This document shows positions 1 through 64,000 of a DNA stretch of 64,000 nucleotides, piece by piece. Below the pieces are notes generated by a model. It saw only the letters and a program-made list of their open reading frames with translations. It ran no database searches and was not told the DNA's origin. The position numbers were made by a program, and so were the translations under genes. The DNA is from Halopiger aswanensis (GTDB taxonomy: Archaea > Halobacteriota > Halobacteria > Halobacteriales > Natrialbaceae), in contig NZ_RAPO01000002.1 of assembly GCF_003610195.1 (NCBI RefSeq), forward strand, positions 1,116,001-1,180,000, given 5' to 3'. Numbering within the stretch: the stretch's first letter is position 1; each line of letters starts with the position of its first letter.

Positions 1-2097
1 GTCGCCCCGGACCACCACGTCACGCTGCCGTTCACGCGGAACCTGGCGGGTCCGGTTAGCTTCCAGCCGGGCATCTTCGACCTCACCTTCACCGACGACC
101 GCGGCGGGCAGATCCAGACGACGCGGGCGAAGCAACTCGCGATGTACCCGACCTACCTGAGCGGCCTGCAGATGGCCGCCGACCGAATCGAGGCCTACGT
201 CGACGAGACGCTCGCGGTCGGCGAGTGCCTGCAGGCCGCCTCGGGCGACATCGACGGCTTCGTCACGGTCGACGAGTGGCGCAACGCCTTCGGCACGAAC
301 TACGTCGCCGTCGACCCCAACCGCGTCCCGTCGGGCTCGTCGGTGTCGTTCACCGTCGAAGACGCCGACGCGGGCACGTACGACCTCCACCTCCGGTACG
401 CGGCCGCACCCGAGGACAACGCCCAGCGCGTGATCGACGCGGGCGCGCCCCAGGCGACCCTGCGAGTCAACGATTCGACGCGGACGATTAATCCGGCGTT
501 CACCGATTACTGGGACCAGTGGGAAGTGTTCACGACGGAAATCGAACTCGAGGACGGCGACAACGAGATCGCGATCGAACTGCACTACGACGACTCGGGC
601 GAGCAGTTCGAGGGCGACGTCGGCGGCTTCAACCTCAACACGATCGGCGTCAGCGAACCGGGCGCGCCGTCTCCCGTGCCCGCCGACTACGAGGGCTACA
701 CGCCCGCAAACGAGAACTTCGACGCGAAACCCGAGTTCGAATTCCTCGAGGCCGTCCCGGCGGCCGGCTGGGACGAGACGCGGGTCGTCGACGCCGAGAT
801 CGGCGACTACACCGTCCTCGCTCGCCGGAAGGGCGAGGAGTGGTACGTCGGCGCGATGACCGACGACGGCGGCCGCGCGGTCGACGTACCGCTTTCGTTC
901 CTCGCGCCGGGCAATTCCGAGGGTAAGGGGAACGGAAACGGTCCGCGGGGGCCGAAGTACGTCGCCGAAATCTACTCGGACGGCGTCGGCGGCGGCTACG
1001 AGGCCGATCCCGAACCCGTCCGGATCGACGAGGCCGTCGTCGATCCGAGCACGACGCTGCTGGCCTCGATGGCCCGCAGCGGCGGCACGGCGGTTCGCAT
1101 TCGCCCCGCGAAGGGCGCGGAACGGAAGGACCTCCCGACATACGAGCGCCCCGAACAGGACGTCCAGTACAGCATCGACGAGCAGGCGGATCTCGGCGAT
1201 CCGTTCATCACCGCTACCGGTTCCAATTACGGCGATTTCGTCGGCGGGACGACCGTCGCGATCGAGGTCGACGGCGAACGCGAGACGGTCGACAACGTCC
1301 GGCTCCCGCCCGGCGCGACCGACGAGACGGTGCAACTGGGGTACGCGATCACGTCGATCGGCACCTACGACGTCGTCCTGCGCGATCCCGAGGACGGCAG
1401 CGTCCTCGAGTCCGGGACGGTCACCGTCGCCCCCGGCGACCTCGTCGCCGAGTTCGACGATCCGCAGGGGGACGACCGCGGCCCCGGCTCGTACACCTAC
1501 CCGACCAGCGACGACTTCCGCGACGGCGCGTTCGACCTGCGGTCGTTCGCCGTCTACGAGACCGAGGACGCCTACCGGTTCGTCTTCGAGGTCGAGGAAC
1601 TGTACGACACCTTCGGCGGGCAGTTCTCGCCCCACTACTTCGTCGTCTACCTCCGCGATCCGTCCAGCGACGGCGGCCGGACGACGGAACTGGGCGACCT
1701 CGAGGTCACCGCCGAATTCGAGGACGCCTGGCACTACCGCGTCGCCGCCAGCGGCTTCGGCTCGAGCGTCGTCGCCGCGGACGGCACCGGTCTCGGAGGG
1801 CCGGAAACGGTCGTCGACTTCGAGAGCGACACGGCCATCCTCTCGGTCCCGAAGAGCGCGCTGGACCTCGACGTCGCGGGCGCCGAAGTCCTGCCCGTCG
1901 TCGGCTCCGAGGATCGGGGAACCTTCCGCGACGTCGCCGTCGAGGCGGAACCGTACGTCTTCGGCGGCGCAAAGGAAGGCGCGGCCGACAACGCGCCGCG
2001 AGTGATCGACCTGCTGACGCCGTCCGGCGTCGACCAGTCCGAGGCGCTCGCGTACGACGCAGCGCAGTTGGCGACCCTCCCGTTCACCCCGCTGTGA
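1..2097 (+). CDS. GH97-family glycoside hydrolase, 3' part (5' end outside window)
   Basis: Open from base 1; 698 residues are visible and the N-terminus lies off the window. The first ~75 residues are the end of a GH97 catalytic barrel (TTRAKQLAMYPTYLSGLQMA) and align closely with the complete GH97 gene at 21677-24898. Next come a CBM35/CBM6-like beta-sandwich (~76-218, WRNAFGTNYVAVDPN to FNLNTIGV), the GH97 C-terminal domain (~225-360, EWYVGAMTDD), an Ig-like segment (~390-475), and a region resembling the glucodextranase C-terminal (DOMON-like) domain (~480-666, DDPQGDDRGPGSYTYP, FDLRSF). The family cleaves alpha-glucosides or alpha-galactosides. This protein is probably secreted, but its signal lies outside. 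It differs from its paralogue in carrying the glucodextranase-like module instead of ricin repeats. Family call is firm; substrate is unknown. Confidence 0.85.
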   Translation, partial: VAPDHHVTLPFTRNLAGPVSFQPGIFDLTFTDDRGGQIQTTRAKQLAMYPTYLSGLQMAADRIEAYVDETLAVGECLQAASGDIDGFVTVDEWRNAFGTNYVAVDPNRVPSGSSVSFTVEDADAGTYDLHLRYAAAPEDNAQRVIDAGAPQATLRVNDSTRTINPAFTDYWDQWEVFTTEIELEDGDNEIAIELHYDDSGEQFEGDVGGFNLNTIGVSEPGAPSPVPADYEGYTPANENFDAKPEFEFLEAVPAAGWDETRVVDAEIGDYTVLARRKGEEWYVGAMTDDGGRAVDVPLSFLAPGNSEGKGNGNGPRGPKYVAEIYSDGVGGGYEADPEPVRIDEAVVDPSTTLLASMARSGGTAVRIRPAKGAERKDLPTYERPEQDVQYSIDEQADLGDPFITATGSNYGDFVGGTTVAIEVDGERETVDNVRLPPGATDETVQLGYAITSIGTYDVVLRDPEDGSVLESGTVTVAPGDLVAEFDDPQGDDRGPGSYTYPTSDDFRDGAFDLRSFAVYETEDAYRFVFEVEELYDTFGGQFSPHYFVVYLRDPSSDGGRTTELGDLEVTAEFEDAWHYRVAASGFGSSVVAADGTGLGGPETVVDFESDTAILSVPKSALDLDVAGAEVLPVVGSEDRGTFRDVAVEAEPYVFGGAKEGAADNAPRVIDLLTPSGVDQSEALAYDAAQLATLPFTPL

Positions 2098-2226
2098 GCG
2101 GCGGATAGCCTCTTCCACACTCCTCGCGCACGCGCGACGCTCGAGCGCGCGTACCGCACGCACACCCGCGCTGTCTCCCGGTTTTCGGCGAAAGGGTTAT
2201 CCGATCTTCAGTCGTACCCGGCGACG

Positions 2227-2337
2227 ATGAACGACACGCGTTCGCCGGACGTCCGTCTCCGGCAGGGGACCGTCACCGTCACCGACGCCGGAGACGGCGA
2301 CGGGTACGGTCGCGGGGGTGATCCGACGTGGAACTGA
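2227..2337 (+). CDS. Possible 36-residue leader ORF overlapping the topA start
   Basis: An ATG at 2227 opens a 36-codon frame ending in TGA at 2335-2337, which overlaps the topA GTG (2328) by 10 bases in another frame. A TATA-like GGTTAT lies about 27 nt before the ATG (near 2196-2204), so a leaderless transcript could begin at this ATG. The peptide begins MNDTRSPDVRLRQG and is Gly/Asp-rich with no recognised domain. It may act only as a translational coupling device for topA, or may not be translated. Confidence 0.35.
   Translation: MNDTRSPDVRLRQGTVTVTDAGDGDGYGRGGDPTWN
2314..2321 (+). promoter_or_regulatory. Strong Shine-Dalgarno of topA
   Basis: GGGGGTGA matches the archaeal anti-SD consensus GGAGGTGA at seven of eight bases and sits 6 nt before the GTG at 2328. 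It fixes the topA start and indicates that topA is translated from a leadered message, inside the short upstream ORF. Confidence 0.6.
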
Positions 2338-4808
2338 TCATCACCGAGAAGGACAACGCCGCGCGACGGATCGCCGACATCCTCTCGGGCGGGACGTACG
2401 ACTCGAGCCGCGAGAACGGCGTCAACGTCTACGAGTGGGGCGGCAAGCGCTGCGTCGGGCTGTCGGGCCACGTCGTCGGCGTCGACTTCCCCGACGAGTA
2501 CTCCGACTGGCGCGACGTCGAGCCGGTCGAGCTCATCGACGCCGACGTCGAGAAGACGGCGACGAAGGAGAACATCGTCGCAACCTTGCGCATCTTCGCC
2601 CGCAAGGCGACTAGCGTAACGATCGCGACGGACTACGACCGCGAGGGCGAACTCATCGGCAAGGAGGCCTACGAGATCGTCCGCGACGTCAACGAGGACG
2701 TTCCCATTCGCCGCGTTCGATTCTCCTCGATCACCGAAAACGAAGTGCAGGAGGCCTTCGAGAACCCCGACGATCTGGACTTCGACCTCGCGGCCGCCGG
2801 CGAGGCCCGCCAGATCATCGACCTCATCTGGGGCGCCGCCCTGACCCGCTTCCTCTCGCTGTCTGCGGGTCAACTGGGCAACGACTTCATCTCCGTCGGC
2901 CGGGTCCAGTCGCCGACGCTCAAGCTGATCGTCGACCGCGAGCGCGAGATTCAGGCGTTCGATCCCGAGGACTACTGGGAGCTGTTCGCGGATCTGGCGA
3001 AGGACGACACCACCTTCGAGTCCCAGTACTTCTACCGCGACGAGGACGACAACGAGGCCGAGCGCGTCTGGGAGGAAGCCGTCGCCGAGGAGGTCTACGA
3101 CACCCTCTCGAGCAACGACGCGGCCACCGTCGTCGACGTCAACCGGCGGACCCGCACCGACGCGCCGCCGACGCCGTTCAACACCACCCAGTTCATCCGC
3201 GCGGCCGGCGCGCTGGGCTACTCCGCCCAGCGGGCGATGTCGATCGCCGAGGACCTCTACACGGCCGGCTACATCACCTACCCGCGGACGGACAACACCG
3301 TCTACCCCGACGATCTGGACCCCGAGGAACTGCTCGACGACTTCGTCGGCCACCCGACGCTCGGCGAGTCCGCCGAGGACCTGCTCGAGGCCGACGAAAT
3401 CCAGCCGACGGAAGGCGACGAGGAGACGACCGACCACCCGCCGATCCACCCGACCGGCGAGATTCCTTCCCGTGGCGACGTCAGCGACGACGAGTGGGAG
3501 ATCTTCGAACTCGTCGTCCGGCGCTTCTACGCGACCGTCGCCGAGGCCGCGGTCTGGGAGCACCTCAAGGTCGTCAGCGAGGTCGAGGACTACCGCCTGA
3601 AGGCCAACGGTAAGCGCCTCGTCGAGCCCGGCTACCACGACGTCTACCCGTACTTCTCCACCACGGAGAACTACGTCCCCGACGTCGAGGAGGGCGAGGA
3701 ACTCGCGCTCTCCGACGTCGAACTCGAGGCGAAGCAGACCCAGCCACCCCGCCGCTACGGCCAGTCGCGGCTCATCGAGACCATGGAGGACATGGGCATC
3801 GGGACGAAGTCGACCCGCCACAACACCCTCGAGAAACTGTACGATCGGGGCTACATCGAGAGCGATCCGCCCCGCCCGACGAAGCTCGCGATGGCCGTCG
3901 TCGACGCCGCCGAGAACTACGCCGACCGCGTCGTCAGCGAGGAGATGACCGCCCAACTCGAGGCCGACATGGACGCCATCGCCTCCGGCGAGGCGGACCT
4001 CTCCGACGTCACCGACGAGTCCCGCGAGATGCTCGAGGAGATCTTCGCGAACCTCGCCGAGTCCCGGGAAGAGATCGGCGACCACCTCCGGAAGTCGCTC
4101 AAGGACGACAAACGGCTGGGCCCCTGCCCCGAGTGCGGCGAGGACCTGCTGGTGCGCAACAGTCGCCACGGCTCCTACTTCATCGGCTGTGACGGCTACC
4201 CCGACTGCGAGTACACGCTGCCGCTGCCCTCGACGGGCAAGCCGCTCATCCTCGAAAACGAGTGCGAGGAGCACGGCTTACACGAGGTCAAGATGCTCGC
4301 CGGCCGGCAGACGTTCGTCCACGGCTGTCCGCTCTGTAAGGCCGAAGACGCCGGGGAGGGTCCGATCCTCGGTGACTGTCCCGAGTGCGGCGAGGAGCAC
4401 GACGGCGAGTTGGCCGTCAAGACGCTCCAGAGCGGCTCCCGGCTCGTCGGCTGTACGCGCTACCCCGACTGCGAGTACTCGCTGCCGCTCCCGCGGCGCG
4501 GCGAGATCGAGGTCACCGACGAGCGCTGCGACGAGCACGACCTCCCCGAACTCGTCGTCCACAGCGGCGACGAACCGTGGGAACTGGGCTGTCCGATCTG
4601 CAACTACCAGGAGTTCCAGGCCCGCGAGAGTGACTCGGGCTCCGACCTCGAGGCCTTGGACGGCCTCGGCGCGAAGACGGTCGAGAAACTCGCCGACGCT
4701 GGCATCGAGAGCATCGACGACCTGACCGACGCCGATCCGGACGCCGTCGCGGAGGACGTCGACGGCGTCAGCGCCGACCGGATTCGAAACTGGCAGGCGG
4801 AAGCCTGA
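2328..4808 (+). CDS. topA: DNA topoisomerase I (type IA)
   Basis: 826 residues. Relaxes negative supercoils through a transient 5'-phosphotyrosine on single-stranded DNA. The N-terminal Toprim domain carries ITEKDNAARRIADIL and the metal-binding TDYDREGE (~residues 100-107). The active-site region is GYITYPRTDN (~310-320). From ~600 there are several CxxC zinc ribbons (CPECGEDLLVRN, CPLCK, CPECGEEHDG, CPICNYQEF), and the C-terminal ~50 residues form a helix-hairpin-helix-like domain (DGLGAKTVEKLADAGI). GTG start chosen from the Shine-Dalgarno and from the canonical MELIITEKD N-terminus. Convergent with the next gene at 34 nt. Confidence 0.97.
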   Translation: MELIITEKDNAARRIADILSGGTYDSSRENGVNVYEWGGKRCVGLSGHVVGVDFPDEYSDWRDVEPVELIDADVEKTATKENIVATLRIFARKATSVTIATDYDREGELIGKEAYEIVRDVNEDVPIRRVRFSSITENEVQEAFENPDDLDFDLAAAGEARQIIDLIWGAALTRFLSLSAGQLGNDFISVGRVQSPTLKLIVDREREIQAFDPEDYWELFADLAKDDTTFESQYFYRDEDDNEAERVWEEAVAEEVYDTLSSNDAATVVDVNRRTRTDAPPTPFNTTQFIRAAGALGYSAQRAMSIAEDLYTAGYITYPRTDNTVYPDDLDPEELLDDFVGHPTLGESAEDLLEADEIQPTEGDEETTDHPPIHPTGEIPSRGDVSDDEWEIFELVVRRFYATVAEAAVWEHLKVVSEVEDYRLKANGKRLVEPGYHDVYPYFSTTENYVPDVEEGEELALSDVELEAKQTQPPRRYGQSRLIETMEDMGIGTKSTRHNTLEKLYDRGYIESDPPRPTKLAMAVVDAAENYADRVVSEEMTAQLEADMDAIASGEADLSDVTDESREMLEEIFANLAESREEIGDHLRKSLKDDKRLGPCPECGEDLLVRNSRHGSYFIGCDGYPDCEYTLPLPSTGKPLILENECEEHGLHEVKMLAGRQTFVHGCPLCKAEDAGEGPILGDCPECGEEHDGELAVKTLQSGSRLVGCTRYPDCEYSLPLPRRGEIEVTDERCDEHDLPELVVHSGDEPWELGCPICNYQEFQARESDSGSDLEALDGLGAKTVEKLADAGIESIDDLTDADPDAVAEDVDGVSADRIRNWQAEA

Positions 4809-4842
4809 GGGTGAGTCCGAGTCTGCGGTTCGCTTTTCCCCG

Positions 4843-5439
4843 CTACTGCGTCTCGCCGTTCGCACCCGCGTGCGCCTCGAGCACCGGTTCGACGTTCCCG
4901 ACGATCTGTTCGGCCTCGAGTTGGCCGCGGTTGTCCCACTGCAGCGTTCCGGCGCCGTCGATCGCCAGCAGCGTCGGGTGGCCGACGACGTCGTACCGAT
5001 CGCCGAGTCGCCGGTCCGGATCGTAGCCGAGGACCCACTGCCCGTCGTTTTCGGCCCACCAGTCGCGAAGTTGGTCGGGCATCCCCTGGGACGTGGCCGA
5101 GAGGACGGTCAGCGCGTCGCCGTAGTCCGCACGAAGTTCTTCGCGCGCCGCCGCGAGTTCGGGCAGCAGCGCCCGACAACGGCTACAGACCGGCGAGAAA
5201 ATCATCGCGAGCGTAACGCCGTCGTTCGGAACGGACAGTGTATCGGTCGCGGCCGCGTCGCCGCGCTCGTCCTCGAGAACGTCGACGGCGAGGGGATCGA
5301 TCCCGCTGTCGTCGCCGTCGTCCGCGGTCTCCTCTGCCGGCCCGTCGTCCCCGAACGGAAGCCCGCGCTGCAGGACCGCGACGCCGGTGCCGAGCACGCC
5401 GACGCTCGCGACGCCGGCGACGGCCTCGCGGCGATTCAC
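4843..5439 (-). CDS. TlpA/ResA-like thioredoxin-fold protein, membrane-anchored or exported
   Basis: 198 residues, GTG start preceded by a GGCGGTGA Shine-Dalgarno. The N-terminus MNRREAVAGVASVGVLGTG is a twin-arginine-like or signal-anchor sequence, followed by an acidic linker and a redoxin domain (~65-190). The redox motif is C-S-R-C in MIFSPVCSRCRALLPEL; a cis-proline is in VGHPTLLAIDG. Likely a thiol-disulfide oxidoreductase outside the membrane, for example in cytochrome maturation or protein disulfide exchange. No cytochrome-maturation genes adjoin it, so the substrate is open. Confidence 0.8.
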   Translation of the reverse strand: MNRREAVAGVASVGVLGTGVAVLQRGLPFGDDGPAEETADDGDDSGIDPLAVDVLEDERGDAAATDTLSVPNDGVTLAMIFSPVCSRCRALLPELAAAREELRADYGDALTVLSATSQGMPDQLRDWWAENDGQWVLGYDPDRRLGDRYDVVGHPTLLAIDGAGTLQWDNRGQLEAEQIVGNVEPVLEAHAGANGETQ

Positions 5440-5648
5440 GGACGGATCACCGCCGGCGCCGATGCCGTTCCGTTCCAGCGAACGCCTCGAGTCATCCTGC
5501 GGGGGGCGAGCGAACGAACGATCATAGGACCGCGGACCACGACCAGCGGAAAATAACCACGGGCGGCGGGAGCCGGGTCCCCCTGATTCGACGGCGGCAG
5601 TGCCGGAAGTATCTAACCTACAAGACCGCTCCGCCCATCTCTGGAACC

Positions 5649-6305
5649 GTGACCGACGATCGAGACGACCGCAAGCGGTGGAACGAGCGGTACAACGACG
5701 CCGACTTCGAGCTCCCCAGCGACCCGATTCCGGCCCTCGAGCGCCGCCTCGAGACGCTGCCGGACGGCCGCGCGCTCGACGTCGCGACCGGCACCGGGCG
5801 CAACGCCGTCTTCCTCGCCGCCGCGGGGTACGACGTCGACGCGGTCGACGTCTCGGACGAAGCCCTCGAGCGCGCGCAGCGGCGAGCCGCGGAGCGCGGC
5901 GTCGACGACAACGTCGACTGGGCCCGCGCCGATCTGGCCGAGTACGACTTCGAACGCGATACCTACGACGTCATCGCGATCGGCTTCTTCGCCGCGCTCG
6001 AGCACCTCCCCGACATCAAGGAGGCGTTGGCACCGGGTGGCGTGTTGGTCTACGAGCACCACCTCCGCTCGAGCGACCCGGTCGACGCGGGTCCGTCGGG
6101 CGACCGCTATCGGTATCGATCGAACGACCTCCTGCGGGCGTGTCTGGACCTGACGGTGCTGTCCTACGAGGAGCGGCGGCGCACCGTCACCGACGGCACC
6201 GCCGCAGTTGCAACCATCGTCGCGCGCAACTCGAGCGGCGGCGCGCAGTCGTATCCACACCTCGAGTCGGAGGGTTTCGAGTCGGGGGACGCCGATCCCG
6301 CGTAA
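5649..6305 (+). CDS. SAM-dependent methyltransferase (class I, TehB-like)
   Basis: 218 residues from GTG at 5649; the same frame stays open upstream, but residues before this point are Arg-rich shadow sequence. The protein begins VTDDRDDRKRWNERYNDADF, typical of small TehB/SAM methyltransferases. Motif I is ALDVATGTGRNAVFLAAAGY (~42-61), the acidic end of beta2 is VDAVDVS, and motif post-I/II is DVIAIGFFAALEHLP. The substrate cannot be read from sequence or neighbours. It could be a toxic oxyanion or small molecule, as in TehB, or a quinone or protein. Confidence 0.85.
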   Translation: MTDDRDDRKRWNERYNDADFELPSDPIPALERRLETLPDGRALDVATGTGRNAVFLAAAGYDVDAVDVSDEALERAQRRAAERGVDDNVDWARADLAEYDFERDTYDVIAIGFFAALEHLPDIKEALAPGGVLVYEHHLRSSDPVDAGPSGDRYRYRSNDLLRACLDLTVLSYEERRRTVTDGTAAVATIVARNSSGGAQSYPHLESEGFESGDADPA

Positions 6306-6393
6306 CGTCGACCCCAACCTCGCGGGCAGCCGACAAGCGGTAAGCCGCGCTCGAATCCGAACCCTTTCGCCGGCCAGCGGGTAACAACCCACC

Positions 6394-7578
6394 GTGACGT
6401 CGCCTCGAGAGCGCCCGGACGGTCGCCGGAGTTGGATCGTCGCCCTCGTCGGCGCGGTCGCGATGATCTTCACGTTCGGAACGCCGCTGTCCTACGGCAT
6501 CTTCCGCGAGCCGTTCGCCGAGACGTTCGCCGTCTCGACGGTCGCGATGTCGACGGTCTTCTCCGTCATGCTGTTTACCTTCTTCATCGGCTCCGGGCTC
6601 GTCGGCGTCCTCGCCGCGCGGATCTCGGCGCGGGCCGTGCTCCTTACGTGTGCGGCGGCGTCGGCGGTACTCGCGCCGTCGCTGTACGTCGTGGACTCCT
6701 ACCCGGCCCTCGTGGTCGTCTTCGCGGTGCTCGGCATCGCGTTAGGGACGGTATTCGTCCTGACCGCGTCGATCGTCCCGCGGTGGTTCGACGAGCGCCG
6801 CGGCGCCGCGACGGGGTTGATCTTCGTGGGCAACGGCCTGGGACTAACTGTTCTGCCGCCGATCTGGCAGTTCGCGATTTCGACGTTCGGCGTTCGCCGA
6901 GGCTTCCTCGCTATCATGGCGGTCACCGCGGTCGCGTTCGCCGTCGCGGGCGTCGTCTGCCGGCGGCCGGCGTGGGCCGAGCAGTCGGCGACGTCGATGG
7001 GCGAACTGCTCGCCTGGGTCCGCCAGCTAGCCGGCACCCGTACCTTTCAGCTACTGTTCGTCGGGATGAGCCTCGCGTTCGCGTGGTACCAGCTGCTGGC
7101 CGCCTACGCGGTCGACTTCTTCGCCGCGCGCGGGCTGACCGACGCGGCCGCCTCGACCGCGTTCGGCCTCATCGGCGGCGTCAGCATCATCTCCCGGATC
7201 GGCGGCGGGTACGTCGGCGACCTCGTGGGCTCGAGGCGGGGCTTTCTGGCCTCGCTGGCCTGCGCGGCCCTCGGGGTCGGCCTGCTGGTCGTCCCGCAGT
7301 TCGCGATGCTCGCGCTCGGCGTCTTCTTCGTCGGGCTGGGCTTGGGCGGCTCCGCGACGCTGTACATTCCGCTGTTGATGGAGATCTTCGATCCCGAGAA
7401 GGACACGGCGGTCATCGGGGTGTTCAACGTCGCCGCCGGCATCGGCGCGCTCGCGATGCCGCCGCTCGGAACGGCGACCGTCGCGTACACGGGCAGCTAC
7501 ACCGTCGCGATCCTGTTGACGCTCGTCGTCGTCCTCGGGGCCTTCTGGCTGGTCGTGACCGGCACGCGGATTCGGTGA
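6394..7578 (+). CDS. MFS transporter (oxalate/formate or monocarboxylate-like)
   Basis: 394 residues with about 12 hydrophobic helices and a central cytoplasmic loop after ~190. GTG start at 6394. The early segment FGTPLSYGIFREPFAETFAV and the 'PRWFDERRGAATGLIFVGNGLG' region after TM4 are typical of the OFA/monocarboxylate MFS group (W-F-x-x-R-R-G-x-A-x-G). The second half shows the conserved GGYVGDLVGSRRGF loop. Likely a carboxylate uniporter or antiporter; the substrate is unknown. Next gene, 99 nt downstream on the same strand, also encodes a transporter. Confidence 0.85.
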   Translation: MTSPRERPDGRRSWIVALVGAVAMIFTFGTPLSYGIFREPFAETFAVSTVAMSTVFSVMLFTFFIGSGLVGVLAARISARAVLLTCAAASAVLAPSLYVVDSYPALVVVFAVLGIALGTVFVLTASIVPRWFDERRGAATGLIFVGNGLGLTVLPPIWQFAISTFGVRRGFLAIMAVTAVAFAVAGVVCRRPAWAEQSATSMGELLAWVRQLAGTRTFQLLFVGMSLAFAWYQLLAAYAVDFFAARGLTDAAASTAFGLIGGVSIISRIGGGYVGDLVGSRRGFLASLACAALGVGLLVVPQFAMLALGVFFVGLGLGGSATLYIPLLMEIFDPEKDTAVIGVFNVAAGIGALAMPPLGTATVAYTGSYTVAILLTLVVVLGAFWLVVTGTRIR

Positions 7579-7676
7579 GCGCCGGCGCCGGTGCATCGTC
7601 GAGCGGTACCGGGACGACCGCGCCTCGAGGTCGCCGTCCTTTTCACATCGCGAACCCCACTTAAGGGCGAGAACGC

Positions 7677-8369
7677 GTGTCGATACTCACGACTGCACTC
7701 GCAGGAATCGTCTTCGGACTGGCGCTGGCGGCGCCGCCGGGACCGATGAACGCCATTATCGCCGAGGAGAGCGTCGTCCGCGGCTGGATTGCAGGCTTCT
7801 GGGCCGGCCTGGGCGCGATGCTGGCGGACGCGCTCTTTTTCGTTCTGACGCTGGCCGGCGTCGTCGCCGTGATCGACCGCTATCCGTTCGTCCGGCCCGC
7901 GCTCTACCTCGCGGGCGGGCTGCTCATGCTGTACTTCGCTATCGGCGCGATCGAAGAAGCCCGTGCGACCGCGTCGTTTACCGACGAGGCCGAGCACGAC
8001 GCCGCCGCGGCGAACGCGAAGGGGTTTCGCAAGACGTTCGTCCTCTCGCTGACCAACCCCTACCAGATCGGCTTCTGGCTCACGGTCGGCGTCGGTCTCC
8101 TCGAGACGGGGACCCTCGACGTCTTCTCGCACGTCCCGGCCGTCGGCGAGCAACTCGCCGGGACGCTGCTCGTCCAGACCGGTTCCCCGGCCCTGTTGGT
8201 GGGCTTTTTCGGCGGGATCGCGATCTGGATCGTCACCTACCCGGCGGCGCTGTCCTCGGCGGGAAAGCGCGTCGACGCGCTCGCGCCGGCGGTCGCCGCC
8301 GGAAGCGCGGCCGTCCTCGTCGGCTTCGGCCTGCTCTTTCTGGCTGTCGGCACGATGAGCGTCCTGTGA
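7677..8369 (+). CDS. LysE/RhtB-family exporter
   Basis: 230 residues, GTG start, about six transmembrane segments. The N-terminal AAPPGPMNAIIAEESVVRGW matches the LysE P-P-G-P-x-N signature at the end of TM1, and SLTNPYQIGFWLTVG matches the conserved S-x-x-N-P of TM4. LysE/RhtB proteins export amino acids or related small solutes by proton exchange. The haloarchaeal branch is uncharacterised. A TATA-like segment (CACTTAAGGG) lies about 20 nt upstream. Confidence 0.85.
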   Translation: MSILTTALAGIVFGLALAAPPGPMNAIIAEESVVRGWIAGFWAGLGAMLADALFFVLTLAGVVAVIDRYPFVRPALYLAGGLLMLYFAIGAIEEARATASFTDEAEHDAAAANAKGFRKTFVLSLTNPYQIGFWLTVGVGLLETGTLDVFSHVPAVGEQLAGTLLVQTGSPALLVGFFGGIAIWIVTYPAALSSAGKRVDALAPAVAAGSAAVLVGFGLLFLAVGTMSVL

Positions 8370-8550
8370 GTTGCACTCGTGTTTGATCGGGACGTACCGC
8401 CGCTCCGTAACTCGAGGAGTACCGATCGAGAAAAGCCACCGGAGCAAACCGCCAGTACCAACTCTTCGTCCGTGGCGTCTCCGAGGTCCGTCGAGGGCCT
8501 CCGCAGTCGAGTCGCGGATCCAGCGCCGAACTCGAGGCTCGCTGTCCGTC

Positions 8551-9222
8551 TTAGCCCATCGCCGCGATTTCGTCTTCCATCCACTCGCTGAACCACTTGA
8601 CGCGCTTGAGCCGCTGGTGGGCGATGCCCTCGGCGGTGTCGCTTTGAACCCGCGAGGCGGCGTCGTACCCTCGCTCGAGGACCCGCTCGACCATCTCGTC
8701 GCAGTCCATGTGCGTGCGGGCCTCGTAGCCCATCCGCAACAGCATGAGGGCGGTGCCGTTTGCACCGACCTTGTCCAGCATGTCGGCCTCGATGAGACAC
8801 TGGGTCTCCAGCGCCAGGTCGGTCAGGTCGCCCTGATACGAGTGGTGTTCGATCGCGCGACACACCTGCGTGATGAACGATTCCGGGTAATCGACGCGAG
8901 ATTCGAGGTACTCTCGGGCGACGCGAGCGCCGGCCTCGGCGTGGAGTTCCTGATCGGTCTCGAGTTTGGCCACGTCGTGAAAGAGGGCGGCGACGCGGGT
9001 GACGTCGACGTCGGCGCCTTCCCCCTCCGCGATCTCCGTGGAGAGGTCGACCACGTTGAGGATGTGGTTGAACCGGTACTCCGCGGAGTGCCACGGGTAC
9101 CAGCGCATGCGGCCGCCTTCCTCTTCTTTCTCGACGCTGGCCGCGAGATACTCGAAGACGAACTCCTTCATCGCCTCGAACTCGGCGTCGGTGACCCTGG
9201 TTTCTTTTATTTCGACGCCCAC
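8551..9222 (-). CDS. HD-domain phosphohydrolase
   Basis: 223 residues from GTG at 9222, chosen because GGAGG lies 8 nt upstream. HD superfamily motifs are visible: HSAEYRFNHILNVV (first His), LFHDVAKLETD (the HD pair, ~residues 75-85), AIEHHSYQG, and EADMLDKVGANG (late Asp). The arrangement is that of YfbR/YedJ-like metal-dependent phosphohydrolases acting on nucleotides or small phosphoesters. Stands alone between convergent and divergent neighbours, so the context says nothing about the substrate. Confidence 0.85.
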   Translation of the reverse strand: MGVEIKETRVTDAEFEAMKEFVFEYLAASVEKEEEGGRMRWYPWHSAEYRFNHILNVVDLSTEIAEGEGADVDVTRVAALFHDVAKLETDQELHAEAGARVAREYLESRVDYPESFITQVCRAIEHHSYQGDLTDLALETQCLIEADMLDKVGANGTALMLLRMGYEARTHMDCDEMVERVLERGYDAASRVQSDTAEGIAHQRLKRVKWFSEWMEDEIAAMG

Positions 9223-9473
9223 GAGAGATCCCTCCGCAATAGACGAACGATAGTCATTGACAGAATGTTCGGTAGTTTCGCTCTTTAGCCTTTGGTTCGT
9301 TCGAGTTACCGATTCGGCGAGCGTCGCGGGAACCGGAGAGTGACAGCCGTTGTGGGGTTCGTTCCAACTCGAGCAGTACCGAATGGACTCGACACCACCA
9401 CCGGCGCAGGGATAGTCAGCCCCGGTCGCCTCGAACCGAGCGGACGGGTTCGAGTCGCGATAATGTTCAGTAA

Positions 9474-9496
9474 CGTCCGTTAAAGTCAAACGGACG
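9474..9496. promoter_or_regulatory. Inverted repeat upstream of the methylmalonyl-CoA mutase B12 subunit
   Basis: CGTCCGTT (9474-9481), 7-nt spacer, AACGGACG (9489-9496): a perfect 8-bp dyad ending 17 nt before the ATG at 9514. Its position over the expected start of transcription suggests an operator; an RNA hairpin in a short leader is the alternative. The rest of 9223-9513 is the divergent promoter region and holds no evident gene. Confidence 0.4.
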
Positions 9497-9513
9497 GGCG
9501 AGGAAGGGAGCGT

Positions 9514-9930
9514 ATGAGCAGCCAACAGGAAGGGGAATCGATCCGGTGTCTCGTCGCCAAGGTCGGCCTCGACGGCCACGACCGCGGCGCGCACGTCGTG
9601 TCGCGGGCGTTTCGGGACGCCGGCTTCGAAGTCATCTACTCCGGCCTCCACAAGTCGCCGGAGGAGATCGTGCAGGCTGCGGTTCAGGAGGATGTCGACG
9701 TGCTGGGCATTTCCATTCTGTCCGGCGCCCACGATACGCTCGTCCCGAAAGTCATGGACGGCTTAGCGGAGTACGGCGCCAAGGAGGACACCCTCGTCCT
9801 CGTCGGCGGCGTGATCCCCGAGGAGGACCGCCCCGAACTCAAGGAAGCGGGCGTCGCGGCCATCTTCGGTCCCGGCACGTCGATCCAGGAGACCGTCGAG
9901 TTCGTCCGCGAGAACGCACCCCGCCGATGA
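9514..9930 (+). CDS. mcmA2: Methylmalonyl-CoA mutase, cobalamin-binding subunit
   Basis: 138 residues: a stand-alone B12-binding domain. The lower-axial His motif is KVGLDGHDRGAHVVSRAF (D-x-H-x-x-G, ~17-34), followed by the Ser of LGISILSGAHDTLVP and the GGVIP loop (~95-100). With the large catalytic subunit it interconverts (R)-methylmalonyl-CoA and succinyl-CoA in propionate, odd-chain and methylaspartate-cycle metabolism. The catalytic subunit is not in this window. ATGA overlap with the MeaB gene shows translational coupling. Confidence 0.93.
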   Translation: MSSQQEGESIRCLVAKVGLDGHDRGAHVVSRAFRDAGFEVIYSGLHKSPEEIVQAAVQEDVDVLGISILSGAHDTLVPKVMDGLAEYGAKEDTLVLVGGVIPEEDRPELKEAGVAAIFGPGTSIQETVEFVRENAPRR

Positions 9931-11084
9931 GCGGTGACGAGTCCGATCGCCCGACGCAGTCGCTCAGTGACGACGACCGGGCGCTGCTCGAGGACCTGCT
10001 CGCGGGGAAACACCGCGCGCTGGCGCGGGTCATCTCGAAGATCGAGGACCGGTCGCCGGGCTACCGCGCGCTGGTCTCGGAACTCTATTCCCACACGGGC
10101 GAGGCCGACGTCATCGGAATCACGGGCAGCCCCGGGGCCGGCAAGTCGACGCTGGTCGACAAACTGGCCGAAACCTACCGCGAGCGGGGCGAAACGGTCG
10201 GCATTATCGCGATCGATCCGTCCTCGCCGTTCTCCGGCGGCGCGGTGCTCGGCGACCGCATCCGGATGGCCTCCACCGTGGGGGATATGGACGTCTTCGT
10301 GCGCTCGATGAGCGCCCGCGGGACGCTCGGCGGACTGTCGACGGCCACCGCGGACGCGGTCAAGGCGATGGACGCCTTCGGCAAGGACAAGATCATCATC
10401 GAGACCGTCGGCGCCGGCCAGAACGAGATCGACATCGTCCGCACGGCCGACACCGTCGCCGTCCTCGTCCCGCCGGGCTCGGGCGACGACGTCCAGACGC
10501 TGAAGGCCGGCATCCTCGAGATCGCCGATATCTTCGTGGTCAACAAGGCCGATCGCGACGGCGCCGACCGCACGGTCCAGGAACTGCGCGAGATGATCAA
10601 CCTCGGCGAGGATGGCGGGGCCGGGCCCGGAGCGGGCGCCGGCCACCACGGCGTCGGCGCGACGACCGAGTCCGAGAAACCCAACGCAGGTGCCGACGAG
10701 GACGACAGCGACGGCGACGCCGACGACAGCTGGCGCCCCCCGATCGTCGAAACCGTCGCCACCACCGGCGACGGCGTCGCCGACTTCGTCGACGAACTCG
10801 CCGCCCACCGCGACTACCTCGTCGACTCCGGCACCCTCGCCGACAACGCCCGCCAGCGCTACGCCGAGGAGATCCGTACCCACCTCCGCGAGGACGTCCA
10901 CGCCCTGCTCGAGGAGCAACTCGAGCGCGCCGGCGGCGTCGACGACCTCGCAGAGGCCGTCCGCCGCGGCGAGACGGATCCCTACTCGATCGTCGACGAT
11001 GTCCTCGAGCCGGTCGAAGCCTGCGTGGGAGACCTCGAGACCGATCTCGCGGACGGCGAGCGCGGCGACCGCGGCGACGAGTAG
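9927..11084 (+). CDS. meaB: MeaB/ArgK-type G-protein chaperone of methylmalonyl-CoA mutase
   Basis: 385 residues. The P-loop is GITGSPGAGKSTLVDKLAET (~65-84); other motifs are IIAIDPSSPFSGGAVLGDRI, the switch region ETVGAGQNE (~165) and the guanine-specificity NKAD (~213). The C-terminal helical dimerisation domain follows. Loads and protects the B12 cofactor of the mutase. Start taken at the ATG overlapping the upstream stop (ATGA). Odd feature: a low-complexity Gly/Ala then Asp/Glu-rich insertion at ~230-270 (GAGPGAGAGHHGVG, DEDDSDGDADDSW), just after the NKAD region. Confidence 0.93.
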   Translation: MSGDESDRPTQSLSDDDRALLEDLLAGKHRALARVISKIEDRSPGYRALVSELYSHTGEADVIGITGSPGAGKSTLVDKLAETYRERGETVGIIAIDPSSPFSGGAVLGDRIRMASTVGDMDVFVRSMSARGTLGGLSTATADAVKAMDAFGKDKIIIETVGAGQNEIDIVRTADTVAVLVPPGSGDDVQTLKAGILEIADIFVVNKADRDGADRTVQELREMINLGEDGGAGPGAGAGHHGVGATTESEKPNAGADEDDSDGDADDSWRPPIVETVATTGDGVADFVDELAAHRDYLVDSGTLADNARQRYAEEIRTHLREDVHALLEEQLERAGGVDDLAEAVRRGETDPYSIVDDVLEPVEACVGDLETDLADGERGDRGDE

Positions 11085-11143
11085 GTCCGCAGACGGTGCG
11101 TGCCGACCGCACGCCTAAGGCCGATGCTATCGTACGGCCGTCT

Positions 11144-12124
11144 ATGAAGGCCCGCACAGTCCTCGGAGCGGCGCTCGGAACCGTTGGTGCAGCCGTCCTC
11201 GGCAATCGCCTCCTGACGAGACGCGCCGGCGACCTCGAGAACCCGCTGGTCGGCGTCGAGCGAACCTACCGGTGGCGCGGGATCGAAACGGCCTACACGG
11301 TCGCCGGCGACCCGAACGATCCGGACATGCTCTTGCTCCACGGGATCTACACCGGCGCGAGTAGCCACGAGTTCGAGCCGGTCGTCGAGCAACTGGCCGA
11401 GGACTACCACGTGATCGCGGTCGACCTCCCCGGCTTCGGGCGCTCGGAGCGGCCGCCGCTTGTCTACTCGTCGACCCTCTACGCCGAGTTTATCCGGGAC
11501 TTCGCGGCCGACGTCACCGACGAGCCGATCGTCGTCTCTTCCTCGCTGACCGGGGCGCTGGCCGTCGACGCCGCCGGCGAGGACGAAAGCGAGTTCGACC
11601 ACCTCGTGCTCATCTGTCCGACCGACGAGACCACCGGGCAGCGACCGTGGGTCCGGACCCTGCTCCGGACGCCGATCGTCGGCACGACGCTCTACAATCT
11701 GCTGGCGAGCAAGCCGTCGATCCGGTACTTCTACGACCGCGACGGCTACTACGACAGCGACCGCATCGACGCGGAGGAGGTCCGGTACGCCTGGGACAGC
11801 GCCCACCAGCCCGGCGCGCGGTACGCTCCCGCGTCGTTCGCCGCCGGCATGCTCGATCCCGGCGCCGACTCGGCGTTCGACCTCAAGACCGAACTCGCGG
11901 CGCTCGAGACGCCGACCACGCTCGTCTGGGGCCGCGACGCCGAACTCGTCCCGCTGCGCGAGGGGCGGGATCTGGCCGAGGCCGCGGACACCGACCTCGT
12001 CGTCATCGATTACGCGACGCAGCTACCCCACGCCGAACACCCGGACAAATTCGTCGAGTACCTGACCGCGGAGCTGTTACACGCCGGTCCGAGCGCAGGT
12101 AGAGACGGCAATTTCGACGAGTAA
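11144..12124 (+). CDS. Alpha/beta-hydrolase fold protein with unusual nucleophile elbow
   Basis: 326 residues from ATG at 11144. The N-terminus (MKARTVLGAALGTVGAAVLG) is a hydrophobic anchor. The fold is shown by LLLHGIYTGASSHEFEPVV (oxyanion HG), IAVDLPGFGRSERPP and, near the end, VWGRDAELVP (acid) and LPHAEHPDKF (His). The usual G-x-S-x-G elbow reads V-S-S-S-L-T-G-A (~residue 130), so the first Gly is Ser and the second is Thr. It may be a hydrolase with a relaxed elbow or a non-canonical member. Substrate unknown. Confidence 0.75.
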   Translation: MKARTVLGAALGTVGAAVLGNRLLTRRAGDLENPLVGVERTYRWRGIETAYTVAGDPNDPDMLLLHGIYTGASSHEFEPVVEQLAEDYHVIAVDLPGFGRSERPPLVYSSTLYAEFIRDFAADVTDEPIVVSSSLTGALAVDAAGEDESEFDHLVLICPTDETTGQRPWVRTLLRTPIVGTTLYNLLASKPSIRYFYDRDGYYDSDRIDAEEVRYAWDSAHQPGARYAPASFAAGMLDPGADSAFDLKTELAALETPTTLVWGRDAELVPLREGRDLAEAADTDLVVIDYATQLPHAEHPDKFVEYLTAELLHAGPSAGRDGNFDE

Positions 12125-12181
12125 CGGCCGCGACGGTCGCAACGAGAAAGGGAAAGCGATAGCGGAATCGAACGCGACCGG

Positions 12182-12691
12182 TCAGTCCGAATCCGAGATA
12201 TCGACCTCGAGGTCGTCCCGATCGACGGCCAGCCGGAACGTGGGGACGGTGCGGTACTCGACCTCGACGACGTCCTTGCGCCGCAAACTCTGCAGTCCCG
12301 AGCGGACGTCCTCGGCTTCGGGATCGACGTCGAACTCGTCGCGAAGCTTGTGCAGCACCGAGACGACGCTCTCCGATTCCTCGTCGGGGCCGGCCAGCAC
12401 TTGCACGATCTGGGCCTGGAGTTCGGGGACGCGGATTCGGGAGGGCGCACCCTCGGCCTCCGGATCGCTCTCGATACCGGGCTCGACGTCGACGAGGTCG
12501 GCCGCCTCCGCCGTCGCACGGATCAGGCTGTTGTCGTCCCGGAAGTAGTAGTCGCTCAGTTCGTTCTCGAGGTACTGGTGGACCTCGCTGCCGCTTTCCA
12601 TCCCCCACCGGTCCTGTAGCTCGGAATTTTTCGTCGGCTGTAGCTCCACCACGTCGGCCAACCGGTCCCTGGCCTCCTCGGAAAGGGTCAT
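12182..12691 (-). CDS. Conserved haloarchaeal winged-helix-like protein (resembles DUF5797)
   Basis: 169 acidic residues. The start MTLSEEARDRLADVVELQPTKNSEL, then WGMESGSEVHQYLENEL and YYFRDDNSLIRAT, match a family I know only from haloarchaea. A second part (~85-150, LHKLRDEFDVDPEAEDVRSG) looks like a small helical or winged-helix unit. A role in transcription is plausible from the helix pattern but unproven. Convergent with the hydrolase. Confidence 0.7.
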   Translation of the reverse strand: MTLSEEARDRLADVVELQPTKNSELQDRWGMESGSEVHQYLENELSDYYFRDDNSLIRATAEAADLVDVEPGIESDPEAEGAPSRIRVPELQAQIVQVLAGPDEESESVVSVLHKLRDEFDVDPEAEDVRSGLQSLRRKDVVEVEYRTVPTFRLAVDRDDLEVDISDSD

Positions 12692-12808
12692 CGTCCGAGC
12701 GTATGCGGATCCGCTACTTTTGCGTTGCGTCCCGTCTCGCAGTTGCGGTCGCGCCGTCGTCTCTCGATCCTCGTCTCGAGTCGAGCGGACCGCTCGAGCG
12801 CCGCCCCC

Positions 12809-14101
12809 TCAATCGCCGCCGACGAACGGCAGCGACACCGACGCCGTCGTCTCGAGGGTTTCCTCGACCTGCGTGTAGACTAAAATCGCGCCAAGAGACG
12901 CGAGGACCGTTCCGAAGACGAACGGCGCGGCGAAGCCGTAGCCGACCAGCGCGCCCGAGGCGAACGGGCCGACGGCGATTCCGAAGCCGAAGGCCATCGT
13001 CAGCACGGAGAGCTTCGAGCCGGACTCGCCCTCCGGCGCGAGATCGCCCGCCAGCGCGAGCGCCGGCGCGAACACCATCGCCCCCGCAATTCCCTGGGCC
13101 AGTCGCGCCAGAAACATCGCCTCGGAGGTCAGCACGAACCCCTGTACGAGCGTCGAGGGGACGAGAACGATCATCCCGCCCAGAATGAACGGCCGCCGCC
13201 CGTACCGGTCGCAGGCCCGCCCGATCGGCGTCTGGAGGACGATCTGGGCGACGATGAAGGCCGCGAACTGCAGCCCGAACCAGGTCGAGCCCTGCTCGAG
13301 GCGGGCGTTGACTTGCGGCTGAATCGTCGCGAACAGGGCGATGGCCGCGGCCATGAACAGCGACACGACGCCCAGCGTGAAGATCGGGTCGAGCAGGTTC
13401 GAGCCCGATCGATCGAACACGTCGATCGAGAGGTCCGCGCCCGCGTTAGCCTGCGTGGACTCGGGATCGGTGATGAGGACGGTCACGAGCAGGAACCCGA
13501 TCGTGGCCGTGACCGTGGCGACCGCGAACGCGGCGTCGAACCCGCCGAGCGTCAGGCCGCCCAGTCGGTAGGGGCCGAGGTTGACGACCGCACCGGCTGC
13601 AACCGGACCGGCGCCGAAGCCGATCAGCCGAAAGGTGTTGTAGACGCCCATGTTCCCGCCGCGGTCGTCCGTCGTCGCGAGTTCGTTGACCAGCGCGACC
13701 GACGCGGGAATGATGAAGGAAACGCTGACCCCCTGCAGCCCGCGGATGACGACCAGGGCGACGTACGTCTCCGCGAGGACGTACGCGAGATTCGTCACCG
13801 CGAGGCCGGCGAGCCCGACCAGAATGAACGGCTTGCGTCGACCGAACCGGTCCGAGAGCCGGCCCGTCAGCGGCTGAAAGCTGCTGTTGAGAAAGCCAAA
13901 GAGCGAGAGGATCACGCCGATGATCATCGACTCCGCGAGGCCGAAGGTTGGCCCGCCGACGACGTCGCTCGCGACGTACAGCGGGATGACGATAATCAGA
14001 AACGAGTTGCCGATCCCGTCGGCCATCCGGGCGAAGGCCAGCGCGAGGACGCGCCGGTCGACGGCGAACTGCGCGACCAGCCAGCCGACTAACTTCCGCA
14101 T
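12809..14101 (-). CDS. MFS transporter (drug/sugar-efflux type, DHA1-like)
   Basis: 430 residues, about 12 transmembrane helices. The MFS loop 2-3 signature is PLTGRLSDRFGRRKPFILVG (~75-94), and its repeat in the second half is PIGRACDRYGRRPFILGGM. These D-R-x-G-R-R motifs mark the DHA/sugar-porter side of the superfamily, unlike the OFA-like carrier at 6394. Start set at ATG 14101; a GTG two codons upstream is possible. No neighbour hints at the substrate. Confidence 0.85.
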   Translation of the reverse strand: MRKLVGWLVAQFAVDRRVLALAFARMADGIGNSFLIIVIPLYVASDVVGGPTFGLAESMIIGVILSLFGFLNSSFQPLTGRLSDRFGRRKPFILVGLAGLAVTNLAYVLAETYVALVVIRGLQGVSVSFIIPASVALVNELATTDDRGGNMGVYNTFRLIGFGAGPVAAGAVVNLGPYRLGGLTLGGFDAAFAVATVTATIGFLLVTVLITDPESTQANAGADLSIDVFDRSGSNLLDPIFTLGVVSLFMAAAIALFATIQPQVNARLEQGSTWFGLQFAAFIVAQIVLQTPIGRACDRYGRRPFILGGMIVLVPSTLVQGFVLTSEAMFLARLAQGIAGAMVFAPALALAGDLAPEGESGSKLSVLTMAFGFGIAVGPFASGALVGYGFAAPFVFGTVLASLGAILVYTQVEETLETTASVSLPFVGGD

Positions 14102-14251
14102 CGCCACGAACTGCGACGCCGCGTCGGATTATCGTTTCGAACCGAAACCCGAAACTGCGGTCGGAACGGGACCGGTCGAACGTATCGCGTATCGAGACTG
14201 TCGCCAGCGCCGGCAACGAGTTACAAGCACGCGGTCGGCGTACGATCAGGC

Positions 14252-14518
14252 ATGGGTGGCGATACCACATCCGTGAAGCTCAACCAGGTCGAATCAGTCC
14301 TCGAGGACCTCGAGTACCCCGTAACGCGCGACGAGGCAGCAGCGGCGTACGACGACGTCACGCTCGTCCTCGCGGAGGGGGAGCGCAACCTCGGCGACCT
14401 CATCTCGAAAAGCAGTGACGACCAGTTCGACTCGGTCGACGACCTAGAGTCGGAACTGCACAACGTGTTGCCCCGAGAAGCCGTCGGCGAGCCGTACCAG
14501 TCGGAGGGGGAAGGTTGA
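14252..14518 (+). CDS. Small conserved haloarchaeal protein (resembles DUF5789)
   Basis: 88 residues beginning MGGDTTSVKLNQVESVLEDL, with RDEAAAAYDDVTLVLAEGE and ending LPREAVGEPYQSEGEG. The C-terminal signature is, as I recall, shared with a haloarchaea-only family. No catalytic motif; compact and acidic, possibly a small regulator or binding protein. A possible TATA-like stretch (GAGTTACAAGC) lies just upstream. Confidence 0.75.
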   Translation: MGGDTTSVKLNQVESVLEDLEYPVTRDEAAAAYDDVTLVLAEGERNLGDLISKSSDDQFDSVDDLESELHNVLPREAVGEPYQSEGEG

Positions 14519-14655
14519 GCCGCGGCCGCGAGTCGCCGCTCGAGCGGGGAGAACGACGAGCACGATGAGAACGACAAAAGCAACGAACACGACGACCGCT
14601 GCAGGCCCACCAAACGGGTCGCTTAAGTCCGTCGGCCAACGTATCCCGGACAACG

Positions 14656-14964
14656 ATGGAATTCTGCGACGAATGCGGTTCGATGATGAAAGCCGACGAC
14701 GGCCTCTGGAAGTGCGGCAGCTGCGGCTACACCGAGCCGAAAGGTGACGCGGACCAGTACATCGTCACCGACAGCCAGGAGGCCAGCGAGATCATCGAAT
14801 CCTCCGAGGAAACCTCCCTGCCCGAAACCGACGCTCACTGTCCCGAGTGTGGCAACGACCGCGCCTACTGGTACATGCAACAGATCCGCTCGGCCGACGA
14901 ATCCGAGACTCGCTTCTTCATCTGTACCGAGTGCGAGCACAAGTGGCGCGAAGACGACAACTAA
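14656..14964 (+). CDS. tfs: Transcription factor S (TFIIS/RPB9-like cleavage factor)
   Basis: 102 residues with two zinc ribbons. The N-terminal ribbon uses CDECG and CGSCG, the C-terminal one CPECG and CTECE. The C-terminal ribbon carries the acidic hairpin tip in IRSADESETRFF, the R-S-A-D-E motif that enters the polymerase secondary channel and stimulates cleavage of backtracked RNA. Length and both ribbons are normal for archaeal TFS. A stable hairpin follows 16 nt after the stop. Confidence 0.95.
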   Translation: MEFCDECGSMMKADDGLWKCGSCGYTEPKGDADQYIVTDSQEASEIIESSEETSLPETDAHCPECGNDRAYWYMQQIRSADESETRFFICTECEHKWREDDN

Positions 14965-15194
14965 CAAACTTTTGCGCTGCGGGTGCGCTGCAGGCGCACC
15001 CTCGGCAAAACTTTGATGAAAAGCACTCCTCCTTCCGTTTCGTGACGCGTCGCGTCACTCCACATCAGTCGTCGGCCCGCTCGCAGCCTACGGCTGCTCG
15101 CGGTCGATAACGGTGCGGTAGCCTGCCCTTCCCCGAATCGCGGACTCCTCGCGGTGCTCGGAGCCCGCTCACGGCCAAAATGAGAGAACGGCTG
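14965..15194. other. Hairpin-rich intergenic region after tfs, possible dispersed repeat
   Basis: Between the convergent tfs and trmI genes. The hairpin GGGTGCGC (14981-14988) / GCGCACCC (14994-15001) is flanked by ACTTTTGC and GCAAAACTTT, which nearly pair. Next come AACTTTGATGAAAAGC, the palindrome GTGACGCGTCGCGTCAC (near 15043), and GCAGCC-TAC-GGCTGC. No ORF is credible. It probably serves as bidirectional transcript end. The CAAAACTTTGATGAAAAGC wording looks like a sequence repeated between haloarchaeal genes, which I cannot verify here. Confidence 0.45.
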
Positions 15195-16007
15195 CTACTC
15201 GTTGCGCGCGAACGTCAGATACCCCGTGTGGCCGACGGGCGCGGTCGAGGGCCTCGAGCCACGGTCGTCGAACTCCATCTCGCGCTGGATGGTCTCGCGC
15301 GTGCGGACGTTCGCGAGCCCGACCTCGCGAGCGGTCTCGGCGACCTCGCGAGTCGACTCGATGAACGGACTGTAGACGGCGACGAAGCCGCCGTCGACCA
15401 GCAACTCCGGCGCGCGGGCGACCACGTCCGCCGCGTCGGCCGTATCGAGCGTGATGACGTCGAACGACGAGGCCTCGAGTTCGTCGAGGTCCTCGCAGAC
15501 GTCACCGGTTCGGATGTCGACCGCGTCGTCGACGCCGCCCAGCGCCATGTTCTCCCGGGCGACGTCGGCGAAGTCGGGGTCCTGTTCGTAGGTGACGACC
15601 TCGGCGCCGGCGCGGGCCATCGAGGCCGCGAGCACGCCCGTGCCGGTGCCGGCGTCGAGCACGCGGTCGCCGCGGGCGATGCCCGTCTCGCCGATCACCA
15701 GTCCGATGTCTCGCGGGACCATCGGCGCGCCGGTGCGCTCGAAGTGGTGGAAGAGGTCTGGCCCGCGCAGTCGGCGGACCTGAAATTCGTCGCCCAGATG
15801 CGTCTCGAGGGTGTCGCCGGGCTGGACGTCCTCGGGAACCTCGAGGACGCCGAGGTCGGTGCCCATCTCCGCGCCGGGTTCGACGAGGTACTCGCGGTCG
15901 CCCCGGACTAGCAGGACGGGAACGCGGTCGGGTTCGGCGTCACCGTCGGCGCTGGAATCGGCATCGGCGTCGCTGCTCTCGCCGCCGTCGGTATCGTGCT
16001 CGGTCAC
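15195..16007 (-). CDS. trmI: tRNA (adenine-N1)-methyltransferase TrmI
   Basis: 270 residues. An acidic Asp/Ser-rich N-terminus (~1-27) precedes a beta-barrel-like domain and a class I methyltransferase fold. SAM motif I is VLDAGTGTGVLAASMARAGA (~115-134), the acidic residue is VTYEQDPDFADVARENM, and the late motif is VGHTGYLTFARN. The substrate region ERTGAPMVPRDIGLVIGETG is the TrmI/Gcd14 signature. Makes m1A57/m1A58 in the tRNA T-loop. Lies 9 nt behind nac, so likely co-transcribed with it. Confidence 0.92.
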   Translation of the reverse strand: MTEHDTDGGESSDADADSSADGDAEPDRVPVLLVRGDREYLVEPGAEMGTDLGVLEVPEDVQPGDTLETHLGDEFQVRRLRGPDLFHHFERTGAPMVPRDIGLVIGETGIARGDRVLDAGTGTGVLAASMARAGAEVVTYEQDPDFADVARENMALGGVDDAVDIRTGDVCEDLDELEASSFDVITLDTADAADVVARAPELLVDGGFVAVYSPFIESTREVAETAREVGLANVRTRETIQREMEFDDRGSRPSTAPVGHTGYLTFARNE

Positions 16008-16016
16008 GCGAAGCCT

Positions 16017-16406
16017 CTACTCGAGGTCCTCGACCGCCGCGGCGAGGTCGCCGTCGTTCTCCTCGAGGGCGGCGCGGGCGTCGTCCTCGCTGACGCCGGC
16101 GCGGGTGGCGACGAGTTCGACGTCCTCGTCGGGGATCGACGCACCGGCGTCTTCGTCGGCGCCGGCATCAGCATCGGCGCTGCCTGCTGCACCGGACTCG
16201 ACCTCCTCGGGCGAGCCGATGATCTGGTAGGTTTCCTGGCCGCGAGCGTCCATCTTCGTGACCTCAGGGTCGCTGAAGACGAGGTCGTGCTCGTCGGTCC
16301 GGATGATCACTTCTTCGGCATCGATGTCGTCGACGTCGATGCCCATCTGTTCCATCATCTGCTCCATTTTACGCGGATTGAGTCCGCCTCCGCCTCCTCC
16401 GAACAT
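16017..16406 (-). CDS. nac: Nascent polypeptide-associated complex protein
   Basis: 129 residues from ATG at 16406 ([20 protein letters not shown]); a GTG three codons upstream would add VSG. The N-terminal ribosome-binding stretch is followed by the NAC domain (~20-70, [20 protein letters not shown]). After a Ala/Asp-rich linker comes a C-terminal UBA domain (~90-129, [20 protein letters not shown]). Archaeal NAC forms homodimers at the ribosome exit tunnel. First gene of a nac-trmI pair. Confidence 0.95.
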
Positions 16407-16492
16407 ACCCGACACGTCGGCGTCGGCACTCTTTTACTCTGCGGTCTTTCCCGCCGGACGCTCGGCTGTAGTGACAGAACCGGGTTACTGCG

Positions 16493-16801
16493 TTACTCGC
16501 CGTCGAGAATCCCGCCGTGGCTGTGTTCGCCACGAATCGTATAGAGGAGGTAGTACGCCGCGATAGAACACACCGTCACGAACAGGAAGCCGGCGGCCAG
16601 CGCCGCGACGGTGACGGTCATGTTCCGGAACCAATCCGAGGCGGGGAAGCCGGCCACGTAGATGATCCCGACGACGGCCGCGCCGGACATCGTCACCGCC
16701 GTTCCGATGATCGCACTGGACGCGAGCACGTCGACGAGCCGGTGGGAGTACTCGAGTCCGGACTCGAGGAGCCGCTGTCGGTGCGAACGCTGGTCGTTCA
16801 T
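16493..16801 (-). CDS. Small two-helix membrane protein, function unknown
   Basis: 102 residues from ATG at 16801 (MNDQRSHRQRLLESGLEYSH). Two hydrophobic segments, VLASSAIIGTAVTMSGAAVV (~25-48) and VTVAALAAGFLFVTVCSIAA (~65-87), with a short cytoplasmic or external tail ending HSHGGILDGE. No recognised family. A perfect dyad (16867-16881) and an AT-rich TTTATTATG on this strand lie upstream. Confidence 0.6.
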   Translation of the reverse strand: MNDQRSHRQRLLESGLEYSHRLVDVLASSAIIGTAVTMSGAAVVGIIYVAGFPASDWFRNMTVTVAALAAGFLFVTVCSIAAYYLLYTIRGEHSHGGILDGE

Positions 16802-16866
16802 CGGCTCACGGGTCACGGCGGCCGGTCGCGCCGAGGAGGGTAGTTTTCGCGCCTGACATTTTCGTA

Positions 16867-16881
16867 CGCGAAACGTTCGCG
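16867..16881. promoter_or_regulatory. Palindrome upstream of the small membrane protein
   Basis: CGCGAA (16867-16872), spacer ACG, TTCGCG (16876-16881): a perfect 6-bp dyad. It sits just downstream (in minus-strand reading) of the TATA-like TTTATTATG at about 16889-16897, where an operator over the transcription start would lie. The gene's ATG is 66 nt further on, so any leader would be unusually long for this organism. Confidence 0.35.
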
Positions 16882-17034
16882 TCAACTCATAATAAAGTCT
16901 AGCGTGAAGAATCAGCCTCAGCAAATACCGATGCCCGCGGGACGGCGGACGTTCGGCCGGCCGGGTACGGATCCGTCGTTGGAGACGACGCGGTACTCGT
17001 CACGGGGCAGCAGTCAGTACCGAGCGCTCAGTCC

Positions 17035-17529
17035 TCACTGCTCCGCAGGCGCACCTTCGCGAACGTTGACGGCCATCCCCGTCTCGAAATCGGCGATAGC
17101 CGCAGCGTCGAGTTCCGCACGCCCGACCGCGAGCAACTCGCCGCGCTCGTGGACGACCAGCACCTCGTCGCCCGGCCGGATCTCCGGCCCCGCCTCGAGG
17201 ACGAACTTCGCGAAGACGTTCTTCTCCTCGCGGACGAACGGTTCGCTCTCGTCGTCGACGACGACGCGGTAGGCGGGATGCTCGAGGGCCCCGTCGAGTC
17301 GGCGACCGCCCTCGAGGCCCAGCGTGAACCGGCCGTCAGTGCCGAACGAGACGATACGGCCGGCCTCGGCGTGGACCTGCCGCGGCCGCCCCGACGACGT
17401 TCTGGTGATGTCGAGCGCGTCGGTTTCGGTGGGCGGAAAGAGCGCCGTTCCTGCCCCCGCACCGAACTGGTAGTCCGCGATCGTCCGAAGCGTCGCCAGA
17501 TCCGCGTTCCCGTCAGCTACCTCGCTCAT
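17035..17529 (-). CDS. PUA-domain RNA-binding protein, archaeosine TGT C-terminal-like
   Basis: 164 residues from ATG at 17529. The first half (~8-80) matches the pre-PUA module of archaeosine tRNA-guanine transglycosylase: LRTIADYQFGAGAGTALFPP, RPRQVHAEAGRIVSF and DGRFTLGLEGGRRL. The second half is a PUA domain (~85-160, VFAKFVLEAGPEIRPGDEVL, GRAELDAAAIADFETGMAV). It contains no catalytic TGT barrel. Such stand-alone proteins are thought to bind tRNA or rRNA; the precise role is not known to me. Confidence 0.85.
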   Translation of the reverse strand: MSEVADGNADLATLRTIADYQFGAGAGTALFPPTETDALDITRTSSGRPRQVHAEAGRIVSFGTDGRFTLGLEGGRRLDGALEHPAYRVVVDDESEPFVREEKNVFAKFVLEAGPEIRPGDEVLVVHERGELLAVGRAELDAAAIADFETGMAVNVREGAPAEQ

Positions 17530-17729
17530 TGGGTCGCCGTTCGGCGCGGCCCGTCGAAAGCCCTTCGACCTGTCCCTGCGTCCGGTTTCGGAAGCCGATT
17601 CGCGCTCTGGACGGCCACTGGATTCAAACGGGATAGCTCTCAAACACCGTGCGAGTGCTGCTTCCCTCCGATTCCGGCGCTCGAGACGCATCATGACCAT
17701 TATATACGGCGAGCGGATAGTCGAGGGCG

Positions 17730-17894
17730 ATGGATCTGACGCAGATCGGCCTCGGACTCGGGCTGCTCGCGATTAGCGGCCTGACGTTCGCGGGGCCGGC
17801 GGCGCTCGACCCACCGCTCGTGTCGCTGCTGACGGGGACGGCGCTGGTCGCCGGGACGGGCGCAGTACTGACGACCGTCGCTCGAGAAGCGTAA
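17730..17894 (+). CDS. 54-residue hydrophobic membrane peptide
   Basis: ATG at 17730, TAA at 17892. The product starts MDLTQIGLGLGLLAISGLTF and has a second hydrophobic stretch, LVSLLTGTALVAGTGAVLTT. It is two short membrane helices with a Pro-rich turn (PAALDPP). A TATA box, TTATATAC, lies at about 17699-17706, 24-30 nt before the ATG, as expected for a leaderless haloarchaeal transcript. Similar tiny double-helix proteins are common in haloarchaea; function unknown. Confidence 0.6.
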   Translation: MDLTQIGLGLGLLAISGLTFAGPAALDPPLVSLLTGTALVAGTGAVLTTVAREA

Positions 17895-18026
17895 TCGGTC
17901 GGGAACTCGAGGGAGGCTGCGGGAAGCCGAAGACGAAACGGCGATCGATTGCGACGGATTGCGCGCTGTTCTCTCCGAACCTGAAACGCACACGAGCGAC
18001 GCGTGGCTGCCGCGAGGACGACGGCC

Positions 18027-18524
18027 TTACAGCAGGAACGTTTCGCGCCGCTCGTCCAGATCGAGGAAGGAGTCGGCCGCGTCGATGAGTTCGTCGGCGG
18101 TCGAGGATTCGAAGGCCATCACTTCAACGCGGACGCCCTCGTGGCGCAGGTGCGAGCAGAGCCGCGAGAAGTCGCCGTCGCCGGTACAGAGGACGATCGT
18201 GTCGACGTGGTTCGCGAGCGTCACCGCATCGAGGCTCATGCCGACGTCCCAGTCGGCCTTCTTGGAGCCGTCGGCGAAGGTCTTGATCTCCTTGATCTTC
18301 GGCTCGAAGCCGATATCGACCAGTGCCTCGAAGAAACTCTCCTCTTCGGGGGCGTCCGCGCGGATCACGTAGGCGATCGCGCGGGTCAGCTGGCGGTCTT
18401 GGACGGCCTTCTCGAGCAACGACGAGTAGTCGATATTGCGGCTGTAGAGGCTCTGTGCCGTGTGGTAGAGGTTTTGGGCGTCGACGAGAACGGCGACGCG
18501 CTGGCCGGGATGAATTTCGGTCAC
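18027..18524 (-). CDS. NYN-domain (LabA/DUF88-like) putative ribonuclease
   Basis: 165 residues covering a single PIN-like NYN domain. The acidic metal site is formed by VAVLVDAQNLYHTAQ (first Asp, ~16), KKADWDVGMSLDAV (~98-111) and LCTGDGDFSRLCSHLR (~120-135). NYN proteins include RNases and regulators such as LabA. The start MTEIHPGQRVAVLVDAQN is normal. Stands alone 97 nt from htpX, same strand. An RNA substrate is inferred from the fold only. Confidence 0.85.
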   Translation of the reverse strand: MTEIHPGQRVAVLVDAQNLYHTAQSLYSRNIDYSSLLEKAVQDRQLTRAIAYVIRADAPEEESFFEALVDIGFEPKIKEIKTFADGSKKADWDVGMSLDAVTLANHVDTIVLCTGDGDFSRLCSHLRHEGVRVEVMAFESSTADELIDAADSFLDLDERRETFLL

Positions 18525-18621
18525 GGCCTAACGTCCGGCGGCCACCCGTAAAAATCGCGGCGATCAGCGTCGGAGCGGTGGACCGCGGCGGCCCGAACGG
18601 GAAGAGTCCGAGCCAGCCGCG

Positions 18622-19455
18622 TTAGCTCCGGAGCTTCTCGATGCGCTTCTCCGTCGGCGGATGGGTCGAGAAGATTCGCTGGAGCATGCTGCGGTCGGCG
18701 TTGAAGATACACAGCGCGTTGACGCCGCTGTCCTCGACTCGCGACTCGCGACCCTCGGCGCCCGCGGAGATCTTCTCGAGGGCGCGCGCGAGCGGGTCGC
18801 CACTGCCGATGTACTGGCGCGCGGTGTCGTCGGCGACGTACTCGCGGTACCGCGAGATCGCCATCACGAAGAGCATCACGAGGAGGTTCGCGATGGTCGA
18901 CGCGATCCACGCGACGATGAAACTCCCCGGAACGTCGTCGCCGAGCGCCTGGACGAGGAAGAACACGGCGTAGCTCACGATGGTCGCGATCGACTGCCCG
19001 AGGACCATCATAATCGTGTCGCGATTGTTGAGATGGGCGAGTTCGTGGGCGATGACGCCTTCGAGTTCGTCCTCGTCGAGCAGCCGCATGAGTTCGCTCG
19101 AGACGACGACGATGCCGGCTCCCTTGCGGCCGGTGGCGAAGGCGTTAGGGACGCCCATGTCGGCGACCATCAGCCGGGGCTTGTCCATGTTCATGTCCCG
19201 GCAGAGCGACTCGGTCATGTCGTGGACCCGTCGGTACTGCCCCTCTTCGGGCATATCCTCGGCGCCCGCGCTTCTGACCGCGAGCCACTTGCCGAGTTTG
19301 TACTGCCCTGCCGGTAGCAGCACGATGCTGATCAACAGGATGGGGAGCAACGAGACGCCGAACAGCGTCGAGAAGAACACTGCTGCGGCCAGATAGAGGC
19401 CGAACAGGATCGTCCCGACTACCGCCATCCGCAGTTGCAAGCCGGTTTTGTTCAT
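18622..19455 (-). CDS. htpX: HtpX-like membrane zinc metalloprotease (M48)
   Basis: 277 residues. Two N-terminal membrane helices (~10-55) are followed by the peptidase domain. The zinc ligands are in the helix IAHELAHLNNRD (H-E-x-x-H, ~136-148) and the downstream Glu of SRYREYVADDTA (~205). Two more hydrophobic segments (~155-200) lie between them. The end THPPTEKRIEKLRS is typical. Degrades misfolded membrane proteins. A TTTTATAG element about 27 nt upstream of the ATG (near 19480-19487) is its probable TATA box. Confidence 0.93.
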   Translation of the reverse strand: MNKTGLQLRMAVVGTILFGLYLAAAVFFSTLFGVSLLPILLISIVLLPAGQYKLGKWLAVRSAGAEDMPEEGQYRRVHDMTESLCRDMNMDKPRLMVADMGVPNAFATGRKGAGIVVVSSELMRLLDEDELEGVIAHELAHLNNRDTIMMVLGQSIATIVSYAVFFLVQALGDDVPGSFIVAWIASTIANLLVMLFVMAISRYREYVADDTARQYIGSGDPLARALEKISAGAEGRESRVEDSGVNALCIFNADRSMLQRIFSTHPPTEKRIEKLRS

Positions 19456-19867
19456 GTGCGACGGCTAGTTCGTACTCACACCTATAAAATTCGTGCATCT
19501 TCAGCGAAAATGGCCATTACCGTTCCTTACAGCCGGGAAGCGGCGAATTACGCGTACAGTCACAACGGATAAGTTGGTTCGGCGTCGTCTATCGCGTATG
19601 CGCCGCGTCGCTCACTCGACCGTCGGTCGCGCCGTGAGCGGCGCCGCTCCTCGTTTTCCGAAACGCTCGAAACGGAAACGCCCGTGAGTGCGCTCGAGGC
19701 GAGCGTGGCGGCTCGTCCCGGGTGCGACCGCGATCGGGGTATCGAGCGTTCGATCGGCGTCGAATCCGGCACGACGGAGTTCGAATGCCGGCTGCCGGCG
19801 TTCACGATCGATCAACAACTACTACACGACCGCCGACCGACACACGAGACAACGACTACCACGACAC
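19456..19867. other. 412-base gene-free region between htpX and dapA
   Basis: Holds the htpX promoter at its left end. The centre has only short Arg/Ser-rich shadow frames in both directions and no tRNA-like cloverleaf. The right end (CAACAACTACTACACGACCG...) becomes AC-rich, G-poor on the top strand for about 50 nt before the dapA ATG, suggesting a leadered, unstructured 5' end. No clear TATA within 35 nt of dapA. Nothing else recognised. Confidence 0.5.
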
Positions 19868-20800
19868 ATGAGTTCCACCGACATCGACCTCGAGGGCGTC
19901 TTCCCGGCGATGTGTACGCCCTTCGACGACGACGAACGCATCGACTTCGAAACACTGCAGCAGGACGCCCAGCGACTCGAGGCCGCAGGCGTCGACGGGC
20001 TGGTCCCCGTCGGCTCGACCGGCGAATCGGCGACGCTGACCCACGACGAGCACGTCCGCGTCGTCGAGGCCGTCATCGAGGCCGTCGACGATGTCCCCGT
20101 CATCGCGGGGACGGGGTCGAACAACACCCGCGAAGCGCTCGAACTGTCCGAGCGCGCGGCCGACGCGGGCGCGGACGGCCTGCTGCTCATTTCGCCGTAC
20201 TACAACAAGCCCGAGCAGCGCGGCCTCGTCGACCACTACCGGACGATCGCCGACGCCGTCGACCTGCCCCAGATCGTCTACAACGTCCCGTCGCGCACGG
20301 GCCGCAACATCGAGCCCGATACGGCCGTCGAACTCGCCAGCCACGAGAACATCGCGGGCTACAAGGCCGCAAGCGGCGACCTCGGCCAGATCGGCGAGGT
20401 CGTCGAACGCACGCGCGACGAGGACTTCGCCGTTCTCTCGGGCGACGACGCGCTCACCCTGCCGATGCTCTCGGTCGGCGCCTCGGGCGCGATCAGCGTC
20501 GCCGCCAACATCGAACCCGAGCGCACCTGCGCGATGGTCGGCGCCGCACTCGACGGCGACTACCAGCGCGCTCGAGAACTCCACCACGAACTCGGGCCGC
20601 TGTTCCGCGAACTGTTCGTCGAGACCAACCCCATCCCGGTCAAGGAGGCCATGGAGATCCGCGGCTACGGCCCCGCGCGCCTGCGTCCGCCCCTGACGCG
20701 GCTCTCCGAGGAGTACCGCGAGGATCTCGAGGCCGTCCTCGCCGACCTCGAGGACTCCTCGACGGAGGTCGCCGACACGGGCACGGAGGGTGATCGATGA
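19868..20800 (+). CDS. dapA: 4-hydroxy-tetrahydrodipicolinate synthase
   Basis: 310 residues from ATG at 19868. Condenses pyruvate with aspartate semialdehyde, the first committed step to diaminopimelate and lysine. TIM-barrel signatures: FPAMCTPFDDDERIDFETLQ, VPVGSTGESATLTHDEH, LLISPYYNKPEQRGL, catalytic Tyr in IVYNVPSRTGRN (~140) and Schiff-base Lys in IAGYKAASGDL (~167). The ATGA overlap with dapB shows they are one operon. Confidence 0.96.
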   Translation: MSSTDIDLEGVFPAMCTPFDDDERIDFETLQQDAQRLEAAGVDGLVPVGSTGESATLTHDEHVRVVEAVIEAVDDVPVIAGTGSNNTREALELSERAADAGADGLLLISPYYNKPEQRGLVDHYRTIADAVDLPQIVYNVPSRTGRNIEPDTAVELASHENIAGYKAASGDLGQIGEVVERTRDEDFAVLSGDDALTLPMLSVGASGAISVAANIEPERTCAMVGAALDGDYQRARELHHELGPLFRELFVETNPIPVKEAMEIRGYGPARLRPPLTRLSEEYREDLEAVLADLEDSSTEVADTGTEGDR

Positions 20801-21564
20801 CGACGCGGATCGGCGTCACCGGTTCGACCGGCCGCATGGGCCGGGAAGTGATCGCCGCCGTCACCGAGCGCGAGGACTGCGAGGTCGCCTTCGCGGTCAA
20901 CCGGGACCCCGGCGGCGAGACGATTCAGGGCGTCGAGATCGAGCCTGCGGCCGAGTTCGACTCGCTGGTCGTCGACCGCGAGCCGACCGCCGTGATCGAC
21001 TTCACCGGTCCCGAGTCGGCCGTCGACTACGCGCGGACCTCCGCCGACGCGGGCGTCGCCTTCGTCACCGGCACGACCGGCTTCGACGACGACCAGTACG
21101 AGGCCCTCGAGGCCGCCAGCGAGGACGTGGCCGTCCTCCACGCGCCGAACTTCGCCCGCGGCGTGCAGGCGCTGGTCAACGTCGTCGGCGAGGCAGTGCA
21201 GAACCTGCAGGGGTACGACGTGGAGGTCGTCGAGACCCACCACAACGCCAAGCGCGACGCGCCGAGTGGCACCGCCAACCGGCTGCTCGAGGAGATCGAG
21301 GCCAACGGCGACTTCAGCGAGCGAACGCACGGCCGCGAGGGCGAAGCCCCCCGCGAGGAGCGCGAGATCGGGGTCCACGCGCTGCGCGCGGGCGATATCA
21401 CCGGCGAACACGAGATCGTCATCGCGGGCAACCACGAGGAGGTTCGGCTCACCCACCGCGCGGAGGACCGCGGCGTGTTCGCCGCGGGCGCGGTCGACGC
21501 CGCGGTCTGGCTCGTCGGCCGCGACGCTGGCTGGTACGAGTTCGGCGAGGTCGTCGACACGTAG
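20797..21564 (+). CDS. dapB: 4-hydroxy-tetrahydrodipicolinate reductase
   Basis: 255 residues. NAD(P)H-binding GVTGSTGRMGREVIAAV at the N-terminus, the TGTTGF loop (~90-95), and the catalytic/substrate motif VETHHNAKRDAPSGTANRLL (~148-167: His-His and Lys, SGTA loop). Second enzyme of the diaminopimelate path, reducing the DapA product. Overlaps dapA by 4 nt. After it the same-strand series is broken by the GH97 gene on the other strand; dapD resumes 3.5 kb on. Confidence 0.96.
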   Translation: MTTRIGVTGSTGRMGREVIAAVTEREDCEVAFAVNRDPGGETIQGVEIEPAAEFDSLVVDREPTAVIDFTGPESAVDYARTSADAGVAFVTGTTGFDDDQYEALEAASEDVAVLHAPNFARGVQALVNVVGEAVQNLQGYDVEVVETHHNAKRDAPSGTANRLLEEIEANGDFSERTHGREGEAPREEREIGVHALRAGDITGEHEIVIAGNHEEVRLTHRAEDRGVFAAGAVDAAVWLVGRDAGWYEFGEVVDT

Positions 21565-21676
21565 CCGGTCGACCCGGTTCGGTTTACCCGGGCGGGTAGT
21601 CGCCTCGCCGAGACGAAAAGAGAGGACAGTCAGCGGGAGCGAAGAAGATCGGAGACGCGACGGCGTTTCGAGTCGC

Positions 21677-24600
21677 CTACAGCTGTTCGAGAGTCCACTT
21701 CTGGTTGTCGGCGCCGACGTACCCGTACTGGTGGACGTTCGCGCCGTCGCTGGTCGAGGCACCCTCGACGTCCAGGGCTTTCCCGCTGTGACGGGCGAGC
21801 AATCGGTAGCTGCCGTCGGCGTTCTCCTCGATGGCCCACTGCTGGTTCTCGCCGCCGCCGTACTCGTACTGGTGGACGTTCGCGCCGTCGCTGGTCGAGG
21901 CACCCTCGACGTCTAACGCCTTTCCGCTGTGGACGGCCTCCAGCTTGTAGTAGCCGTTGCCGAGGTCTGTCACGACCCACTGCTGGTTCTCGCTGCCGAC
22001 GTACCCGTACTGGTGGACGTTCGCGCCGTCGCTGGTCGAGGCGTTCTCGACGTCCAGTGCCTTGCCGCTGTTGACGCTCCGGAGGACGTACGCCTCGCCC
22101 GAGACGATGTCGTTCGAGTCGCTGCCGTCCGAAGGGACGATGCGCATCGCCGTCCCGCCGCTGGCCCCCATCGAGAGGGTGACGCTGTCGCCGGCCGAGA
22201 CGTCGTAGTCGCTGATCACGACGCTCGTCGGGTTGTTGTCGACTCCTGTCTCGCCAGCGTCGGCGTACTCGGTGACGGTCCAGCCGCCGTCCAGGCTCGA
22301 GAGGAAGTCGAGCGAGACGGTGACGTCGCGAGCGGTCTCGTCGGTCATCGCGCCGAGGTACCACTCGTCGCCGCTGCGCTTCGCCGTCACGATGTAGTCG
22401 CCGATCTGTCCGTCGACGGCGACCGTTTCGTCCCAGCTCACGGGGACGTTCTCGATGTAGTCGAAGGCGGGCTCTGTGTCGTAGTTCTCGTTGGCGGCGT
22501 GGCTCTCGGTGAAGTTCGTGTAGGCCGCGGGGAACGGTGCGCCAGCGCCGCTCTCGGTGACACCGACGGTGTTAACGTTGAATCCGCCGACGTCGTTGGC
22601 GCCGAGCTTGATCCCGATGCGGTTCGTTCCGGCCTCGAGATCGACAGAGACGGTGTGGACGCTCCACGTGTCCCAGTAGTCCGTGAACGCCGGCGTGAGA
22701 GACTGTTCGGTCCCGTTGACGATCAGCGTCGCCTCCGGGCTACCGTTGTCCTGAACCGCCGTCGAGTTGTCTTCCTGGTCGGCGGCGTACCGCAGATGCA
22801 GGTCGTACGTGCCCGCGCTGGAGACGTTCTTGACCGTGAACCAGACGGTCGCGCCGTCGGGTTCGCGGTTCGGGTCGACGGGGACGTAGTGAGCACCGAA
22901 GGCATTCCGCCACCGGTCGGCGGTGATCATGTCGTTCAGCGTCCCGGATTGGGCCTGGACGAACTCGCCGACTTCGAAGGACTCGTCGACGTAGGCTTCC
23001 ATCCGATCGGCGGCCATCTGGATCCCCCCGAGGTAGTTGGGGTACATCGCCAGCTGCTTGGCCTTCGTCGTCTGTATCTGGTCGCCCTCGCTGTCGTTGA
23101 ACGTGATGTCGAAGATGCCGGGCTGGTAGCTCGTCGGCCCCGCCAGCATCCTGGTAAAGGGGAGGAGGACGTGGTGATCCCGGCCGACGTTCGACCCGAG
23201 CGCGTCGAACCCGTCGTACTCCTGGGCCTTGACGACTTCGCGAGCCGCGACGTTCGGGTAGGTGCGGATCTCGCCGGTCGGCTTGATCCCCTCGTGGATC
23301 TCCAGCAGCTGGCGGTTCGCGGCCGCCTGCTCGATGACGAACCGGTGGTGGTTGACCGCCGTCTGGCAGTGCTGGTTATGCGATGCCGTGGAACCGTCAC
23401 CCTCGAAACCGAGCCCCGGGTCAGAGACGTAGCCGTTCTTGATCGACCGGATCCCGGCGTCCTCGTACCCCGGGAAGATGTTGTCGTTGTTGATCTCGTC
23501 CTCGTAGTTGACGACGTTCCCGGCCGTCTCGTTGTGCACCGTCATCTCGACGGGATTCGAAAGGGTCGCGCCGTAGTCGGTGACCTCGACGACGTCGAAG
23601 TCCGGATACGACTCGCCGACGGCCATCTCCAGGCCGGTCCCGTCGCCGGGATAGGTGTCCCACCCCTTGTTCCACCCTTCCGCGAGCACGCTGTCGAACC
23701 CGTGTTCGGCGGCGAACTTCATGTACCGCTTCATCCGCTCGGTTCGCGCGCCGTGGATGTACTCGGCGGGGTCATTGCCGTTACTCTCGATCTCGCTGTC
23801 GCTCTTGTACTCCCAGTTGGCGCTCCCGGCGATCATCGTCCACCAGATCCCGGTGTACTTCCGGCCGTTCTCCAGCCAGCTCGTGTCGGTGTTGCCGTTC
23901 GAATCAGTCGGGAACACGCTCTCTTTCAGTGGATCGGCCAGCAGCGGGATCAGCTGTGATTCGACCAACTCGCCGGGCGACGTTCCGATCTGGACCGTCC
24001 GCCACGGTGTGACGTGTGGCGCCGACGCCGACACCTTGTTGCCGTCCGGGAGCGGTGCCAGATCGACGGCCATCTCCTTGCTCCCGCTGTCGGATTGTGC
24101 GGCCAGTGCCATCGTGGCGTAGTCGTCGAGGTTCGACTCGTGGACGCTGAGATACGTGCCGTCGCCGGCCCGCATCGTCAGCGGCGTGTGCGCACCCGCT
24201 CGTACGACGTTGTCGTTCGGCCGGATCGTCTTGTCGCCGGCGGGGATGTCGCTGAGCGGCGTCTCGCTGTACTCCTGCTCGAAGCGGGGATTGACGTACT
24301 CGTTCTCGATCCACCAGGACGTGTAGTCCCCGCTGAAGTTGAACTCGGTCGTCTCCGAGGCGATCGTGAAGTCGCCGAAGTCGTCGTCGAAGGCTACCCG
24401 GAACCCGAGTCCGTCGTTGAACACGCGCACCTCGAAGTTGGCTGATCGACCGGGGCTCTCCGTCTCTTCGAGCCCCAGCTTCAGGTAGTTGTAGTCTTCC
24501 GAAACGGACGCGAAGTCCCCCCACTCGGGCTCCCAGGTCTCGGTCTTGGTGCCGCTCTCGCTGCCGGTGACTGTGATATTCGGCCCGGAGCCGCTGACGG

Positions 24601-24898
24601 CCGTCCCGAAGGCCGCCTGGTTCGCGAACTCGAAACCGATCGGCGACGGGTCAATGTACGTCGTCCCGCCGAAGACCACGTCGTACTGCGGAACGCCCGA
24701 AGAGACGTCGACCGTCACTTCGATCGATCCGTCCGGAGACGTCACGCTCTGGACGTCCGAGTCGTCGCCGGAGGTTACCTGTGCCGCTACTCCCTCGGGT
24801 ACTTCCATCGAGTAGGCCGCTGCTGCCAACAATCCCGAAATGCCACCGAGGAAACCGCGTCGGTGGACTGTCTCCCCGTAACTGTAATCGTCGAACAT
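21677..24898 (-). CDS. Secreted GH97 glycosidase with CBM35-like and ricin-type lectin modules
   Basis: 1073 residues from ATG at 24898. A Tat-like signal HRRGFLGGISGLLAAAAYS (~12-30) directs folded export. Then the GH97 N-terminal beta-sandwich (~45-310), the catalytic barrel (~320-650; AEGWNKGWDTYPGD ~406 and HEGIKPTGEIRTYPN ~536), an inserted CBM35/CBM6-like domain (~659-783), the GH97 C-terminal domain (~800-920), and three ricin-B-type repeats (~935-1073). In retaining GH97 enzymes an Asp follows the Lys of the barrel strand; here it reads IKNGYVSD, favouring the inverting alpha-glucosidase (SusB-like) type. That is an inference. Paralogue of the gene at 1-2097. Lies antisense within the dap cluster. 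Confidence 0.9.
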   Translation of the reverse strand: MFDDYSYGETVHRRGFLGGISGLLAAAAYSMEVPEGVAAQVTSGDDSDVQSVTSPDGSIEVTVDVSSGVPQYDVVFGGTTYIDPSPIGFEFANQAAFGTAVSGSGPNITVTGSESGTKTETWEPEWGDFASVSEDYNYLKLGLEETESPGRSANFEVRVFNDGLGFRVAFDDDFGDFTIASETTEFNFSGDYTSWWIENEYVNPRFEQEYSETPLSDIPAGDKTIRPNDNVVRAGAHTPLTMRAGDGTYLSVHESNLDDYATMALAAQSDSGSKEMAVDLAPLPDGNKVSASAPHVTPWRTVQIGTSPGELVESQLIPLLADPLKESVFPTDSNGNTDTSWLENGRKYTGIWWTMIAGSANWEYKSDSEIESNGNDPAEYIHGARTERMKRYMKFAAEHGFDSVLAEGWNKGWDTYPGDGTGLEMAVGESYPDFDVVEVTDYGATLSNPVEMTVHNETAGNVVNYEDEINNDNIFPGYEDAGIRSIKNGYVSDPGLGFEGDGSTASHNQHCQTAVNHHRFVIEQAAANRQLLEIHEGIKPTGEIRTYPNVAAREVVKAQEYDGFDALGSNVGRDHHVLLPFTRMLAGPTSYQPGIFDITFNDSEGDQIQTTKAKQLAMYPNYLGGIQMAADRMEAYVDESFEVGEFVQAQSGTLNDMITADRWRNAFGAHYVPVDPNREPDGATVWFTVKNVSSAGTYDLHLRYAADQEDNSTAVQDNGSPEATLIVNGTEQSLTPAFTDYWDTWSVHTVSVDLEAGTNRIGIKLGANDVGGFNVNTVGVTESGAGAPFPAAYTNFTESHAANENYDTEPAFDYIENVPVSWDETVAVDGQIGDYIVTAKRSGDEWYLGAMTDETARDVTVSLDFLSSLDGGWTVTEYADAGETGVDNNPTSVVISDYDVSAGDSVTLSMGASGGTAMRIVPSDGSDSNDIVSGEAYVLRSVNSGKALDVENASTSDGANVHQYGYVGSENQQWVVTDLGNGYYKLEAVHSGKALDVEGASTSDGANVHQYEYGGGENQQWAIEENADGSYRLLARHSGKALDVEGASTSDGANVHQYGYVGADNQKWTLEQL
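21690..22085. repeat. Three near-identical in-gene repeats (ricin-type units)
   Basis: The end of the GH97 gene holds three units that each encode SGKALDVE(N/G)ASTSDGANVH then QY and a QxW near the end. At DNA level CGCCGTCGCTGGTCGAGGC recurs almost unchanged near 21746, 21884 and 22026, at spacings of about 140 nt. That is stronger nucleotide identity than protein constraint needs and points to recent duplication or gene conversion of the lectin unit. Confidence 0.8.
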
Positions 24899-25086
24899 CC
24901 AAATAGCACATTTACAATGATAATAATAAATTCTTTTTAGATTGATTGTCATTAACGCGCCACATACCATGGAAACCTACAAAAGATAACACCACATGAT
25001 TGTCACTTCCGTGGCCGACCGAGAGCACCTCGCTCCGCGCGGTCCGAAACCCCGACAATAATACCCTCCGGGAACTACGGGCGTGC
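24899..25086. promoter_or_regulatory. AT-rich divergent promoter region, GH97 gene and dapD
   Basis: Unlike its surroundings the stretch 24900-25000 is AT-rich. On the minus strand TTTATTATTATC (about 24917-24928) lies ~27 nt before the GH97 ATG, and on the plus strand ACAATAATACC (about 25053-25063) lies ~27 nt before the dapD ATG; both predict leaderless transcripts. A 9-bp direct repeat TGATTGTCA occurs at 24943-24951 and 24997-25005. Confidence 0.6.
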
Positions 25087-25917
25087 ATGAGTCTCCAAGC
25101 GGACGTTGAAGATCTGTGGCAGCGCAAGCAGGGCGGACTGACGGCGGTCGACGCGACCGACGAACACCTCGCCGTGCTCGACGAGTTCCTCGCGGCCCTC
25201 GAAGCGGGCGACGTGCGGGCGGCCGAAAAGTCGGGCGGCGAGTGGGAGGTCAACGAGTGGGTCAAGCAGGGGATTCTGCTCAACTTCGGCCTGCGCGAGA
25301 CGGTCGCTCGCGAGCACGGCGGCGTCGACTACCACGACGTCCTGCCGCTGCGAGAGACCGGCGACCTGGGCGATCGGGGCACGCGCAACACGCCCGACGG
25401 GACGACGATCCGCCGGGGCGCCTACCTCGGCTCGGACTGCATCATGATGAGCCCGAGCTTCGTCAACATCGGCGCCTACGTCGGCGACGGGACGCTCGTC
25501 GACTCCTGCGACACCGTGGGATCGTGCGCCCAGATCGGCGAGAACGTCAAGCTCGGCGCCAACACCCTCATCGGCGGCGTCTTAGAGCCCGTCGAGAACG
25601 CGCCGGTCATCATCGAGGACAACGTCTCGCTGGGCGCGGGCTGCCGCGTTACCTCCGGCTTCGTCGTCGGCGAGAACAGCGTCGTCGGCGAGAACACGCT
25701 CCTGACGCCGCGCATCCCGGTCTACGACCTCGTCGAGGAGGAGGTGCTCTACGGCGAACTGCCCGCGAACCGCCGCGCGTTCACCCGGTTCGTCGAGTCC
25801 TCGATCAGCGACCACGACCTCTTCGACGGCGGCGCCTACAAGCCCGCCGTCGTCGCGACGGACCTCGAGACGGAGACGCTCGAGGCGACCGAGCGCGAGG
25901 ACGCGCTGCGGGAGTAA
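25087..25917 (+). CDS. dapD: Tetrahydrodipicolinate N-succinyltransferase
   Basis: 276 residues from ATG at 25087. Transfers succinyl from succinyl-CoA to the DapB product. N-terminal helical part with GEWEVNEWVKQGILLNFGL (DapD-specific). The left-handed beta-helix of hexapeptide repeats spans ~105-225 (RRGAYLGSDCIMMSPSFVN, GAYVGDGTLVDSCDTVGSCA, GENVKLGANTLIGGVLEP). It fixes this cluster to the succinylase branch of diaminopimelate synthesis. Same strand as dapAB and lysA-dapE. Confidence 0.95.
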   Translation: MSLQADVEDLWQRKQGGLTAVDATDEHLAVLDEFLAALEAGDVRAAEKSGGEWEVNEWVKQGILLNFGLRETVAREHGGVDYHDVLPLRETGDLGDRGTRNTPDGTTIRRGAYLGSDCIMMSPSFVNIGAYVGDGTLVDSCDTVGSCAQIGENVKLGANTLIGGVLEPVENAPVIIEDNVSLGAGCRVTSGFVVGENSVVGENTLLTPRIPVYDLVEEEVLYGELPANRRAFTRFVESSISDHDLFDGGAYKPAVVATDLETETLEATEREDALRE

Positions 25918-26070
25918 GCGACCGCGGCGTCTCTCCCTCTGTGCAGCGCAAGTCGGAAGGTGCATCCGGTCTCTTCGAATACGTATCCATATATACTGTT
26001 CTCTCCCGGTACGTGTGAACCGATATCACTCCTAGCAAGGCTTTTCGGTCGCTCGAGTCCCTGTCCACCC

Positions 26071-26511
26071 ATGGGAGAACGGATCCGCCGGGGATCGAAC
26101 GAATCGACGCCGGACCGACTGTCCCCGACGGAATCGACCGGTACCGATCCGGCCACTGCGACCGAGTTAGACGAGCTGTTTTCCCTGCTGTCGAACCGCC
26201 GTCGACGGCGGCTACTGTACGCGCTGGCAAGCGCTGACCAGACGGTCGTCGAACGCTCGCAACTCGTCGCGTGGCTCGCCGACGTCGAGGCGAGTGGCGA
26301 GGCCGCGTCCAGCGAGACGCTCGAGGATCGGATCGCACACGACCTGCACCACAACCAACTGCCATGCCTCGAGGAAGCGGGAATCGTCGACTACGACCCG
26401 CGCCAGGGGACGATCCGAGACGACGGCCTGCCGTTCCGGACGGAGTGGCTCGAGCACGCCCATTACAAGGAAACGGGTGAGTTGCTGTCGGAAGCTGAAA
26501 CGCGTCGATAA
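26071..26511 (+). CDS. Haloarchaeal winged-helix-like regulator (resembles DUF7344)
   Basis: 146 residues from ATG at 26071. After a disordered N-terminus, ELDELFSLLSNRRRRRLLYA (~33-52) and the following helices form the DUF7344-type winged-helix domain ([25 protein letters not shown]). Such proteins are numerous in haloarchaea and are presumed DNA-binding regulators. It sits between dapD and lysA on the same strand, so it may control the lysine genes, but proximity is the only evidence. GGCTTTTCGG at about 26038 may be its promoter element. Confidence 0.75.
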   Translation: MGERIRRGSNESTPDRLSPTESTGTDPATATELDELFSLLSNRRRRRLLYALASADQTVVERSQLVAWLADVEASGEAASSETLEDRIAHDLHHNQLPCLEEAGIVDYDPRQGTIRDDGLPFRTEWLEHAHYKETGELLSEAETRR

Positions 26512-26591
26512 ACGGTCATCGCCGTCGCGTAGTCTGGCGGATGGAACCGGAACCCAAACCCTTGAATTCTCGCGGTCACTTGCAGTCGACA

Positions 26592-27848
26592 ATGACCGAC
26601 CGCACGGATTCCCCGGCCGTTCGCCGGCTCGACGACTGGGATCTCGATCGCCTCGAGGCCCTCGCCGACGAGTACGACACCCCCCTGTACGCGATCGATC
26701 TCGATCGCGTCAAGGAGAACTACAGCCGCTTTTCGGCGGCGTTCCCCGACGCCCACGTGATGTACGCCGCGAAGGCGCACACGGGCAAGGCCGTCCTCGA
26801 GGCGGTGCTCGAGGCCGGCGGCACGATCGAGTGTGCGGCCTGGGGCGAACTCCAGCGGGCGATCGACGCCGGCGCGGACCCGAACGAACTCCAGTACACC
26901 GCCGTCAATCCGCCGGATCACGACCTCGACTACGCGGCCGACCTCGGCGCCGAGAATCCGGGCCTGACGATCACGATCGGCGCGACCGACACCCTCGAGC
27001 GCCTCAAAGAGCGCGGTTACGACGGCCGGATCGCCATCCGCATCAACCCCGGCATCGGCACCGGCCACCACGAGAAGGTCGCGACCGGCGCCGACGCGAA
27101 GTTCGGCATTCCCTACGAGCGCGTCCCCGAAGTCGCCGACCGCGTGCGCGAGGAGTTCGACCTCGTCGGCATCCACGCCCACGCCGGCAGCGGCGTCCTG
27201 ACCGACGACCTCGAGGATCACTGCCGCGCAATCTCCCGCGTCGGCGACATGGCCCGCCGCGTCGGCGATTCGGACCTCGAGTTCGTCGACGTCGGCGGCG
27301 GCTACGGCGTCCCCTACCGCGAGGACGAGGAACCGCTGGACTTAGAGAAGACCTCGGACATGGTCCGCGAGGCCGTCGGCGACCTCGACGCGCAGCTCAA
27401 GCTCGAGCCCGGGCGCTACATCGTCGCCGATGCCGGGCTCATCCTCTCGGAGGTCAACACGATCAAGGAAGCGCCGGACACCACCGTCGTCGGCGTCGAC
27501 GCCAGCCTCGCGACCCTCATTCGGCCCGCGATGTTCGGCTCCTACCACCCGATGTTGAACGTCAGCGCGCCCGACCGCGAGCCCCGTGAGGTAACCGTCG
27601 GCGGCCCCGTCTGTACCAGCGCCGACGTCTTCGCCCACGACCGGCCGATCGCCCGCCCGGAGCGCGAGGACGTCATCGCGATCGGCAATGCGGGGTCGTA
27701 CGGCTACGAACTCGCCAGTCAGTTCCACTCCCAGCCTCGCCCCGCCGAAGTTGCCCTCGAGGACGGCGAGAGCCGCGTCGTCCGGCGACGCGAGACGCTC
27801 GAGGACGTGACGCGCGTGGAGCGGGAAGCGGAGCAGTCGGAGCGGTAA
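26592..27848 (+). CDS. lysA: Diaminopimelate decarboxylase
   Basis: 418 residues from ATG at 26592. PLP enzyme converting meso-diaminopimelate to lysine. PLP Lys in MYAAKAHTGKAV (~58), HAHAGSGVL (~190s), GGGYGVPY, EPGRYIVADAGLILSEV (~270s) and the dimer-contributed C-T-S-A-D-V-F motif (~345). All group IV decarboxylase signatures are intact. Followed after 1 nt by dapE, so the two are co-translated. LysA needs the meso isomer, yet no dapF epimerase gene lies nearby. Confidence 0.95.
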   Translation: MTDRTDSPAVRRLDDWDLDRLEALADEYDTPLYAIDLDRVKENYSRFSAAFPDAHVMYAAKAHTGKAVLEAVLEAGGTIECAAWGELQRAIDAGADPNELQYTAVNPPDHDLDYAADLGAENPGLTITIGATDTLERLKERGYDGRIAIRINPGIGTGHHEKVATGADAKFGIPYERVPEVADRVREEFDLVGIHAHAGSGVLTDDLEDHCRAISRVGDMARRVGDSDLEFVDVGGGYGVPYREDEEPLDLEKTSDMVREAVGDLDAQLKLEPGRYIVADAGLILSEVNTIKEAPDTTVVGVDASLATLIRPAMFGSYHPMLNVSAPDREPREVTVGGPVCTSADVFAHDRPIARPEREDVIAIGNAGSYGYELASQFHSQPRPAEVALEDGESRVVRRRETLEDVTRVEREAEQSER

Positions 27849-27849
27849 G

Positions 27850-28953
27850 ATGGCCGGGGACGCAGACTTCGATCTCGCCGAGTTCCACGCCGAGGCCGTT
27901 CGAACGCCCTCCCACGAGGACGTCTCCGAGATGCGCGAGTTGTTGCTCGAGACGCTTCGGGATACAGGTCTCGAGCCCGAAGTGGACGAGTTGGGCAACG
28001 TGCTCGCGACTCGAGGCGGGCGCACGGACGGAGACGGCACCCACATCGTCCTGAACACGCACATGGACACCGTCGCTCCGCACGTCCCCTACGAGCGCGA
28101 CGGCGACGTCGTCCGCGGACGCGGTGCCTGCGACGCGAAGGGACCGCTGGCCGCTCTGCTCGCCGCCTTCCTCCGGGTCGAGCCGACCGCCGGTCGGGTC
28201 ACGCTGGCGATCACCTACGACGAGGAGACGCTGATGACCGGCGCCGCGGGGCTGCAGGAGCGACTCGAGGCCGACGGCTTCATCGTCGGCGAACCCACCG
28301 ACCTCGACGTCTGCATCGCCGCCCGCGGCCAGTGCGAGGGGACGGTCACGATCCGCGGCGAGGGCGGCCACGCCGCGAAGGTGCCCGCCGAGCGCAACGC
28401 CGTCTACGGGCTCGCGAGCGTCCTCGAGGCGCTCCGAGCGTACGACGACGCAGCGGGGCCGGGCGCGGACGAGGTGCTCGGCGAGCCGAAACTGACGGCA
28501 ACCATGCTCGAGGGCGGCGAGGCACCGAACCGCGTCCCCGAGGAGTGTCAAGTGACGTTCGACCGCCGGAGCGTCCCGCCCGAGACCGCCGACTCGTTCC
28601 GCGAGGATCTCGAGGCGTTCCTCGAGGCCGAAGATAGAGTACCGGACGACCTCGAGGTCGTGGTCGATCTCATCCGCCCCGATACCCCGTTCCCGAAAGC
28701 GTTCGTGACTGACAAGGACGACCAACTGGTGCGGACGCTGCAGGATGCGAGCGGCGGAACGGTACGGCCGTTCGGCGCGGCCACCGAAGCCGGCTTCTTC
28801 GCCGCCGAGGCGCCGACCGTCGTCTTCGGCCCGGGCGTCCTCGAGGACGACGAGGGCGGCGTCGCCCACTCCGAACGCGAGTACGTGCGGCTCTCGGACG
28901 TTCAGGCGGCGGCGGATGCGCTCGAGGAGACGCTCGTCGAACTCGTCGGCTGA
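27850..28953 (+). CDS. dapE: Succinyl-diaminopimelate desuccinylase-like M20 peptidase
   Basis: 367 residues. Metal ligands of the M20 fold are visible: NTHMDTVAP (H-x-D, ~75), RGACDAKGPLAALL (bridging Asp ~98), TYDEET (catalytic Glu ~128), GEPTDLDV (~152) and the late His in VAHSEREYV (~340). The lid domain contains GEGGHAAKVP. In this cluster, desuccinylation of N-succinyl-LL-diaminopimelate is the natural role; an aminoacyl-lysine or ornithine deacetylase function cannot be excluded from sequence. Starts 1 nt after lysA. Confidence 0.9.
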   Translation: MAGDADFDLAEFHAEAVRTPSHEDVSEMRELLLETLRDTGLEPEVDELGNVLATRGGRTDGDGTHIVLNTHMDTVAPHVPYERDGDVVRGRGACDAKGPLAALLAAFLRVEPTAGRVTLAITYDEETLMTGAAGLQERLEADGFIVGEPTDLDVCIAARGQCEGTVTIRGEGGHAAKVPAERNAVYGLASVLEALRAYDDAAGPGADEVLGEPKLTATMLEGGEAPNRVPEECQVTFDRRSVPPETADSFREDLEAFLEAEDRVPDDLEVVVDLIRPDTPFPKAFVTDKDDQLVRTLQDASGGTVRPFGAATEAGFFAAEAPTVVFGPGVLEDDEGGVAHSEREYVRLSDVQAAADALEETLVELVG

Positions 28954-28970
28954 TACTGGGTTTTGACCCC

Positions 28971-29387
28971 TTAGATCGACATTAGTGCGATCGCGACCAC
29001 GCTCAGTACGATAGCCGCGACCTTCCGCGGCGTGACGGTCTCGTCGAAGGCGACGATGCCGACCAGCGAACTGACGACGATGAACAGCCCGTAGATCGGG
29101 ACCACGACGCTGACCGGACCGAGTTCCAGCGCCCGGTAGTAGGTGAGCAAGCCGACGCTCAGCAACACGCCCATCGCGACGATGTGCGGCGTTCGCGGGT
29201 GTCGGAGATAGGTTCGGATCGAGAGCCCGCGGTAGACGATCACCAGGCCGACGACGACGAGCATCACCGAGTTCGAGAGGAAAACCGCCACCGTGCTCGG
29301 GAGGTCGGTCATCGCGATATCGAGCAGCGGCGCGACCAGGCTGTAGGCCAAGCAGGCCACGATCGAAAGCGAGAGGTAGCGCCGCAT
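28971..29387 (-). CDS. Half-size DMT/EamA-like transporter subunit B
   Basis: 138 residues, about five membrane helices. One EamA-type repeat ending ALELGPVSVVVPIYGLFIVVSS and DETVTPRKVAAIVLSVVAIA, the conserved G-P-x-x-x-x-P-I-Y block and C-terminal helix. The start ATG overlaps the stop of the preceding gene (TGATG). A GTG one codon earlier is possible. The two half-size paralogues probably form a heterodimer equal to one full DMT carrier. Substrate unknown. Confidence 0.8.
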   Translation of the reverse strand: MRRYLSLSIVACLAYSLVAPLLDIAMTDLPSTVAVFLSNSVMLVVVGLVIVYRGLSIRTYLRHPRTPHIVAMGVLLSVGLLTYYRALELGPVSVVVPIYGLFIVVSSLVGIVAFDETVTPRKVAAIVLSVVAIALMSI

Positions 29388-29809
29388 CACTCCTCACCCC
29401 CGGCCGCGAGGTAGATCGCAAGGGCCGCCACGCCGATGCCGGCGGCGCGGGTCGCGGTTAGTTCTTCGCCCAGGAAGACGATGCCGATGATCGAACTGCC
29501 GACGATAAAGAGCCCGTAGATCGGCACGACGATGCTCACGGGGCCGATCTCGAGCGCCTGGTAGTAGGCGAGGATGCCCGTCGAGAGGAACAGGCCGGCG
29601 ACGTAGACGTAGCCCGCGGACGGACTGACGGCGTCCGCGGGGTTGCCGGTCCCCGTCACGGCGAGCACGCCGGTGGTGACGCAGAGGAAGATCGTCGTGG
29701 AGAGAAACAGCGCGACCGCGGGCGGCACGTCGTTCGTCACCGAACTCGTCAGCGGGGCCATCAGCCCGTAGGTGAGAAACGCGACGACAACCCACAGCAG
29801 ATACTCCAT
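29387..29809 (-). CDS. Half-size DMT/EamA-like transporter subunit A
   Basis: 140 residues, about five membrane helices (MEYLLWVVVAFLTYGLMAPL, AVALFLSTTIFLCVTTGVLA and others). It shares with the next gene the block ALEIGPVSIVVPIYGLFIVG, so the two arose by tandem duplication. Overlaps its partner by one base. DMT half-proteins work as dimers, often in antiparallel pairs as in paired SMR proteins. Confidence 0.8.
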   Translation of the reverse strand: MEYLLWVVVAFLTYGLMAPLTSSVTNDVPPAVALFLSTTIFLCVTTGVLAVTGTGNPADAVSPSAGYVYVAGLFLSTGILAYYQALEIGPVSIVVPIYGLFIVGSSIIGIVFLGEELTATRAAGIGVAALAIYLAAGGEE

Positions 29810-29934
29810 ACCAGACCTCGGAACAGCGAGCCCAATACTGTCACGATTTCGAGATTGTGGCGCGGGGCGGAACTGCGCCGCTCCGGTAGTACCGTCCCGG
29901 TCGGGTTCTCGAGTGCGACCTGCCGTCGATTCGC

Positions 29935-31341
29935 TTACTCGGTCCGCTCGCGGTGCTGGAGGTCGTCGACCAACTCGTCGGCGACGCCGGTGTAGCCGGC
30001 CGGCGTCAGCTTCCGCAGTTCCTCGCGAACGCTCTCGTCGACCTCGAGGTCGTCGAACAGGTCGCGGAAGTCCGCGAGCGTGACGTCCTTGCCACGGGTG
30101 AGCGCCTTGACCTGCTCGTAGGCGTCCTCCTGGCCCTCGCGGCGGAGGATCGTCTGGACGGCCTCGCCGATGATCTCGGGGGTCGACTCGAGGTCCTCGC
30201 GCATGACTGGCTCGTTGGGGACGACCTTCTCGAGGCCGGCCCGCGTCTTGCCGTAGCCGATGAGGCAGTGCGCGAATGCCGCGCCGATGTTGCGCTTGAC
30301 CGTCGAGTCCGAGAGGTCCCGCTGGAGCCGCGAGGTGGTGATATAGTCGGCGAGGAACTCGAGATCCGAGTTCGCTTTCGAGAGGTTGCCCTCGCTGTTC
30401 TCGAAGTCGATCGGGTTGACCTTGTGGGGCATCGTCGACGATCCAGTCTCGCCCTCGACGGCCTCCTGGCCGAGGTAGCGGTCGGAGACGTAGAGCCAGA
30501 CGTCCAGATCCAGATCGAGCAGGACGTTGTTCGCGCCGCGGACGGCGTCGAAGACCGCCGCGAGGTCGTCGCAGGGGTTGACCTGCGTGGTGAGGGGTTC
30601 GAACGCGAGGCCCAGCCCGTCCGTGACGAACGCCTCGGCGAAGGCCTGCCAGTCGACGTCGGGGTAGGCCGCGACGTGGGCGGCGTAGGTTCCCGAGGCG
30701 CCGCCGAGTTTCCCGCTGAGGGCGTCGGTCGCTCGCCGAATGCGACCGGTCGCCCGGCCGAGTCGCGAGGCGTACACCGCCATCTCCTTGCCGAAGGTGG
30801 TCGGCGTGGCCGGCTGGCCGTGAGTGCGGGCCAGCATCGGAAGGTCGCGGTAGTCCCGCGCCATCTCAGCCAATTTGTCGCGGACCTCGTACAGTTCCGG
30901 CAGGAGCACCTCGTCGACCGCACCGCGAACGAGCAGCCGGTGGGCGAGGTTGTTCACGTCCTCGCTGGTCAACCCGAAGTGGATCCACGCCGAGGCGTCG
31001 CTGCCCTCGGGCAGCCGGTGGCGGACGAAGTACTCGACCGCCTTGACGTCGTGGTTGGTCGCCTCGAAGCCGGCGTGGCCCTCCGTCTCGAGTTTCTTGA
31101 TGAGTTCGGCGTCCTCTTGGGCGAAGTGCTCGTACAGCCCCCGCAGGTGTTCGCGTTCCTCCGGATCGATTTCCAGCGGCGTGGCCTCGAGGTCGGCCAG
31201 CGCGATGAGGTACTCGACTTCGACGCGGACGCGAGCGCGCATGAGCGCGGCCTCGCTCGCGTACGGCGACAGCGGGGCGGTCCGGCTGCTGTACCGGCCG
31301 TCGAGCGGCGAGACGGCGTACAGTGCGTCTGTCTCGGTCAT
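29935..31341 (-). CDS. purB: Adenylosuccinate lyase
   Basis: 468 residues from ATG at 31341 (MTETDALYAVSPLDGRY); an in-frame ATG three codons upstream is possible. Cleaves SAICAR and adenylosuccinate in purine synthesis. Fumarase-superfamily signature GSSTMPHKVNPIDFEN (~295), catalytic His in RTHGQPATPTTFG (~160) and TSEDVNNLAHRL (~105). Divergent from purNH across 176 nt. Confidence 0.96.
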   Translation of the reverse strand: MTETDALYAVSPLDGRYSSRTAPLSPYASEAALMRARVRVEVEYLIALADLEATPLEIDPEEREHLRGLYEHFAQEDAELIKKLETEGHAGFEATNHDVKAVEYFVRHRLPEGSDASAWIHFGLTSEDVNNLAHRLLVRGAVDEVLLPELYEVRDKLAEMARDYRDLPMLARTHGQPATPTTFGKEMAVYASRLGRATGRIRRATDALSGKLGGASGTYAAHVAAYPDVDWQAFAEAFVTDGLGLAFEPLTTQVNPCDDLAAVFDAVRGANNVLLDLDLDVWLYVSDRYLGQEAVEGETGSSTMPHKVNPIDFENSEGNLSKANSDLEFLADYITTSRLQRDLSDSTVKRNIGAAFAHCLIGYGKTRAGLEKVVPNEPVMREDLESTPEIIGEAVQTILRREGQEDAYEQVKALTRGKDVTLADFRDLFDDLEVDESVREELRKLTPAGYTGVADELVDDLQHRERTE

Positions 31342-31517
31342 TGTGCGCATCTTTCCGGGGCGGTGCAAAAGCGTATCGAAACCGCAGCCCGGAACTATCA
31401 CGAGCGTGCATACCTCGAGGGAACTCCGATCGATTACAGCTGTAGTAATGCGTATTCGTGTATACATCGGCGTCCGAGACCGCAACGGCTTTCCCCTTCG
31501 CGGGTGGGCATACGCCT

Positions 31518-33155
31518 ATGACGCGAATCGCCGGGATGGCCGGCAACCGAGGGCGTAATCTGTTGAACATCGCCGACAGACGGCCGGGCGGCGCCGAACT
31601 CGCCGTCGTCCTGACGAACGACGCGGACGCGCCGGTGCTCGAGGCCGCCGCCGAGCGCGGGGTTCCGACCGAGGTCGTCCCGCTCGAGGACGGTATGAGC
31701 CGCCGCGAGCACGAGGAAGCCGTGCTCGAGGCCCTCTCGGAGTACGACTTCGACCTGGTCTGTCTCGACGGCTACATGCGCATCCTCTCGGACACCTTCC
31801 TTTCGGAAGCGCCGACGACGCTGAACGTCCACCCTGCCCTGCTACCGTCGTTCCCGGGAACGGACGCCTGGGGCGACGCGCTCGAGGCTGGCGTCTCGGT
31901 CACGGGCTGTACGGTCCACGTCGTCACTGACGCGACCGACGAGAACGGCGAGGTCGTCGAGTCGGAGGTCGACGCCGGCCCGATCGTCACCCAGGAGCCG
32001 ATCCCGGTCTACGAGGGCGACGACGAGGAGACGCTGAAGGAACGGGTCCTCTACGAGGGCGAGTTCCGCGCCTATCCGCGGGCGGTAAAGTGGTTCGCCG
32101 AGGACGCCGTCGACGTGGATCTCGAGGCCGGCGAAGTGACGGTGGCGGCCGACGTGGCCGGCGTCGAGGACGCCGATCACGACGGCCTGCCGAATCGCCG
32201 TCTCGTCGCCGACGATCGGGCGGACACCCTCCGCTACGGGGAGAACCCTCACCAGGACGCCGCCGTCTACGCCGACTACACCTGCGACGAGGCCAGCGTC
32301 GTCCACGCCGACCAGTTGAACGAGGGCGCGAAGGCGCTGTCGTACAACAACTACAACGACGCCGACGGCGCCCTGAACCTCATCAAGGAGTTCGACGAGC
32401 CCGCGGCGGCGGTCATCAAGCACACCAACCCGGCCGGCTGTGCGACCGCCGATTCGCTGGCCGAGGCCTACGAGAAGGCCCTCTCGACGGACCCGATGAG
32501 CGCCTTCGGCGGCATCGTCGCGCTGAACCGCGAGTGCGACGCCGCGACGGCCGAGCAGATTATCGACTCGTTCAAGGAGGTCGTCGTCGCGCCCGGCTAC
32601 ACCGACGACGCCCTCGAGGTGCTCTTCGGGAAGGAGAACCTGCGCGTGCTCGACGTCGGCGAACTCGGCGAGCGAACGGAGCGGTTCACCGAGAAGCCGT
32701 TGGTCGGCGGCCGACTCGTGCAGGAACGGGACCTGCAGTCGATCTCCGTCGACGACCTCGAGATCGTCACCGAGCGCGAGCCGACGGAGGCGGAACTCGA
32801 GACGATGGTGTTCGCGTGGCAGACCCTGAAACACGTCAAGTCTAACGGGATCCTCTTCGCCGACGGCACGGAGACGGTCGGCATCGGCATGGGACAGGTG
32901 TCCCGCGTCGACGCGGTGCGGCTGGCGGCGATGAAGGCCGACGAGCACGCCGAAGGGAAGGACGCCGAGGGCGCGGTCATGGCCTCGGACGCCTTCTTCC
33001 CGTTCCCGGACGGCATCGAGGAGGCCGCCGAGGCGGGCATCGAGGCGGTGATCCAGCCCGGCGGCTCGGTCAACGACGAGGACGTGATCGAGGCCGCGGA
33101 CGAGCACGGAATGGCGATGGCGTTTACGGGCCAGCGGTCCTTTAGACACGACTGA
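31518..33155 (+). CDS. purNH: PurN-PurH fusion: GAR formyltransferase / AICAR formyltransferase
   Basis: 545 residues from ATG at 31518. Residues ~1-205 are a PurN domain: AGNRGRNLLNI, the hinge LDGYMRILSDTFL and formyl-site NVHPALLPSFPGTDAW (the N-x-H triad), VTDATDENGEVVES. Residues ~235-545 are the AICAR transformylase part of PurH: LRYGENPHQDAAVY, KALSYNNYNDADGALNL, IKHTNPAGCATA, GIGMGQVSRVDAVR and SDAFFPFPDGIEEA. No IMP-cyclohydrolase domain is present. The fusion is known in haloarchaea, where PurO closes the ring. Links steps 3 and 9 of IMP synthesis, both formyl transfers. Confidence 0.95.
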   Translation: MTRIAGMAGNRGRNLLNIADRRPGGAELAVVLTNDADAPVLEAAAERGVPTEVVPLEDGMSRREHEEAVLEALSEYDFDLVCLDGYMRILSDTFLSEAPTTLNVHPALLPSFPGTDAWGDALEAGVSVTGCTVHVVTDATDENGEVVESEVDAGPIVTQEPIPVYEGDDEETLKERVLYEGEFRAYPRAVKWFAEDAVDVDLEAGEVTVAADVAGVEDADHDGLPNRRLVADDRADTLRYGENPHQDAAVYADYTCDEASVVHADQLNEGAKALSYNNYNDADGALNLIKEFDEPAAAVIKHTNPAGCATADSLAEAYEKALSTDPMSAFGGIVALNRECDAATAEQIIDSFKEVVVAPGYTDDALEVLFGKENLRVLDVGELGERTERFTEKPLVGGRLVQERDLQSISVDDLEIVTEREPTEAELETMVFAWQTLKHVKSNGILFADGTETVGIGMGQVSRVDAVRLAAMKADEHAEGKDAEGAVMASDAFFPFPDGIEEAAEAGIEAVIQPGGSVNDEDVIEAADEHGMAMAFTGQRSFRHD

Positions 33156-33237
33156 GCGTCAGCGAAGCGACCGAAATTCGCGCGTCGCACCTCTCGTCAG
33201 TCCGAAAGCACTTAGCTCTCCTTTCCGACGTCGCCGT

Positions 33238-33897
33238 ATGAAACGCCGCCCGCTCCTCGCGACCGCCGGCGCCGCTGCGTGCAGTTTCACCGGTTGTCTC
33301 GGCGCGCTCTCCCGCGAGGAGGACGTCGAGTACGAGACGTGTCCCAACACGATCGTCCGCGTCGGCTCGCTCCCCGACCCCGCGGAAACGGCGGTCACCG
33401 CCGCCCTTGAGGACGGCAGCTACGAGACCGACGGTGAACTGGTCCTCACGAGGGCGATCGACGTCGACGAGTCGTACCTCCGATGGCACGACCGCTATTA
33501 CGCGGCCGTGGTCGAACGCGACAACGGCACGACTCGGCTGCGACTCGAGGAGACCGCGCCGCCGGCCGATCCCGTGCGACTCGAGAACGGAACTGACGAG
33601 GACGCGACCCTCGAGGTCCGGATCGAATACGAGGGCGAACCCCTGCTCGAGCGGACGGTCACGGTTCCGGCGGACGAGTCGATCGCACTCGAGGGCCCGG
33701 ACTACCGGTTCGGGAGCTACCGCGCCGAGATCGAACTCCCGGCGCGCTCGGAACGGATCGTCGACACCTGGACGGTCGACGAAGGACGCTTCCAGGCGTT
33801 CGTCGATATCGACGACGACGACCTACGGGTGGCACAGGGATACGCCCAGGTCGCCGGCTGCGAGTGGAACGAGAACGGGGATTTAGTCGACTCCTGA
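33238..33897 (+). CDS. Exported haloarchaeal lipoprotein, function unknown
   Basis: 219 residues. The N-terminus MKRRPLLATAGAAACSFTGC has a twin-arginine-like start, hydrophobic stretch and lipobox T-G-C (Cys at ~20). The mature part is acidic and beta-rich, with an ECxx-type paired pattern (TCPNTIVRVG, DESIALEGPDYRFGSYRAE). No known enzyme motif. Possibly a cell-surface binding or structural lipoprotein. Convergent with cysK at 14 nt. Confidence 0.75.
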   Translation: MKRRPLLATAGAAACSFTGCLGALSREEDVEYETCPNTIVRVGSLPDPAETAVTAALEDGSYETDGELVLTRAIDVDESYLRWHDRYYAAVVERDNGTTRLRLEETAPPADPVRLENGTDEDATLEVRIEYEGEPLLERTVTVPADESIALEGPDYRFGSYRAEIELPARSERIVDTWTVDEGRFQAFVDIDDDDLRVAQGYAQVAGCEWNENGDLVDS

Positions 33898-33911
33898 GTC
33901 CCCGCTCGTGC

Positions 33912-34853
33912 TCACTCGAGGTCGTAGAGGTCGGTCGAAAGGTACCGTTCGCCGGTGTCAGGCAGGACGGTAACGACCAGTTCGTCCGGGTGTTCGGCCG
34001 CGTAGTCGGCGGCGGCCGACAGCGCCGCGCCGGCGGAGATGCCGACCAGCAGCCCTTCGGTGCGACCCAGCGTCCGAGCGGCGTCCTTCGCGTCGGCCGC
34101 CTCGACCGCCCGGACCTCGTCGATCAGTTCGGTCCGGAGGATGTCGGGGACGAATCCGGGGCCGATCCCCTGGATGTCGTGGCCGTCGCTACTGAGTTCC
34201 GAGAGCGTCGGCGACTCGGCCGGTTCGACCGCCACCGATGTGAAGGCGGTTTCGCCCCGGTCCTCTTTTATGTACTCCGAGACGCCGGTGATCGTCCCGC
34301 CGGTGCCGACGCCGGCGACGACCGCGTCGACATCCCCGTCGGTCGCCGCCCATATCTCGGGGCCGGTCGTCTCCCTGTGGGCCGTCGGATTCGCCTCGTT
34401 CTCGAACTGGCGCGCCATGATCGCGTCGTCGCGCTCGGCGACGATCGCCTCGGCGCGCTCGTTTGCCCCGCCCATGCCGTCCTCGGCGGGCGTCAGTTCC
34501 AGTTCCGCGCCGAGCGCCCGCAGGAGCTGGCGGCGTTCAGTCGACATGGACTCGGGCATCGTCAGCACGCAGTCGTAGCCGCGGGCGGCGCAGACGGCCG
34601 CCAGCCCGATCCCGGTGTTGCCGCTGGTGGATTCGACGACGGTCCCGCCGGGCTCGAGCGCGCCCGCTCGCTCGGCCGCCCCGATCATCTCGCGGGCGAT
34701 TCGATCCTTGACCGAGTAGGGGTTCGCCGCCTCGACCTTGCCGAAGAGGTTGTCGGCGAAGGCGTCCAGTCGAAGCAGCGGCGTGTTTCCGATCAGTTCG
34801 TCGACGCCGTTCGCGACCGCGAGGGTCGTCGCGGTATCGCTATCGTCGTTCAT
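33912..34853 (-). CDS. cysK: Cysteine synthase (O-acetylserine sulfhydrylase family)
   Basis: 313 residues from ATG at 34853 (MNDDSDTATTLAVANGVDEL). Fold type II PLP enzyme. Active Lys in EAANPYSVKDRIAREM (~45), substrate loop VVESTSGNTGIGLAAV (~75), phosphate-binding VGTGGTITGVSEYI (~180) and GISAGAALSAA (~270). Makes cysteine from O-acetylserine (or phosphoserine) and sulfide. The NTPLLRL start is canonical. Stands alone. Confidence 0.93.
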   Translation of the reverse strand: MNDDSDTATTLAVANGVDELIGNTPLLRLDAFADNLFGKVEAANPYSVKDRIAREMIGAAERAGALEPGGTVVESTSGNTGIGLAAVCAARGYDCVLTMPESMSTERRQLLRALGAELELTPAEDGMGGANERAEAIVAERDDAIMARQFENEANPTAHRETTGPEIWAATDGDVDAVVAGVGTGGTITGVSEYIKEDRGETAFTSVAVEPAESPTLSELSSDGHDIQGIGPGFVPDILRTELIDEVRAVEAADAKDAARTLGRTEGLLVGISAGAALSAAADYAAEHPDELVVTVLPDTGERYLSTDLYDLE

Positions 34854-34992
34854 CGGTCGGACGGAGACACTGATCGGGAGTCCGACTTGTCCCGAACGCG
34901 TTCGCCGTCGCGACGGGAGCCGGGAGTTCGACGGTGAAAGCAACGTTTCACCTATCCAAGGTGCTTTTTGAGTGCCCGTCGATGGATCGACT

Positions 34993-35766
34993 ATGGCTAC
35001 GAATCGACGACAGTTCCTCGCGGCGTCGGGTGTCGGCATCGCAGCGGCGATGGCAGGGTGTGCGAGCAACGCGATGAGCGACGACGAAGGGGCACCGTCG
35101 ACGAACGGAACCGGTTCCGACGACAGCGACGGCCGGGAAATTACCGTCAGCGCGAGCGGCGAGGTCGAGGCCGAGCCCGATAAGGCGACGATCTCCGTCG
35201 GCGTCGAAGCGCGCGGGGAAACCGCCGAGGCCGTCACCGACGAACTGGCGGCCGGCGCCGAGCAGCTACGGCAGGCCTTCGACGACCTCGAGATTCCGGA
35301 GGAAAACGTCGAAGAGGGCCGGTACCGCGTTAGACCCGAACCGAGTCGGGACGGCGAAAGCGAGGTGATCCGCGGCACCCACTCGTTCGAGGTGACCCTC
35401 GAGGACGTCGAGCGGGTCGGCGACGTGATCGACGCCGCCGTCGAGGCGGGGGCCGACGACATCGGTCGCGTCAACTTCACGCTGCAGGAGGAAACGCGCG
35501 ACCAGCTCCGGAAGGAAGCGATCGATCAGGCGCTGGCGAACGCCGACGACGAAGCCGCGTACATCGCCGACAACCGCGGCGTCGAACTCGCCGGGACGAA
35601 ATCGGTGACGACCAGCGACATGCAAGTCCACGGGGTGAGCCACGCCGTCGGCTACAGCGCGGGCGCTGCAGAGGACGCCGCAGCACCGCGGACCGAGATC
35701 GATGCCGACCCCGTGACCGTCTCCGCGAGCGTGACGGTCACCTACGCGTTCGACGAGGGCGCGTAG
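34993..35766 (+). CDS. SIMPL (DUF541)-domain exported lipoprotein
   Basis: 257 residues from ATG at 34993. The signal NRRQFLAASGVGIAAAMAGC is Tat plus lipobox (Cys ~24). The SIMPL domain runs ~55-255, with EITVSASGEVEAEPDKATIS, EENVEEGRYRVRPEP and INFTLQ-like VNFTLQEETRDQLRKEAI. SIMPL proteins are periplasmic or cell-surface oligomers linked to stress and outer-layer integrity. The native role in archaea is unknown. An ATG seven codons upstream is less likely because it lengthens the region before the RR motif. Confidence 0.88.
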   Translation: MATNRRQFLAASGVGIAAAMAGCASNAMSDDEGAPSTNGTGSDDSDGREITVSASGEVEAEPDKATISVGVEARGETAEAVTDELAAGAEQLRQAFDDLEIPEENVEEGRYRVRPEPSRDGESEVIRGTHSFEVTLEDVERVGDVIDAAVEAGADDIGRVNFTLQEETRDQLRKEAIDQALANADDEAAYIADNRGVELAGTKSVTTSDMQVHGVSHAVGYSAGAAEDAAAPRTEIDADPVTVSASVTVTYAFDEGA

Positions 35767-35848
35767 CGCCCGAACCTCTTCGGATAGTCGACGGGGGACC
35801 GATCCCTAACTGATTTCGCCGCTCTGAAATCGAACTACTTTTGCAGTA

Positions 35849-35862
35849 TTAGGCCAGCCTAA
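35849..35862. promoter_or_regulatory. Iron-box-like operator before binding protein 1
   Basis: TTAGG (35849-35853), CCAG, CCTAA (35858-35862): perfect 5-bp half-sites with a 4-bp centre. It ends 5 nt before the ATG at 35868, over the expected leaderless start. The pattern agrees with sites bound by haloarchaeal DtxR-family iron regulators (Idr/SirR type). A second copy lies at 38155-38172, before the related gene. Confidence 0.75.
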
Positions 35863-35867
35863 ACCAC

Positions 35868-37106
35868 ATGGACTCGCATCGGAACGGAGGACCGAGTCGG
35901 AGACAGTTCGTTGCAACGGGGATCGCACTCGGCGGCGCAGCACTCGCCGGGTGTGCAAGCGAAAACGACGGAAATGGGGAGAACGGGGATGGTAACGGCG
36001 ACACCGACGGAAACGGTGGCGAGCAATCCTCGAGCGGCAACGGGTCGGAGAGTGGCTCGTACACGGCCTCGATGGCACCCGTCGGCGAGGTCGAGTTCGA
36101 TTCCGTTCCCGAGAACCTCTTCGTCACCTACCCGCAGTACGCCGACATGGCGGTCGCGCTGGGCCACGACGAGGGCGTGAACACGCTGTTTGCGCCCGAG
36201 ATGGCCGGCACGACGATGAACAAGTTCTACGAGCACCTCGAGGGCGTCTCCTTCGAGTGGGAAGGACTCTCGAACCCGCTCGAGGACGGACTCACTAAGG
36301 AGCAACTGTACGAACTCGACAGCGACATTCACTTCCTCGATCCGTCCTACCCGGTTAAGCACAACGACGACTGGGACGAAAGCGACGTCGACGAGATCGC
36401 TTCGTCGCTCGGCCCGTGGTTCGGGAACTTCCACAGCGGCGTTCACAGCGATCCCGCGGACGCCTACGCCGACGACTACGAGTACTACACGCTCTGGCAG
36501 ATCTTCGAGCGCGTCGCGGCAGTCTTCCGGGAACAGGAGCGCTACGAGGAACTCAAAGCGGTCCACGACGACCTGCTCGCCCGGATCGAGTCGGACCTGC
36601 CGCCGGAAGAGGAGCGGCCGACCGCCGCACGAGTGACGCTGGGCGACGGCCAGTTCTTCACCTACCACCTCAACACGCCGGGCTTCTGGCAGGCCGAAAC
36701 GCGGCCGCTCGGCGCCAACGACGCGCTGGCCGACCACGAGTGGTCCGGCGACTGGGGAACGATCGACTACGAGACGATGCTCGAGGAGGACCCGGACGTG
36801 ATCCTCCACCTCTGGGGAATCACCTCCCGCTACTCGATCGACAACGTTCGCGAGACCCTCGAAGACCACCCCGTCGGGAGCGAGCTGACGGCGGTGCAAA
36901 ACGACCGCGTCGTCGCCGGCGGGATGCGCTATCAGGGACCGATCATGAACCTCTTCCAGCTCGAGATGACGGCCAAGCAGCTCTATCCCGACCAGTTCGG
37001 CGAGTGGCCCGGCTACGAGCCCGGCCAGCCGTACCCCGACATCCCGAGCGACGAACAGCTGTTCGACCGCGAGCGCGTCGCCGAAATCGTCCGCGGGGAG
37101 TTCTAG
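35868..37106 (+). CDS. ABC-type iron/siderophore-like substrate-binding lipoprotein 1
   Basis: 412 residues. Tat signal SRRQFVATGIALGGAALAGC with lipobox Cys (~27), an Asp/Gly/Asn-rich linker (~30-62), then a periplasmic-binding fold of the FepB/BtuF class (~65-410): VEFDSVPENLFVTYPQYADM, DVDEIASSLGPWFGN, TAARVTLGDGQFFTYHLN. The end DEQLFDRERVAEIVRGEF is shared with the gene at 38183. Iron supply is inferred from fold plus operator. No permease or ATPase gene is near. TAG is followed after 1 nt by the oxidoreductase ATG. Confidence 0.85.
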   Translation: MDSHRNGGPSRRQFVATGIALGGAALAGCASENDGNGENGDGNGDTDGNGGEQSSSGNGSESGSYTASMAPVGEVEFDSVPENLFVTYPQYADMAVALGHDEGVNTLFAPEMAGTTMNKFYEHLEGVSFEWEGLSNPLEDGLTKEQLYELDSDIHFLDPSYPVKHNDDWDESDVDEIASSLGPWFGNFHSGVHSDPADAYADDYEYYTLWQIFERVAAVFREQERYEELKAVHDDLLARIESDLPPEEERPTAARVTLGDGQFFTYHLNTPGFWQAETRPLGANDALADHEWSGDWGTIDYETMLEEDPDVILHLWGITSRYSIDNVRETLEDHPVGSELTAVQNDRVVAGGMRYQGPIMNLFQLEMTAKQLYPDQFGEWPGYEPGQPYPDIPSDEQLFDRERVAEIVRGEF

Positions 37107-37107
37107 G

Positions 37108-38106
37108 ATGCCCGGAGGCGGGACCGACGACCGCGCGGCCGACGCGGATACGGACGCAGATACGGATGCGGACGACGATGCCGCGATCACTGCCGCCGAG
37201 ACCGATGTCGACGTCGCCATCGTCGGCGGCGGCCCCGCCGGCTGTGCCGCCGGCGTCTTCACCGCCCGATACGGCCTCGAGACGGTCGTCTTCGACCGCG
37301 GCCCGTCCTCGCTCCGACGGTGTGCATCCCTCGAGAACTACCTCGGCTTCCCCTGCGGGATCGAGATCGAGACGTTCCTCGAGCTCGCGCAGGCCCACGC
37401 CGAGCAGGCGGGCTGTCAACTCCGGAACGACATGGTCGAATCGGTGTCGGCGCTCGAGGACGGCGAGGGCTTTCGAGTCGTGCCCCAGGATGGCGAGGCC
37501 GTCACGGCGCGGTTCGTCATCGCCGCCTCGAAGTACGACGGCTCCTACCTCCGCGGGTTGGACGACGACGAAACGATGTTCGTCACCCAGGAACACGACG
37601 GCGAGACCTCGGAGCGGTTCGACCGCGACTACCCGGACGACGACGGCGCCACGCCCGTCGACGGGCTCTACGTCGCCGGGCCGCTGGCCGGGAGCGGCGA
37701 CCAGGCGATCATCGCGGCCGGTCACGGTGCGACGGTCGCCCGCACGCTGATCCGCGGGCTGCGAGAGGACGAGGGGTTCTGGGGCAAGTACGCGGGCAAC
37801 TACGACTGGCGACGCAAGGTCGAGAACCGCCGCGAGGAGTGGATCGACCCCGAACGCTGGGTCGAACTGTTCGAGGAGAGCGCCCCCGACGACTACGATC
37901 ACGTCACGGTCCGCCGCCTCGCAGAAACCTACGCCGACGAGTACGGCAGCGACTACGTCGAACCCGACATCGCCCAAGAGCGAGCCGAGCGCGGGCAGCG
38001 CCGCCTCGCCGCGGCCCTCGAGGACGAGATCGTTCTCGAGGCGGTCGACGACGACGCGATCCTCGAGCGAGCGCGGGCGCTCGAGGAATCGGCGACAAAC
38101 GACTGA
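37108..38106 (+). CDS. FAD-dependent oxidoreductase, thioredoxin-reductase-like, in iron module
   Basis: 332 residues. An acidic N-terminal tail (~1-30) precedes the FAD-binding VDVAIVGGGPAGCAAGVFTA (~34-53). A late FAD motif is DGLYVAGPLAGSGDQAIIAA (~187-206). TrxR-type C-x-x-C is absent; the conserved-looking Cys lie in RRCASLENYLGFPCG. The C-terminal ~100 residues are charged and helical, without homology I recognise. Placed 1 nt after a binding protein and under the same iron box, it may reduce ferric siderophores or a partner protein. That is inference. Confidence 0.8.
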   Translation: MPGGGTDDRAADADTDADTDADDDAAITAAETDVDVAIVGGGPAGCAAGVFTARYGLETVVFDRGPSSLRRCASLENYLGFPCGIEIETFLELAQAHAEQAGCQLRNDMVESVSALEDGEGFRVVPQDGEAVTARFVIAASKYDGSYLRGLDDDETMFVTQEHDGETSERFDRDYPDDDGATPVDGLYVAGPLAGSGDQAIIAAGHGATVARTLIRGLREDEGFWGKYAGNYDWRRKVENRREEWIDPERWVELFEESAPDDYDHVTVRRLAETYADEYGSDYVEPDIAQERAERGQRRLAAALEDEIVLEAVDDDAILERARALEESATND

Positions 38107-38154
38107 TCCGACCGGCGATCGGGCAATCGGCCGCGAAACGCCGACCGATACTGT

Positions 38155-38172
38155 TTTTAGGTCTGCCTAAAA
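38155..38172. promoter_or_regulatory. Iron-box-like operator before binding protein 2
   Basis: TTTTAGG (38155-38161), TCTG, CCTAAAA (38166-38172): perfect 7-bp half-sites. It ends 10 nt before the ATG at 38183. Same TTAGG-N4-CCTAA core as at 35849-35862, so both transcription units are probably controlled by one iron-responsive repressor. Confidence 0.8.
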
Positions 38173-38182
38173 CCAGGGGACG

Positions 38183-39358
38183 ATGCGAGGGATCGAACCG
38201 ACACGCAGGGAGCTCGTGGGCAGCGGCGCGGCGCTGGGCGGCGCGCTGCTGGCGGGCTGTCTCGGTGGCAGTGACTCGAGCGACGGAACCGACGAAACGA
38301 ACAGTGACGCGAGCGATGGGACGAGCGAAACCGCGACCGCCTCGAGCGACGGCGACAGCGGGACGTACACCGTCGCGATGGAACCGATGGGGGCGGTCGA
38401 GTTCGACGGCCCGCCCGAGCGCTGGACCGCGCTGCTGCCGAGTTACGCGGACATGGCGTTCGCACTCGGCGGCGGGCAGACGCTCGGCATTCAAGGTCAC
38501 AAGCGGTACGCGACGGAGGCCTACGACGAACTGCCGGGCATCGAGTACGACGAGAGCGAAATCCGGGATCTGAACCAGCAGGGCATCGACAAGGAACTAT
38601 TCTACGAGATGGACGCCGACGTCCACTTCATGGAGCCCAACCAGCTCATCCACTGGTACGACTGGGACCGCTCCGACGTCGACGAGATCGCGAGCAACGT
38701 CGGTCCGTTCTTCGGAAACTTCGGTCGCCGCCGCAGCGACGAGTGGCACGACTACCGCTACTACGATCTCTACGAGGCGTTCGACCTGATGGCCGACGTC
38801 TTCCAGGAACGGGAGCGGTACGAGGCGTTCGTCGACCTCCACGAGACGATGCTCGAGACGGTCGAGCAGCGACTGCCGCCGGCCGACCAACGACCGAACG
38901 CGATGCTCGTTTACCCGGCCGACGAACCGCCGACGGAGTTCTATCCGTACCGGTTCGACGACGGTGGCATCAGCACCAAACAGTGGCGCGATCTCCGGCT
39001 AAACGACGCGCTCGCCGCCGAGGACGTGGGCCACTACACCGGTGACGGCGGCACGATCGACATGGAGACGGTGCTCGAGGTCGACCCCGAGATCCTGCTG
39101 GTGCGCGGCCAGGAAGGCGCGTCCGAATCGGCGTTCCGCGAGTCGATCATCGAACCGATGCAGGACGATCCAGTCGCGAGCGAGCTACAGGCCGTCCAGA
39201 CCGAGGCCGTCTACAACGCCGGCTACCTGGATCAGGGACCGATCATCAACTTCTATCAGACGGAACGCGCCGCGAAGGACATCTACCCCGATGCGTTCGC
39301 AGACGCGACGCTGTTCGACCGCGAGCGGGTCGCCGAGATCGTCACAGGCGAGTTCTGA
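38183..39358 (+). CDS. ABC-type iron/siderophore-like substrate-binding lipoprotein 2
   Basis: 391 residues. Twin-arginine signal TRRELVGSGAALGGALLAGC with lipobox Cys (~30), a Ser/Asp/Thr linker (~33-60), then a binding-protein fold. Paralogue of the gene at 35868: shared landmarks are VEFDG/SxPE, SYADMAFALG, SDVDEIASNVGPFFGNF, QGPIINFYQTERAAKDIYP and the identical-type end LFDRERVAEIVTGEF. Has its own operator, so it can be expressed apart from binding protein 1. Transport partner not in the window. Confidence 0.85.
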   Translation: MRGIEPTRRELVGSGAALGGALLAGCLGGSDSSDGTDETNSDASDGTSETATASSDGDSGTYTVAMEPMGAVEFDGPPERWTALLPSYADMAFALGGGQTLGIQGHKRYATEAYDELPGIEYDESEIRDLNQQGIDKELFYEMDADVHFMEPNQLIHWYDWDRSDVDEIASNVGPFFGNFGRRRSDEWHDYRYYDLYEAFDLMADVFQERERYEAFVDLHETMLETVEQRLPPADQRPNAMLVYPADEPPTEFYPYRFDDGGISTKQWRDLRLNDALAAEDVGHYTGDGGTIDMETVLEVDPEILLVRGQEGASESAFRESIIEPMQDDPVASELQAVQTEAVYNAGYLDQGPIINFYQTERAAKDIYPDAFADATLFDRERVAEIVTGEF

Positions 39359-39456
39359 GCCGCTCGATTCCGGCGTAGGACCGGCCGTCAAACACCGCGG
39401 TTCTCGCTCGGAATGCGACCGGCTGTTTCATAACCGGGGTGTTCGATATTTTCGCC

Positions 39457-40587
39457 ATGAAGCGGTTGGCACTCATACTAATTTTCATCGCTGTACTGGC
39501 GACGGCTGCGGGCTGTGCCGGCGTTCTCGAGGAGGAAACCGGCGCCAGCGGCGAGGTGGACGGCGGGGGAGACGAGACGATCGACCCCGAAACGAACGGC
39601 ACTGATGCGGCGGACTATCCGTACGAGACCGACGACGAAGGGCTCGCCGTCGGCGACCTCGCGTCTCGGCAGGCGGCGATTTTCGACGGGGAATCGTACG
39701 TGATCGAAACGCGAGAGACGATAGAATCGGGAGACGGGGCCCACGAGGAGGTGACCACGCTGACCGTCGACGGCGACCGAACGCTCCAGAAAACGCAACG
39801 GGGATTCGAACCGGCGCCGAACGAGACGTGGCTCGACTCGACGACCGAGGAGACCTGGATCTTCGCGGAGTCGTCGGATGAGCGACTCGTCCGTCGAACC
39901 AGCGGTTCAGCGGAACGATACCGCGTCGTGACCGACAACTGGAGCTACGCGACGGACGAGCAGGACGTCCGCGACGATCTCGCTGCCGTGCTCCGAGTGG
40001 CAGGATACGAACGGACCGCGGTCGAGCAGGCCGACGGTGAGACGGTCGTTACCTACGAAGGCGCGGAGATCAGTCGCGATCTCGAGCGAATGTACCCGGC
40101 CGACGAGTACGACGCGTTCAACGCGACGATCACCGTCTCGGACGACGGGATGGAACGCTATGCCTACGAGTTCGACGCGACGACGGACGGCGTTACCGAG
40201 TCGATCGCGGTGGAAACGACGTTCGCGGACGTCGGCGAGACCGACCTCGAGCGGCCGGCGTGGGTTGACGACGGGTACGAGAAGGCTCCAGCGACATCGA
40301 TATCGATCGACGAAGAGGCCATCGCAGTCGCGTTACACTCGGGCGACCCGCTTCCCGAAAACGCGACGGTCTCGCTGTCCATGCTCGAGGGAACCTACTA
40401 CGGTGGGCAGCTAAACGAGTCGCTCGAGCCCGGAGAGACGCTGTATCTCGCCGTTCAGGACGACGGGGTAGTGGCGAACGTCGGCACTGAACCCGACGCC
40501 GGTGAGCCGATCGAGACAGAGTGGGTGACGATCAGCGTCCGGACCGAACACGGACTCGTTGCGTACAAAGACACGTACGAGACGTAA
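39457..40587 (+). CDS. Exported haloarchaeal lipoprotein (resembles DUF7537 family)
   Basis: 376 residues from ATG at 39457; an in-frame GTG at 39439 would add six residues. Sec-type lipoprotein signal MKRLALILIFIAVLATAAGC (Cys 20). After an acidic linker, the body repeats beta-rich motifs such as SYVIETRETIESGDGAHEEV and a Y-x-Y-E-F-D-A-T region typical of LolA/LppX-like folds seen in haloarchaeal surface lipoproteins. It may bind lipids, but no assay-backed function is known to me. No iron operator precedes it. Confidence 0.75.
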   Translation: MKRLALILIFIAVLATAAGCAGVLEEETGASGEVDGGGDETIDPETNGTDAADYPYETDDEGLAVGDLASRQAAIFDGESYVIETRETIESGDGAHEEVTTLTVDGDRTLQKTQRGFEPAPNETWLDSTTEETWIFAESSDERLVRRTSGSAERYRVVTDNWSYATDEQDVRDDLAAVLRVAGYERTAVEQADGETVVTYEGAEISRDLERMYPADEYDAFNATITVSDDGMERYAYEFDATTDGVTESIAVETTFADVGETDLERPAWVDDGYEKAPATSISIDEEAIAVALHSGDPLPENATVSLSMLEGTYYGGQLNESLEPGETLYLAVQDDGVVANVGTEPDAGEPIETEWVTISVRTEHGLVAYKDTYET

Positions 40588-40667
40588 CGACGGCGAGCCC
40601 GCCCGTAGAGATCGATGGAAAACAGGCGATTACCGACGATCGCCCTCGAGAATCCGAGCCGAACCGC

Positions 40668-41747
40668 TTAGTCGTCGGCGGGAACGGCCTGCGTCGTCGT
40701 CCGCTCGTCGGCCATCGCGAGGACGTCGTCGAAGAAGTCGAGGGTGTCCTCGGGGCCGGGATTGGCTTCGGGGTGGTACTGGCGGGTGATGACGTCGTAC
40801 TCGATGCCGTCGATGCCCTCCGGCGTGTCGTCGTTGACGTTGATCTGGGTGACCTCGAGGTGCTCGCCCGGATCGTCGACGGTGTAGCCGTGGTTCTGCG
40901 TGGTCATGACGACCTGGCCGGACTCGAGGTCGAGGACGGGCTGGTTGACGCCGCGGTGGCCGAAGTCCATCTTGGTCGTCGTGCCGCCCAGAGCCTCGGC
41001 GACGATCTGCTGACCGAGGCAGATGCCGGCGACGGGCGTGTCCTCGACGAATTCCTCGACGAGGCTGATCGCCTGCTCGTAGTTCGCCGGGTCGCCGGGG
41101 CCGTTCGAGATGAACAGCACGTCGGGGTCGACGGCCTCGACGTCGGCGACGCTCGCGTCGTAGGGGAGGACGTGGACCTCGGCGTTGCGGGCCAGCAGCG
41201 AGTCGACGATCGAGCCCTTCGCGCCGCAGTCGACGAGCGCGACGGTCTCGCCGTCGTTGTCCGCGCCGTAGACTTCGACCTCGTCGACGCTGACCTGCGC
41301 GCCGATGTCGGTGTGTTCGCTCATCGCCTTGCACTGCTCGAGTTGCTCGAGGGCGTCTTCCTCGGTGACGTCCTCGCCGACGGCGATGCCGCACTTCATG
41401 GCGCCCTCGTCGCGGATGTCGGTGACGACCTCGCGGGTGTCGAGGTGGTCGACCGCCGGGACGCCCTCGGACTCGAGCCACGCGGCGACGTCGTCGGTGA
41501 GTTCCTTGGCCAGCACCGCTCGCGGGTGGACGCGGTCGTCCTCGAATCGCTCCTCTCGGACGCCGTAGTTGCCGATCAGGGGGTACGAGAAGGTCAGGAC
41601 CTGCTCCTCGTAGGAGGGGTCCGTGAGACTCTCCTCGTAGCCGGTATAGGCTGTCGTGAAAACCAGTTCACCGCGAGCGGTACCCGGAGCGCGACCACGT
41701 CCCTCGATTACGTGGCCACCCTCCAGTGCAACGTAGGCCTCTGTCAT
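40668..41747 (-). CDS. carA: Carbamoyl-phosphate synthase small subunit (glutaminase)
   Basis: 359 residues. N-terminal CPSase small-chain domain (MTEAYVALEGGHVIEGRGRA, VFTTAYTGYEESLTDPSY) and C-terminal class I amidotransferase (~175-350). The nucleophile Cys is in AGICLGQQIVAEAL (~250) and the His/Glu in RQYHPEANPGPEDT (~335). Delivers ammonia from glutamine to CarB for arginine and pyrimidine synthesis. carB is not in the window. Divergent from an Lrp regulator, with two similar palindromes between them. Confidence 0.96.
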   Translation of the reverse strand: MTEAYVALEGGHVIEGRGRAPGTARGELVFTTAYTGYEESLTDPSYEEQVLTFSYPLIGNYGVREERFEDDRVHPRAVLAKELTDDVAAWLESEGVPAVDHLDTREVVTDIRDEGAMKCGIAVGEDVTEEDALEQLEQCKAMSEHTDIGAQVSVDEVEVYGADNDGETVALVDCGAKGSIVDSLLARNAEVHVLPYDASVADVEAVDPDVLFISNGPGDPANYEQAISLVEEFVEDTPVAGICLGQQIVAEALGGTTTKMDFGHRGVNQPVLDLESGQVVMTTQNHGYTVDDPGEHLEVTQINVNDDTPEGIDGIEYDVITRQYHPEANPGPEDTLDFFDDVLAMADERTTTQAVPADD

Positions 41748-41762
41748 TACGAACTACGTATT
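41747..41762. promoter_or_regulatory. Imperfect palindrome at carA start
   Basis: TTACGAA-C-TACGTAT overlaps the carA start codon and resembles the perfect palindrome at 41799-41813 (five of seven right-half positions agree). A TATA-like CTTATAGT on the carA strand (about 41773-41780) places the carA transcription start inside this site, as expected for a repressor site. Confidence 0.5.
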
Positions 41763-41798
41763 GAACCCACGACTATAAGTGTTGTCTTCGAAGCTCAG

Positions 41799-41813
41799 TT
41801 ACGAAATTCGTAA
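41799..41813. promoter_or_regulatory. Perfect palindrome between carA and lrp
   Basis: TTACGAA (41799-41805), A, TTCGTAA (41807-41813): perfect 7-bp half-sites, 36 nt before the lrp ATG at 41850 and about 25 nt upstream of the carA TATA. Length and layout suit an Lrp/AsnC dimer site, and the adjacent lrp gene is the obvious candidate binder (autoregulation and control of carA). Confidence 0.65.
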
Positions 41814-41849
41814 TCGGTAAGTCCCCGGTCCGCGTAGCCCCGTATCTCC

Positions 41850-42263
41850 ATGGACGACCTGGACCGACAGATCCTCGATATCCTGCGGCGAGACGCCCGG
41901 ACGCCCTACACCGAGATCGCCGACGAGATCGGGACGAGCGAGGGGACCGTCCGCAACCGCGTCGAGCGGATGATGGACGACGACGTCATCGAACGGTTCA
42001 CGATTTCGACCCGCACCGGCAACGTACAGGCCATGCTCGAGATCAGCGTCGAGGTCGACGTCGACACGAAGGCCGTCGCCGATCGGATGGCCGAGTGGGA
42101 CGAGATCGACTTCGTCTGGATGGTCTCTGGCGAGCAGGACATCGTGCTCGTCGTCGACGCCGCGGACACGCGCGGGGTCAACGATCTCATCACGAAGGCC
42201 CGCAACCAGGACGAGGTTATGAGCACGAAGACGCGGCTGATTCTCGAGGAACAGCTCGGCTGA
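41850..42263 (+). CDS. Lrp/AsnC family transcription regulator
   Basis: 137 residues. N-terminal helix-turn-helix (~1-50, DLDRQILDILRRDARTPYTE then EIGTSEGTVRNRVERM) and C-terminal RAM/AsnC ligand domain (~62-135, VEVDVDTKAVADRM, FVWMVSGEQDIVLVVDAA). Such regulators sense amino acids. Divergent position to carA with palindromes between implies control of carbamoyl-phosphate supply. Confidence 0.93.
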   Translation: MDDLDRQILDILRRDARTPYTEIADEIGTSEGTVRNRVERMMDDDVIERFTISTRTGNVQAMLEISVEVDVDTKAVADRMAEWDEIDFVWMVSGEQDIVLVVDAADTRGVNDLITKARNQDEVMSTKTRLILEEQLG

Positions 42264-42326
42264 CGCGACCGTATTGGATCGGATCGCTCCTGACGGCGGA
42301 CGAACGCGCAGCAATCGCCCTTCGCG

Positions 42327-43064
42327 CTAGTCGCTCGACTCGGGCGTCTCCTCCCCGGGCGGTTTGCCGACGCCGGGTGTCGGCCGTTCGATCGCGTCGA
42401 TGACGCCTTTTCGGTTATGGATCGCCCGGTAGCCCCGCCGGAGGAACCGATCGAGCGGCGACCGGGAGATGCGAGCGCTGACGCGCCCGTCACGGATCGC
42501 GTCGACGACCGCCGACGGCGTGAGGTGATCGGCGTCGGTCTCGAGGACCGTGTACGCCCGGCCGACCTCGAAGGGGTAGTGAGCGTCGCTGCCGCCGACC
42601 AGCGGTAGGTCCCGCTCGCCGGCTAACTCCTCGACCAGCGGCTGCGAGCGCGGGTGTTTACCGTTGACCTCGATCGCGTCGAACGGGAGGTCCTCGAGTT
42701 CTCGAACCGTGCTGTTCCGAAACGGGTGGGCGACGATCGCGGCGCAGTCGCGGTCGTGGGCCAGCGCGACCGCCTCGCCCGGGGAGAGCGCCCCCGGCTT
42801 CGTCTCTCGCGGCGGATCCGGCCCGATGACGAGAACGTGGCCGCGGTCGGTCGTGATCTCGATACCGGGCAGCGTTTCGATATTCACAGCGGGGGAAAGC
42901 GGGGTGTAGTAGTCGTGGTTCGTCGTCGCGACCCCGTCGAGGCCCCGTCGCGCGGCGGCCTCGGCAAGCAGGCGAACGCCGAGGGGGTCGAACCGGTCCC
43001 CGAGTTCGCGGCGACCGTGGAAGAACCGCGTGTGTGCGTGAAGATCGACGGCGACGGTGTGCAT
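42327..43064 (-). CDS. PHP-domain metal-dependent phosphoesterase
   Basis: 245 residues from ATG at 43064. Metal ligands are visible through the domain: VDLHAHTRFFHGR (H-x-H, ~7-9), VATTNHDYYTPL (~48), GIEITTDRGH (Glu ~67), IVAHPFRNSTV (~113) and GGSDAHYPFEVG (D-x-H ~162). Close in layout to TrpH/YciV-like 3',5'-nucleotide or RNA phosphatases. The C-terminal tail (RGYRAIHNRKGVIDA) is basic and may touch nucleic acid. Start codon lies back to back with the lipid kinase gene. Confidence 0.88.
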   Translation of the reverse strand: MHTVAVDLHAHTRFFHGRRELGDRFDPLGVRLLAEAAARRGLDGVATTNHDYYTPLSPAVNIETLPGIEITTDRGHVLVIGPDPPRETKPGALSPGEAVALAHDRDCAAIVAHPFRNSTVRELEDLPFDAIEVNGKHPRSQPLVEELAGERDLPLVGGSDAHYPFEVGRAYTVLETDADHLTPSAVVDAIRDGRVSARISRSPLDRFLRRGYRAIHNRKGVIDAIERPTPGVGKPPGEETPESSD

Positions 43065-43118
43065 ACCGAGGCATACGCCGGGGTGGCCCTTTTGCGCAGG
43101 GCCGGCATAAACGGGGGT

Positions 43119-44102
43119 ATGGACTCGGACGCCGCGGAGACCCCCGATGCCAGCGACGGAACCGGCGATCGCGTCCTCGTTCTCAACCCCGTCAGCGGCA
43201 GCGGCGATCACGTCGACGACGTCATCGAACTGGCCGCCGACCGCGGTTTCGAGATTCGAAGAACCGAGGAACGCGGCGACGCGAGGCGGTTCGCTCGAGA
43301 TGCCGCGCCGAACGCCTCGCTCGTCGCCGCGGCGGGCGGCGACGGGACCGTCAACGAGGTCGTCAACGGCATCGCGGCCGCCGACGAACTCGAGACGACG
43401 ACCCTCGGCGTCGTCCCCGCGGGCACGGGGAACAACTTCGCGTCGAACATCGGCATCGAGGGCCTCGAGCACTCCTTTGCGGTCATCGACGGTGGACGAC
43501 GGCGCCAGATCGATCTCGGGACCGCGAACGAGCGGGCCTTCGTCAACTCCTGCGTCGGCGGCGTCACGGCCGAGGCCAGCAGCGAGACCTCCACGGAGAG
43601 TAAGGCGGAACTGGGGGTACTGGCCTACGTCAAGGAGACCGTCGATACGATCGGCTCGTTCGACGCGCTCCCGCTGCGGGTAAAGACGGCGGAAGGGCCG
43701 AACGGCGAGGCGGCGGGGATGTGGGAAGGCAACGCGCTGTTCGTCCTCGTCGGGAACTGCCGGCGTTTTACCGGCGCCCGAACGGCACAGGCGAACGTCG
43801 AGGACGGCCTGTTCGAGGTGACGATCGTCGAGGATGCCGCCACGACGGAGCTACTCGGCGGGGCGGCCCTCGAGGCCTTCGAGGGACTGTTCAGCCGGGA
43901 CAGCGGGAGTATCGTCCGCCGGCGAACCCCATCGCTGGCGCTCGAGAGCCGGAAGGATGCCGTCGAGTACAGCCTCGACGGCGAGATGCTCGAGACCGAG
44001 CACCTGACCCTCGAGACGGATCCGAGCGCGCTGACGGTTGCGGTCGGGGACCGCTATCAGTCCGATCCCGACGACGGCGGCCGATGGCCGTTCCGCTCGT
44101 AG
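43119..44102 (+). CDS. Diacylglycerol/lipid kinase family protein (YegS-like)
   Basis: 327 residues from ATG at 43119. DAGK catalytic domain motifs: VLNPVSGSGDHVDDVI (~21), AAAGGDGTVNEVVNGIAAA (~70, the G-G-D-G-T site) and VVPAGTGNNFASNIGIEG (~100). A C-terminal beta-sandwich contains EYSLDGEMLETEHL. May phosphorylate an archaeal lipid or isoprenoid precursor; the next gene, IPP isomerase, also serves lipid synthesis, which supports but does not prove this. Confidence 0.88.
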   Translation: MDSDAAETPDASDGTGDRVLVLNPVSGSGDHVDDVIELAADRGFEIRRTEERGDARRFARDAAPNASLVAAAGGDGTVNEVVNGIAAADELETTTLGVVPAGTGNNFASNIGIEGLEHSFAVIDGGRRRQIDLGTANERAFVNSCVGGVTAEASSETSTESKAELGVLAYVKETVDTIGSFDALPLRVKTAEGPNGEAAGMWEGNALFVLVGNCRRFTGARTAQANVEDGLFEVTIVEDAATTELLGGAALEAFEGLFSRDSGSIVRRRTPSLALESRKDAVEYSLDGEMLETEHLTLETDPSALTVAVGDRYQSDPDDGGRWPFRS

Positions 44103-44162
44103 CCGGGGCACCGCGGCGACCAAGACGATACTGGTTTCAAGAGTCACCGTAATTGTGGAGGT

Positions 44163-44726
44163 ATGAGTTCGCAGCAGGACAACCTGCAACACGAGAACGC
44201 CGGACAGGACGTGATCGCCGTCGACGCCGACGACAACGAGATCGAACTCGTCAACCGCCTCGAGGCCCACACCGGGGACGGAATTCGACATCGCGCGTTC
44301 ACGTCGCTCGTGTTCGACGGCGAGGGCAACATCCTGCTCGCACAGCGAGCGCCCGACAAGCGCCTTTGGTGTACCTACTGGGACGGCACCGTCGCCTCCC
44401 ACCCCGTCGAGGGCCAGAGCCAGGAGGAAGCGACCCGACAGCGACTCGAGGAGGAACTGGGCATCACGCCGGACCAGTACGACGACCTGCGCCTGACCGA
44501 CCGCTTCGAGTACAAGCGCTACTTCGAGAACGAAGGCGTCGAACACGAGGTCTGTGCCGTTCTCAAAGTGACGCTGAACGACCGGAGCCTCGATCCCAAC
44601 GAGGACGAGGTCGCGGGCCTGATGTGGGTCCCCTACGAGCGACTCCACTCGAATCCGGAGTGGTACCGACAGCTTCGACTCTGCCCGTGGTTCGAGATCG
44701 CCATGCGGCGCGACGTTCGAGAGTAA
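44163..44726 (+). CDS. idi: Isopentenyl-diphosphate delta-isomerase, type I
   Basis: 187 residues, Nudix fold. Interconverts IPP and DMAPP for archaeal ether lipids and carotenoids. Start MSSQQDNLQHENAGQDVIAV. Type I features: HRAFTSLVFDGEGNILLAQR (~43-62), LWCTYWDGTVASHPVEGQS (catalytic Cys ~69 and His), Nudix EEATRQRLEEELGI (~88-101) and late WYRQLRLCPWFEIA. TATA-like sequence TAATTGTGG lies just before the ATG. Confidence 0.93.
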   Translation: MSSQQDNLQHENAGQDVIAVDADDNEIELVNRLEAHTGDGIRHRAFTSLVFDGEGNILLAQRAPDKRLWCTYWDGTVASHPVEGQSQEEATRQRLEEELGITPDQYDDLRLTDRFEYKRYFENEGVEHEVCAVLKVTLNDRSLDPNEDEVAGLMWVPYERLHSNPEWYRQLRLCPWFEIAMRRDVRE

Positions 44727-44890
44727 CGCCGACGGTTCGCGACTGCGCACCGTTTTCCGCGCGACCCACTGCTCGAGCCGGAAACCGATCGACTGCGTCG
44801 ACCGTGTCAATGGATAGCAAGCAACAAGGCTTATTACACCCCCGTTCGTAGCGTCGGACGAGGACCAACGGAATCGGTCCGTGTGACGAA

Positions 44891-45208
44891 ATGAGTTCCC
44901 CATCACCGGAAACCGAGACGCACGAAATCGAGCTCGGAACGGACGAGCAATGGATCGCCCACCACGCCATCGTGACCCGCGTCGACGAACTGATCGACGA
45001 GGGCGACGAGCCGCCGACCTGGGCGATCGACGTATTCGATGCCCTCGAGTCAGCGGGTGAGACCGCGACGCTCACCGGCTATCAGGCACGACGGCTTCGG
45101 GAGCTACTGACCGACTACCTCGAGCGCGCGGACGCGCCGGACGAGGACGTCGAACACGGATCGAACGCGATCGAGCAACTCGAATCGGTACTCGAGAATC
45201 GGGCCTAA
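44891..45208 (+). CDS. Small acidic haloarchaeal protein, function unknown
   Basis: 105 residues, strongly acidic and mostly helical: IELGTDEQWIAHHAIVTRVD, PTWAIDVFDALESAGE, then LTGYQARRLRELLTDYLERA. No catalytic motif. The upstream CTTATTACA (about 44830) is a good TATA, which would put the transcript start some 35 nt before the ATG. Codon use and acidity match neighbours. Could be a small partner protein or regulator. Confidence 0.7.
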   Translation: MSSPSPETETHEIELGTDEQWIAHHAIVTRVDELIDEGDEPPTWAIDVFDALESAGETATLTGYQARRLRELLTDYLERADAPDEDVEHGSNAIEQLESVLENRA

Positions 45209-45247
45209 CGGCGGGCTGAACTCGTTTTTCAGAAGCAGCGCAACGAA

Positions 45248-45601
45248 TCAGGGACGGACTGTCGCCCAGACCGCCGTCAGCGCGAGCAGGACGGCCGGCG
45301 CGAGCGGCAAGATGAGCAGCGCGAACCGGTAGTTCGACGGCGGCAGCAGGATGATCGTCGCCGGCGCGATCAGGAAGGCGAAGACGATGACGCCGACGAG
45401 GGTCCAGCCGCGCCAGTCGAACTCGCGGTCGACCATCCCGGGGTGGATCGGGTCCTCGACCCAGTCGTCCCGGTCGGCATCGGGCGCGCGCTCGCCGGCC
45501 GCAGCGTCGGTATCGGCGGTACCGGCGGGCTCGCGGCGCTCGCCGTCCTCGTCGAACGCCCCGGGATCGTGCACGTAGCCGCCGTCGTCGCTCGAGGTCA
45601 C
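45248..45601 (-). CDS. Haloarchaeal membrane protein with acidic N-terminal domain
   Basis: 117 residues. An Asp/Glu/Ala-rich soluble part (~1-55) ends in DWVEDPIHPGMVDREFDWRG, followed by two membrane helices (TLVGVIVFAFLIAPATIILL ~68-87, FALLILPLAPAVLLALTAVW ~93-112). No known family recalled. Function unknown. Confidence 0.65.
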   Translation of the reverse strand: MTSSDDGGYVHDPGAFDEDGERREPAGTADTDAAAGERAPDADRDDWVEDPIHPGMVDREFDWRGWTLVGVIVFAFLIAPATIILLPPSNYRFALLILPLAPAVLLALTAVWATVRP

Positions 45602-45725
45602 AGCGGGAGTTGCGGAGGCGTGGTGAAAGTCCTCACGGTTCCGGTGCTACTGGAGGCCGACACCGAACCGATTCGGGGGTGGTGTTCAGGGTCGATACTC
45701 GAGCGCGCCAGGGGACCTGCCAGCC

Positions 45726-46766
45726 TTACAGTTCACTGTCCGGCCGCACGACGACCTTGCCGAATCCTTCGCGTCCCTCGATGATCTCGTGGGCGCGGGC
45801 CGTCTCGCTCATCGGCAGCACCTCGCGGATCGCGGGCTCGAAGGTGCCGTCCCAGACGAGTTCCATCACGTCGTCGACCTGGCCCGGCGATCCCATCGTC
45901 GAGCCGATAATGTGGAGTTGGTTCCAGAAGATGCGCGGAATGTCCGTCTCTGGGTTGCCGCCCGCCGTCCCGCCGCAGGTGACGAGCCGCCCGTTCTTGG
46001 CCATGCTCTTGATCGAATCGCGCCAGGTGCCGGCGCCGATGTAGTCGACGACGACGTCGACGCCGCGCTTGTCCGTCTCCTCTCGGATCCAGTCCGCGAA
46101 GTTTCGCTCCTCGTAGTTGACGACGTGATCCGCCCCGTGCTCGCGGGCGTACTCGAGTTTTTCCTCCGTGCTCCCGGTCGCATACACTTCCGCGCCCGCG
46201 TAGTCGGCGATCTGGAGGGCCGCGTGGCCGACGCCGCCGCTGGCGCCGAGCACCAGCACCGACTCGCCGGCCTCGAGGTCCGCGCGGTCGATCAGCATCC
46301 GCCAGGCGGTCTGGAAGACCAGCGAGGACGCGCCGGCGGTGACCCAGTCGACGCCGTCCGGCACGGGGATCAGGTTGTCCTCGGGGACCGCGGCGTACTC
46401 GGAGTGGACGCCGGTGACGTGCTCGCCCAGCAGGTGGAAGTTGACGCAGAGGGTGGGGTCGCCGTCGCGACAGAACTCGCACTCGCCGCAGCTGACGCCG
46501 GCGGTGACCGCGACGCGGTCACCCGGCTCGAACCGGGAGACGTCGGGGCCGACCTCCTCGACGACGCCGGCCGCGTCGCTGCCGGGGACGTGGGGCATCT
46601 CGAGGGACAGCGTCGGCAGCCCGCGGCGAACCCAGACGTCGAGGTGGTTGAGCGCGCCGGCTTTGACGTCGACGAGTACCTCGTCGCGACCGACCTCCGG
46701 GTCGGGGTACTCGCCGTACTCGATGACATCAGTATCGCCGTGTTCGGTAATTTTTACCGCCTGCAT
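45726..46766 (-). CDS. Zinc-dependent alcohol dehydrogenase family protein (MDR)
   Basis: 346 residues of the medium-chain dehydrogenase fold. Catalytic-zinc region HLDVWVRRGL and HVPGSDAAGVVEEVG (~58); structural zinc Cys cluster CGECEFCRDGDPTLC (~93-107); nucleotide-binding GASGGVGHAALQIAD (~170-184). The catalytic Cys usual at position ~40 is replaced (GALNHLDVW), so the first metal site differs from classical ADH, as in many archaeal and quinone-reductase-like MDR members. Substrate not predictable. Confidence 0.88.
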   Translation of the reverse strand: MQAVKITEHGDTDVIEYGEYPDPEVGRDEVLVDVKAGALNHLDVWVRRGLPTLSLEMPHVPGSDAAGVVEEVGPDVSRFEPGDRVAVTAGVSCGECEFCRDGDPTLCVNFHLLGEHVTGVHSEYAAVPEDNLIPVPDGVDWVTAGASSLVFQTAWRMLIDRADLEAGESVLVLGASGGVGHAALQIADYAGAEVYATGSTEEKLEYAREHGADHVVNYEERNFADWIREETDKRGVDVVVDYIGAGTWRDSIKSMAKNGRLVTCGGTAGGNPETDIPRIFWNQLHIIGSTMGSPGQVDDVMELVWDGTFEPAIREVLPMSETARAHEIIEGREGFGKVVVRPDSEL

Positions 46767-46902
46767 ATACGGTAGCAGACGGATTCGTCATTTATAATTG
46801 TGGGTAGAAGAACTCGCCGCCGCCGCGCCGGACGGTCTCCCGTCGCTCGAAGCCGCGGGACAGGGAGGGCAGCGTTTTCCGCGCGGCTGCCGAAAGCGGG
46901 GT

Positions 46903-47499
46903 ATGAGCGAGCGCGAGTCCGAGTCGGATGCTGAGCCCGCAAGCGAGACGGCAATCGAGAGCGAGGAGTCGTCCCTCGGTGCGAGTATCGTAACGATCGC
47001 CGCGGATCGGTCCCTCGACGACGACCCGGCCGGAACGGCGGTCGAAGACGCGCTCGAGGGGGCCGACTTCGACCTCGCGACCCGGGAGCACGTCGTCCCG
47101 AGTCACGATCGGGTGCAGTCGATCGTCCTGCGCATGATCGAACGGGACGACGTCGACCTCGTCATCACGGCGGGGGCGACGAGCGTCGAACCGGACGACG
47201 TCGTCATCGAGGCCGTCGAATCGCTGCTCGACAAGGAACTGACCGCCTTCGGGGAGCTGTTCACGTCGCTCGCCTACGAGGCGGTCGGCACCCGCGTCGT
47301 CGCCGCGCGGACCCTGGCCGGCGTCGCCGAGGGAAAACCCGTGTTCTGCCTCCCCGGCAGCGCCGATGCAGCCCGACTCGCGACCGAAGAGATCATCCTC
47401 CCCGAAGCGGGGCATCTCGTCGACCTCGCGCGCGTTGACGAGGAGGAGACGGACGAATCCGAGGAAATCGACCGGAACGGCGACGGCAACTCCCGCTAA
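46903..47499 (+). CDS. MoaB/MogA-like molybdopterin protein, divergent active loop
   Basis: 198 residues from ATG at 46903. Acidic N-terminal tail (~1-27), then the MoaB/MogA fold: ASIVTIAADRSLDDDPAGTA, VVPSHDRVQSIVLRMIERDD, FGELFTSLAYEAVGTRVVAA, GKPVFCLPGSADAARLATE. The canonical G-G-T-G-x-x-x-R-D-x-T loop reads A-G-A-T-S-V-E-P-D-D-V-V here. Orthodox MoaB/MogA adenylates molybdopterin; the altered loop makes activity uncertain. Confidence 0.8.
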   Translation: MSERESESDAEPASETAIESEESSLGASIVTIAADRSLDDDPAGTAVEDALEGADFDLATREHVVPSHDRVQSIVLRMIERDDVDLVITAGATSVEPDDVVIEAVESLLDKELTAFGELFTSLAYEAVGTRVVAARTLAGVAEGKPVFCLPGSADAARLATEEIILPEAGHLVDLARVDEEETDESEEIDRNGDGNSR

Positions 47500-47570
47500 C
47501 TCGTCGCTGCACGTCGGCTCAGCCGCACTGATCCCTCGAGGTACTAGTAGCAGCGGCCACAAGGGCCGGT

Positions 47571-48287
47571 ATGGACAAACAGGCGCTCCGCGAGCGCATC
47601 TGGGACGACCTCGAGGACAGCGGCGAGGCGCGGTTTCCGTTTCCGCCCCACGGACGCATTCCGAACTTCGCCGGCGCGGACGACGCCGCACAACGGCTCC
47701 AGGAGACCGACGCCTGGCAGGAGGCCGACGTCATCAAGGCCAACCCCGACGCACCGCAACTGCCCGTGCGACGGGCCGCGCTGCGGCAGGGGAAGACGGT
47801 CTACATGGCGGTCCCGCGGCTCCGCGACGAACAGTGTTTCCTCCGACTCGATCCCGACGAAGTCGAGGATATCGACCACGCGACGACGGTCGGCGGCTCC
47901 TCCGAGGTCGGCGTTCCGGTCCATCCGGCGGACGTCGATCCGATCGATCTGATCGTCTCCGGCAGCGTCGCGGTCACCGAGGCCGGCGCGCGGGTCGGCA
48001 AGGGCGAAGGATACAGCGACCTCGAGTTCGCGATCCTCGGCGAGTTCGACCTCGTGGACGACGCGACGGCCACCGCGACGACGGTCCACGAACTACAGGT
48101 CGTCGACGAGGACGTCCCGTTGTCGTCGCACGACGTGCCCATGGATCGGATCGTCACACCCGAGCGGACGCTCGAGACTGACGCGGCAGGGGGCGCGAAA
48201 CCGACGGCTCTCGAATGGTCGGAATTGAGCGAGGAGCGACTCGCCGAGATTCCGATCCTCGAGCGGCTCCAACCGTCGGCCGACTAA
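47571..48287 (+). CDS. 5-formyltetrahydrofolate cyclo-ligase family protein
   Basis: 238 residues. N-terminal MDKQALRERIWDDLEDSGEA and FPPHGRIPNFAGADDAAQRL with NPDAPQLPVRRAALRQGKTV (~62-81) mark the archaeal branch. The C-terminal ATP-phosphate loop is VGKGEGYSDLEFAIL (~142-156), equal to G-K-G-x-G-Y-x-D of MTHFS. Converts 5-formyl-THF to 5,10-methenyl-THF; haloarchaea use folate, and this window holds two formyl transferases (PurNH). The N-terminal half diverges from bacterial enzymes. Confidence 0.85.
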   Translation: MDKQALRERIWDDLEDSGEARFPFPPHGRIPNFAGADDAAQRLQETDAWQEADVIKANPDAPQLPVRRAALRQGKTVYMAVPRLRDEQCFLRLDPDEVEDIDHATTVGGSSEVGVPVHPADVDPIDLIVSGSVAVTEAGARVGKGEGYSDLEFAILGEFDLVDDATATATTVHELQVVDEDVPLSSHDVPMDRIVTPERTLETDAAGGAKPTALEWSELSEERLAEIPILERLQPSAD

Positions 48288-48690
48288 GAGCAACGGAAGC
48301 GCCGTCGCTCGCAAGGAGTGAAAGTTCCCGAGGCGCGGTGGCGCCTCGGATGCCAGAACCGCAAGGAGTGACCCAGGCCGGTGCAGCAGCCCGCGTCGGA
48401 ACGGTACGGCAATGGTGGGGGAAGGGTGCTGTGGTGGGATTGCTGGAAGTCACGGGAACAGGCGTGGGTGCCTACGGTGGAAGTGACCCGTCGACCTCCA
48501 CTCGTTCGTAGGGGGGCGACCTACTTGAACGGGGGCGACGGTATACCCTTCTTACGCCGAATTCCGCCGAATTTAACTCGGATTTAATCCGCCGATATCG
48601 ACCTCGAGACCGTTCACTACCGGCATCTAACTGCAACTGACGATTACGGCACGCAAAAACGGCAGTCGGCGACGACCGGCGGCGTGACGA
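48288..48690. other. Structured gene-free region; possible transposon end or ncRNA
   Basis: 403 nt without a credible gene. CCGAGGCGC-GGTG-GCGCCTCGG (48328-48349) is a perfect 9-bp stem with a 4-nt loop. CGCAAGGAGTGA occurs twice (48310-48321, 48360-48371). CGTTCGTAGG (48503-48512) pairs with CCTAC-TT-GAACG (48520-48531). In between, G-rich DNA with GAAGTCAC/GAAGTGAC repeats. The layout recalls the right end (guide-RNA region) of IS200/IS605-type elements lacking tnpB, but a host ncRNA is possible. From 48535 to 48690 the sequence is AT-richer and unstructured. Confidence 0.35.
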
Positions 48691-49032
48691 TCAGCCGAGC
48701 AGTTCCTCGGCGACGATCGCCGGCGTCAGCAACTTCGGGTCGACCGCGATATCGAGTTGCGCCTTGACGAACTCCGGGATCGAATCCTCGGTGTAGACGA
48801 CGGTTCGGATCTCGTCGGTGAGATCGCAGACGATCGGAATCGTCGTCGCCTGCCCGACGTCGGTCAGGACGTACAGATCGGCGTCGACGATCCCGGCCTC
48901 CTCGAGTTGCGGGCGCGAGATAACGCCGTCGAGGCGCGTGACGTCGACGCCTTCGTTCTCGAGGGCTTCGCCGAGGCCGTCGGCGTCGGGGCCGGCGACG
49001 ATCGCTCGCGTGGGCTGGGACTCCTCGCTCAT
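48691..49032 (-). CDS. Small pyrG/guaA-linked protein (resembles DUF7126)
   Basis: 113 residues. Rossmann-like start [20 protein letters not shown], then [20 protein letters not shown] and ELLG end. It looks like a TrkA-N-type half-domain without a full nucleotide motif. Proteins of this family are sometimes labelled CTP synthetase because of position, not activity. The ATGA overlap with the GMP synthase subunit makes it the third gene of a pyrG-guaA operon, so a regulatory or nucleotide-sensing role is plausible. Confidence 0.7.
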
Positions 49033-49946
49033 TCGTACTCGATCGTCGCGGGCGGTTTGTGGGTGACGTCGTAAACGACGCGCGCGACGTTCTCGTTGGT
49101 CCCCGTGATCCGCGACTGGATGCGCTGGAGGGTCTCCCAGTCGATTTCCTGTGCGCGGGCGGTCATCCCGTCGCGGGACTCGACCGAGCGGACGGAGACG
49201 ACCCAGCCGTGCACGCGGTTGTCGCCCTTAACGCCCGTCGCCTTGCCGATGACCGCCGCGAGAGCCTGCCACGGCTCGTACTCCTCGAGTTCCTCCTCGA
49301 CGACGTGGTTGGCCTCGCGGGCGACCTCGAGTTTCTCCTCGGTGACTTCCCCGATAACCCGAACGGCGAGGCCGGGGCCGGGGAACGGCATTCGCTCGGC
49401 GACGATCTCCTCTAAGCCGAGGTGGCGTGCGACCTCGCGGACTTCGTCCTTGTAGAGGTCGCGAACGGGTTCGACGATCCCCTCGAAGTCGACGACGTCG
49501 GGGAGGCCGCCGACGTTGTGGTGGGACTTGATCCCGCCCTCGCTCTCGATGCGGTCGGGGTAGATCGTCCCCTGCACGAGGTAGTCGGCGTCGGCGTCTT
49601 TGGCCTCGCGCTCGAACTCGCGGATGAACTGCTCGCCGATGATCTCGCGCTTTTCCTCGGGGTCGGTGACGCCCTCGAGCGCCTCGAGGAACCGATCCTT
49701 GGCGTCGACGATCCGCAGCGACTCCATGTAGTCGAAGGTCTCGCGGATCTGGTCGGTCTCGCCCTTGCGCATCAGACCGGTGTCGACGTACACGGGCGTC
49801 AGGCGGTCGCCGATGGCCTCGTAGGCCAGGGCGGCCGCGACCGAGGAGTCGACCCCGCCCGAAAGGGCGATGACGGCGTTTTCGTCGCCGATTTCGTCTT
49901 CGATCTCTGCGACTGCTTCCGGAACGAACGTGTCTGTGTCTACCAT
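49029..49946 (-). CDS. guaAB: GMP synthase, ATP-pyrophosphatase subunit
   Basis: 305 residues. PP-loop [18 protein letters not shown] (~29-46), [15 protein letters not shown] (~58), [20 protein letters not shown] (~130s), [10 protein letters not shown] and a C-terminal dimerisation part ending [19 protein letters not shown]. Archaeal type: the glutaminase subunit is a separate gene, not in this window. Amidates XMP to GMP. One-base overlap with pyrG and 4-base overlap with the following gene. Confidence 0.95.
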
Positions 49947-51637
49947 CAGTGGGTGACCTCCGTTTCGGCGTCGGTGTCCGCGTCGGTCTCGCTTTCAGCC
50001 GCTACTCCCTCGTCGCCGCGCTGCTCGAGCACGGACTCGACGAGGCCGACGAACGGCGGGCTCGGCTGGCCGGGCCGGGACTTGTACTCGGGGTGGAACT
50101 GCGTCCCGAAGAAGAACGGATGATCCTCGTGCTCGAGGATCTCCATCCGGTTGCCCGCGGTGCCCGAGAACGTCAGCGGTTCGTCCTCGAACTGGTCGAA
50201 GTACTCGGGGTTGACCTCGTAGCGGTGGCGGTGTCGTTCCGAGCAGGACGTGTCGCCGTACAGCTCGTAGGCCAGCGTCTCGGGTTCGATGACGGTCGTG
50301 TGCTCGCCGAGCCGCATCGTCCCGCCCATATCTTCGACCTCGTACTGCTCGGGCAGGATGTCGATGACCGGGTGGGGCGTCTCCTCGTCCATCTCCGCCG
50401 AGTGGGCGCCCTCGAGCCCGAGGACGTTGCGCGCGTACTCGACGACGGCCATCTGGAAGCCCAGACAGAGTCCGAGGAAGGGGACGTCGTTCTCGCGGGC
50501 GTACTGGACCGCGCGGATCTTGCCCTCGGTGCCGCGCATGCCGAAACCGCCGGGGACGATGATCCCGTCGACATCGTCGAGTTGGTCGTCGTACTCGTCG
50601 GCCATCCCGTCGGCGTGGACCCAGTGGACGTTGACGTCGACGCCGAGTTCGAAGCCGGCGTGTTTCAGCGACTCGTGGATCGACATGTACGCGTCCTCTA
50701 AGTCGTACTTGCCGACCAACGCGATGTCGACCTCGGCCGTCTGGTCGGTGGTGACGATCTCGCGCCACTCGTTGGCGCGCTCACCCTCGGGCAGGGCCTC
50801 GTCGGCCAGCCCGAAGTGCTCTAAGACGTACTGGTCGAGTCCCTCTTCCTCGACCATCAGCGGGACGTGGTAGACGTCCTCGACGTCCGGGTTCGAGAAG
50901 ACGGCGTCGGTGGGAATGTCACAGAACAGCGCGATCTTCTCCTTGGTCTCGGGATCGAGGCGGTCCTCGCAGCGGCCGACGATGATGTCGGGCTGGAGGC
51001 CGATCGAGCGCACTTCCTTGACCGAGTGCTGGGTCGGCTTGGTCTTTTGCTCGCCGTTCTTCGAGTACGGGACGAGCGTCACGTGCGTGAAGAGAACGTT
51101 CTCCTCCGGTTCCTCGTGGGCGAACTGGCGCAGCGCCTCGAGGTAGGGCATCCCCTCGATGTCCCCGACGGTGCCGCCGACCTCGACGATACAGACGTCG
51201 GTGCCTTCTGCCGCCTCCCGAATGCGGCGCTTGATGTCGTCGGTGATGTGGGGAATGATCTGGACGGTCTTGCCCAGGTAGTCGCCGGCACGCTCCTTCT
51301 CGATGACGTGCTGGTACGTTTTCCCCGTGGTGATGTTGTGATCCGAGGTCATGTCGACGTCGAGGAACCGCTCGTAGTTCCCCAGGTCGAGGTCGACCTC
51401 GCCGCCGTCCTTGAGGACGTACACCTCCCCGTGCTGGTAGGGGTTCATCGTCCCCGCGTCGACGTTCAGGTACGGGTCGATCTTCACGGCGGTCACGTCG
51501 AAGCCGGCGTTTTTCAGGAGTCGGCCGGTGCTCGCGGCTGTAATCCCCTTGCCGAGTCCCGACATGACGCCGCCGGTGACGAAGATGAACTTGTTCCCCA
51601 GTGTGGGGTCATAATCAGTGTCCGATTCCGTCGGCAT
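49946..51637 (-). CDS. pyrG: CTP synthase
   Basis: 563 residues. N-terminal synthetase domain with [20 protein letters not shown] (P-loop, ~11-30), [20 protein letters not shown] and [21 protein letters not shown]-terminal class I glutaminase: [18 protein letters not shown] (Cys ~395) and [17 protein letters not shown] (His/Glu ~525). Makes CTP from UTP, ATP and glutamine. First gene of an overlapping pyrG-guaA-DUF operon. Acidic C-terminal tail ([13 protein letters not shown]). Confidence 0.97.
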
Positions 51638-51781
51638 ACCGAGTGTCCGCGCGACCGATTGAAAACGATTTCGGGACCGTATCGCCTCCGACAGCCCTTG
51701 GCACGGTACGGCGTCGCTACTGGCTCGAGAGCCCTACACGGACTAGAAAAGGAGTTGCCGACCGGCGTCGCGACTCGCTCC

Positions 51782-52204
51782 CTACGGCTCCTCGTCCATC
51801 CTCGCCTTCCCGTGGGGTTCGTCCTCCTTCGAGACCTTTCCCTCGGCTTCGTCTTGAGGATTCAGATCCTGCACCTCGACGATCTCCGCCTGATCGAGGT
51901 ACTCGATGCCGCCGCCCATCCGCAGCTGGATCGTTTTCCCGGGGAGGTCCGGGTCATCCGCGTCGGTCTCCTCTTTCGGGACGGAGACTGCGGTTACCCC
52001 CTCGATCGACACGTCGCGCTGCTGGATCGGATCGTCCTCGTACTCGATCGTCTCCCACGTCTCGAGGTTGAACTCGTCGATGCTTTCGCCGAAATACTCC
52101 TCGGGTTCCTTGTCGACCGTATCCTCCGTCTGGGACTCGCCGGTCGTCCGGTTGTCGTCGAACTGGACCTCTTCGTGTTTGTACTGGCGGAGATGCACGA
52201 GCAT
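51782..52204 (-). CDS. Acidic haloarchaeal protein, function unknown
   Basis: 140 residues from ATG at 52204 (MLVHLRQYKHEEVQFDDNRT). Acidic throughout, with ESIDEFNLETWETIEYEDDP, GVTAVSVPKEETDADDPDLP and TIQLRMGGGIEYLDQAEIVE. The mix suggests a small beta-rich protein. No family recognised. Convergent neither with pyrG nor obviously co-transcribed; upstream GTTAACTAGG on its strand could be a promoter element. Confidence 0.65.
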   Translation of the reverse strand: MLVHLRQYKHEEVQFDDNRTTGESQTEDTVDKEPEEYFGESIDEFNLETWETIEYEDDPIQQRDVSIEGVTAVSVPKEETDADDPDLPGKTIQLRMGGGIEYLDQAEIVEVQDLNPQDEAEGKVSKEDEPHGKARMDEEP

Positions 52205-52390
52205 ACGCGGACCAACCGGAACCACCTAGTTAATCGTTACAGTGGAAGTAGCAACCGTTTCATCACCCGACTGCAGCAGTTCGGCGGCGACCCGAATCCG
52301 GATCGGCCGTTCACGACCCGAACACTGTGATCAGCGCCGAACCCAGCCGTTCCCGGGCGTATTTATAGCTGGCCATGCAGAGTATCGAGC

Positions 52391-53407
52391 GTGGTGTCTC
52401 GCGACCAACACGTTTCCGACACCGACCTCGAGCCCGATCCGGACGACGTCGGCGAGCCCGACATCGGCTTTCAGGCCGGGTTCGGGTTTTACCTCGGGAT
52501 CGTCGCGACCGGAACCGCGGCGATCGGCGGCCTCCTGGCGGGTGCGACCACGGCGACGCTGCTGGGGCTCCTTCCGAGCGCGCTCACCGCCGTCGCGGTC
52601 GTGGGACACATCCTCGCGAAGCGAGCCCACGGATTGCCCGAGCGGATCGGCGGGAGTCGGTGGCGACAGCTCGCGTCGTACCTCCCCGCCGCGGGGTTCG
52701 GCGCCGTCCCCTTCGGTCTCGGGGTCATCCCTGGTCTCGAGGGGAGCGGGCGGCTTGCCATCGCTGCGAGCGCGTTCGCCCTCCTGACCGGCGTCTCGGC
52801 GTTCGGCCTGAATCGCCTCTCTCGAAAGCGATACGCCGATGCAATCGCAGCTGACGAGCCGACCGCACGCTGGACCTGGCAGCGCTCCGGGTTCTTCTCC
52901 GGCGAAACTGCCACGGCCGCGCTCACGGCGGTAACGGTCGGCGGCGGCCTCGCGATGGCGGTAACCGGCTACTGGGTCGGGCTGTTCTGGGTCGTCTACG
53001 GGATCGCAATGTTCCTCGCGGAGCGCACCGACTGGGGCGGCTTGGACAGTATCGATCCGAACGAACGGTGGAATCCGCCCGAGATCAGCGCCCACGACGC
53101 CGGACTCGTAATCGGCGATCGAAAGTTTATCCCGTGGGACCAGATCGGTGACGTCCGCTTGACCGACGACGAACTCGTCCTCGAGCGCGAGGGCTACCAC
53201 TTCGACATCCGCTGCGATCGCTCGGTCATCGACGACCCCGAAGCGGTGCTCGAGGGGATCGAACGCGCCCGGGCTCGAGCGGGTACCGACGCACCCGCGC
53301 ACGACCGGCCGGATCAGCGCGAGCGCGACGCCGCCAGCGAGGGCGAGTCCGCGACGGAAACCGAGACCGAGACGCCCGACCTCGAGACCGAAACCGAGAC
53401 TACGTAA
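52391..53407 (+). CDS. Six-helix membrane protein with cytoplasmic PH-like domain
   Basis: 338 residues, GTG start. About six hydrophobic helices in three pairs (~27-75, ~95-140, ~175-215), followed by a compact PH-like domain (~232-290, ISAHDAGLVIGDRKFIPWDQ, VRLTDDELVLEREGYHFDIR). The C-terminal tail is a low-complexity Glu-Thr repeat (ESATETETETPDLETETETT). No transport signature. PH-like domains on membrane proteins often mediate assembly; function unknown. Confidence 0.75.
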   Translation: MVSRDQHVSDTDLEPDPDDVGEPDIGFQAGFGFYLGIVATGTAAIGGLLAGATTATLLGLLPSALTAVAVVGHILAKRAHGLPERIGGSRWRQLASYLPAAGFGAVPFGLGVIPGLEGSGRLAIAASAFALLTGVSAFGLNRLSRKRYADAIAADEPTARWTWQRSGFFSGETATAALTAVTVGGGLAMAVTGYWVGLFWVVYGIAMFLAERTDWGGLDSIDPNERWNPPEISAHDAGLVIGDRKFIPWDQIGDVRLTDDELVLEREGYHFDIRCDRSVIDDPEAVLEGIERARARAGTDAPAHDRPDQRERDAASEGESATETETETPDLETETETT

Positions 53408-53479
53408 CCCGTCGCCGCCGTAGTCACGCTGTCGGCAGCGGTCAGTACTGCAAAGTATCGAGTGTTCGTTGCCCACCGT

Positions 53480-53860
53480 ATGAGCGATCTCTCCGTCACC
53501 GTCGACGACCTCGAACTCGAGGCGGTCTGGACCGACGACGCGCCCGAAACCGAGCGGGCGCTCGCGGACGCGTTGCCGGTGGCCGGCGACGCCGTTCGGT
53601 GGGGCGACGAACTCTACATCGACGTCCCGCTCGACGCGCCGCTCGAGGACGCAAGCGAGGTCGTCCCCGAGGGTGCGATCGCCTACTGGCCCGCGGGGTC
53701 GAAACTCTGCCTGTTCTGGGGCCCCACGCCCGCCAGCGTCGAGGACGAGCCGCGGGCCGCCGCCCCCGTAACCGTCGTCGCGCGCGTCAGAGACACCGCT
53801 TCACTCGGTGCGATCGACGGTGGCGCACGATTCGGGCTCGAGATCGCTGAAGAGGACTGA
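53480..53860 (+). CDS. Cyclophilin-like fold protein (DUF3830/TM1367-like)
   Basis: 126 residues from ATG at 53480. Single beta-barrel domain: LSVTVDDLELEAVWTDDAPE, VRWGDELYIDVPLDAPLEDA, GAIAYWPAGSKLCLFWGPTP, VTVVARVRDTASLGAID. The E-A-V-W-x-D-D-A-P-x-T-x-x-A-L start and the Y-W-P-x-G block match cyclophilin-like proteins of archaea. Prolyl-isomerase catalytic Arg is not evident, so the activity is doubtful. Confidence 0.8.
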   Translation: MSDLSVTVDDLELEAVWTDDAPETERALADALPVAGDAVRWGDELYIDVPLDAPLEDASEVVPEGAIAYWPAGSKLCLFWGPTPASVEDEPRAAAPVTVVARVRDTASLGAIDGGARFGLEIAEED

Positions 53861-53921
53861 GCTCGAATACGAGACGAAGAACGCAACGACGTCGTCTCCG
53901 AAGACCACCCGTCCGAGACGA

Positions 53922-54125
53922 TCAGGACCGCTCCTGGGCCGTCGACTCGCTCTCGAGCACTCGCCCGTTACGCCGCGAGAGAATGAGCCACTGCGGGACG
54001 GCGAGGACGAGCAATACCGCCGCCAGCAGGACGAACAGATCCGTCGCCCCGATCGCGAGCGAGTAGAACAGTCCGGCGGCGAGGCCGACGTACGCCGCGA
54101 CGAGCACCCAGACGAGACGGTTCAT
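53922..54125 (-). CDS. Small two-helix membrane protein
   Basis: 67 residues: MNRLVWVLVAAYVGLAAGLF and ATDLFVLLAAVLLVLAVPQW, then a basic-acidic tail RRNGRVLESESTAQERS. Positive charges follow helix 2, giving a plausible topology. Minus-strand CTTATCATA lies ~27 nt upstream of the ATG (about 54146-54154). No family recognised. Confidence 0.55.
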   Translation of the reverse strand: MNRLVWVLVAAYVGLAAGLFYSLAIGATDLFVLLAAVLLVLAVPQWLILSRRNGRVLESESTAQERS

Positions 54126-54251
54126 ACTTCTTATAGGTGAGCAGCTATGATAAGAGCATTGGCCGGTGTCGTCGTCGGACGCGGCTTTCGACGAGTAGCG
54201 ACAGAAAAGACGAGTACCCGATAGTTCTCGAGCGACGGAAAGAAAGCCGCG

Positions 54252-56075
54252 TTACTTGCCCCAGAAGGGATCGCGGCTGCGCTGCTTGTCGAGGTACATG
54301 TTCAGCGCCTCGAGTTCGTCGGCCGGGATGTCGTCGGCCAGTTCCTGCTCTAAGATCTTCGCGTGCTTTTCGGGAATCTCGATCCAGAGTTCGTCGTCCT
54401 CCTCGATCTGGCGACCGACGGTCGGACCGTCGATCGCGACCGAGACGCGGTCGCCCGCGCGGGCCTCGTCGACGTCCTCGCCCTGCTCTTGAATGCCCTT
54501 GATCTGGCCGACGCGGTCGGGTTCGTTGCCCTCGAACTTCACGACGTTCGCGTTGTTCTGGACGGTCCCGGAGTTCACTTCGACGCCGACGACCGCCGGA
54601 TCGTTCTGGCGGAAGGTGTGATCCGGCAGGATGCGGAACCGGGCCGGCCGCGAGATGTTCTCGAGGATGGTCGACTGCTGGGCCTCCTCGATCTCCTCGA
54701 CGTACTCCTCGTACTCCTCGATGAGTTGGTAGATGACCTCGTCGGTGAAGATCGTGACGTCGTCGGCCTCGGCCCGGCGCTCGGCGTCGGAGAGCGTGTC
54801 GACGTTAAAGCCGAGGATGACCCGCTGTTTCGGATCGTCGGCCGTCGAGGCGACCGAGACGTCACGGGGCGCGACGTCGCCGACCTCCGCGCGGACGATC
54901 GGCACCTCCGCCTCGTCCAAGGCGTCGGCCATCGCCTCGAGGCTGCCGAGGGTGTCGGCCTTGACGACGACACCCTCTTCGGCGGTATCGACGGCGATGT
55001 CGGCGAGTTCGGCCTCGACCTCGTGGACGACGTCGTCGAGGTCGCGGTCGCGGACGACCCGCACCGGCGCGCCGGCCATCGCCTCGTCGAGTTCGGGGGC
55101 GGCGACCTTGATACCGGCCGCGGCGCCGACCTCGTCGACTTTCTCGAATCGGCTCTCGGTTCGAATTTCGGCGAGCGGCCGGGGCTGGAGCAGCGCGCGG
55201 ACGTCGGTGACGATCGGCTCGTTCTGTCCGCCGACGACGAGCTGGTCGTCCGCGCGGATCGTCCCGTCGTACAGCACCGTGTCGATCGTCGTCCCGAATC
55301 CCTTCTCGTCTTTGACCTCGAGGACGGTGCCGACGCCCGGCCCCTGGACGTCGATCTCCATCTCCTCTTTCATGTACCGCTGGGAGAGCCCCATCATGAC
55401 GGCCAGCAGGTCCGGCACGCCCTCGCCGGTCATCGCGGAGACCGGGACGACGCCGACGTTGCGCTGGAAGTTCTGGACGCGCCAGTAGAGGTCGGCGGAG
55501 AAGCCCTCGTCCGAGAGGTTGCCGATGATCTCGTAGAGTTGCTCGTCGAGCCGCGAGCGGACGCGGTCGGACTGGGACTCGTAGGTGTCGTTGATCGGCG
55601 AGTCCTCGTTTTCGTTCCAGCCCGGCACGGTGTCGATCTTGTTCGCGGCGACGATAAACGGGGTTTCCGACCGTTTGAGGATGTCTAAGGCCTCGAGCGT
55701 CTGGGGCTGGAAACCGTCGTTGACGTCGACGACGAGAATAGCGATGTCGGCGAGCGCGCCGCCGCGAGAGCGCAGCGTCGTAAAGGAGTGGTGCCCCGGC
55801 GTGTCGATAAAGAGGAGCCCGGGCAGATCGAAGTCGTCGGGATCGACGAGATCGCCGGCGATCGAGGAGATAATATCGAGCGGGACGGCCGTCGCCCCGA
55901 TGTGCTGGGTAATTGCGCCCGCTTCGCCCTCGATGACTGCCGAGCCGCGGATCTTGTCGAGCAAGCTCGTCTTGCCGTGATCGACGTGTCCGAGGACGGC
56001 GACGATCGGCGTTCGAAGGGATGTAGATGCGGGGTCGCGTGCGTTCGTCTCTGTATCAGTATCCGTATCCGACAT
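54252..56075 (-). CDS. infB: Translation initiation factor aIF5B (IF-2)
   Basis: 607 residues. GTPase domain: G1 VLGHVDHGKTSLLDKIRGSA (~31-50), G3 FIDTPGHHSF (~92), G4 AANKIDTVPG (~145). Then the beta-barrel II, the alpha/beta domain III (VKADTLGSLEAMADALDEAE) and the C-terminal barrel IV (ARFRILPDHTFRQNDPAVVG). Length matches archaeal aIF5B without the long eukaryotic N-terminus. Promotes subunit joining and tRNA positioning. Divergent from the PRC-barrel/NOB1 pair. Confidence 0.97.
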   Translation of the reverse strand: MSDTDTDTETNARDPASTSLRTPIVAVLGHVDHGKTSLLDKIRGSAVIEGEAGAITQHIGATAVPLDIISSIAGDLVDPDDFDLPGLLFIDTPGHHSFTTLRSRGGALADIAILVVDVNDGFQPQTLEALDILKRSETPFIVAANKIDTVPGWNENEDSPINDTYESQSDRVRSRLDEQLYEIIGNLSDEGFSADLYWRVQNFQRNVGVVPVSAMTGEGVPDLLAVMMGLSQRYMKEEMEIDVQGPGVGTVLEVKDEKGFGTTIDTVLYDGTIRADDQLVVGGQNEPIVTDVRALLQPRPLAEIRTESRFEKVDEVGAAAGIKVAAPELDEAMAGAPVRVVRDRDLDDVVHEVEAELADIAVDTAEEGVVVKADTLGSLEAMADALDEAEVPIVRAEVGDVAPRDVSVASTADDPKQRVILGFNVDTLSDAERRAEADDVTIFTDEVIYQLIEEYEEYVEEIEEAQQSTILENISRPARFRILPDHTFRQNDPAVVGVEVNSGTVQNNANVVKFEGNEPDRVGQIKGIQEQGEDVDEARAGDRVSVAIDGPTVGRQIEEDDELWIEIPEKHAKILEQELADDIPADELEALNMYLDKQRSRDPFWGK

Positions 56076-56409
56076 GGTGAACCACCCGAGAAGGTCTTGC
56101 CTAGAGCGTCCGCAGGACGGTAGTTAAACCCATCGTCACGCCGGTCACCTCGATCGATTCGCAACGCAGGGTTGCGTCGCAGCGATCGAGCAACTCGCTC
56201 GAGTTACGGCGTCGCCTCACGAGACGGCTCGCCTCGAATCAGACGGTGCTTCGCTCCTCGAGCAACGATCGAACGATATGTCGCCGACGGGACGGCCGCG
56301 TCCCCGACCGAACCGACAGCCGTGCAACTCGAGTTCGCGATCGCCGATGTAATTGCACGCAATCCAGTTTAGCAAATCGTTTAATACCGATTAGTAAATA
56401 CGGGTATGC
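56076..56409. other. 334-base region between aIF5B and PRC-barrel genes
   Basis: Divergent promoter region. Near 56379-56388 GTTTAATACC lies about 27 nt before the PRC-barrel ATG and is its likely TATA. An AT-rich run (56375-56400) with CGTTTAATACCGATTAGTAA may include a regulatory site. The left part (56100-56350) shows imperfect CGATCGA-type dyads and short shadow frames only. No RNA gene recognised. Confidence 0.5.
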
Positions 56410-56655
56410 ATGAGCGATATACTCGCTGAGAACCTCTCGGGCAAATCCGTCATGGGTTCCGACGGGACGGAGCTCGGGCTGCTCTACAACATCACGATGG
56501 ATCTGAAATCCGGAGAACTGCACGACCTCGTTATCGAGCCGGACGAAGAACTGCCGACCCGCTCGGTTGATTTCAACATCAACGAGGACGGTCGCTTTCT
56601 CGTGCCGGTCAGCCGCGTCCAAGCGGTGAAAGACTACATCGTCGTCCAGCGCTAA
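56410..56655 (+). CDS. PRC-barrel domain protein
   Basis: 81 residues filled by one PRC-barrel: LSGKSVMGSDGTELGLLYNI (~10-29), VDFNINEDGRFLVPVSRVQA. Found beside NOB1 in archaea and also as a domain of RimM and photosynthetic reaction centres, it fits an RNA-processing or ribosome-assembly role. Four bases before the NOB1 gene, so co-transcribed and probably co-translated. Confidence 0.9.
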   Translation: MSDILAENLSGKSVMGSDGTELGLLYNITMDLKSGELHDLVIEPDEELPTRSVDFNINEDGRFLVPVSRVQAVKDYIVVQR

Positions 56656-56659
56656 CGGT

Positions 56660-57118
56660 ATGTACGTTCTCGACTCCTCGGCTTTTATCCACGACTTTCA
56701 CACGTCAGAACAGACTGCAACTATCCCCCTCGTCCGCGAAGAACTCGAGGACGAGAGCGCCTATCGCTACGACGCGATGGAGGGCTCGGGGATGCACATC
56801 CACATCCCGAACGACGACACCACCGAAAAGGTCCAGCGCGCGGCCCGCGAGTCGGGCGACCTCGAGGTCCTCTCGGAGACCGACGTTCGGCTCATCGCGG
56901 CGAGTTTCGAACTCGACGGGACGCTCGTCACCGACGACTACGCGATGCAAAACGTCGCCGAAAAGCTCAACGTCGCCGTCGAAGTGATCGCCCGCGAAGG
57001 CATCGACGAACAGCGCCACTGGCACTGGCAGTGTCAGGGCTGCGGCCGCGAGTTCGACGAGGAAAAGGATCGGTGTCCGATCTGTGGCTCGGAGTTAGCA
57101 CGAAAGAACCCCTCGTAG
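56660..57118 (+). CDS. nob1: NOB1-type endoribonuclease (PIN plus zinc ribbon)
   Basis: 152 residues. PIN domain (~1-118): MYVLDSSAFIHDF (acidic Asp 5), VREELEDESAYR, VRLIAASFELDGTLVTDDYA (Asp pair ~90s). C-terminal zinc ribbon CQGCGREF ... CPICGSEL (~125-150). NOB1 makes the 3' end of 16S rRNA in late 30S maturation. The PRC-barrel partner and the divergent aIF5B give a ribosome-maturation neighbourhood. Confidence 0.93.
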   Translation: MYVLDSSAFIHDFHTSEQTATIPLVREELEDESAYRYDAMEGSGMHIHIPNDDTTEKVQRAARESGDLEVLSETDVRLIAASFELDGTLVTDDYAMQNVAEKLNVAVEVIAREGIDEQRHWHWQCQGCGREFDEEKDRCPICGSELARKNPS

Positions 57119-57219
57119 TCGTCACCGACGAGCGAGAGGTCAATTTCTCGAGTACGGTCAAGCAGGGTCGATAAGCGGCGGGTGCGTGGTGTCCGTGGTG
57201 GCAGCAGCAGTTGCAGCGG

Positions 57220-58350
57220 TTAGACGTAGTTGAAGTAGAGGTTCGCGAAGACGACCGCGTTGTAGATGCCGTGGACGAGCGCCGGCACCAGCAGGTTGTC
57301 CGTGCGCTCGTAGACCGTTCCGAGAACGATCGAGAGACCGAAGACCGTTCCGAGGCTCGCGGCGACCTGCCCCGGGCCCGCGGTCCAGTAGGCCTGCGTG
57401 TGGATGATCGCGAAGATGACGCTGCCGACGACGACGGCCCCGTACCGCGAAAAGGTGCCGTACAGCGACTTCTGGATCACGTTCCGGTAGAGCAGTTCCT
57501 CGAACGGGCCGATGACCAGAATCGATGCCGGAATCAACACGAGCAGGATGGTCGGGTTCTCCGCGGCCTGCTGGGTCGTCCCGTGCTCGGCGCTCTCGAC
57601 GCCGGCCGTCTGGAACACGAACGTGATCGCCATGATCGCGCCGAAGATGACGACGACGCCGCCGACGATCCACAGTACGTCTCGCTTCGAGGGGACGGAT
57701 AGATCGATGTACGAGAAATCGAGATCCGACGCCGAGAGGTAGCCGACCGCGAGGACGGCCGTCCCGAGCGCCATCCCGAACTGACTGACCACGGTCAGTT
57801 GGACGTCCGACAGCGATTCGAAGGAAACACCGAGCACCATGATGACCGGAACGAGCAGCAACATCGTGGCGATCTGCGCGGCGAACAGTCCGCCGAAGCC
57901 GAGCAAGCTGAAGATCGCCGTCCGGAGGGACCTGGCTTTGAGCCCGCCGGGGCCGACGCCGAAATAATCCGCGACGCCGACACCGATGGAGAGCCCCGCC
58001 GTCACGAACGCGGTAAACACCAGTGAGACGGAGAGTCCGACGCCGGGAAGCTGAACTGACGCGGCGACCCCCTGATTGAGTGCGTAGCCGGCACACAGGA
58101 GGACGACGACGCTCGAGACGGCGGCGACCGCGGCGACCCGGCGGCCGACGGCGCGGTGACGGCGCGCGAGGAAGGCGAGGACGGCGGCGACGGCGAACGC
58201 GGCGGCTCCCCAGACGGCGGGGGAGTCGACGCCGCGGGTGACGGGAACGAGCGTCGCGGCCATCGTCACGGCTGCGAGCGCCATCCCGATACCGGGAACG
58301 GCGTCGGACGCGACCGGCGCGGCGTCGTCGGCCCGTGCAGTCTCTGTCAT
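57220..58350 (-). CDS. CPBP-family intramembrane metalloprotease
   Basis: 376 residues, about 8-9 membrane helices. CPBP/ABI motifs near the C-terminus: GPFEELLYRNVIQKSLYGTF (E-E-x-x-x-R, ~275), VGSVIFAIIHTQAYW (F-x-x-x-H, ~315) and the last helix LVPALVHGIYNAVVFANLYF (H-x-x-x-N, ~360). These are Rce1-like glutamic proteases acting on CAAX or other substrates. Native target unknown. Acidic, Thr-rich start is soluble. Confidence 0.88.
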   Translation of the reverse strand: MTETARADDAAPVASDAVPGIGMALAAVTMAATLVPVTRGVDSPAVWGAAAFAVAAVLAFLARRHRAVGRRVAAVAAVSSVVVLLCAGYALNQGVAASVQLPGVGLSVSLVFTAFVTAGLSIGVGVADYFGVGPGGLKARSLRTAIFSLLGFGGLFAAQIATMLLLVPVIMVLGVSFESLSDVQLTVVSQFGMALGTAVLAVGYLSASDLDFSYIDLSVPSKRDVLWIVGGVVVIFGAIMAITFVFQTAGVESAEHGTTQQAAENPTILLVLIPASILVIGPFEELLYRNVIQKSLYGTFSRYGAVVVGSVIFAIIHTQAYWTAGPGQVAASLGTVFGLSIVLGTVYERTDNLLVPALVHGIYNAVVFANLYFNYV

Positions 58351-58443
58351 ACCTACGTGTTCGTGCGAGCACTCATAGGAGCACCGCTACCGGACGATCC
58401 GAAGGGCGGCGACGCCGCCGTCAGCGGGACGGGCGACTCCGTC

Positions 58444-59745
58444 CTACCGTTCGACGCGCAACTCCGTCTTCTCGGCGACCGCCTCGGCCTCCTCGAAGTC
58501 GCCGCCGCCGAGCAGCCCGCGAGTCGCCTTCTTCGCCCACTCGACCGCCGGCTGCTCGAAGGTGTTGACGCCGTAGAGTTCGCCCGCGAGCACGCACGCG
58601 GCTTCCATCCCGTACAGCAGGCCGCCCAGTTCGTACTCGTCGACGCGGTCGATCTCGAGGCGGACGTTCGGTCGCCCGGCCGCCGCGAGGCTCGCCTCCG
58701 TCGCCTCGAACTCGGCCTCGAGCAACTCGCCGAGCGTCGAATCGCCGAGGTAGGCGAGTTCCTCGACGTCGGTGTCGGGGATCGACCGGTCCGACCGCTC
58801 CTGTGGGACGACGAAACTCACGAGCTTGTCCCGCGGTCCCGCGCGGTAGAGTTGCAGTTGCGAGTGCTGGTCCGTCACGCCGAGCGCGCGGGCCGGCGTC
58901 TGCCCGAGGTCGTCCTTCCCCAGGCTCTCAGCCCACAGCTGGGCGAACCACTCGGCCTGGGTCTCGAGCGACTCCGCGTAGGGCATTACGGCGTTGATCC
59001 CGGCGCCGCGCGCGTCCAGCGCGTAGGTCGTCGCCCCGTAGGCGTAGGCCGGACACTCGAACAGCGAGCCGGTCAGCGTCTCGCGCTCGGCGGCGGCTCC
59101 CTCGAGCAAGGCCTCGAGATCGTGGTCGCAGACGGCCGCGGCGACCATCCCCACGGCGGAAAGCGCGGAGAAGCGGCCCGGCACGCCGTCGGGGACCTTC
59201 AGCGACGGGAGATCGTGGCGGTCCGCGAGGTTCCGAAGGGGGCCGGACTCGCCGGTCGTGACGATCGTGCGCTCCGTCCAGTCGACGCCCGCCGACTCGA
59301 AGGCGTCGCGGACGACGAGGAAGTTCGCCAGCGTCTCCGCGGTCGTCCCCGAGCGCGAGACGACGTTGATCGCCGTCTCCTCGAGCGGGAGCGACTCGAG
59401 TCGTCGGGTGACCCACTCGGGGTCGACGTTGTCGAGGAAGACGGTCTCGGTGTCGCTCTCGTCTGCCAGCGCGTTCGTGATCGTCGCCGCACCCAGCGCG
59501 CTGCCGCCGATACCCACCGTGATCAGCGCCTCGGCGTCGGCGACGGGCTCGACCGCCGTCCGGATCTCGTCGGGATCGGTCCGTTGCGGAAGGTTGAGGG
59601 CTTCGTAGCCGTGCTCCGCGTTTTCCATGCCGCGCTCGATGCGCTCGTGGGCGTCCGCGACCTGTTCGTCCAACCGCTCGAGCGACTCGCGCGAGACGCC
59701 CGGCGAGGCGACCGACGCCAGGGCGTTGCCGATGTCGACGTTCAT
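58444..59745 (-). CDS. pgi: Glucose-6-phosphate isomerase
   Basis: 433 residues from ATG at 59745 (MNVDIGNALASVASPGVSRE); a longer in-frame start adds 9 residues. Phosphosugar-binding folds: VGIGGSALGAATITNAL (~82), VVSRSGTTAETLANFLVV (~130), KVPDGVPGRFSALSAVG (Arg ~190) and late WAKKATRGLLGGG. Typical haloarchaeal PGI, shorter than bacterial PGI. Links gluconeogenesis to glucose 6-phosphate. Divergent from the next gene across a 4 x 11-bp repeat. Confidence 0.93.
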   Translation of the reverse strand: MNVDIGNALASVASPGVSRESLERLDEQVADAHERIERGMENAEHGYEALNLPQRTDPDEIRTAVEPVADAEALITVGIGGSALGAATITNALADESDTETVFLDNVDPEWVTRRLESLPLEETAINVVSRSGTTAETLANFLVVRDAFESAGVDWTERTIVTTGESGPLRNLADRHDLPSLKVPDGVPGRFSALSAVGMVAAAVCDHDLEALLEGAAAERETLTGSLFECPAYAYGATTYALDARGAGINAVMPYAESLETQAEWFAQLWAESLGKDDLGQTPARALGVTDQHSQLQLYRAGPRDKLVSFVVPQERSDRSIPDTDVEELAYLGDSTLGELLEAEFEATEASLAAAGRPNVRLEIDRVDEYELGGLLYGMEAACVLAGELYGVNTFEQPAVEWAKKATRGLLGGGDFEEAEAVAEKTELRVER

Positions 59746-59810
59746 GGGCGAGACCGCAACTGCTTGGGACAAAGGCGTTCCGTCATCTCTCCGCGACTGG
59801 AGCCGCGGGC

Positions 59811-59854
59811 TCGAACGCCGATCGAACGTCGATCGAACGTCGATCGAACGCCGT
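59811..59854. repeat. Four 11-bp tandem repeats in the pgi divergent promoter
   Basis: Units TCGAACGCCGA (59811-59821), TCGAACGTCGA (59822-59832), TCGAACGTCGA (59833-59843), TCGAACGCCGT (59844-59854). The two middle units are identical and the outer two differ at one or two positions. They lie 66 nt upstream of the pgi start and 45 nt upstream of the DUF5812-like start. An 11-bp step places them on one face of the DNA helix. Confidence 0.8.
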
Positions 59855-59898
59855 CGGAAGCCGAAACCCGGAAAACGACGCTGCGCCTACGACCGTCC

Positions 59899-60372
59899 AT
59901 GACCGAAAAGACGAGCACGTTCGTCGTCACCCACGCCGAGAGCGAATCGGCGGTCGTCCGGGACGTCGAGACCGCACAGGTCCACACCCTCGGGTCGAAC
60001 CCCGGCCTCGAGGTCCACGACGTCCTCGAGGCGACCGTCGCGCCCGAGCCGCCGCTGGAAGTCACCTGGCAGGTGATCGACGTCGAGAACCGACGCTCGA
60101 TCGACCTCGTCGACAGCGACCTCGAGCCGACCCAGCACGCGAAGGAACTCGCGGCGGACGCCGAGGTCGGCGATCTCATCCAGGAGGAGCGAGCCGGCAC
60201 CGGCGAGATCCACGTCTTCCGCGTACCGGGCGAGGAGGCCGAAGACGCCGCCGAAGACGTCCTCGAGGACGAGGAGACGATCGCCCGCGCGGCCCGCCTC
60301 GAGGCGGTGCGCGTCGAGGTGCGACGGTCGGCCGACGACGGCGTGTTGAGCGTTCGGTACCTGCCGGACTGA
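59899..60372 (+). CDS. Conserved haloarchaeal protein (resembles DUF5812)
   Basis: 157 residues from ATG at 59899. Start MTEKTSTFVVTHAESESAVV, then VHTLGSNPGLEVHDVLEATV and EPPLEVTWQVIDVENRRSID. Acidic helical centre and end VRRSADDGVLSVRYLPD. The family is, as I recall, haloarchaea-specific. Contains no known catalytic site. Divergent from pgi with a shared repeat region between. Confidence 0.75.
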   Translation: MTEKTSTFVVTHAESESAVVRDVETAQVHTLGSNPGLEVHDVLEATVAPEPPLEVTWQVIDVENRRSIDLVDSDLEPTQHAKELAADAEVGDLIQEERAGTGEIHVFRVPGEEAEDAAEDVLEDEETIARAARLEAVRVEVRRSADDGVLSVRYLPD

Positions 60373-60415
60373 GGGCCGTTCTCGACCGCGACGAGTAGTG
60401 ACGCCCGGCGCGGGC

Positions 60416-60805
60416 TCAGGCGCTTTTCGGCCCGCCTTCGCTCTGTACCTGCCAGCTGCCCTCCATCTCGCAGGAGTCGCGGGTCTCGTACTCGATTTTC
60501 GTGTCCCGATCCGGCCGCGAACCGCCGTCGACGCGCTCGACCCGCAGCGGAACGTCCATCGCGCTGCCACAGCAGCCGACGTCGACGAACTCCTCCCAGA
60601 CGTCCCCCACGCGGGCCTCGTCGTGGACCTTGCCCAGGTACGTCCGGAACGACGACATCTCGAGTTGATCGCGTCCCCAGTCGGAGAGATCCGCGGGGTG
60701 AGAGAGGACGATGCGCTCGGCGCGGTCGGACGTAGCGGACTCGGGATCGGTCGTCTCGTCCGCGCGTTCACGCCCGCCGGTCGGCGGCTCGGATTCCTGA
60801 CTCAT
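60416..60805 (-). CDS. Haloarchaeal protein with CC and C motifs, function unknown
   Basis: 129 residues from ATG at 60805 (MSQESEPPTGGRERADETTD). Disordered N-terminus (~1-32), then a compact domain: RIVLSHPADLSDWGRDQLEM, FVDVGCCGSAMDVPLRVERV and TRDSCEMEGSWQVQ. The conserved-looking G-C-C-G and later Cys could bind a metal. Convergent with the preceding gene. Confidence 0.65.
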   Translation of the reverse strand: MSQESEPPTGGRERADETTDPESATSDRAERIVLSHPADLSDWGRDQLEMSSFRTYLGKVHDEARVGDVWEEFVDVGCCGSAMDVPLRVERVDGGSRPDRDTKIEYETRDSCEMEGSWQVQSEGGPKSA

Positions 60806-60923
60806 GGTCGAGAAAACGGACTCGAGCGGCTTCAAGCCACCGTAATGCCCGATAGTATTCGTCAGCGAACATGCTGGTGAAATTGAGAAGGCTTACCTCG
60901 AGTCGCTACGAGTGCTCGAGTAT

Positions 60924-61802
60924 ATGGGGTATTTCGACGTACCGGAGATCGATTACACCCGGTACACGGACCGCCAACTCGCGGCGGTACCGCTTGCGGT
61001 TCTCGCGGTTGCATTGCTCGTTCTCAGCGGGTCGTTTCTGGTGTACGGAACGCCAGTTCAGCTGGGAATGGACTTCGCTGGCGGCGCCGAGTTGACGGTA
61101 CAGACGACGGCCTCGGAGGAACAGATCCAGTCCGCGTTCGATCGCGAACCGGACTCGATCCAGGCAGTCCAGGCGCCGGGCGCCGACAATCAGTACACCG
61201 TCCAGTTCAGCGGCGTCGACGACAACGCGGTGATTCAGGACCTGGCTACGCAGGCGGAAGATGCGGGGATGGACGTCCTCCAGCAGTCGACCGTCTCCCC
61301 GAGCTTCGCCGATCAGGCCCAGCAGACGGCGTTGCTGGGACTGGCCGTTGCCTTCCTCGGCATGAGCGCCCTCGCCTTCCTGCTGTTCCGGACGTTCGTG
61401 CCGTCGATCGCGATCGTCATCTCGGCGTTTTCGGATCTGGTGATCCCGCTTGCGTTCATGTCGATCGCGGGCATCTCGCTCTCGCTGGGGACCGTCGCCG
61501 GCCTCCTGATGTTGATCGGGTACTCGGTCGACTCCGACATCCTGTTGAACAACCACATCTTGCGCCGGCAGGGTGACTTCTACGAGAGCACGCTTCGCGC
61601 GACGAAGACCGGCGTCACGATGACCATCACGTCGATGACCGCGATGCTCGTGATGGCCGTCGCCGCCTCACTGTTCGGCGTCGAGTTGCTGCGGTCGATC
61701 GGTATCATCCTCTTCGTCGGCCTCGCGGCTGACCTGATGAACACCTACATGCTGAACCTGAGCTTACTTCGCTGGTACAAGTTCAAGGGGGTGCGATCGT
61801 AA
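60924..61802 (+). CDS. secF: Protein-export membrane protein SecF
   Basis: 292 residues from ATG at 60924 (MGYFDVPEIDYTRYTDRQLA); GTG 60912 is a possible longer start. Six membrane helices; first loop P1-type LGMDFAGGAELTVQTTASEE; TM4-5 region with IAGISLSLGTVAGLLMLIGYSVDSDILLNNHILR (conserved D and G-rich) split here over two helices. Works with SecD in late protein translocation. TAATG overlap with secD by one base, order secF-secD as in other haloarchaea. Confidence 0.95.
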   Translation: MGYFDVPEIDYTRYTDRQLAAVPLAVLAVALLVLSGSFLVYGTPVQLGMDFAGGAELTVQTTASEEQIQSAFDREPDSIQAVQAPGADNQYTVQFSGVDDNAVIQDLATQAEDAGMDVLQQSTVSPSFADQAQQTALLGLAVAFLGMSALAFLLFRTFVPSIAIVISAFSDLVIPLAFMSIAGISLSLGTVAGLLMLIGYSVDSDILLNNHILRRQGDFYESTLRATKTGVTMTITSMTAMLVMAVAASLFGVELLRSIGIILFVGLAADLMNTYMLNLSLLRWYKFKGVRS

Positions 61803-63415
61803 TGGGACCGATCGCCTTCGTCAAGGAGTACTGGCGGATCCTCCTGCTGGTCGTGTTCCTCACCGCTGCGCTCGTCGCGCTGTTTATCCCCGGCGGGATC
61901 ATGGCAGACGACGACGCCATCGAGGCGAACCAGACTAGCGCGACGAACATCGAGTACGGAATCGGACTCGACGGCGGGACACGCCTCAGCGCGCCCGTCG
62001 TCGGGCTAACCGCGGAGAACCTCGACGCCGGCGCCGTCAGTGACGACGGACAGGTCGATCAGGACCGACTCACGGAACTCGAGACTGCCATCCGGGAGGA
62101 CTTAGGCGTCGACAGACAGAACATGAGCATCTCCGTCAACGACGACGGCACGGTGTCTGCCGAAGTGTTCACCCGGGACGTCACCAAAGCGGAGTTCGCA
62201 GGCGTCCTGCAAGATCAGGGAATCGACGTCACCGAAGACGACATCCGCAACGGCGTCACGGAACAGACGCGCAACCAGTTGGTCCAGACGATTCAGGATA
62301 AGATCAACGCGGCGGGTCTCTCCGGCGGGAACGTCTACGTAGAGGACCGCGTCGGCGAGGGCAATTACATCGTGACTGAGGTGCCCAATATGGCCCCCAG
62401 CGAACTGCGGGAACTCCTCTCCGAGCGCGGGACCGTCGAACTCTGGGCCTACTATCCGGCCGAGAACGGCACGCACACGAACGAAACGATCCTCCTCGGC
62501 GAGAATATCGTCAATGTCGATCCGCCGACGCAGCGCGAACGCGGCTCCGGCTATCAGGTACCGGTCCAGGTTAGCGAGGAGGCCGCACCCGGCTTCCAGT
62601 CGCGGCTGAACGAACTCGGGTTCACGGGCGTCGGCCAGGGCCAGTGTAATATTCGCGGTGACGGGCAAGGGGTCAACTTCAACCACGAGGGGTCCCAGTA
62701 CTGTCTGATCACCGTCGTCGACGGTGAACCCGTCGACGCACACAGTATGGGGCCGCGCCTGGCCGACAACATGCAATCAGGCACCTGGCAGGACGATCCG
62801 AGCTTCTTCATGGGCACGCCGACCTACGAAGAGGCTCAGTCGCTGTCGATCAACCTCCGCGCCGGGGCGCTTCCCGCACCGCTCGATTTCAACAACGAGC
62901 AGGTCTACTCGCTCCAGCCGTCCCTCGCGGATCAGTTCAAGCTCTACTCGCTGTTCATCGGCCTCCTGTCGGTAGTGGCCGTCAGCGGCGTCGTCTTCCT
63001 TCGGTACCGGGACCCGAAGGTCGCCGCGCCGATGATCCTGACCGCGACGGCCGAGGTGGCCATCCTGCTCGGCTTCGTGGCGGCGATACGCATGCCGATC
63101 GACCTCTCTCACGTCGCCGGGTTCATCGCCGTCATCGGGACCGGGGTCGACGACCTGGTGATCATCGCCGACGAGGTGATGGACGAGGGCGACGTCAGCT
63201 CCCAGCGGGTGTTCGAATCCCGCTTCCGCAAGGCCTTCTGGGTCATCGGCGCCGCAGCGGCGACGACGATCATCGCGCTGTCGCCGCTGGCCGTCCTCAG
63301 CCTGGGCGACCTGCGCGGGTTCGCCATCATCACGATCCTCGGCGTGCTGATCGGGGTGCTCATCACCCGGCCCGCTTACGGTGACATCCTTCAGCGGCTG
63401 CTGACGGACAAGTAA
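61802..63415 (+). CDS. secD: Protein-export membrane protein SecD
   Basis: 537 residues. First helix (~12-32), large extracellular P1 domain (~40-360) with IGLDGGTRLSAPVVGL and YIVTEVPNMAPSELRELLSE, then five helices: LFIGLLSVVAVSGVVFLRYR, LTATAEVAILLGFVAAIRMP, DLSHVAGFIAVIGTGVDDLV (RND-type TM4 Asp pair) and the end ITRPAYGDILQRLL. Uses the proton gradient to help release exported proteins. Overlaps secF by one base. Confidence 0.96.
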   Translation: MGPIAFVKEYWRILLLVVFLTAALVALFIPGGIMADDDAIEANQTSATNIEYGIGLDGGTRLSAPVVGLTAENLDAGAVSDDGQVDQDRLTELETAIREDLGVDRQNMSISVNDDGTVSAEVFTRDVTKAEFAGVLQDQGIDVTEDDIRNGVTEQTRNQLVQTIQDKINAAGLSGGNVYVEDRVGEGNYIVTEVPNMAPSELRELLSERGTVELWAYYPAENGTHTNETILLGENIVNVDPPTQRERGSGYQVPVQVSEEAAPGFQSRLNELGFTGVGQGQCNIRGDGQGVNFNHEGSQYCLITVVDGEPVDAHSMGPRLADNMQSGTWQDDPSFFMGTPTYEEAQSLSINLRAGALPAPLDFNNEQVYSLQPSLADQFKLYSLFIGLLSVVAVSGVVFLRYRDPKVAAPMILTATAEVAILLGFVAAIRMPIDLSHVAGFIAVIGTGVDDLVIIADEVMDEGDVSSQRVFESRFRKAFWVIGAAAATTIIALSPLAVLSLGDLRGFAIITILGVLIGVLITRPAYGDILQRLLTDK

Positions 63416-63542
63416 CCGCTGGACGAGGCGCTTTCCGCAGAGCGCTACTCGAGCCGTCGTCTCTACAGTTTTCGCACCGCCGATGGAGAACAGTCCGGGT
63501 TCTGCGTTCGATACTCGTCGCTTCTCGCTCAGTAGACGTCAG

Positions 63543-63644
63543 TCACGATCGACAGCGCGGACACCAATCTACGGTGCCGTCGTCGCCGTGTGCGCGCACG
63601 AAGTCGAGCGAAACAGGGGTGTTGCAGTTCGTACAGACCGGCAT
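63543..63644 (-). CDS. 33-residue zinc-ribbon protein
   Basis: A short frame from ATG at 63644 to TGA at 63543: starts MPVCTNCNTPVSLDFVRAHG and ends with a second C-x-x-C (WCPRCRS). Two C-x-x-C knuckles 23 residues apart make one zinc ribbon. It resembles the small haloarchaeal zinc-finger proteins (DUF7563-like). Probably a DNA- or protein-binding microprotein. Too short for most gene finders. Confidence 0.65.
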   Translation of the reverse strand: MPVCTNCNTPVSLDFVRAHGDDGTVDWCPRCRS

Positions 63645-63753
63645 ACCAATTGCGGGAATACAGCGATGGCAAAAAGCGGCCGACCTGCCGTTGCAGGTCG
63701 AAGCAGGGTCGCGGCGCTGTCGCCACCGACTACAAGCAGCACTTCCCGGGCTG

Positions 63754-63987
63754 CTACCAGTCGATCGCGTAGTAGCCGAACGCAGCCAGGCCGGCGATAC
63801 TTCCGACCGTGGCCAGGCCGGCAGTGATCGTCCCGGCGACGGACCGCGAGAGACCGATCGAGACGAGTAGATCGGTCCCGCCGGCCAGCAGGGCAACGAC
63901 GGCGAAAGCGGGAATGCCGAGCACGAGAAGCAAGAGCAGTCGGCCGAACAACACGTCCACGAACGCACCCACGATCGATCGAAGCAT
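63754..63987 (-). CDS. Small membrane protein, 77 residues
   Basis: MLRSIVGAFVDVLFGRLLLL begins a first hydrophobic helix; second and third hydrophobic stretches are AVVALLAGGTDLLVSIGL and VAGTITAGLATVGSIAGLAA, ending FGYYAIDW. Probably two or three helices. No recognised family. Lies just upstream of the zinc-ribbon microprotein on the same strand, with 109 nt between. Confidence 0.6.
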   Translation of the reverse strand: MLRSIVGAFVDVLFGRLLLLLVLGIPAFAVVALLAGGTDLLVSIGLSRSVAGTITAGLATVGSIAGLAAFGYYAIDW

Positions 63988-64000
63988 AGCCCTACGATCC

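Follow-up and report, generated by a model that had tools for sequence, protein, structure and literature searches.

Introduction

Archaeal small RNAs whose conservation exceeds a single genus and whose structure is proven by evolutionary changes are, to our knowledge, few. In bacteria, the CCUCC-loop RNAs of alphaproteobacteria, Yfr1 of cyanobacteria and the CsrB-type decoys all present short repeated single-stranded motifs between hairpins. Two archaeal sRNAs offer closer points of comparison. sRNA132 of Haloferax volcanii is a stand-alone intergenic RNA with basal promoter elements and an alignment-predicted fold; it is flanked by the same genes in 11 of 12 species and is reported only in the genus Haloferax; the same source gives ~72% of H. 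volcanii transcripts as leaderless (PMC6560208). As described in a review, sRNA154 of Methanosarcina mazei is likewise a conserved sRNA, whose stable stem-loops meet mRNAs (PMC5867862).

Here we describe a locus of Halopiger aswanensis, contained in a stretch of 64,000 nucleotides that we refer to as the window, in which the element at 48318-48501 on the minus strand is very probably a real non-coding RNA, judging from its sequence and that of its relatives. The best explanation overall, to which we would give an even chance of being right, is a stand-alone structured small RNA of ~184 nt that has its own promoter and acts in trans. Likened by description to sRNA132, it is similarly stand-alone and intergenic, with promoter-like elements, an alignment-based fold and kept gene neighbours; unlike the Haloferax-only sRNA132, its motif is found in 13 named genera of Natrialbaceae and it retains a long unpaired C-rich stretch. 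With sRNA154, it shares conservation and stable stem-loops, whereas lineage and structure differ, and target mRNAs are known for sRNA154 (PMC5867862) and none for the Natrialbaceae RNA. The short repeated motifs shown between hairpins also recall the CCUCC-loop RNAs, Yfr1 and the CsrB-type decoys, with no homology implied; in contrast to these, the motif is CCCACC/GCACC and the host is an archaeon.

By kind, the RNA is a further haloarchaeal small RNA, and Rfam 15 contains no entry for the family; a literature search, with subscription journals mostly outside its coverage, returned nothing on this locus. Its interest lies in the combination of compensatory changes, a fixed promoter-like box and one genomic place across most of one family. 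As carriers include cultured species (Natrinema, Natrialba, Natronorubrum), its function is directly testable.

Genomic context and distribution in Natrialbaceae

The predicted RNA gene (48318-48501, minus strand; ~184 nt, with a putative 5′ end at ~48501 and 3′ end at ~48320) is situated downstream of pyrG-guaA-DUF7126 and convergent to a folate gene. Pfam assignments place pyrG (49946-51637) before guaA (49029-49946), itself upstream of the gene encoding a DUF7126 protein (48691-49032, minus strand; PF23443, E 3.1e-46), which is the upstream neighbour on the strand of the RNA. On the other side, the convergent neighbour encodes 5-formyltetrahydrofolate cyclo-ligase (47571-48287, plus strand; PF01812, E 8e-26). 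DUF7126 (PF23443) adjoins guaA in many loci across several haloarchaeal families, and this adjacency suggests a role tied to GMP synthase.

Of 48 Natrialbaceae loci, 43 have the folate gene downstream in convergent orientation, and 41 have DUF7126 upstream on the strand of the RNA. Judged by motif positions, most loci without an expected neighbour simply end too early; in L167 the folate gene is missing, and in L144, from the contig of L010, DUF7126 is missing despite coverage of several kb. The recurrent position downstream of DUF7126 and opposite the folate gene would also agree with a cis element, be it the 3′ UTR or terminator region of an operon of guaA and DUF7126, or an RNA antisense to the mRNA of the folate gene at its 3′ end. 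We consider this unlikely, since the RNA has its own promoter-like spacing (see below), genomes with the diverged copies L101 and L107-L109 have the folate gene on a different contig, and DUF7126 is absent within ~4 kb in L144 and within 1.5 kb in L008 and L010, where the conserved blocks upstream of the RNA are nevertheless still present. The next gene being convergent in those 43 of 48 loci, the element is no leader of a downstream gene there, and a riboswitch or other cis-regulatory leader was rejected on the same ground.

BLAST against 100 genomes matched 53 of the 61 genomes of the window's family (f1, own genome included), each of them once, and none of the 39 genomes from other families. 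Model R1, run on 194 genomes of the class, matched 51, comprising 50 of family f1 and a single 47-nt match elsewhere (E 0.062); the model match in G145 (E 0.062, 0.198) is ~20 kb from DUF7126 and was taken as chance. Among the eight f1 genomes without a BLAST match, four carry a diverged homologue behind DUF7126, as revealed by an nhmmer profile over 40 loci (L101, E 1.1e-13; L107-L109, E 2.5e-5 to 3.1e-3). A wider model, R2, matched only G027 (1.4e-4) and G145 among 30 genomes; it did not detect the diverged copies in G010, G037 and G055, which rest on nhmmer over the 40 loci, on position and on box spacing. Of the four diverged homologues, R2 thus recovers L101 alone, and it gave no match in the other four of the eight f1 genomes, two of genus g7 and two of g4. 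Behind DUF7126, the two g7 genomes have a sequence that looks coding by eye, and the two g4 assemblies are incomplete.

An exact search of a genome collection with an internal motif gave 52 named matches, 48 in Natrialbaceae and four in bacteria, the latter taken as chance. The 48 records, assigned to the family by record title or by the taxonomy of the genus, bear 13 genus names, including Natrinema, Natrialba, Natronococcus, Natronorubrum, Halopiger, Halobiforma, Halostagnicola, Halovivax and Natrarchaeobius. Most likely, the element is a cytosine-rich folded RNA that occurs family-wide at one genomic place.

This distribution bears on the original prediction, which had read the locus as a possible right end of an IS200/IS605-type element devoid of tnpB and encoding an orphan guide RNA (omega-RNA). 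Hairpins do lie within the intergenic region, as that reading has it, but we give it practically no credence: the 53 matching genomes have one match each, with neither several copies nor variable sites of the kind expected from mobility, the locus is fixed with the same neighbours in most cases, and the RNA is most likely on the opposite strand with its own promoter. A DNA search of the genome with the 313 bases at 48288-48600 returned a single match, and a stretch that is single-copy in its own genome has no tnpB copy sharing it as a right end. Exact-pattern search of viral contigs for the internal motif likewise yielded 0 matches. The same prediction had offered a host structured RNA as its alternative, and this alternative is supported. 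The prediction was to be abandoned if there were no other copies, no transcript and no covariation in relatives; relatives do display covariation.

RNA structure and covariation

From 5′ to 3′ on the minus strand, the predicted RNA is composed of helix H1, a linker, helix H2 enclosing hairpin H3, and hairpin H4, and folded alone it takes this same structure as both its MFE and its centroid. H1, at the 5′ end (48444-48500), pairs 48487-48500 with 48444-48456 through 13 pairs and has one bulged G and a variable cap. The C-rich linker GCAAUCCCACCACAGCACCCUUCCCCCACCAU that follows (48412-48443, 32 nt) is unpaired in the MFE and centroid folds and is the most conserved of the unpaired parts in the alignment, which makes it a candidate interaction site. 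H2 (48351-48411) is built from 48407-48411 with 48351-48355 and from 48401-48404 with 48359-48362, around H3 (48389-48397 with 48370-48378; loop UGCUGCACCG), whose pairs show two-sided changes. H4 and a T-rich stretch (48321-48349) form an intrinsic-terminator-like 3′ end. A further pairing of GCAA with UUGC across the linker was discarded, as it is not kept in L038, L039 and others. The locus had been said to hold no gene, which is true for proteins: the C-run of the linker differs in length between relatives, which breaks any frame, so that the linker is not a reading frame and a protein-coding stretch was rejected.

Covariation was assessed in two alignments. In the MAFFT alignment A2 (28 sequences, H4 excluded), 94.5% of cells pair and two-sided changes affect 10 of 35 pairs. 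Shuffles average 3.2 such pairs, none of the 500 reaching as many as the alignment, and slid controls give 1-6. The model-fitted alignment A3 (62 sequences), which leans towards structure, has such changes in 21 of the 35 pairs. H3 carries most of the signal, with 8 of its 9 pairs changing on both sides in A2 and all 9 in A3; support for H2 is weaker. H1 is nearly invariant, displaying little covariation and no clear strand bias: one of its pairs, which read on the plus strand would mismatch as A.C, is a G-U on the minus strand in 62 of 62 sequences, and the other 12 pairs give A.C over G-U by 11 to 2.

The two strong hairpins that had first drawn attention to the locus are both present in the window. 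The one at 48328-48349 (CCGAGGCGC/GCGCCTCGG), which corresponds to H4, is kept in relatives and is real, with at least two Watson-Crick types in 8 of its 9 pairs across 53 loci. The other, at 48503-48531, is not conserved: the alignment keeps only its GTTNAAGT arm, which resembles a promoter box, and leaves the partner arm free. It spans the core promoter and is probably a chance pairing. A 12-bp direct repeat, CGCAAGGAGTGA at 48310 and 48360, is exact in the window, but the pair is lost even in the nearest relative (locus L002), where the second copy is present and the first absent.

Comparison with known families gave no counterpart. The covariance search proposed for the locus, using Rfam 15 at gathering score, produced 0 matches in the window and 0 in eight related loci, and a search of 48200-48700 at E up to 10 yielded one chance-level match (E 4.5). 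RNase P RNA was rejected as an identity, RF00373 matching elsewhere in the genome (C3:108734-109249). In the own genome assembly (G000), Rfam models found neither 16S nor 23S rRNA, the molecules to which a guide RNA for rRNA modification (C/D or H/ACA type) would be complementary; this assembly may lack rRNA operons.

Strand of the RNA

The minus strand is the most likely one for the RNA; computation supports it less strongly than it does the RNA fold, the covariation, the promoter-like spacing and the conservation. Over the stretch initially singled out, fold stability relative to shuffles reaches z -3.11 on the minus strand and z -0.21 on the plus; for the RNA part alone, the values are -2.53 and +0.52. 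The H4 stem was found in 51 of 53 loci, among which TTT occurs within 20 nt past the stem in 30 and TTTT in 13, as compared to 0 and 0 in the mirror test for the plus strand on the same 51 loci; the window's own copy has TTT after H4. In the pairs common to the consensus folds of both strands (28 loci), G-U outnumbers A.C by 56 to 17, as it does in H4 (42 to 9) and H3 (39 to 18) over 53 loci. Across all five segments, counting the pairs that are Watson-Crick in the window copy, the ratio is 105 to 65 (53 loci), with the opposite lean in H1 (2 to 11) and in the inner part of H2, H2b (3 to 13), which runs counter to the minus-strand bias.

A G-rich RNA on the plus strand, as the original prediction had assumed, draws on that lean of H1 and H2b, on a lower RNAalifold energy (-136.5, versus -122.3 for the minus strand) and on its own consensus fold, which holds 347 plus-only G-U cells against 58. 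Each strand's consensus fold favours itself, however, that of the minus strand by 172 to 34, and 296 of the 347 plus-only cells sit in three long-range helices without a further Watson-Crick pair type, whereas the covarying H3 and H4 lean to the minus strand. As the plus strand is in addition not more stable than its shuffles, and as the T runs and the box spacing fit the minus strand only, we regard a plus-strand RNA as very unlikely; the predicted structure was real, and the strand on which it was read was most likely the wrong one.

Putative promoter and upstream region

Upstream of H1 on the minus strand, a putative core promoter (48521-48543) comprises a TACCGTC block (48537-48543) and the TATA-like GTTCAAGTAG (48521-48530), whose consensus over the loci is GTTNAAGTRG; a weak TA at about -10 (48509-48510) precedes H1 by ~10 nt. 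H1 begins 29 nt after the TTNAA box in 52 of 53 loci and 30 nt after it in the remaining one, most of the spacer being variable; the distance is again 29 nt in the diverged homologues L101 and L107-L109. Such fixed spacing looks like that of a TATA-like box with a fixed start site, predicted at ~48501. Of the features of a haloarchaeal stand-alone sRNA, three are present here: a promoter-like sequence at a fixed 29 nt, a conserved RNA fold and an untranslated sequence.

Conservation extends to ~48617, beyond which the sequence diverges. Column conservation over 53 loci delimits a UAS-like region on the minus strand (48551-48617), made up of a TNAAC..TCT block (48608-48617), two TNAA/TTAA blocks ~11 bp apart (48571-48589), an AATTCG block (48557-48564) and a TAAG block (48551-48554). 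The conserved blocks upstream of H1 do not behave like RNA, and the region may have a regulatory role. Their spacing of ~11 bp would fit an element acting at the DNA level, as a protein-binding or replication site and not as an RNA, but the compensatory changes and the terminator asymmetry are RNA signatures, and we hold this reading to be exceedingly improbable.

Elsewhere in the window, GTTNAAGTR was rejected as a promoter at its two other sites, both inside long reading frames. A general promoter of stable RNAs was also rejected, there being no similar box near the start of RNase P RNA. In L075 (G115), a tandem second copy of the promoter and the 5′ arm of H1 was seen (positions 1348 and 1489), joined by CTGTCTCTTATACAC, which we take to be a Nextera adapter, plus N; this copy is probably an assembly artefact.

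Proposed mode of action

Transcription of the RNA, its exact ends, its targets and its mechanism are what we infer in the following model. The RNA would be transcribed leftward from its own conserved promoter, starting at ~48501, and would end at the H4 hairpin, with stable 5′ and 3′ hairpins protecting it. The C-rich parts, namely the 32-nt linker and the loops (CCCACC and GCACC motifs), would be held single-stranded, allowing these exposed parts to base-pair with G-rich mRNA stretches and so alter translation or stability; the RNA itself would be under the control of whatever binds the conserved upstream blocks.

Given the predicted stability of the RNA, its C-rich loops and its one long C-rich stretch, unpaired and highly conserved, something would be expected to bind that stretch; either G-rich mRNA sites or a C-rich-RNA-binding protein would fit. 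To a trans-acting base-pairing regulator we assign a probability a little short of even. Base-pairing is preferred because it is the mode described for archaeal sRNAs in PMC5867862 and PMC6560208, with a protein decoy close behind. If transcripts are mostly leaderless, as the latter source indicates for H. volcanii, masking of Shine-Dalgarno sequences could reach few mRNAs. Searched in the own genome, the complement of 18 linker nucleotides finds no second site with up to 2 mismatches; with 3 mismatches it finds 3 sites and the reversed control 2. This makes one long mRNA target unlikely but does not speak against short seeds. The linker exceeds in both length and conservation what a short seed requires, and this would suit protein binding too.

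Alternatively, a protein with affinity for single-stranded C-rich RNA could use the RNA as a platform or be caught by it as a decoy, the CCCACC/GCACC copies in linker and loops scaffolding or titrating that protein, as CsrB does with CsrA. We see this protein-binding or titrating role as possible and distinctly less probable than not. Across 62 homologues, CACC occurs 7.1 times per homologue versus 3.9 in dinucleotide shuffles and CCCACC 2.9 versus 0.7, counted over a stretch that includes ~31 nt of promoter and with part of the excess coming from one conserved linker. The conservation of the linker, far exceeding that of a seed, points the same way, as do C-rich candidates that lie behind a similar promoter in other families despite differing sequences, the one in f5 with many CCCACC. 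The partner protein is nevertheless hypothetical, and some homologues do not have the motif in every loop.

Similar promoters and candidate RNAs in other families

When up to 2 mismatches are allowed, the promoter pattern ACSGTCGSCCCCGTTSAAGTR occurs in 80 of 292 genomes, the majority from f1; outside f1 it is matched exactly in two f17 genomes (G076, G220). Twelve places outside f1 were examined: five resemble RNA starts (L184-L186 in f17; L205 and L212 in f5), three precede reading frames (L197, L206, L207) and four are unlike or lie within long frames (L183, L188, L198, L211). A promoter-like match in f8 (L112, E 0.21) is only suggestive.

The f17 loci (L186/L213 in G220, L185/L215 in G076, L184 in G209, and others) have a different C-rich sequence, with a hairpin ~29 nt past TTGAAG. 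More than one Watson-Crick type is found in 12 of 59 pairs (15 sequences), and this candidate likely has RNA structure. Pair counts do not settle its strand: G-U to A.C stands at 60 to 25 in the fold of the RNA strand and at 41 to 165 in that of the other strand, which has the lower energy, and at 26 to 18 in the pairs common to both folds. The promoter is on the same strand as DUF7126 and ~0.45 and 1.05 kb downstream of it in L184 and L185, respectively; the L186 locus yielded no DUF7126. As for f5, the promoter of L205 (G206) is on the same strand, ~540 nt after guaA-DUF7126, and precedes a C-rich stretch full of CCCACC; the candidate C-rich RNAs of this family (L205 1500-1790 in G206; L212 1500-1790 in G159) are single sequences.

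We tentatively put forward, as an idea more doubtful than probable, that the element represents, within Natrialbaceae, an ancient haloarchaeal RNA gene retained behind guaA-DUF7126, in which the promoter (paired TTNAA blocks, ACSGTCGSCCCC, GTTSAAGTR), the start-site hairpin and exposed CCCACC-type stretches would persist across families as the RNA sequence is replaced. Orthology of the RNAs across f1, f17 and f5 is a proposal. If this is true, such an RNA would work by displaying a short motif, be it as a general decoy or as an anti-G-rich regulator, and would be coupled to a dedicated transcription factor; and if the units of the other families are orthologues, this would be an RNA whose promoter and short-motif display outlast its sequence.

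By eye, the same promoter type also precedes exported-protein-like frames (L093, 1400-1325, minus strand; L197 and L206, around 1500). The promoter is thus not exclusive to RNAs, and these three loci hint at a distinct haloarchaeal promoter class or regulon.
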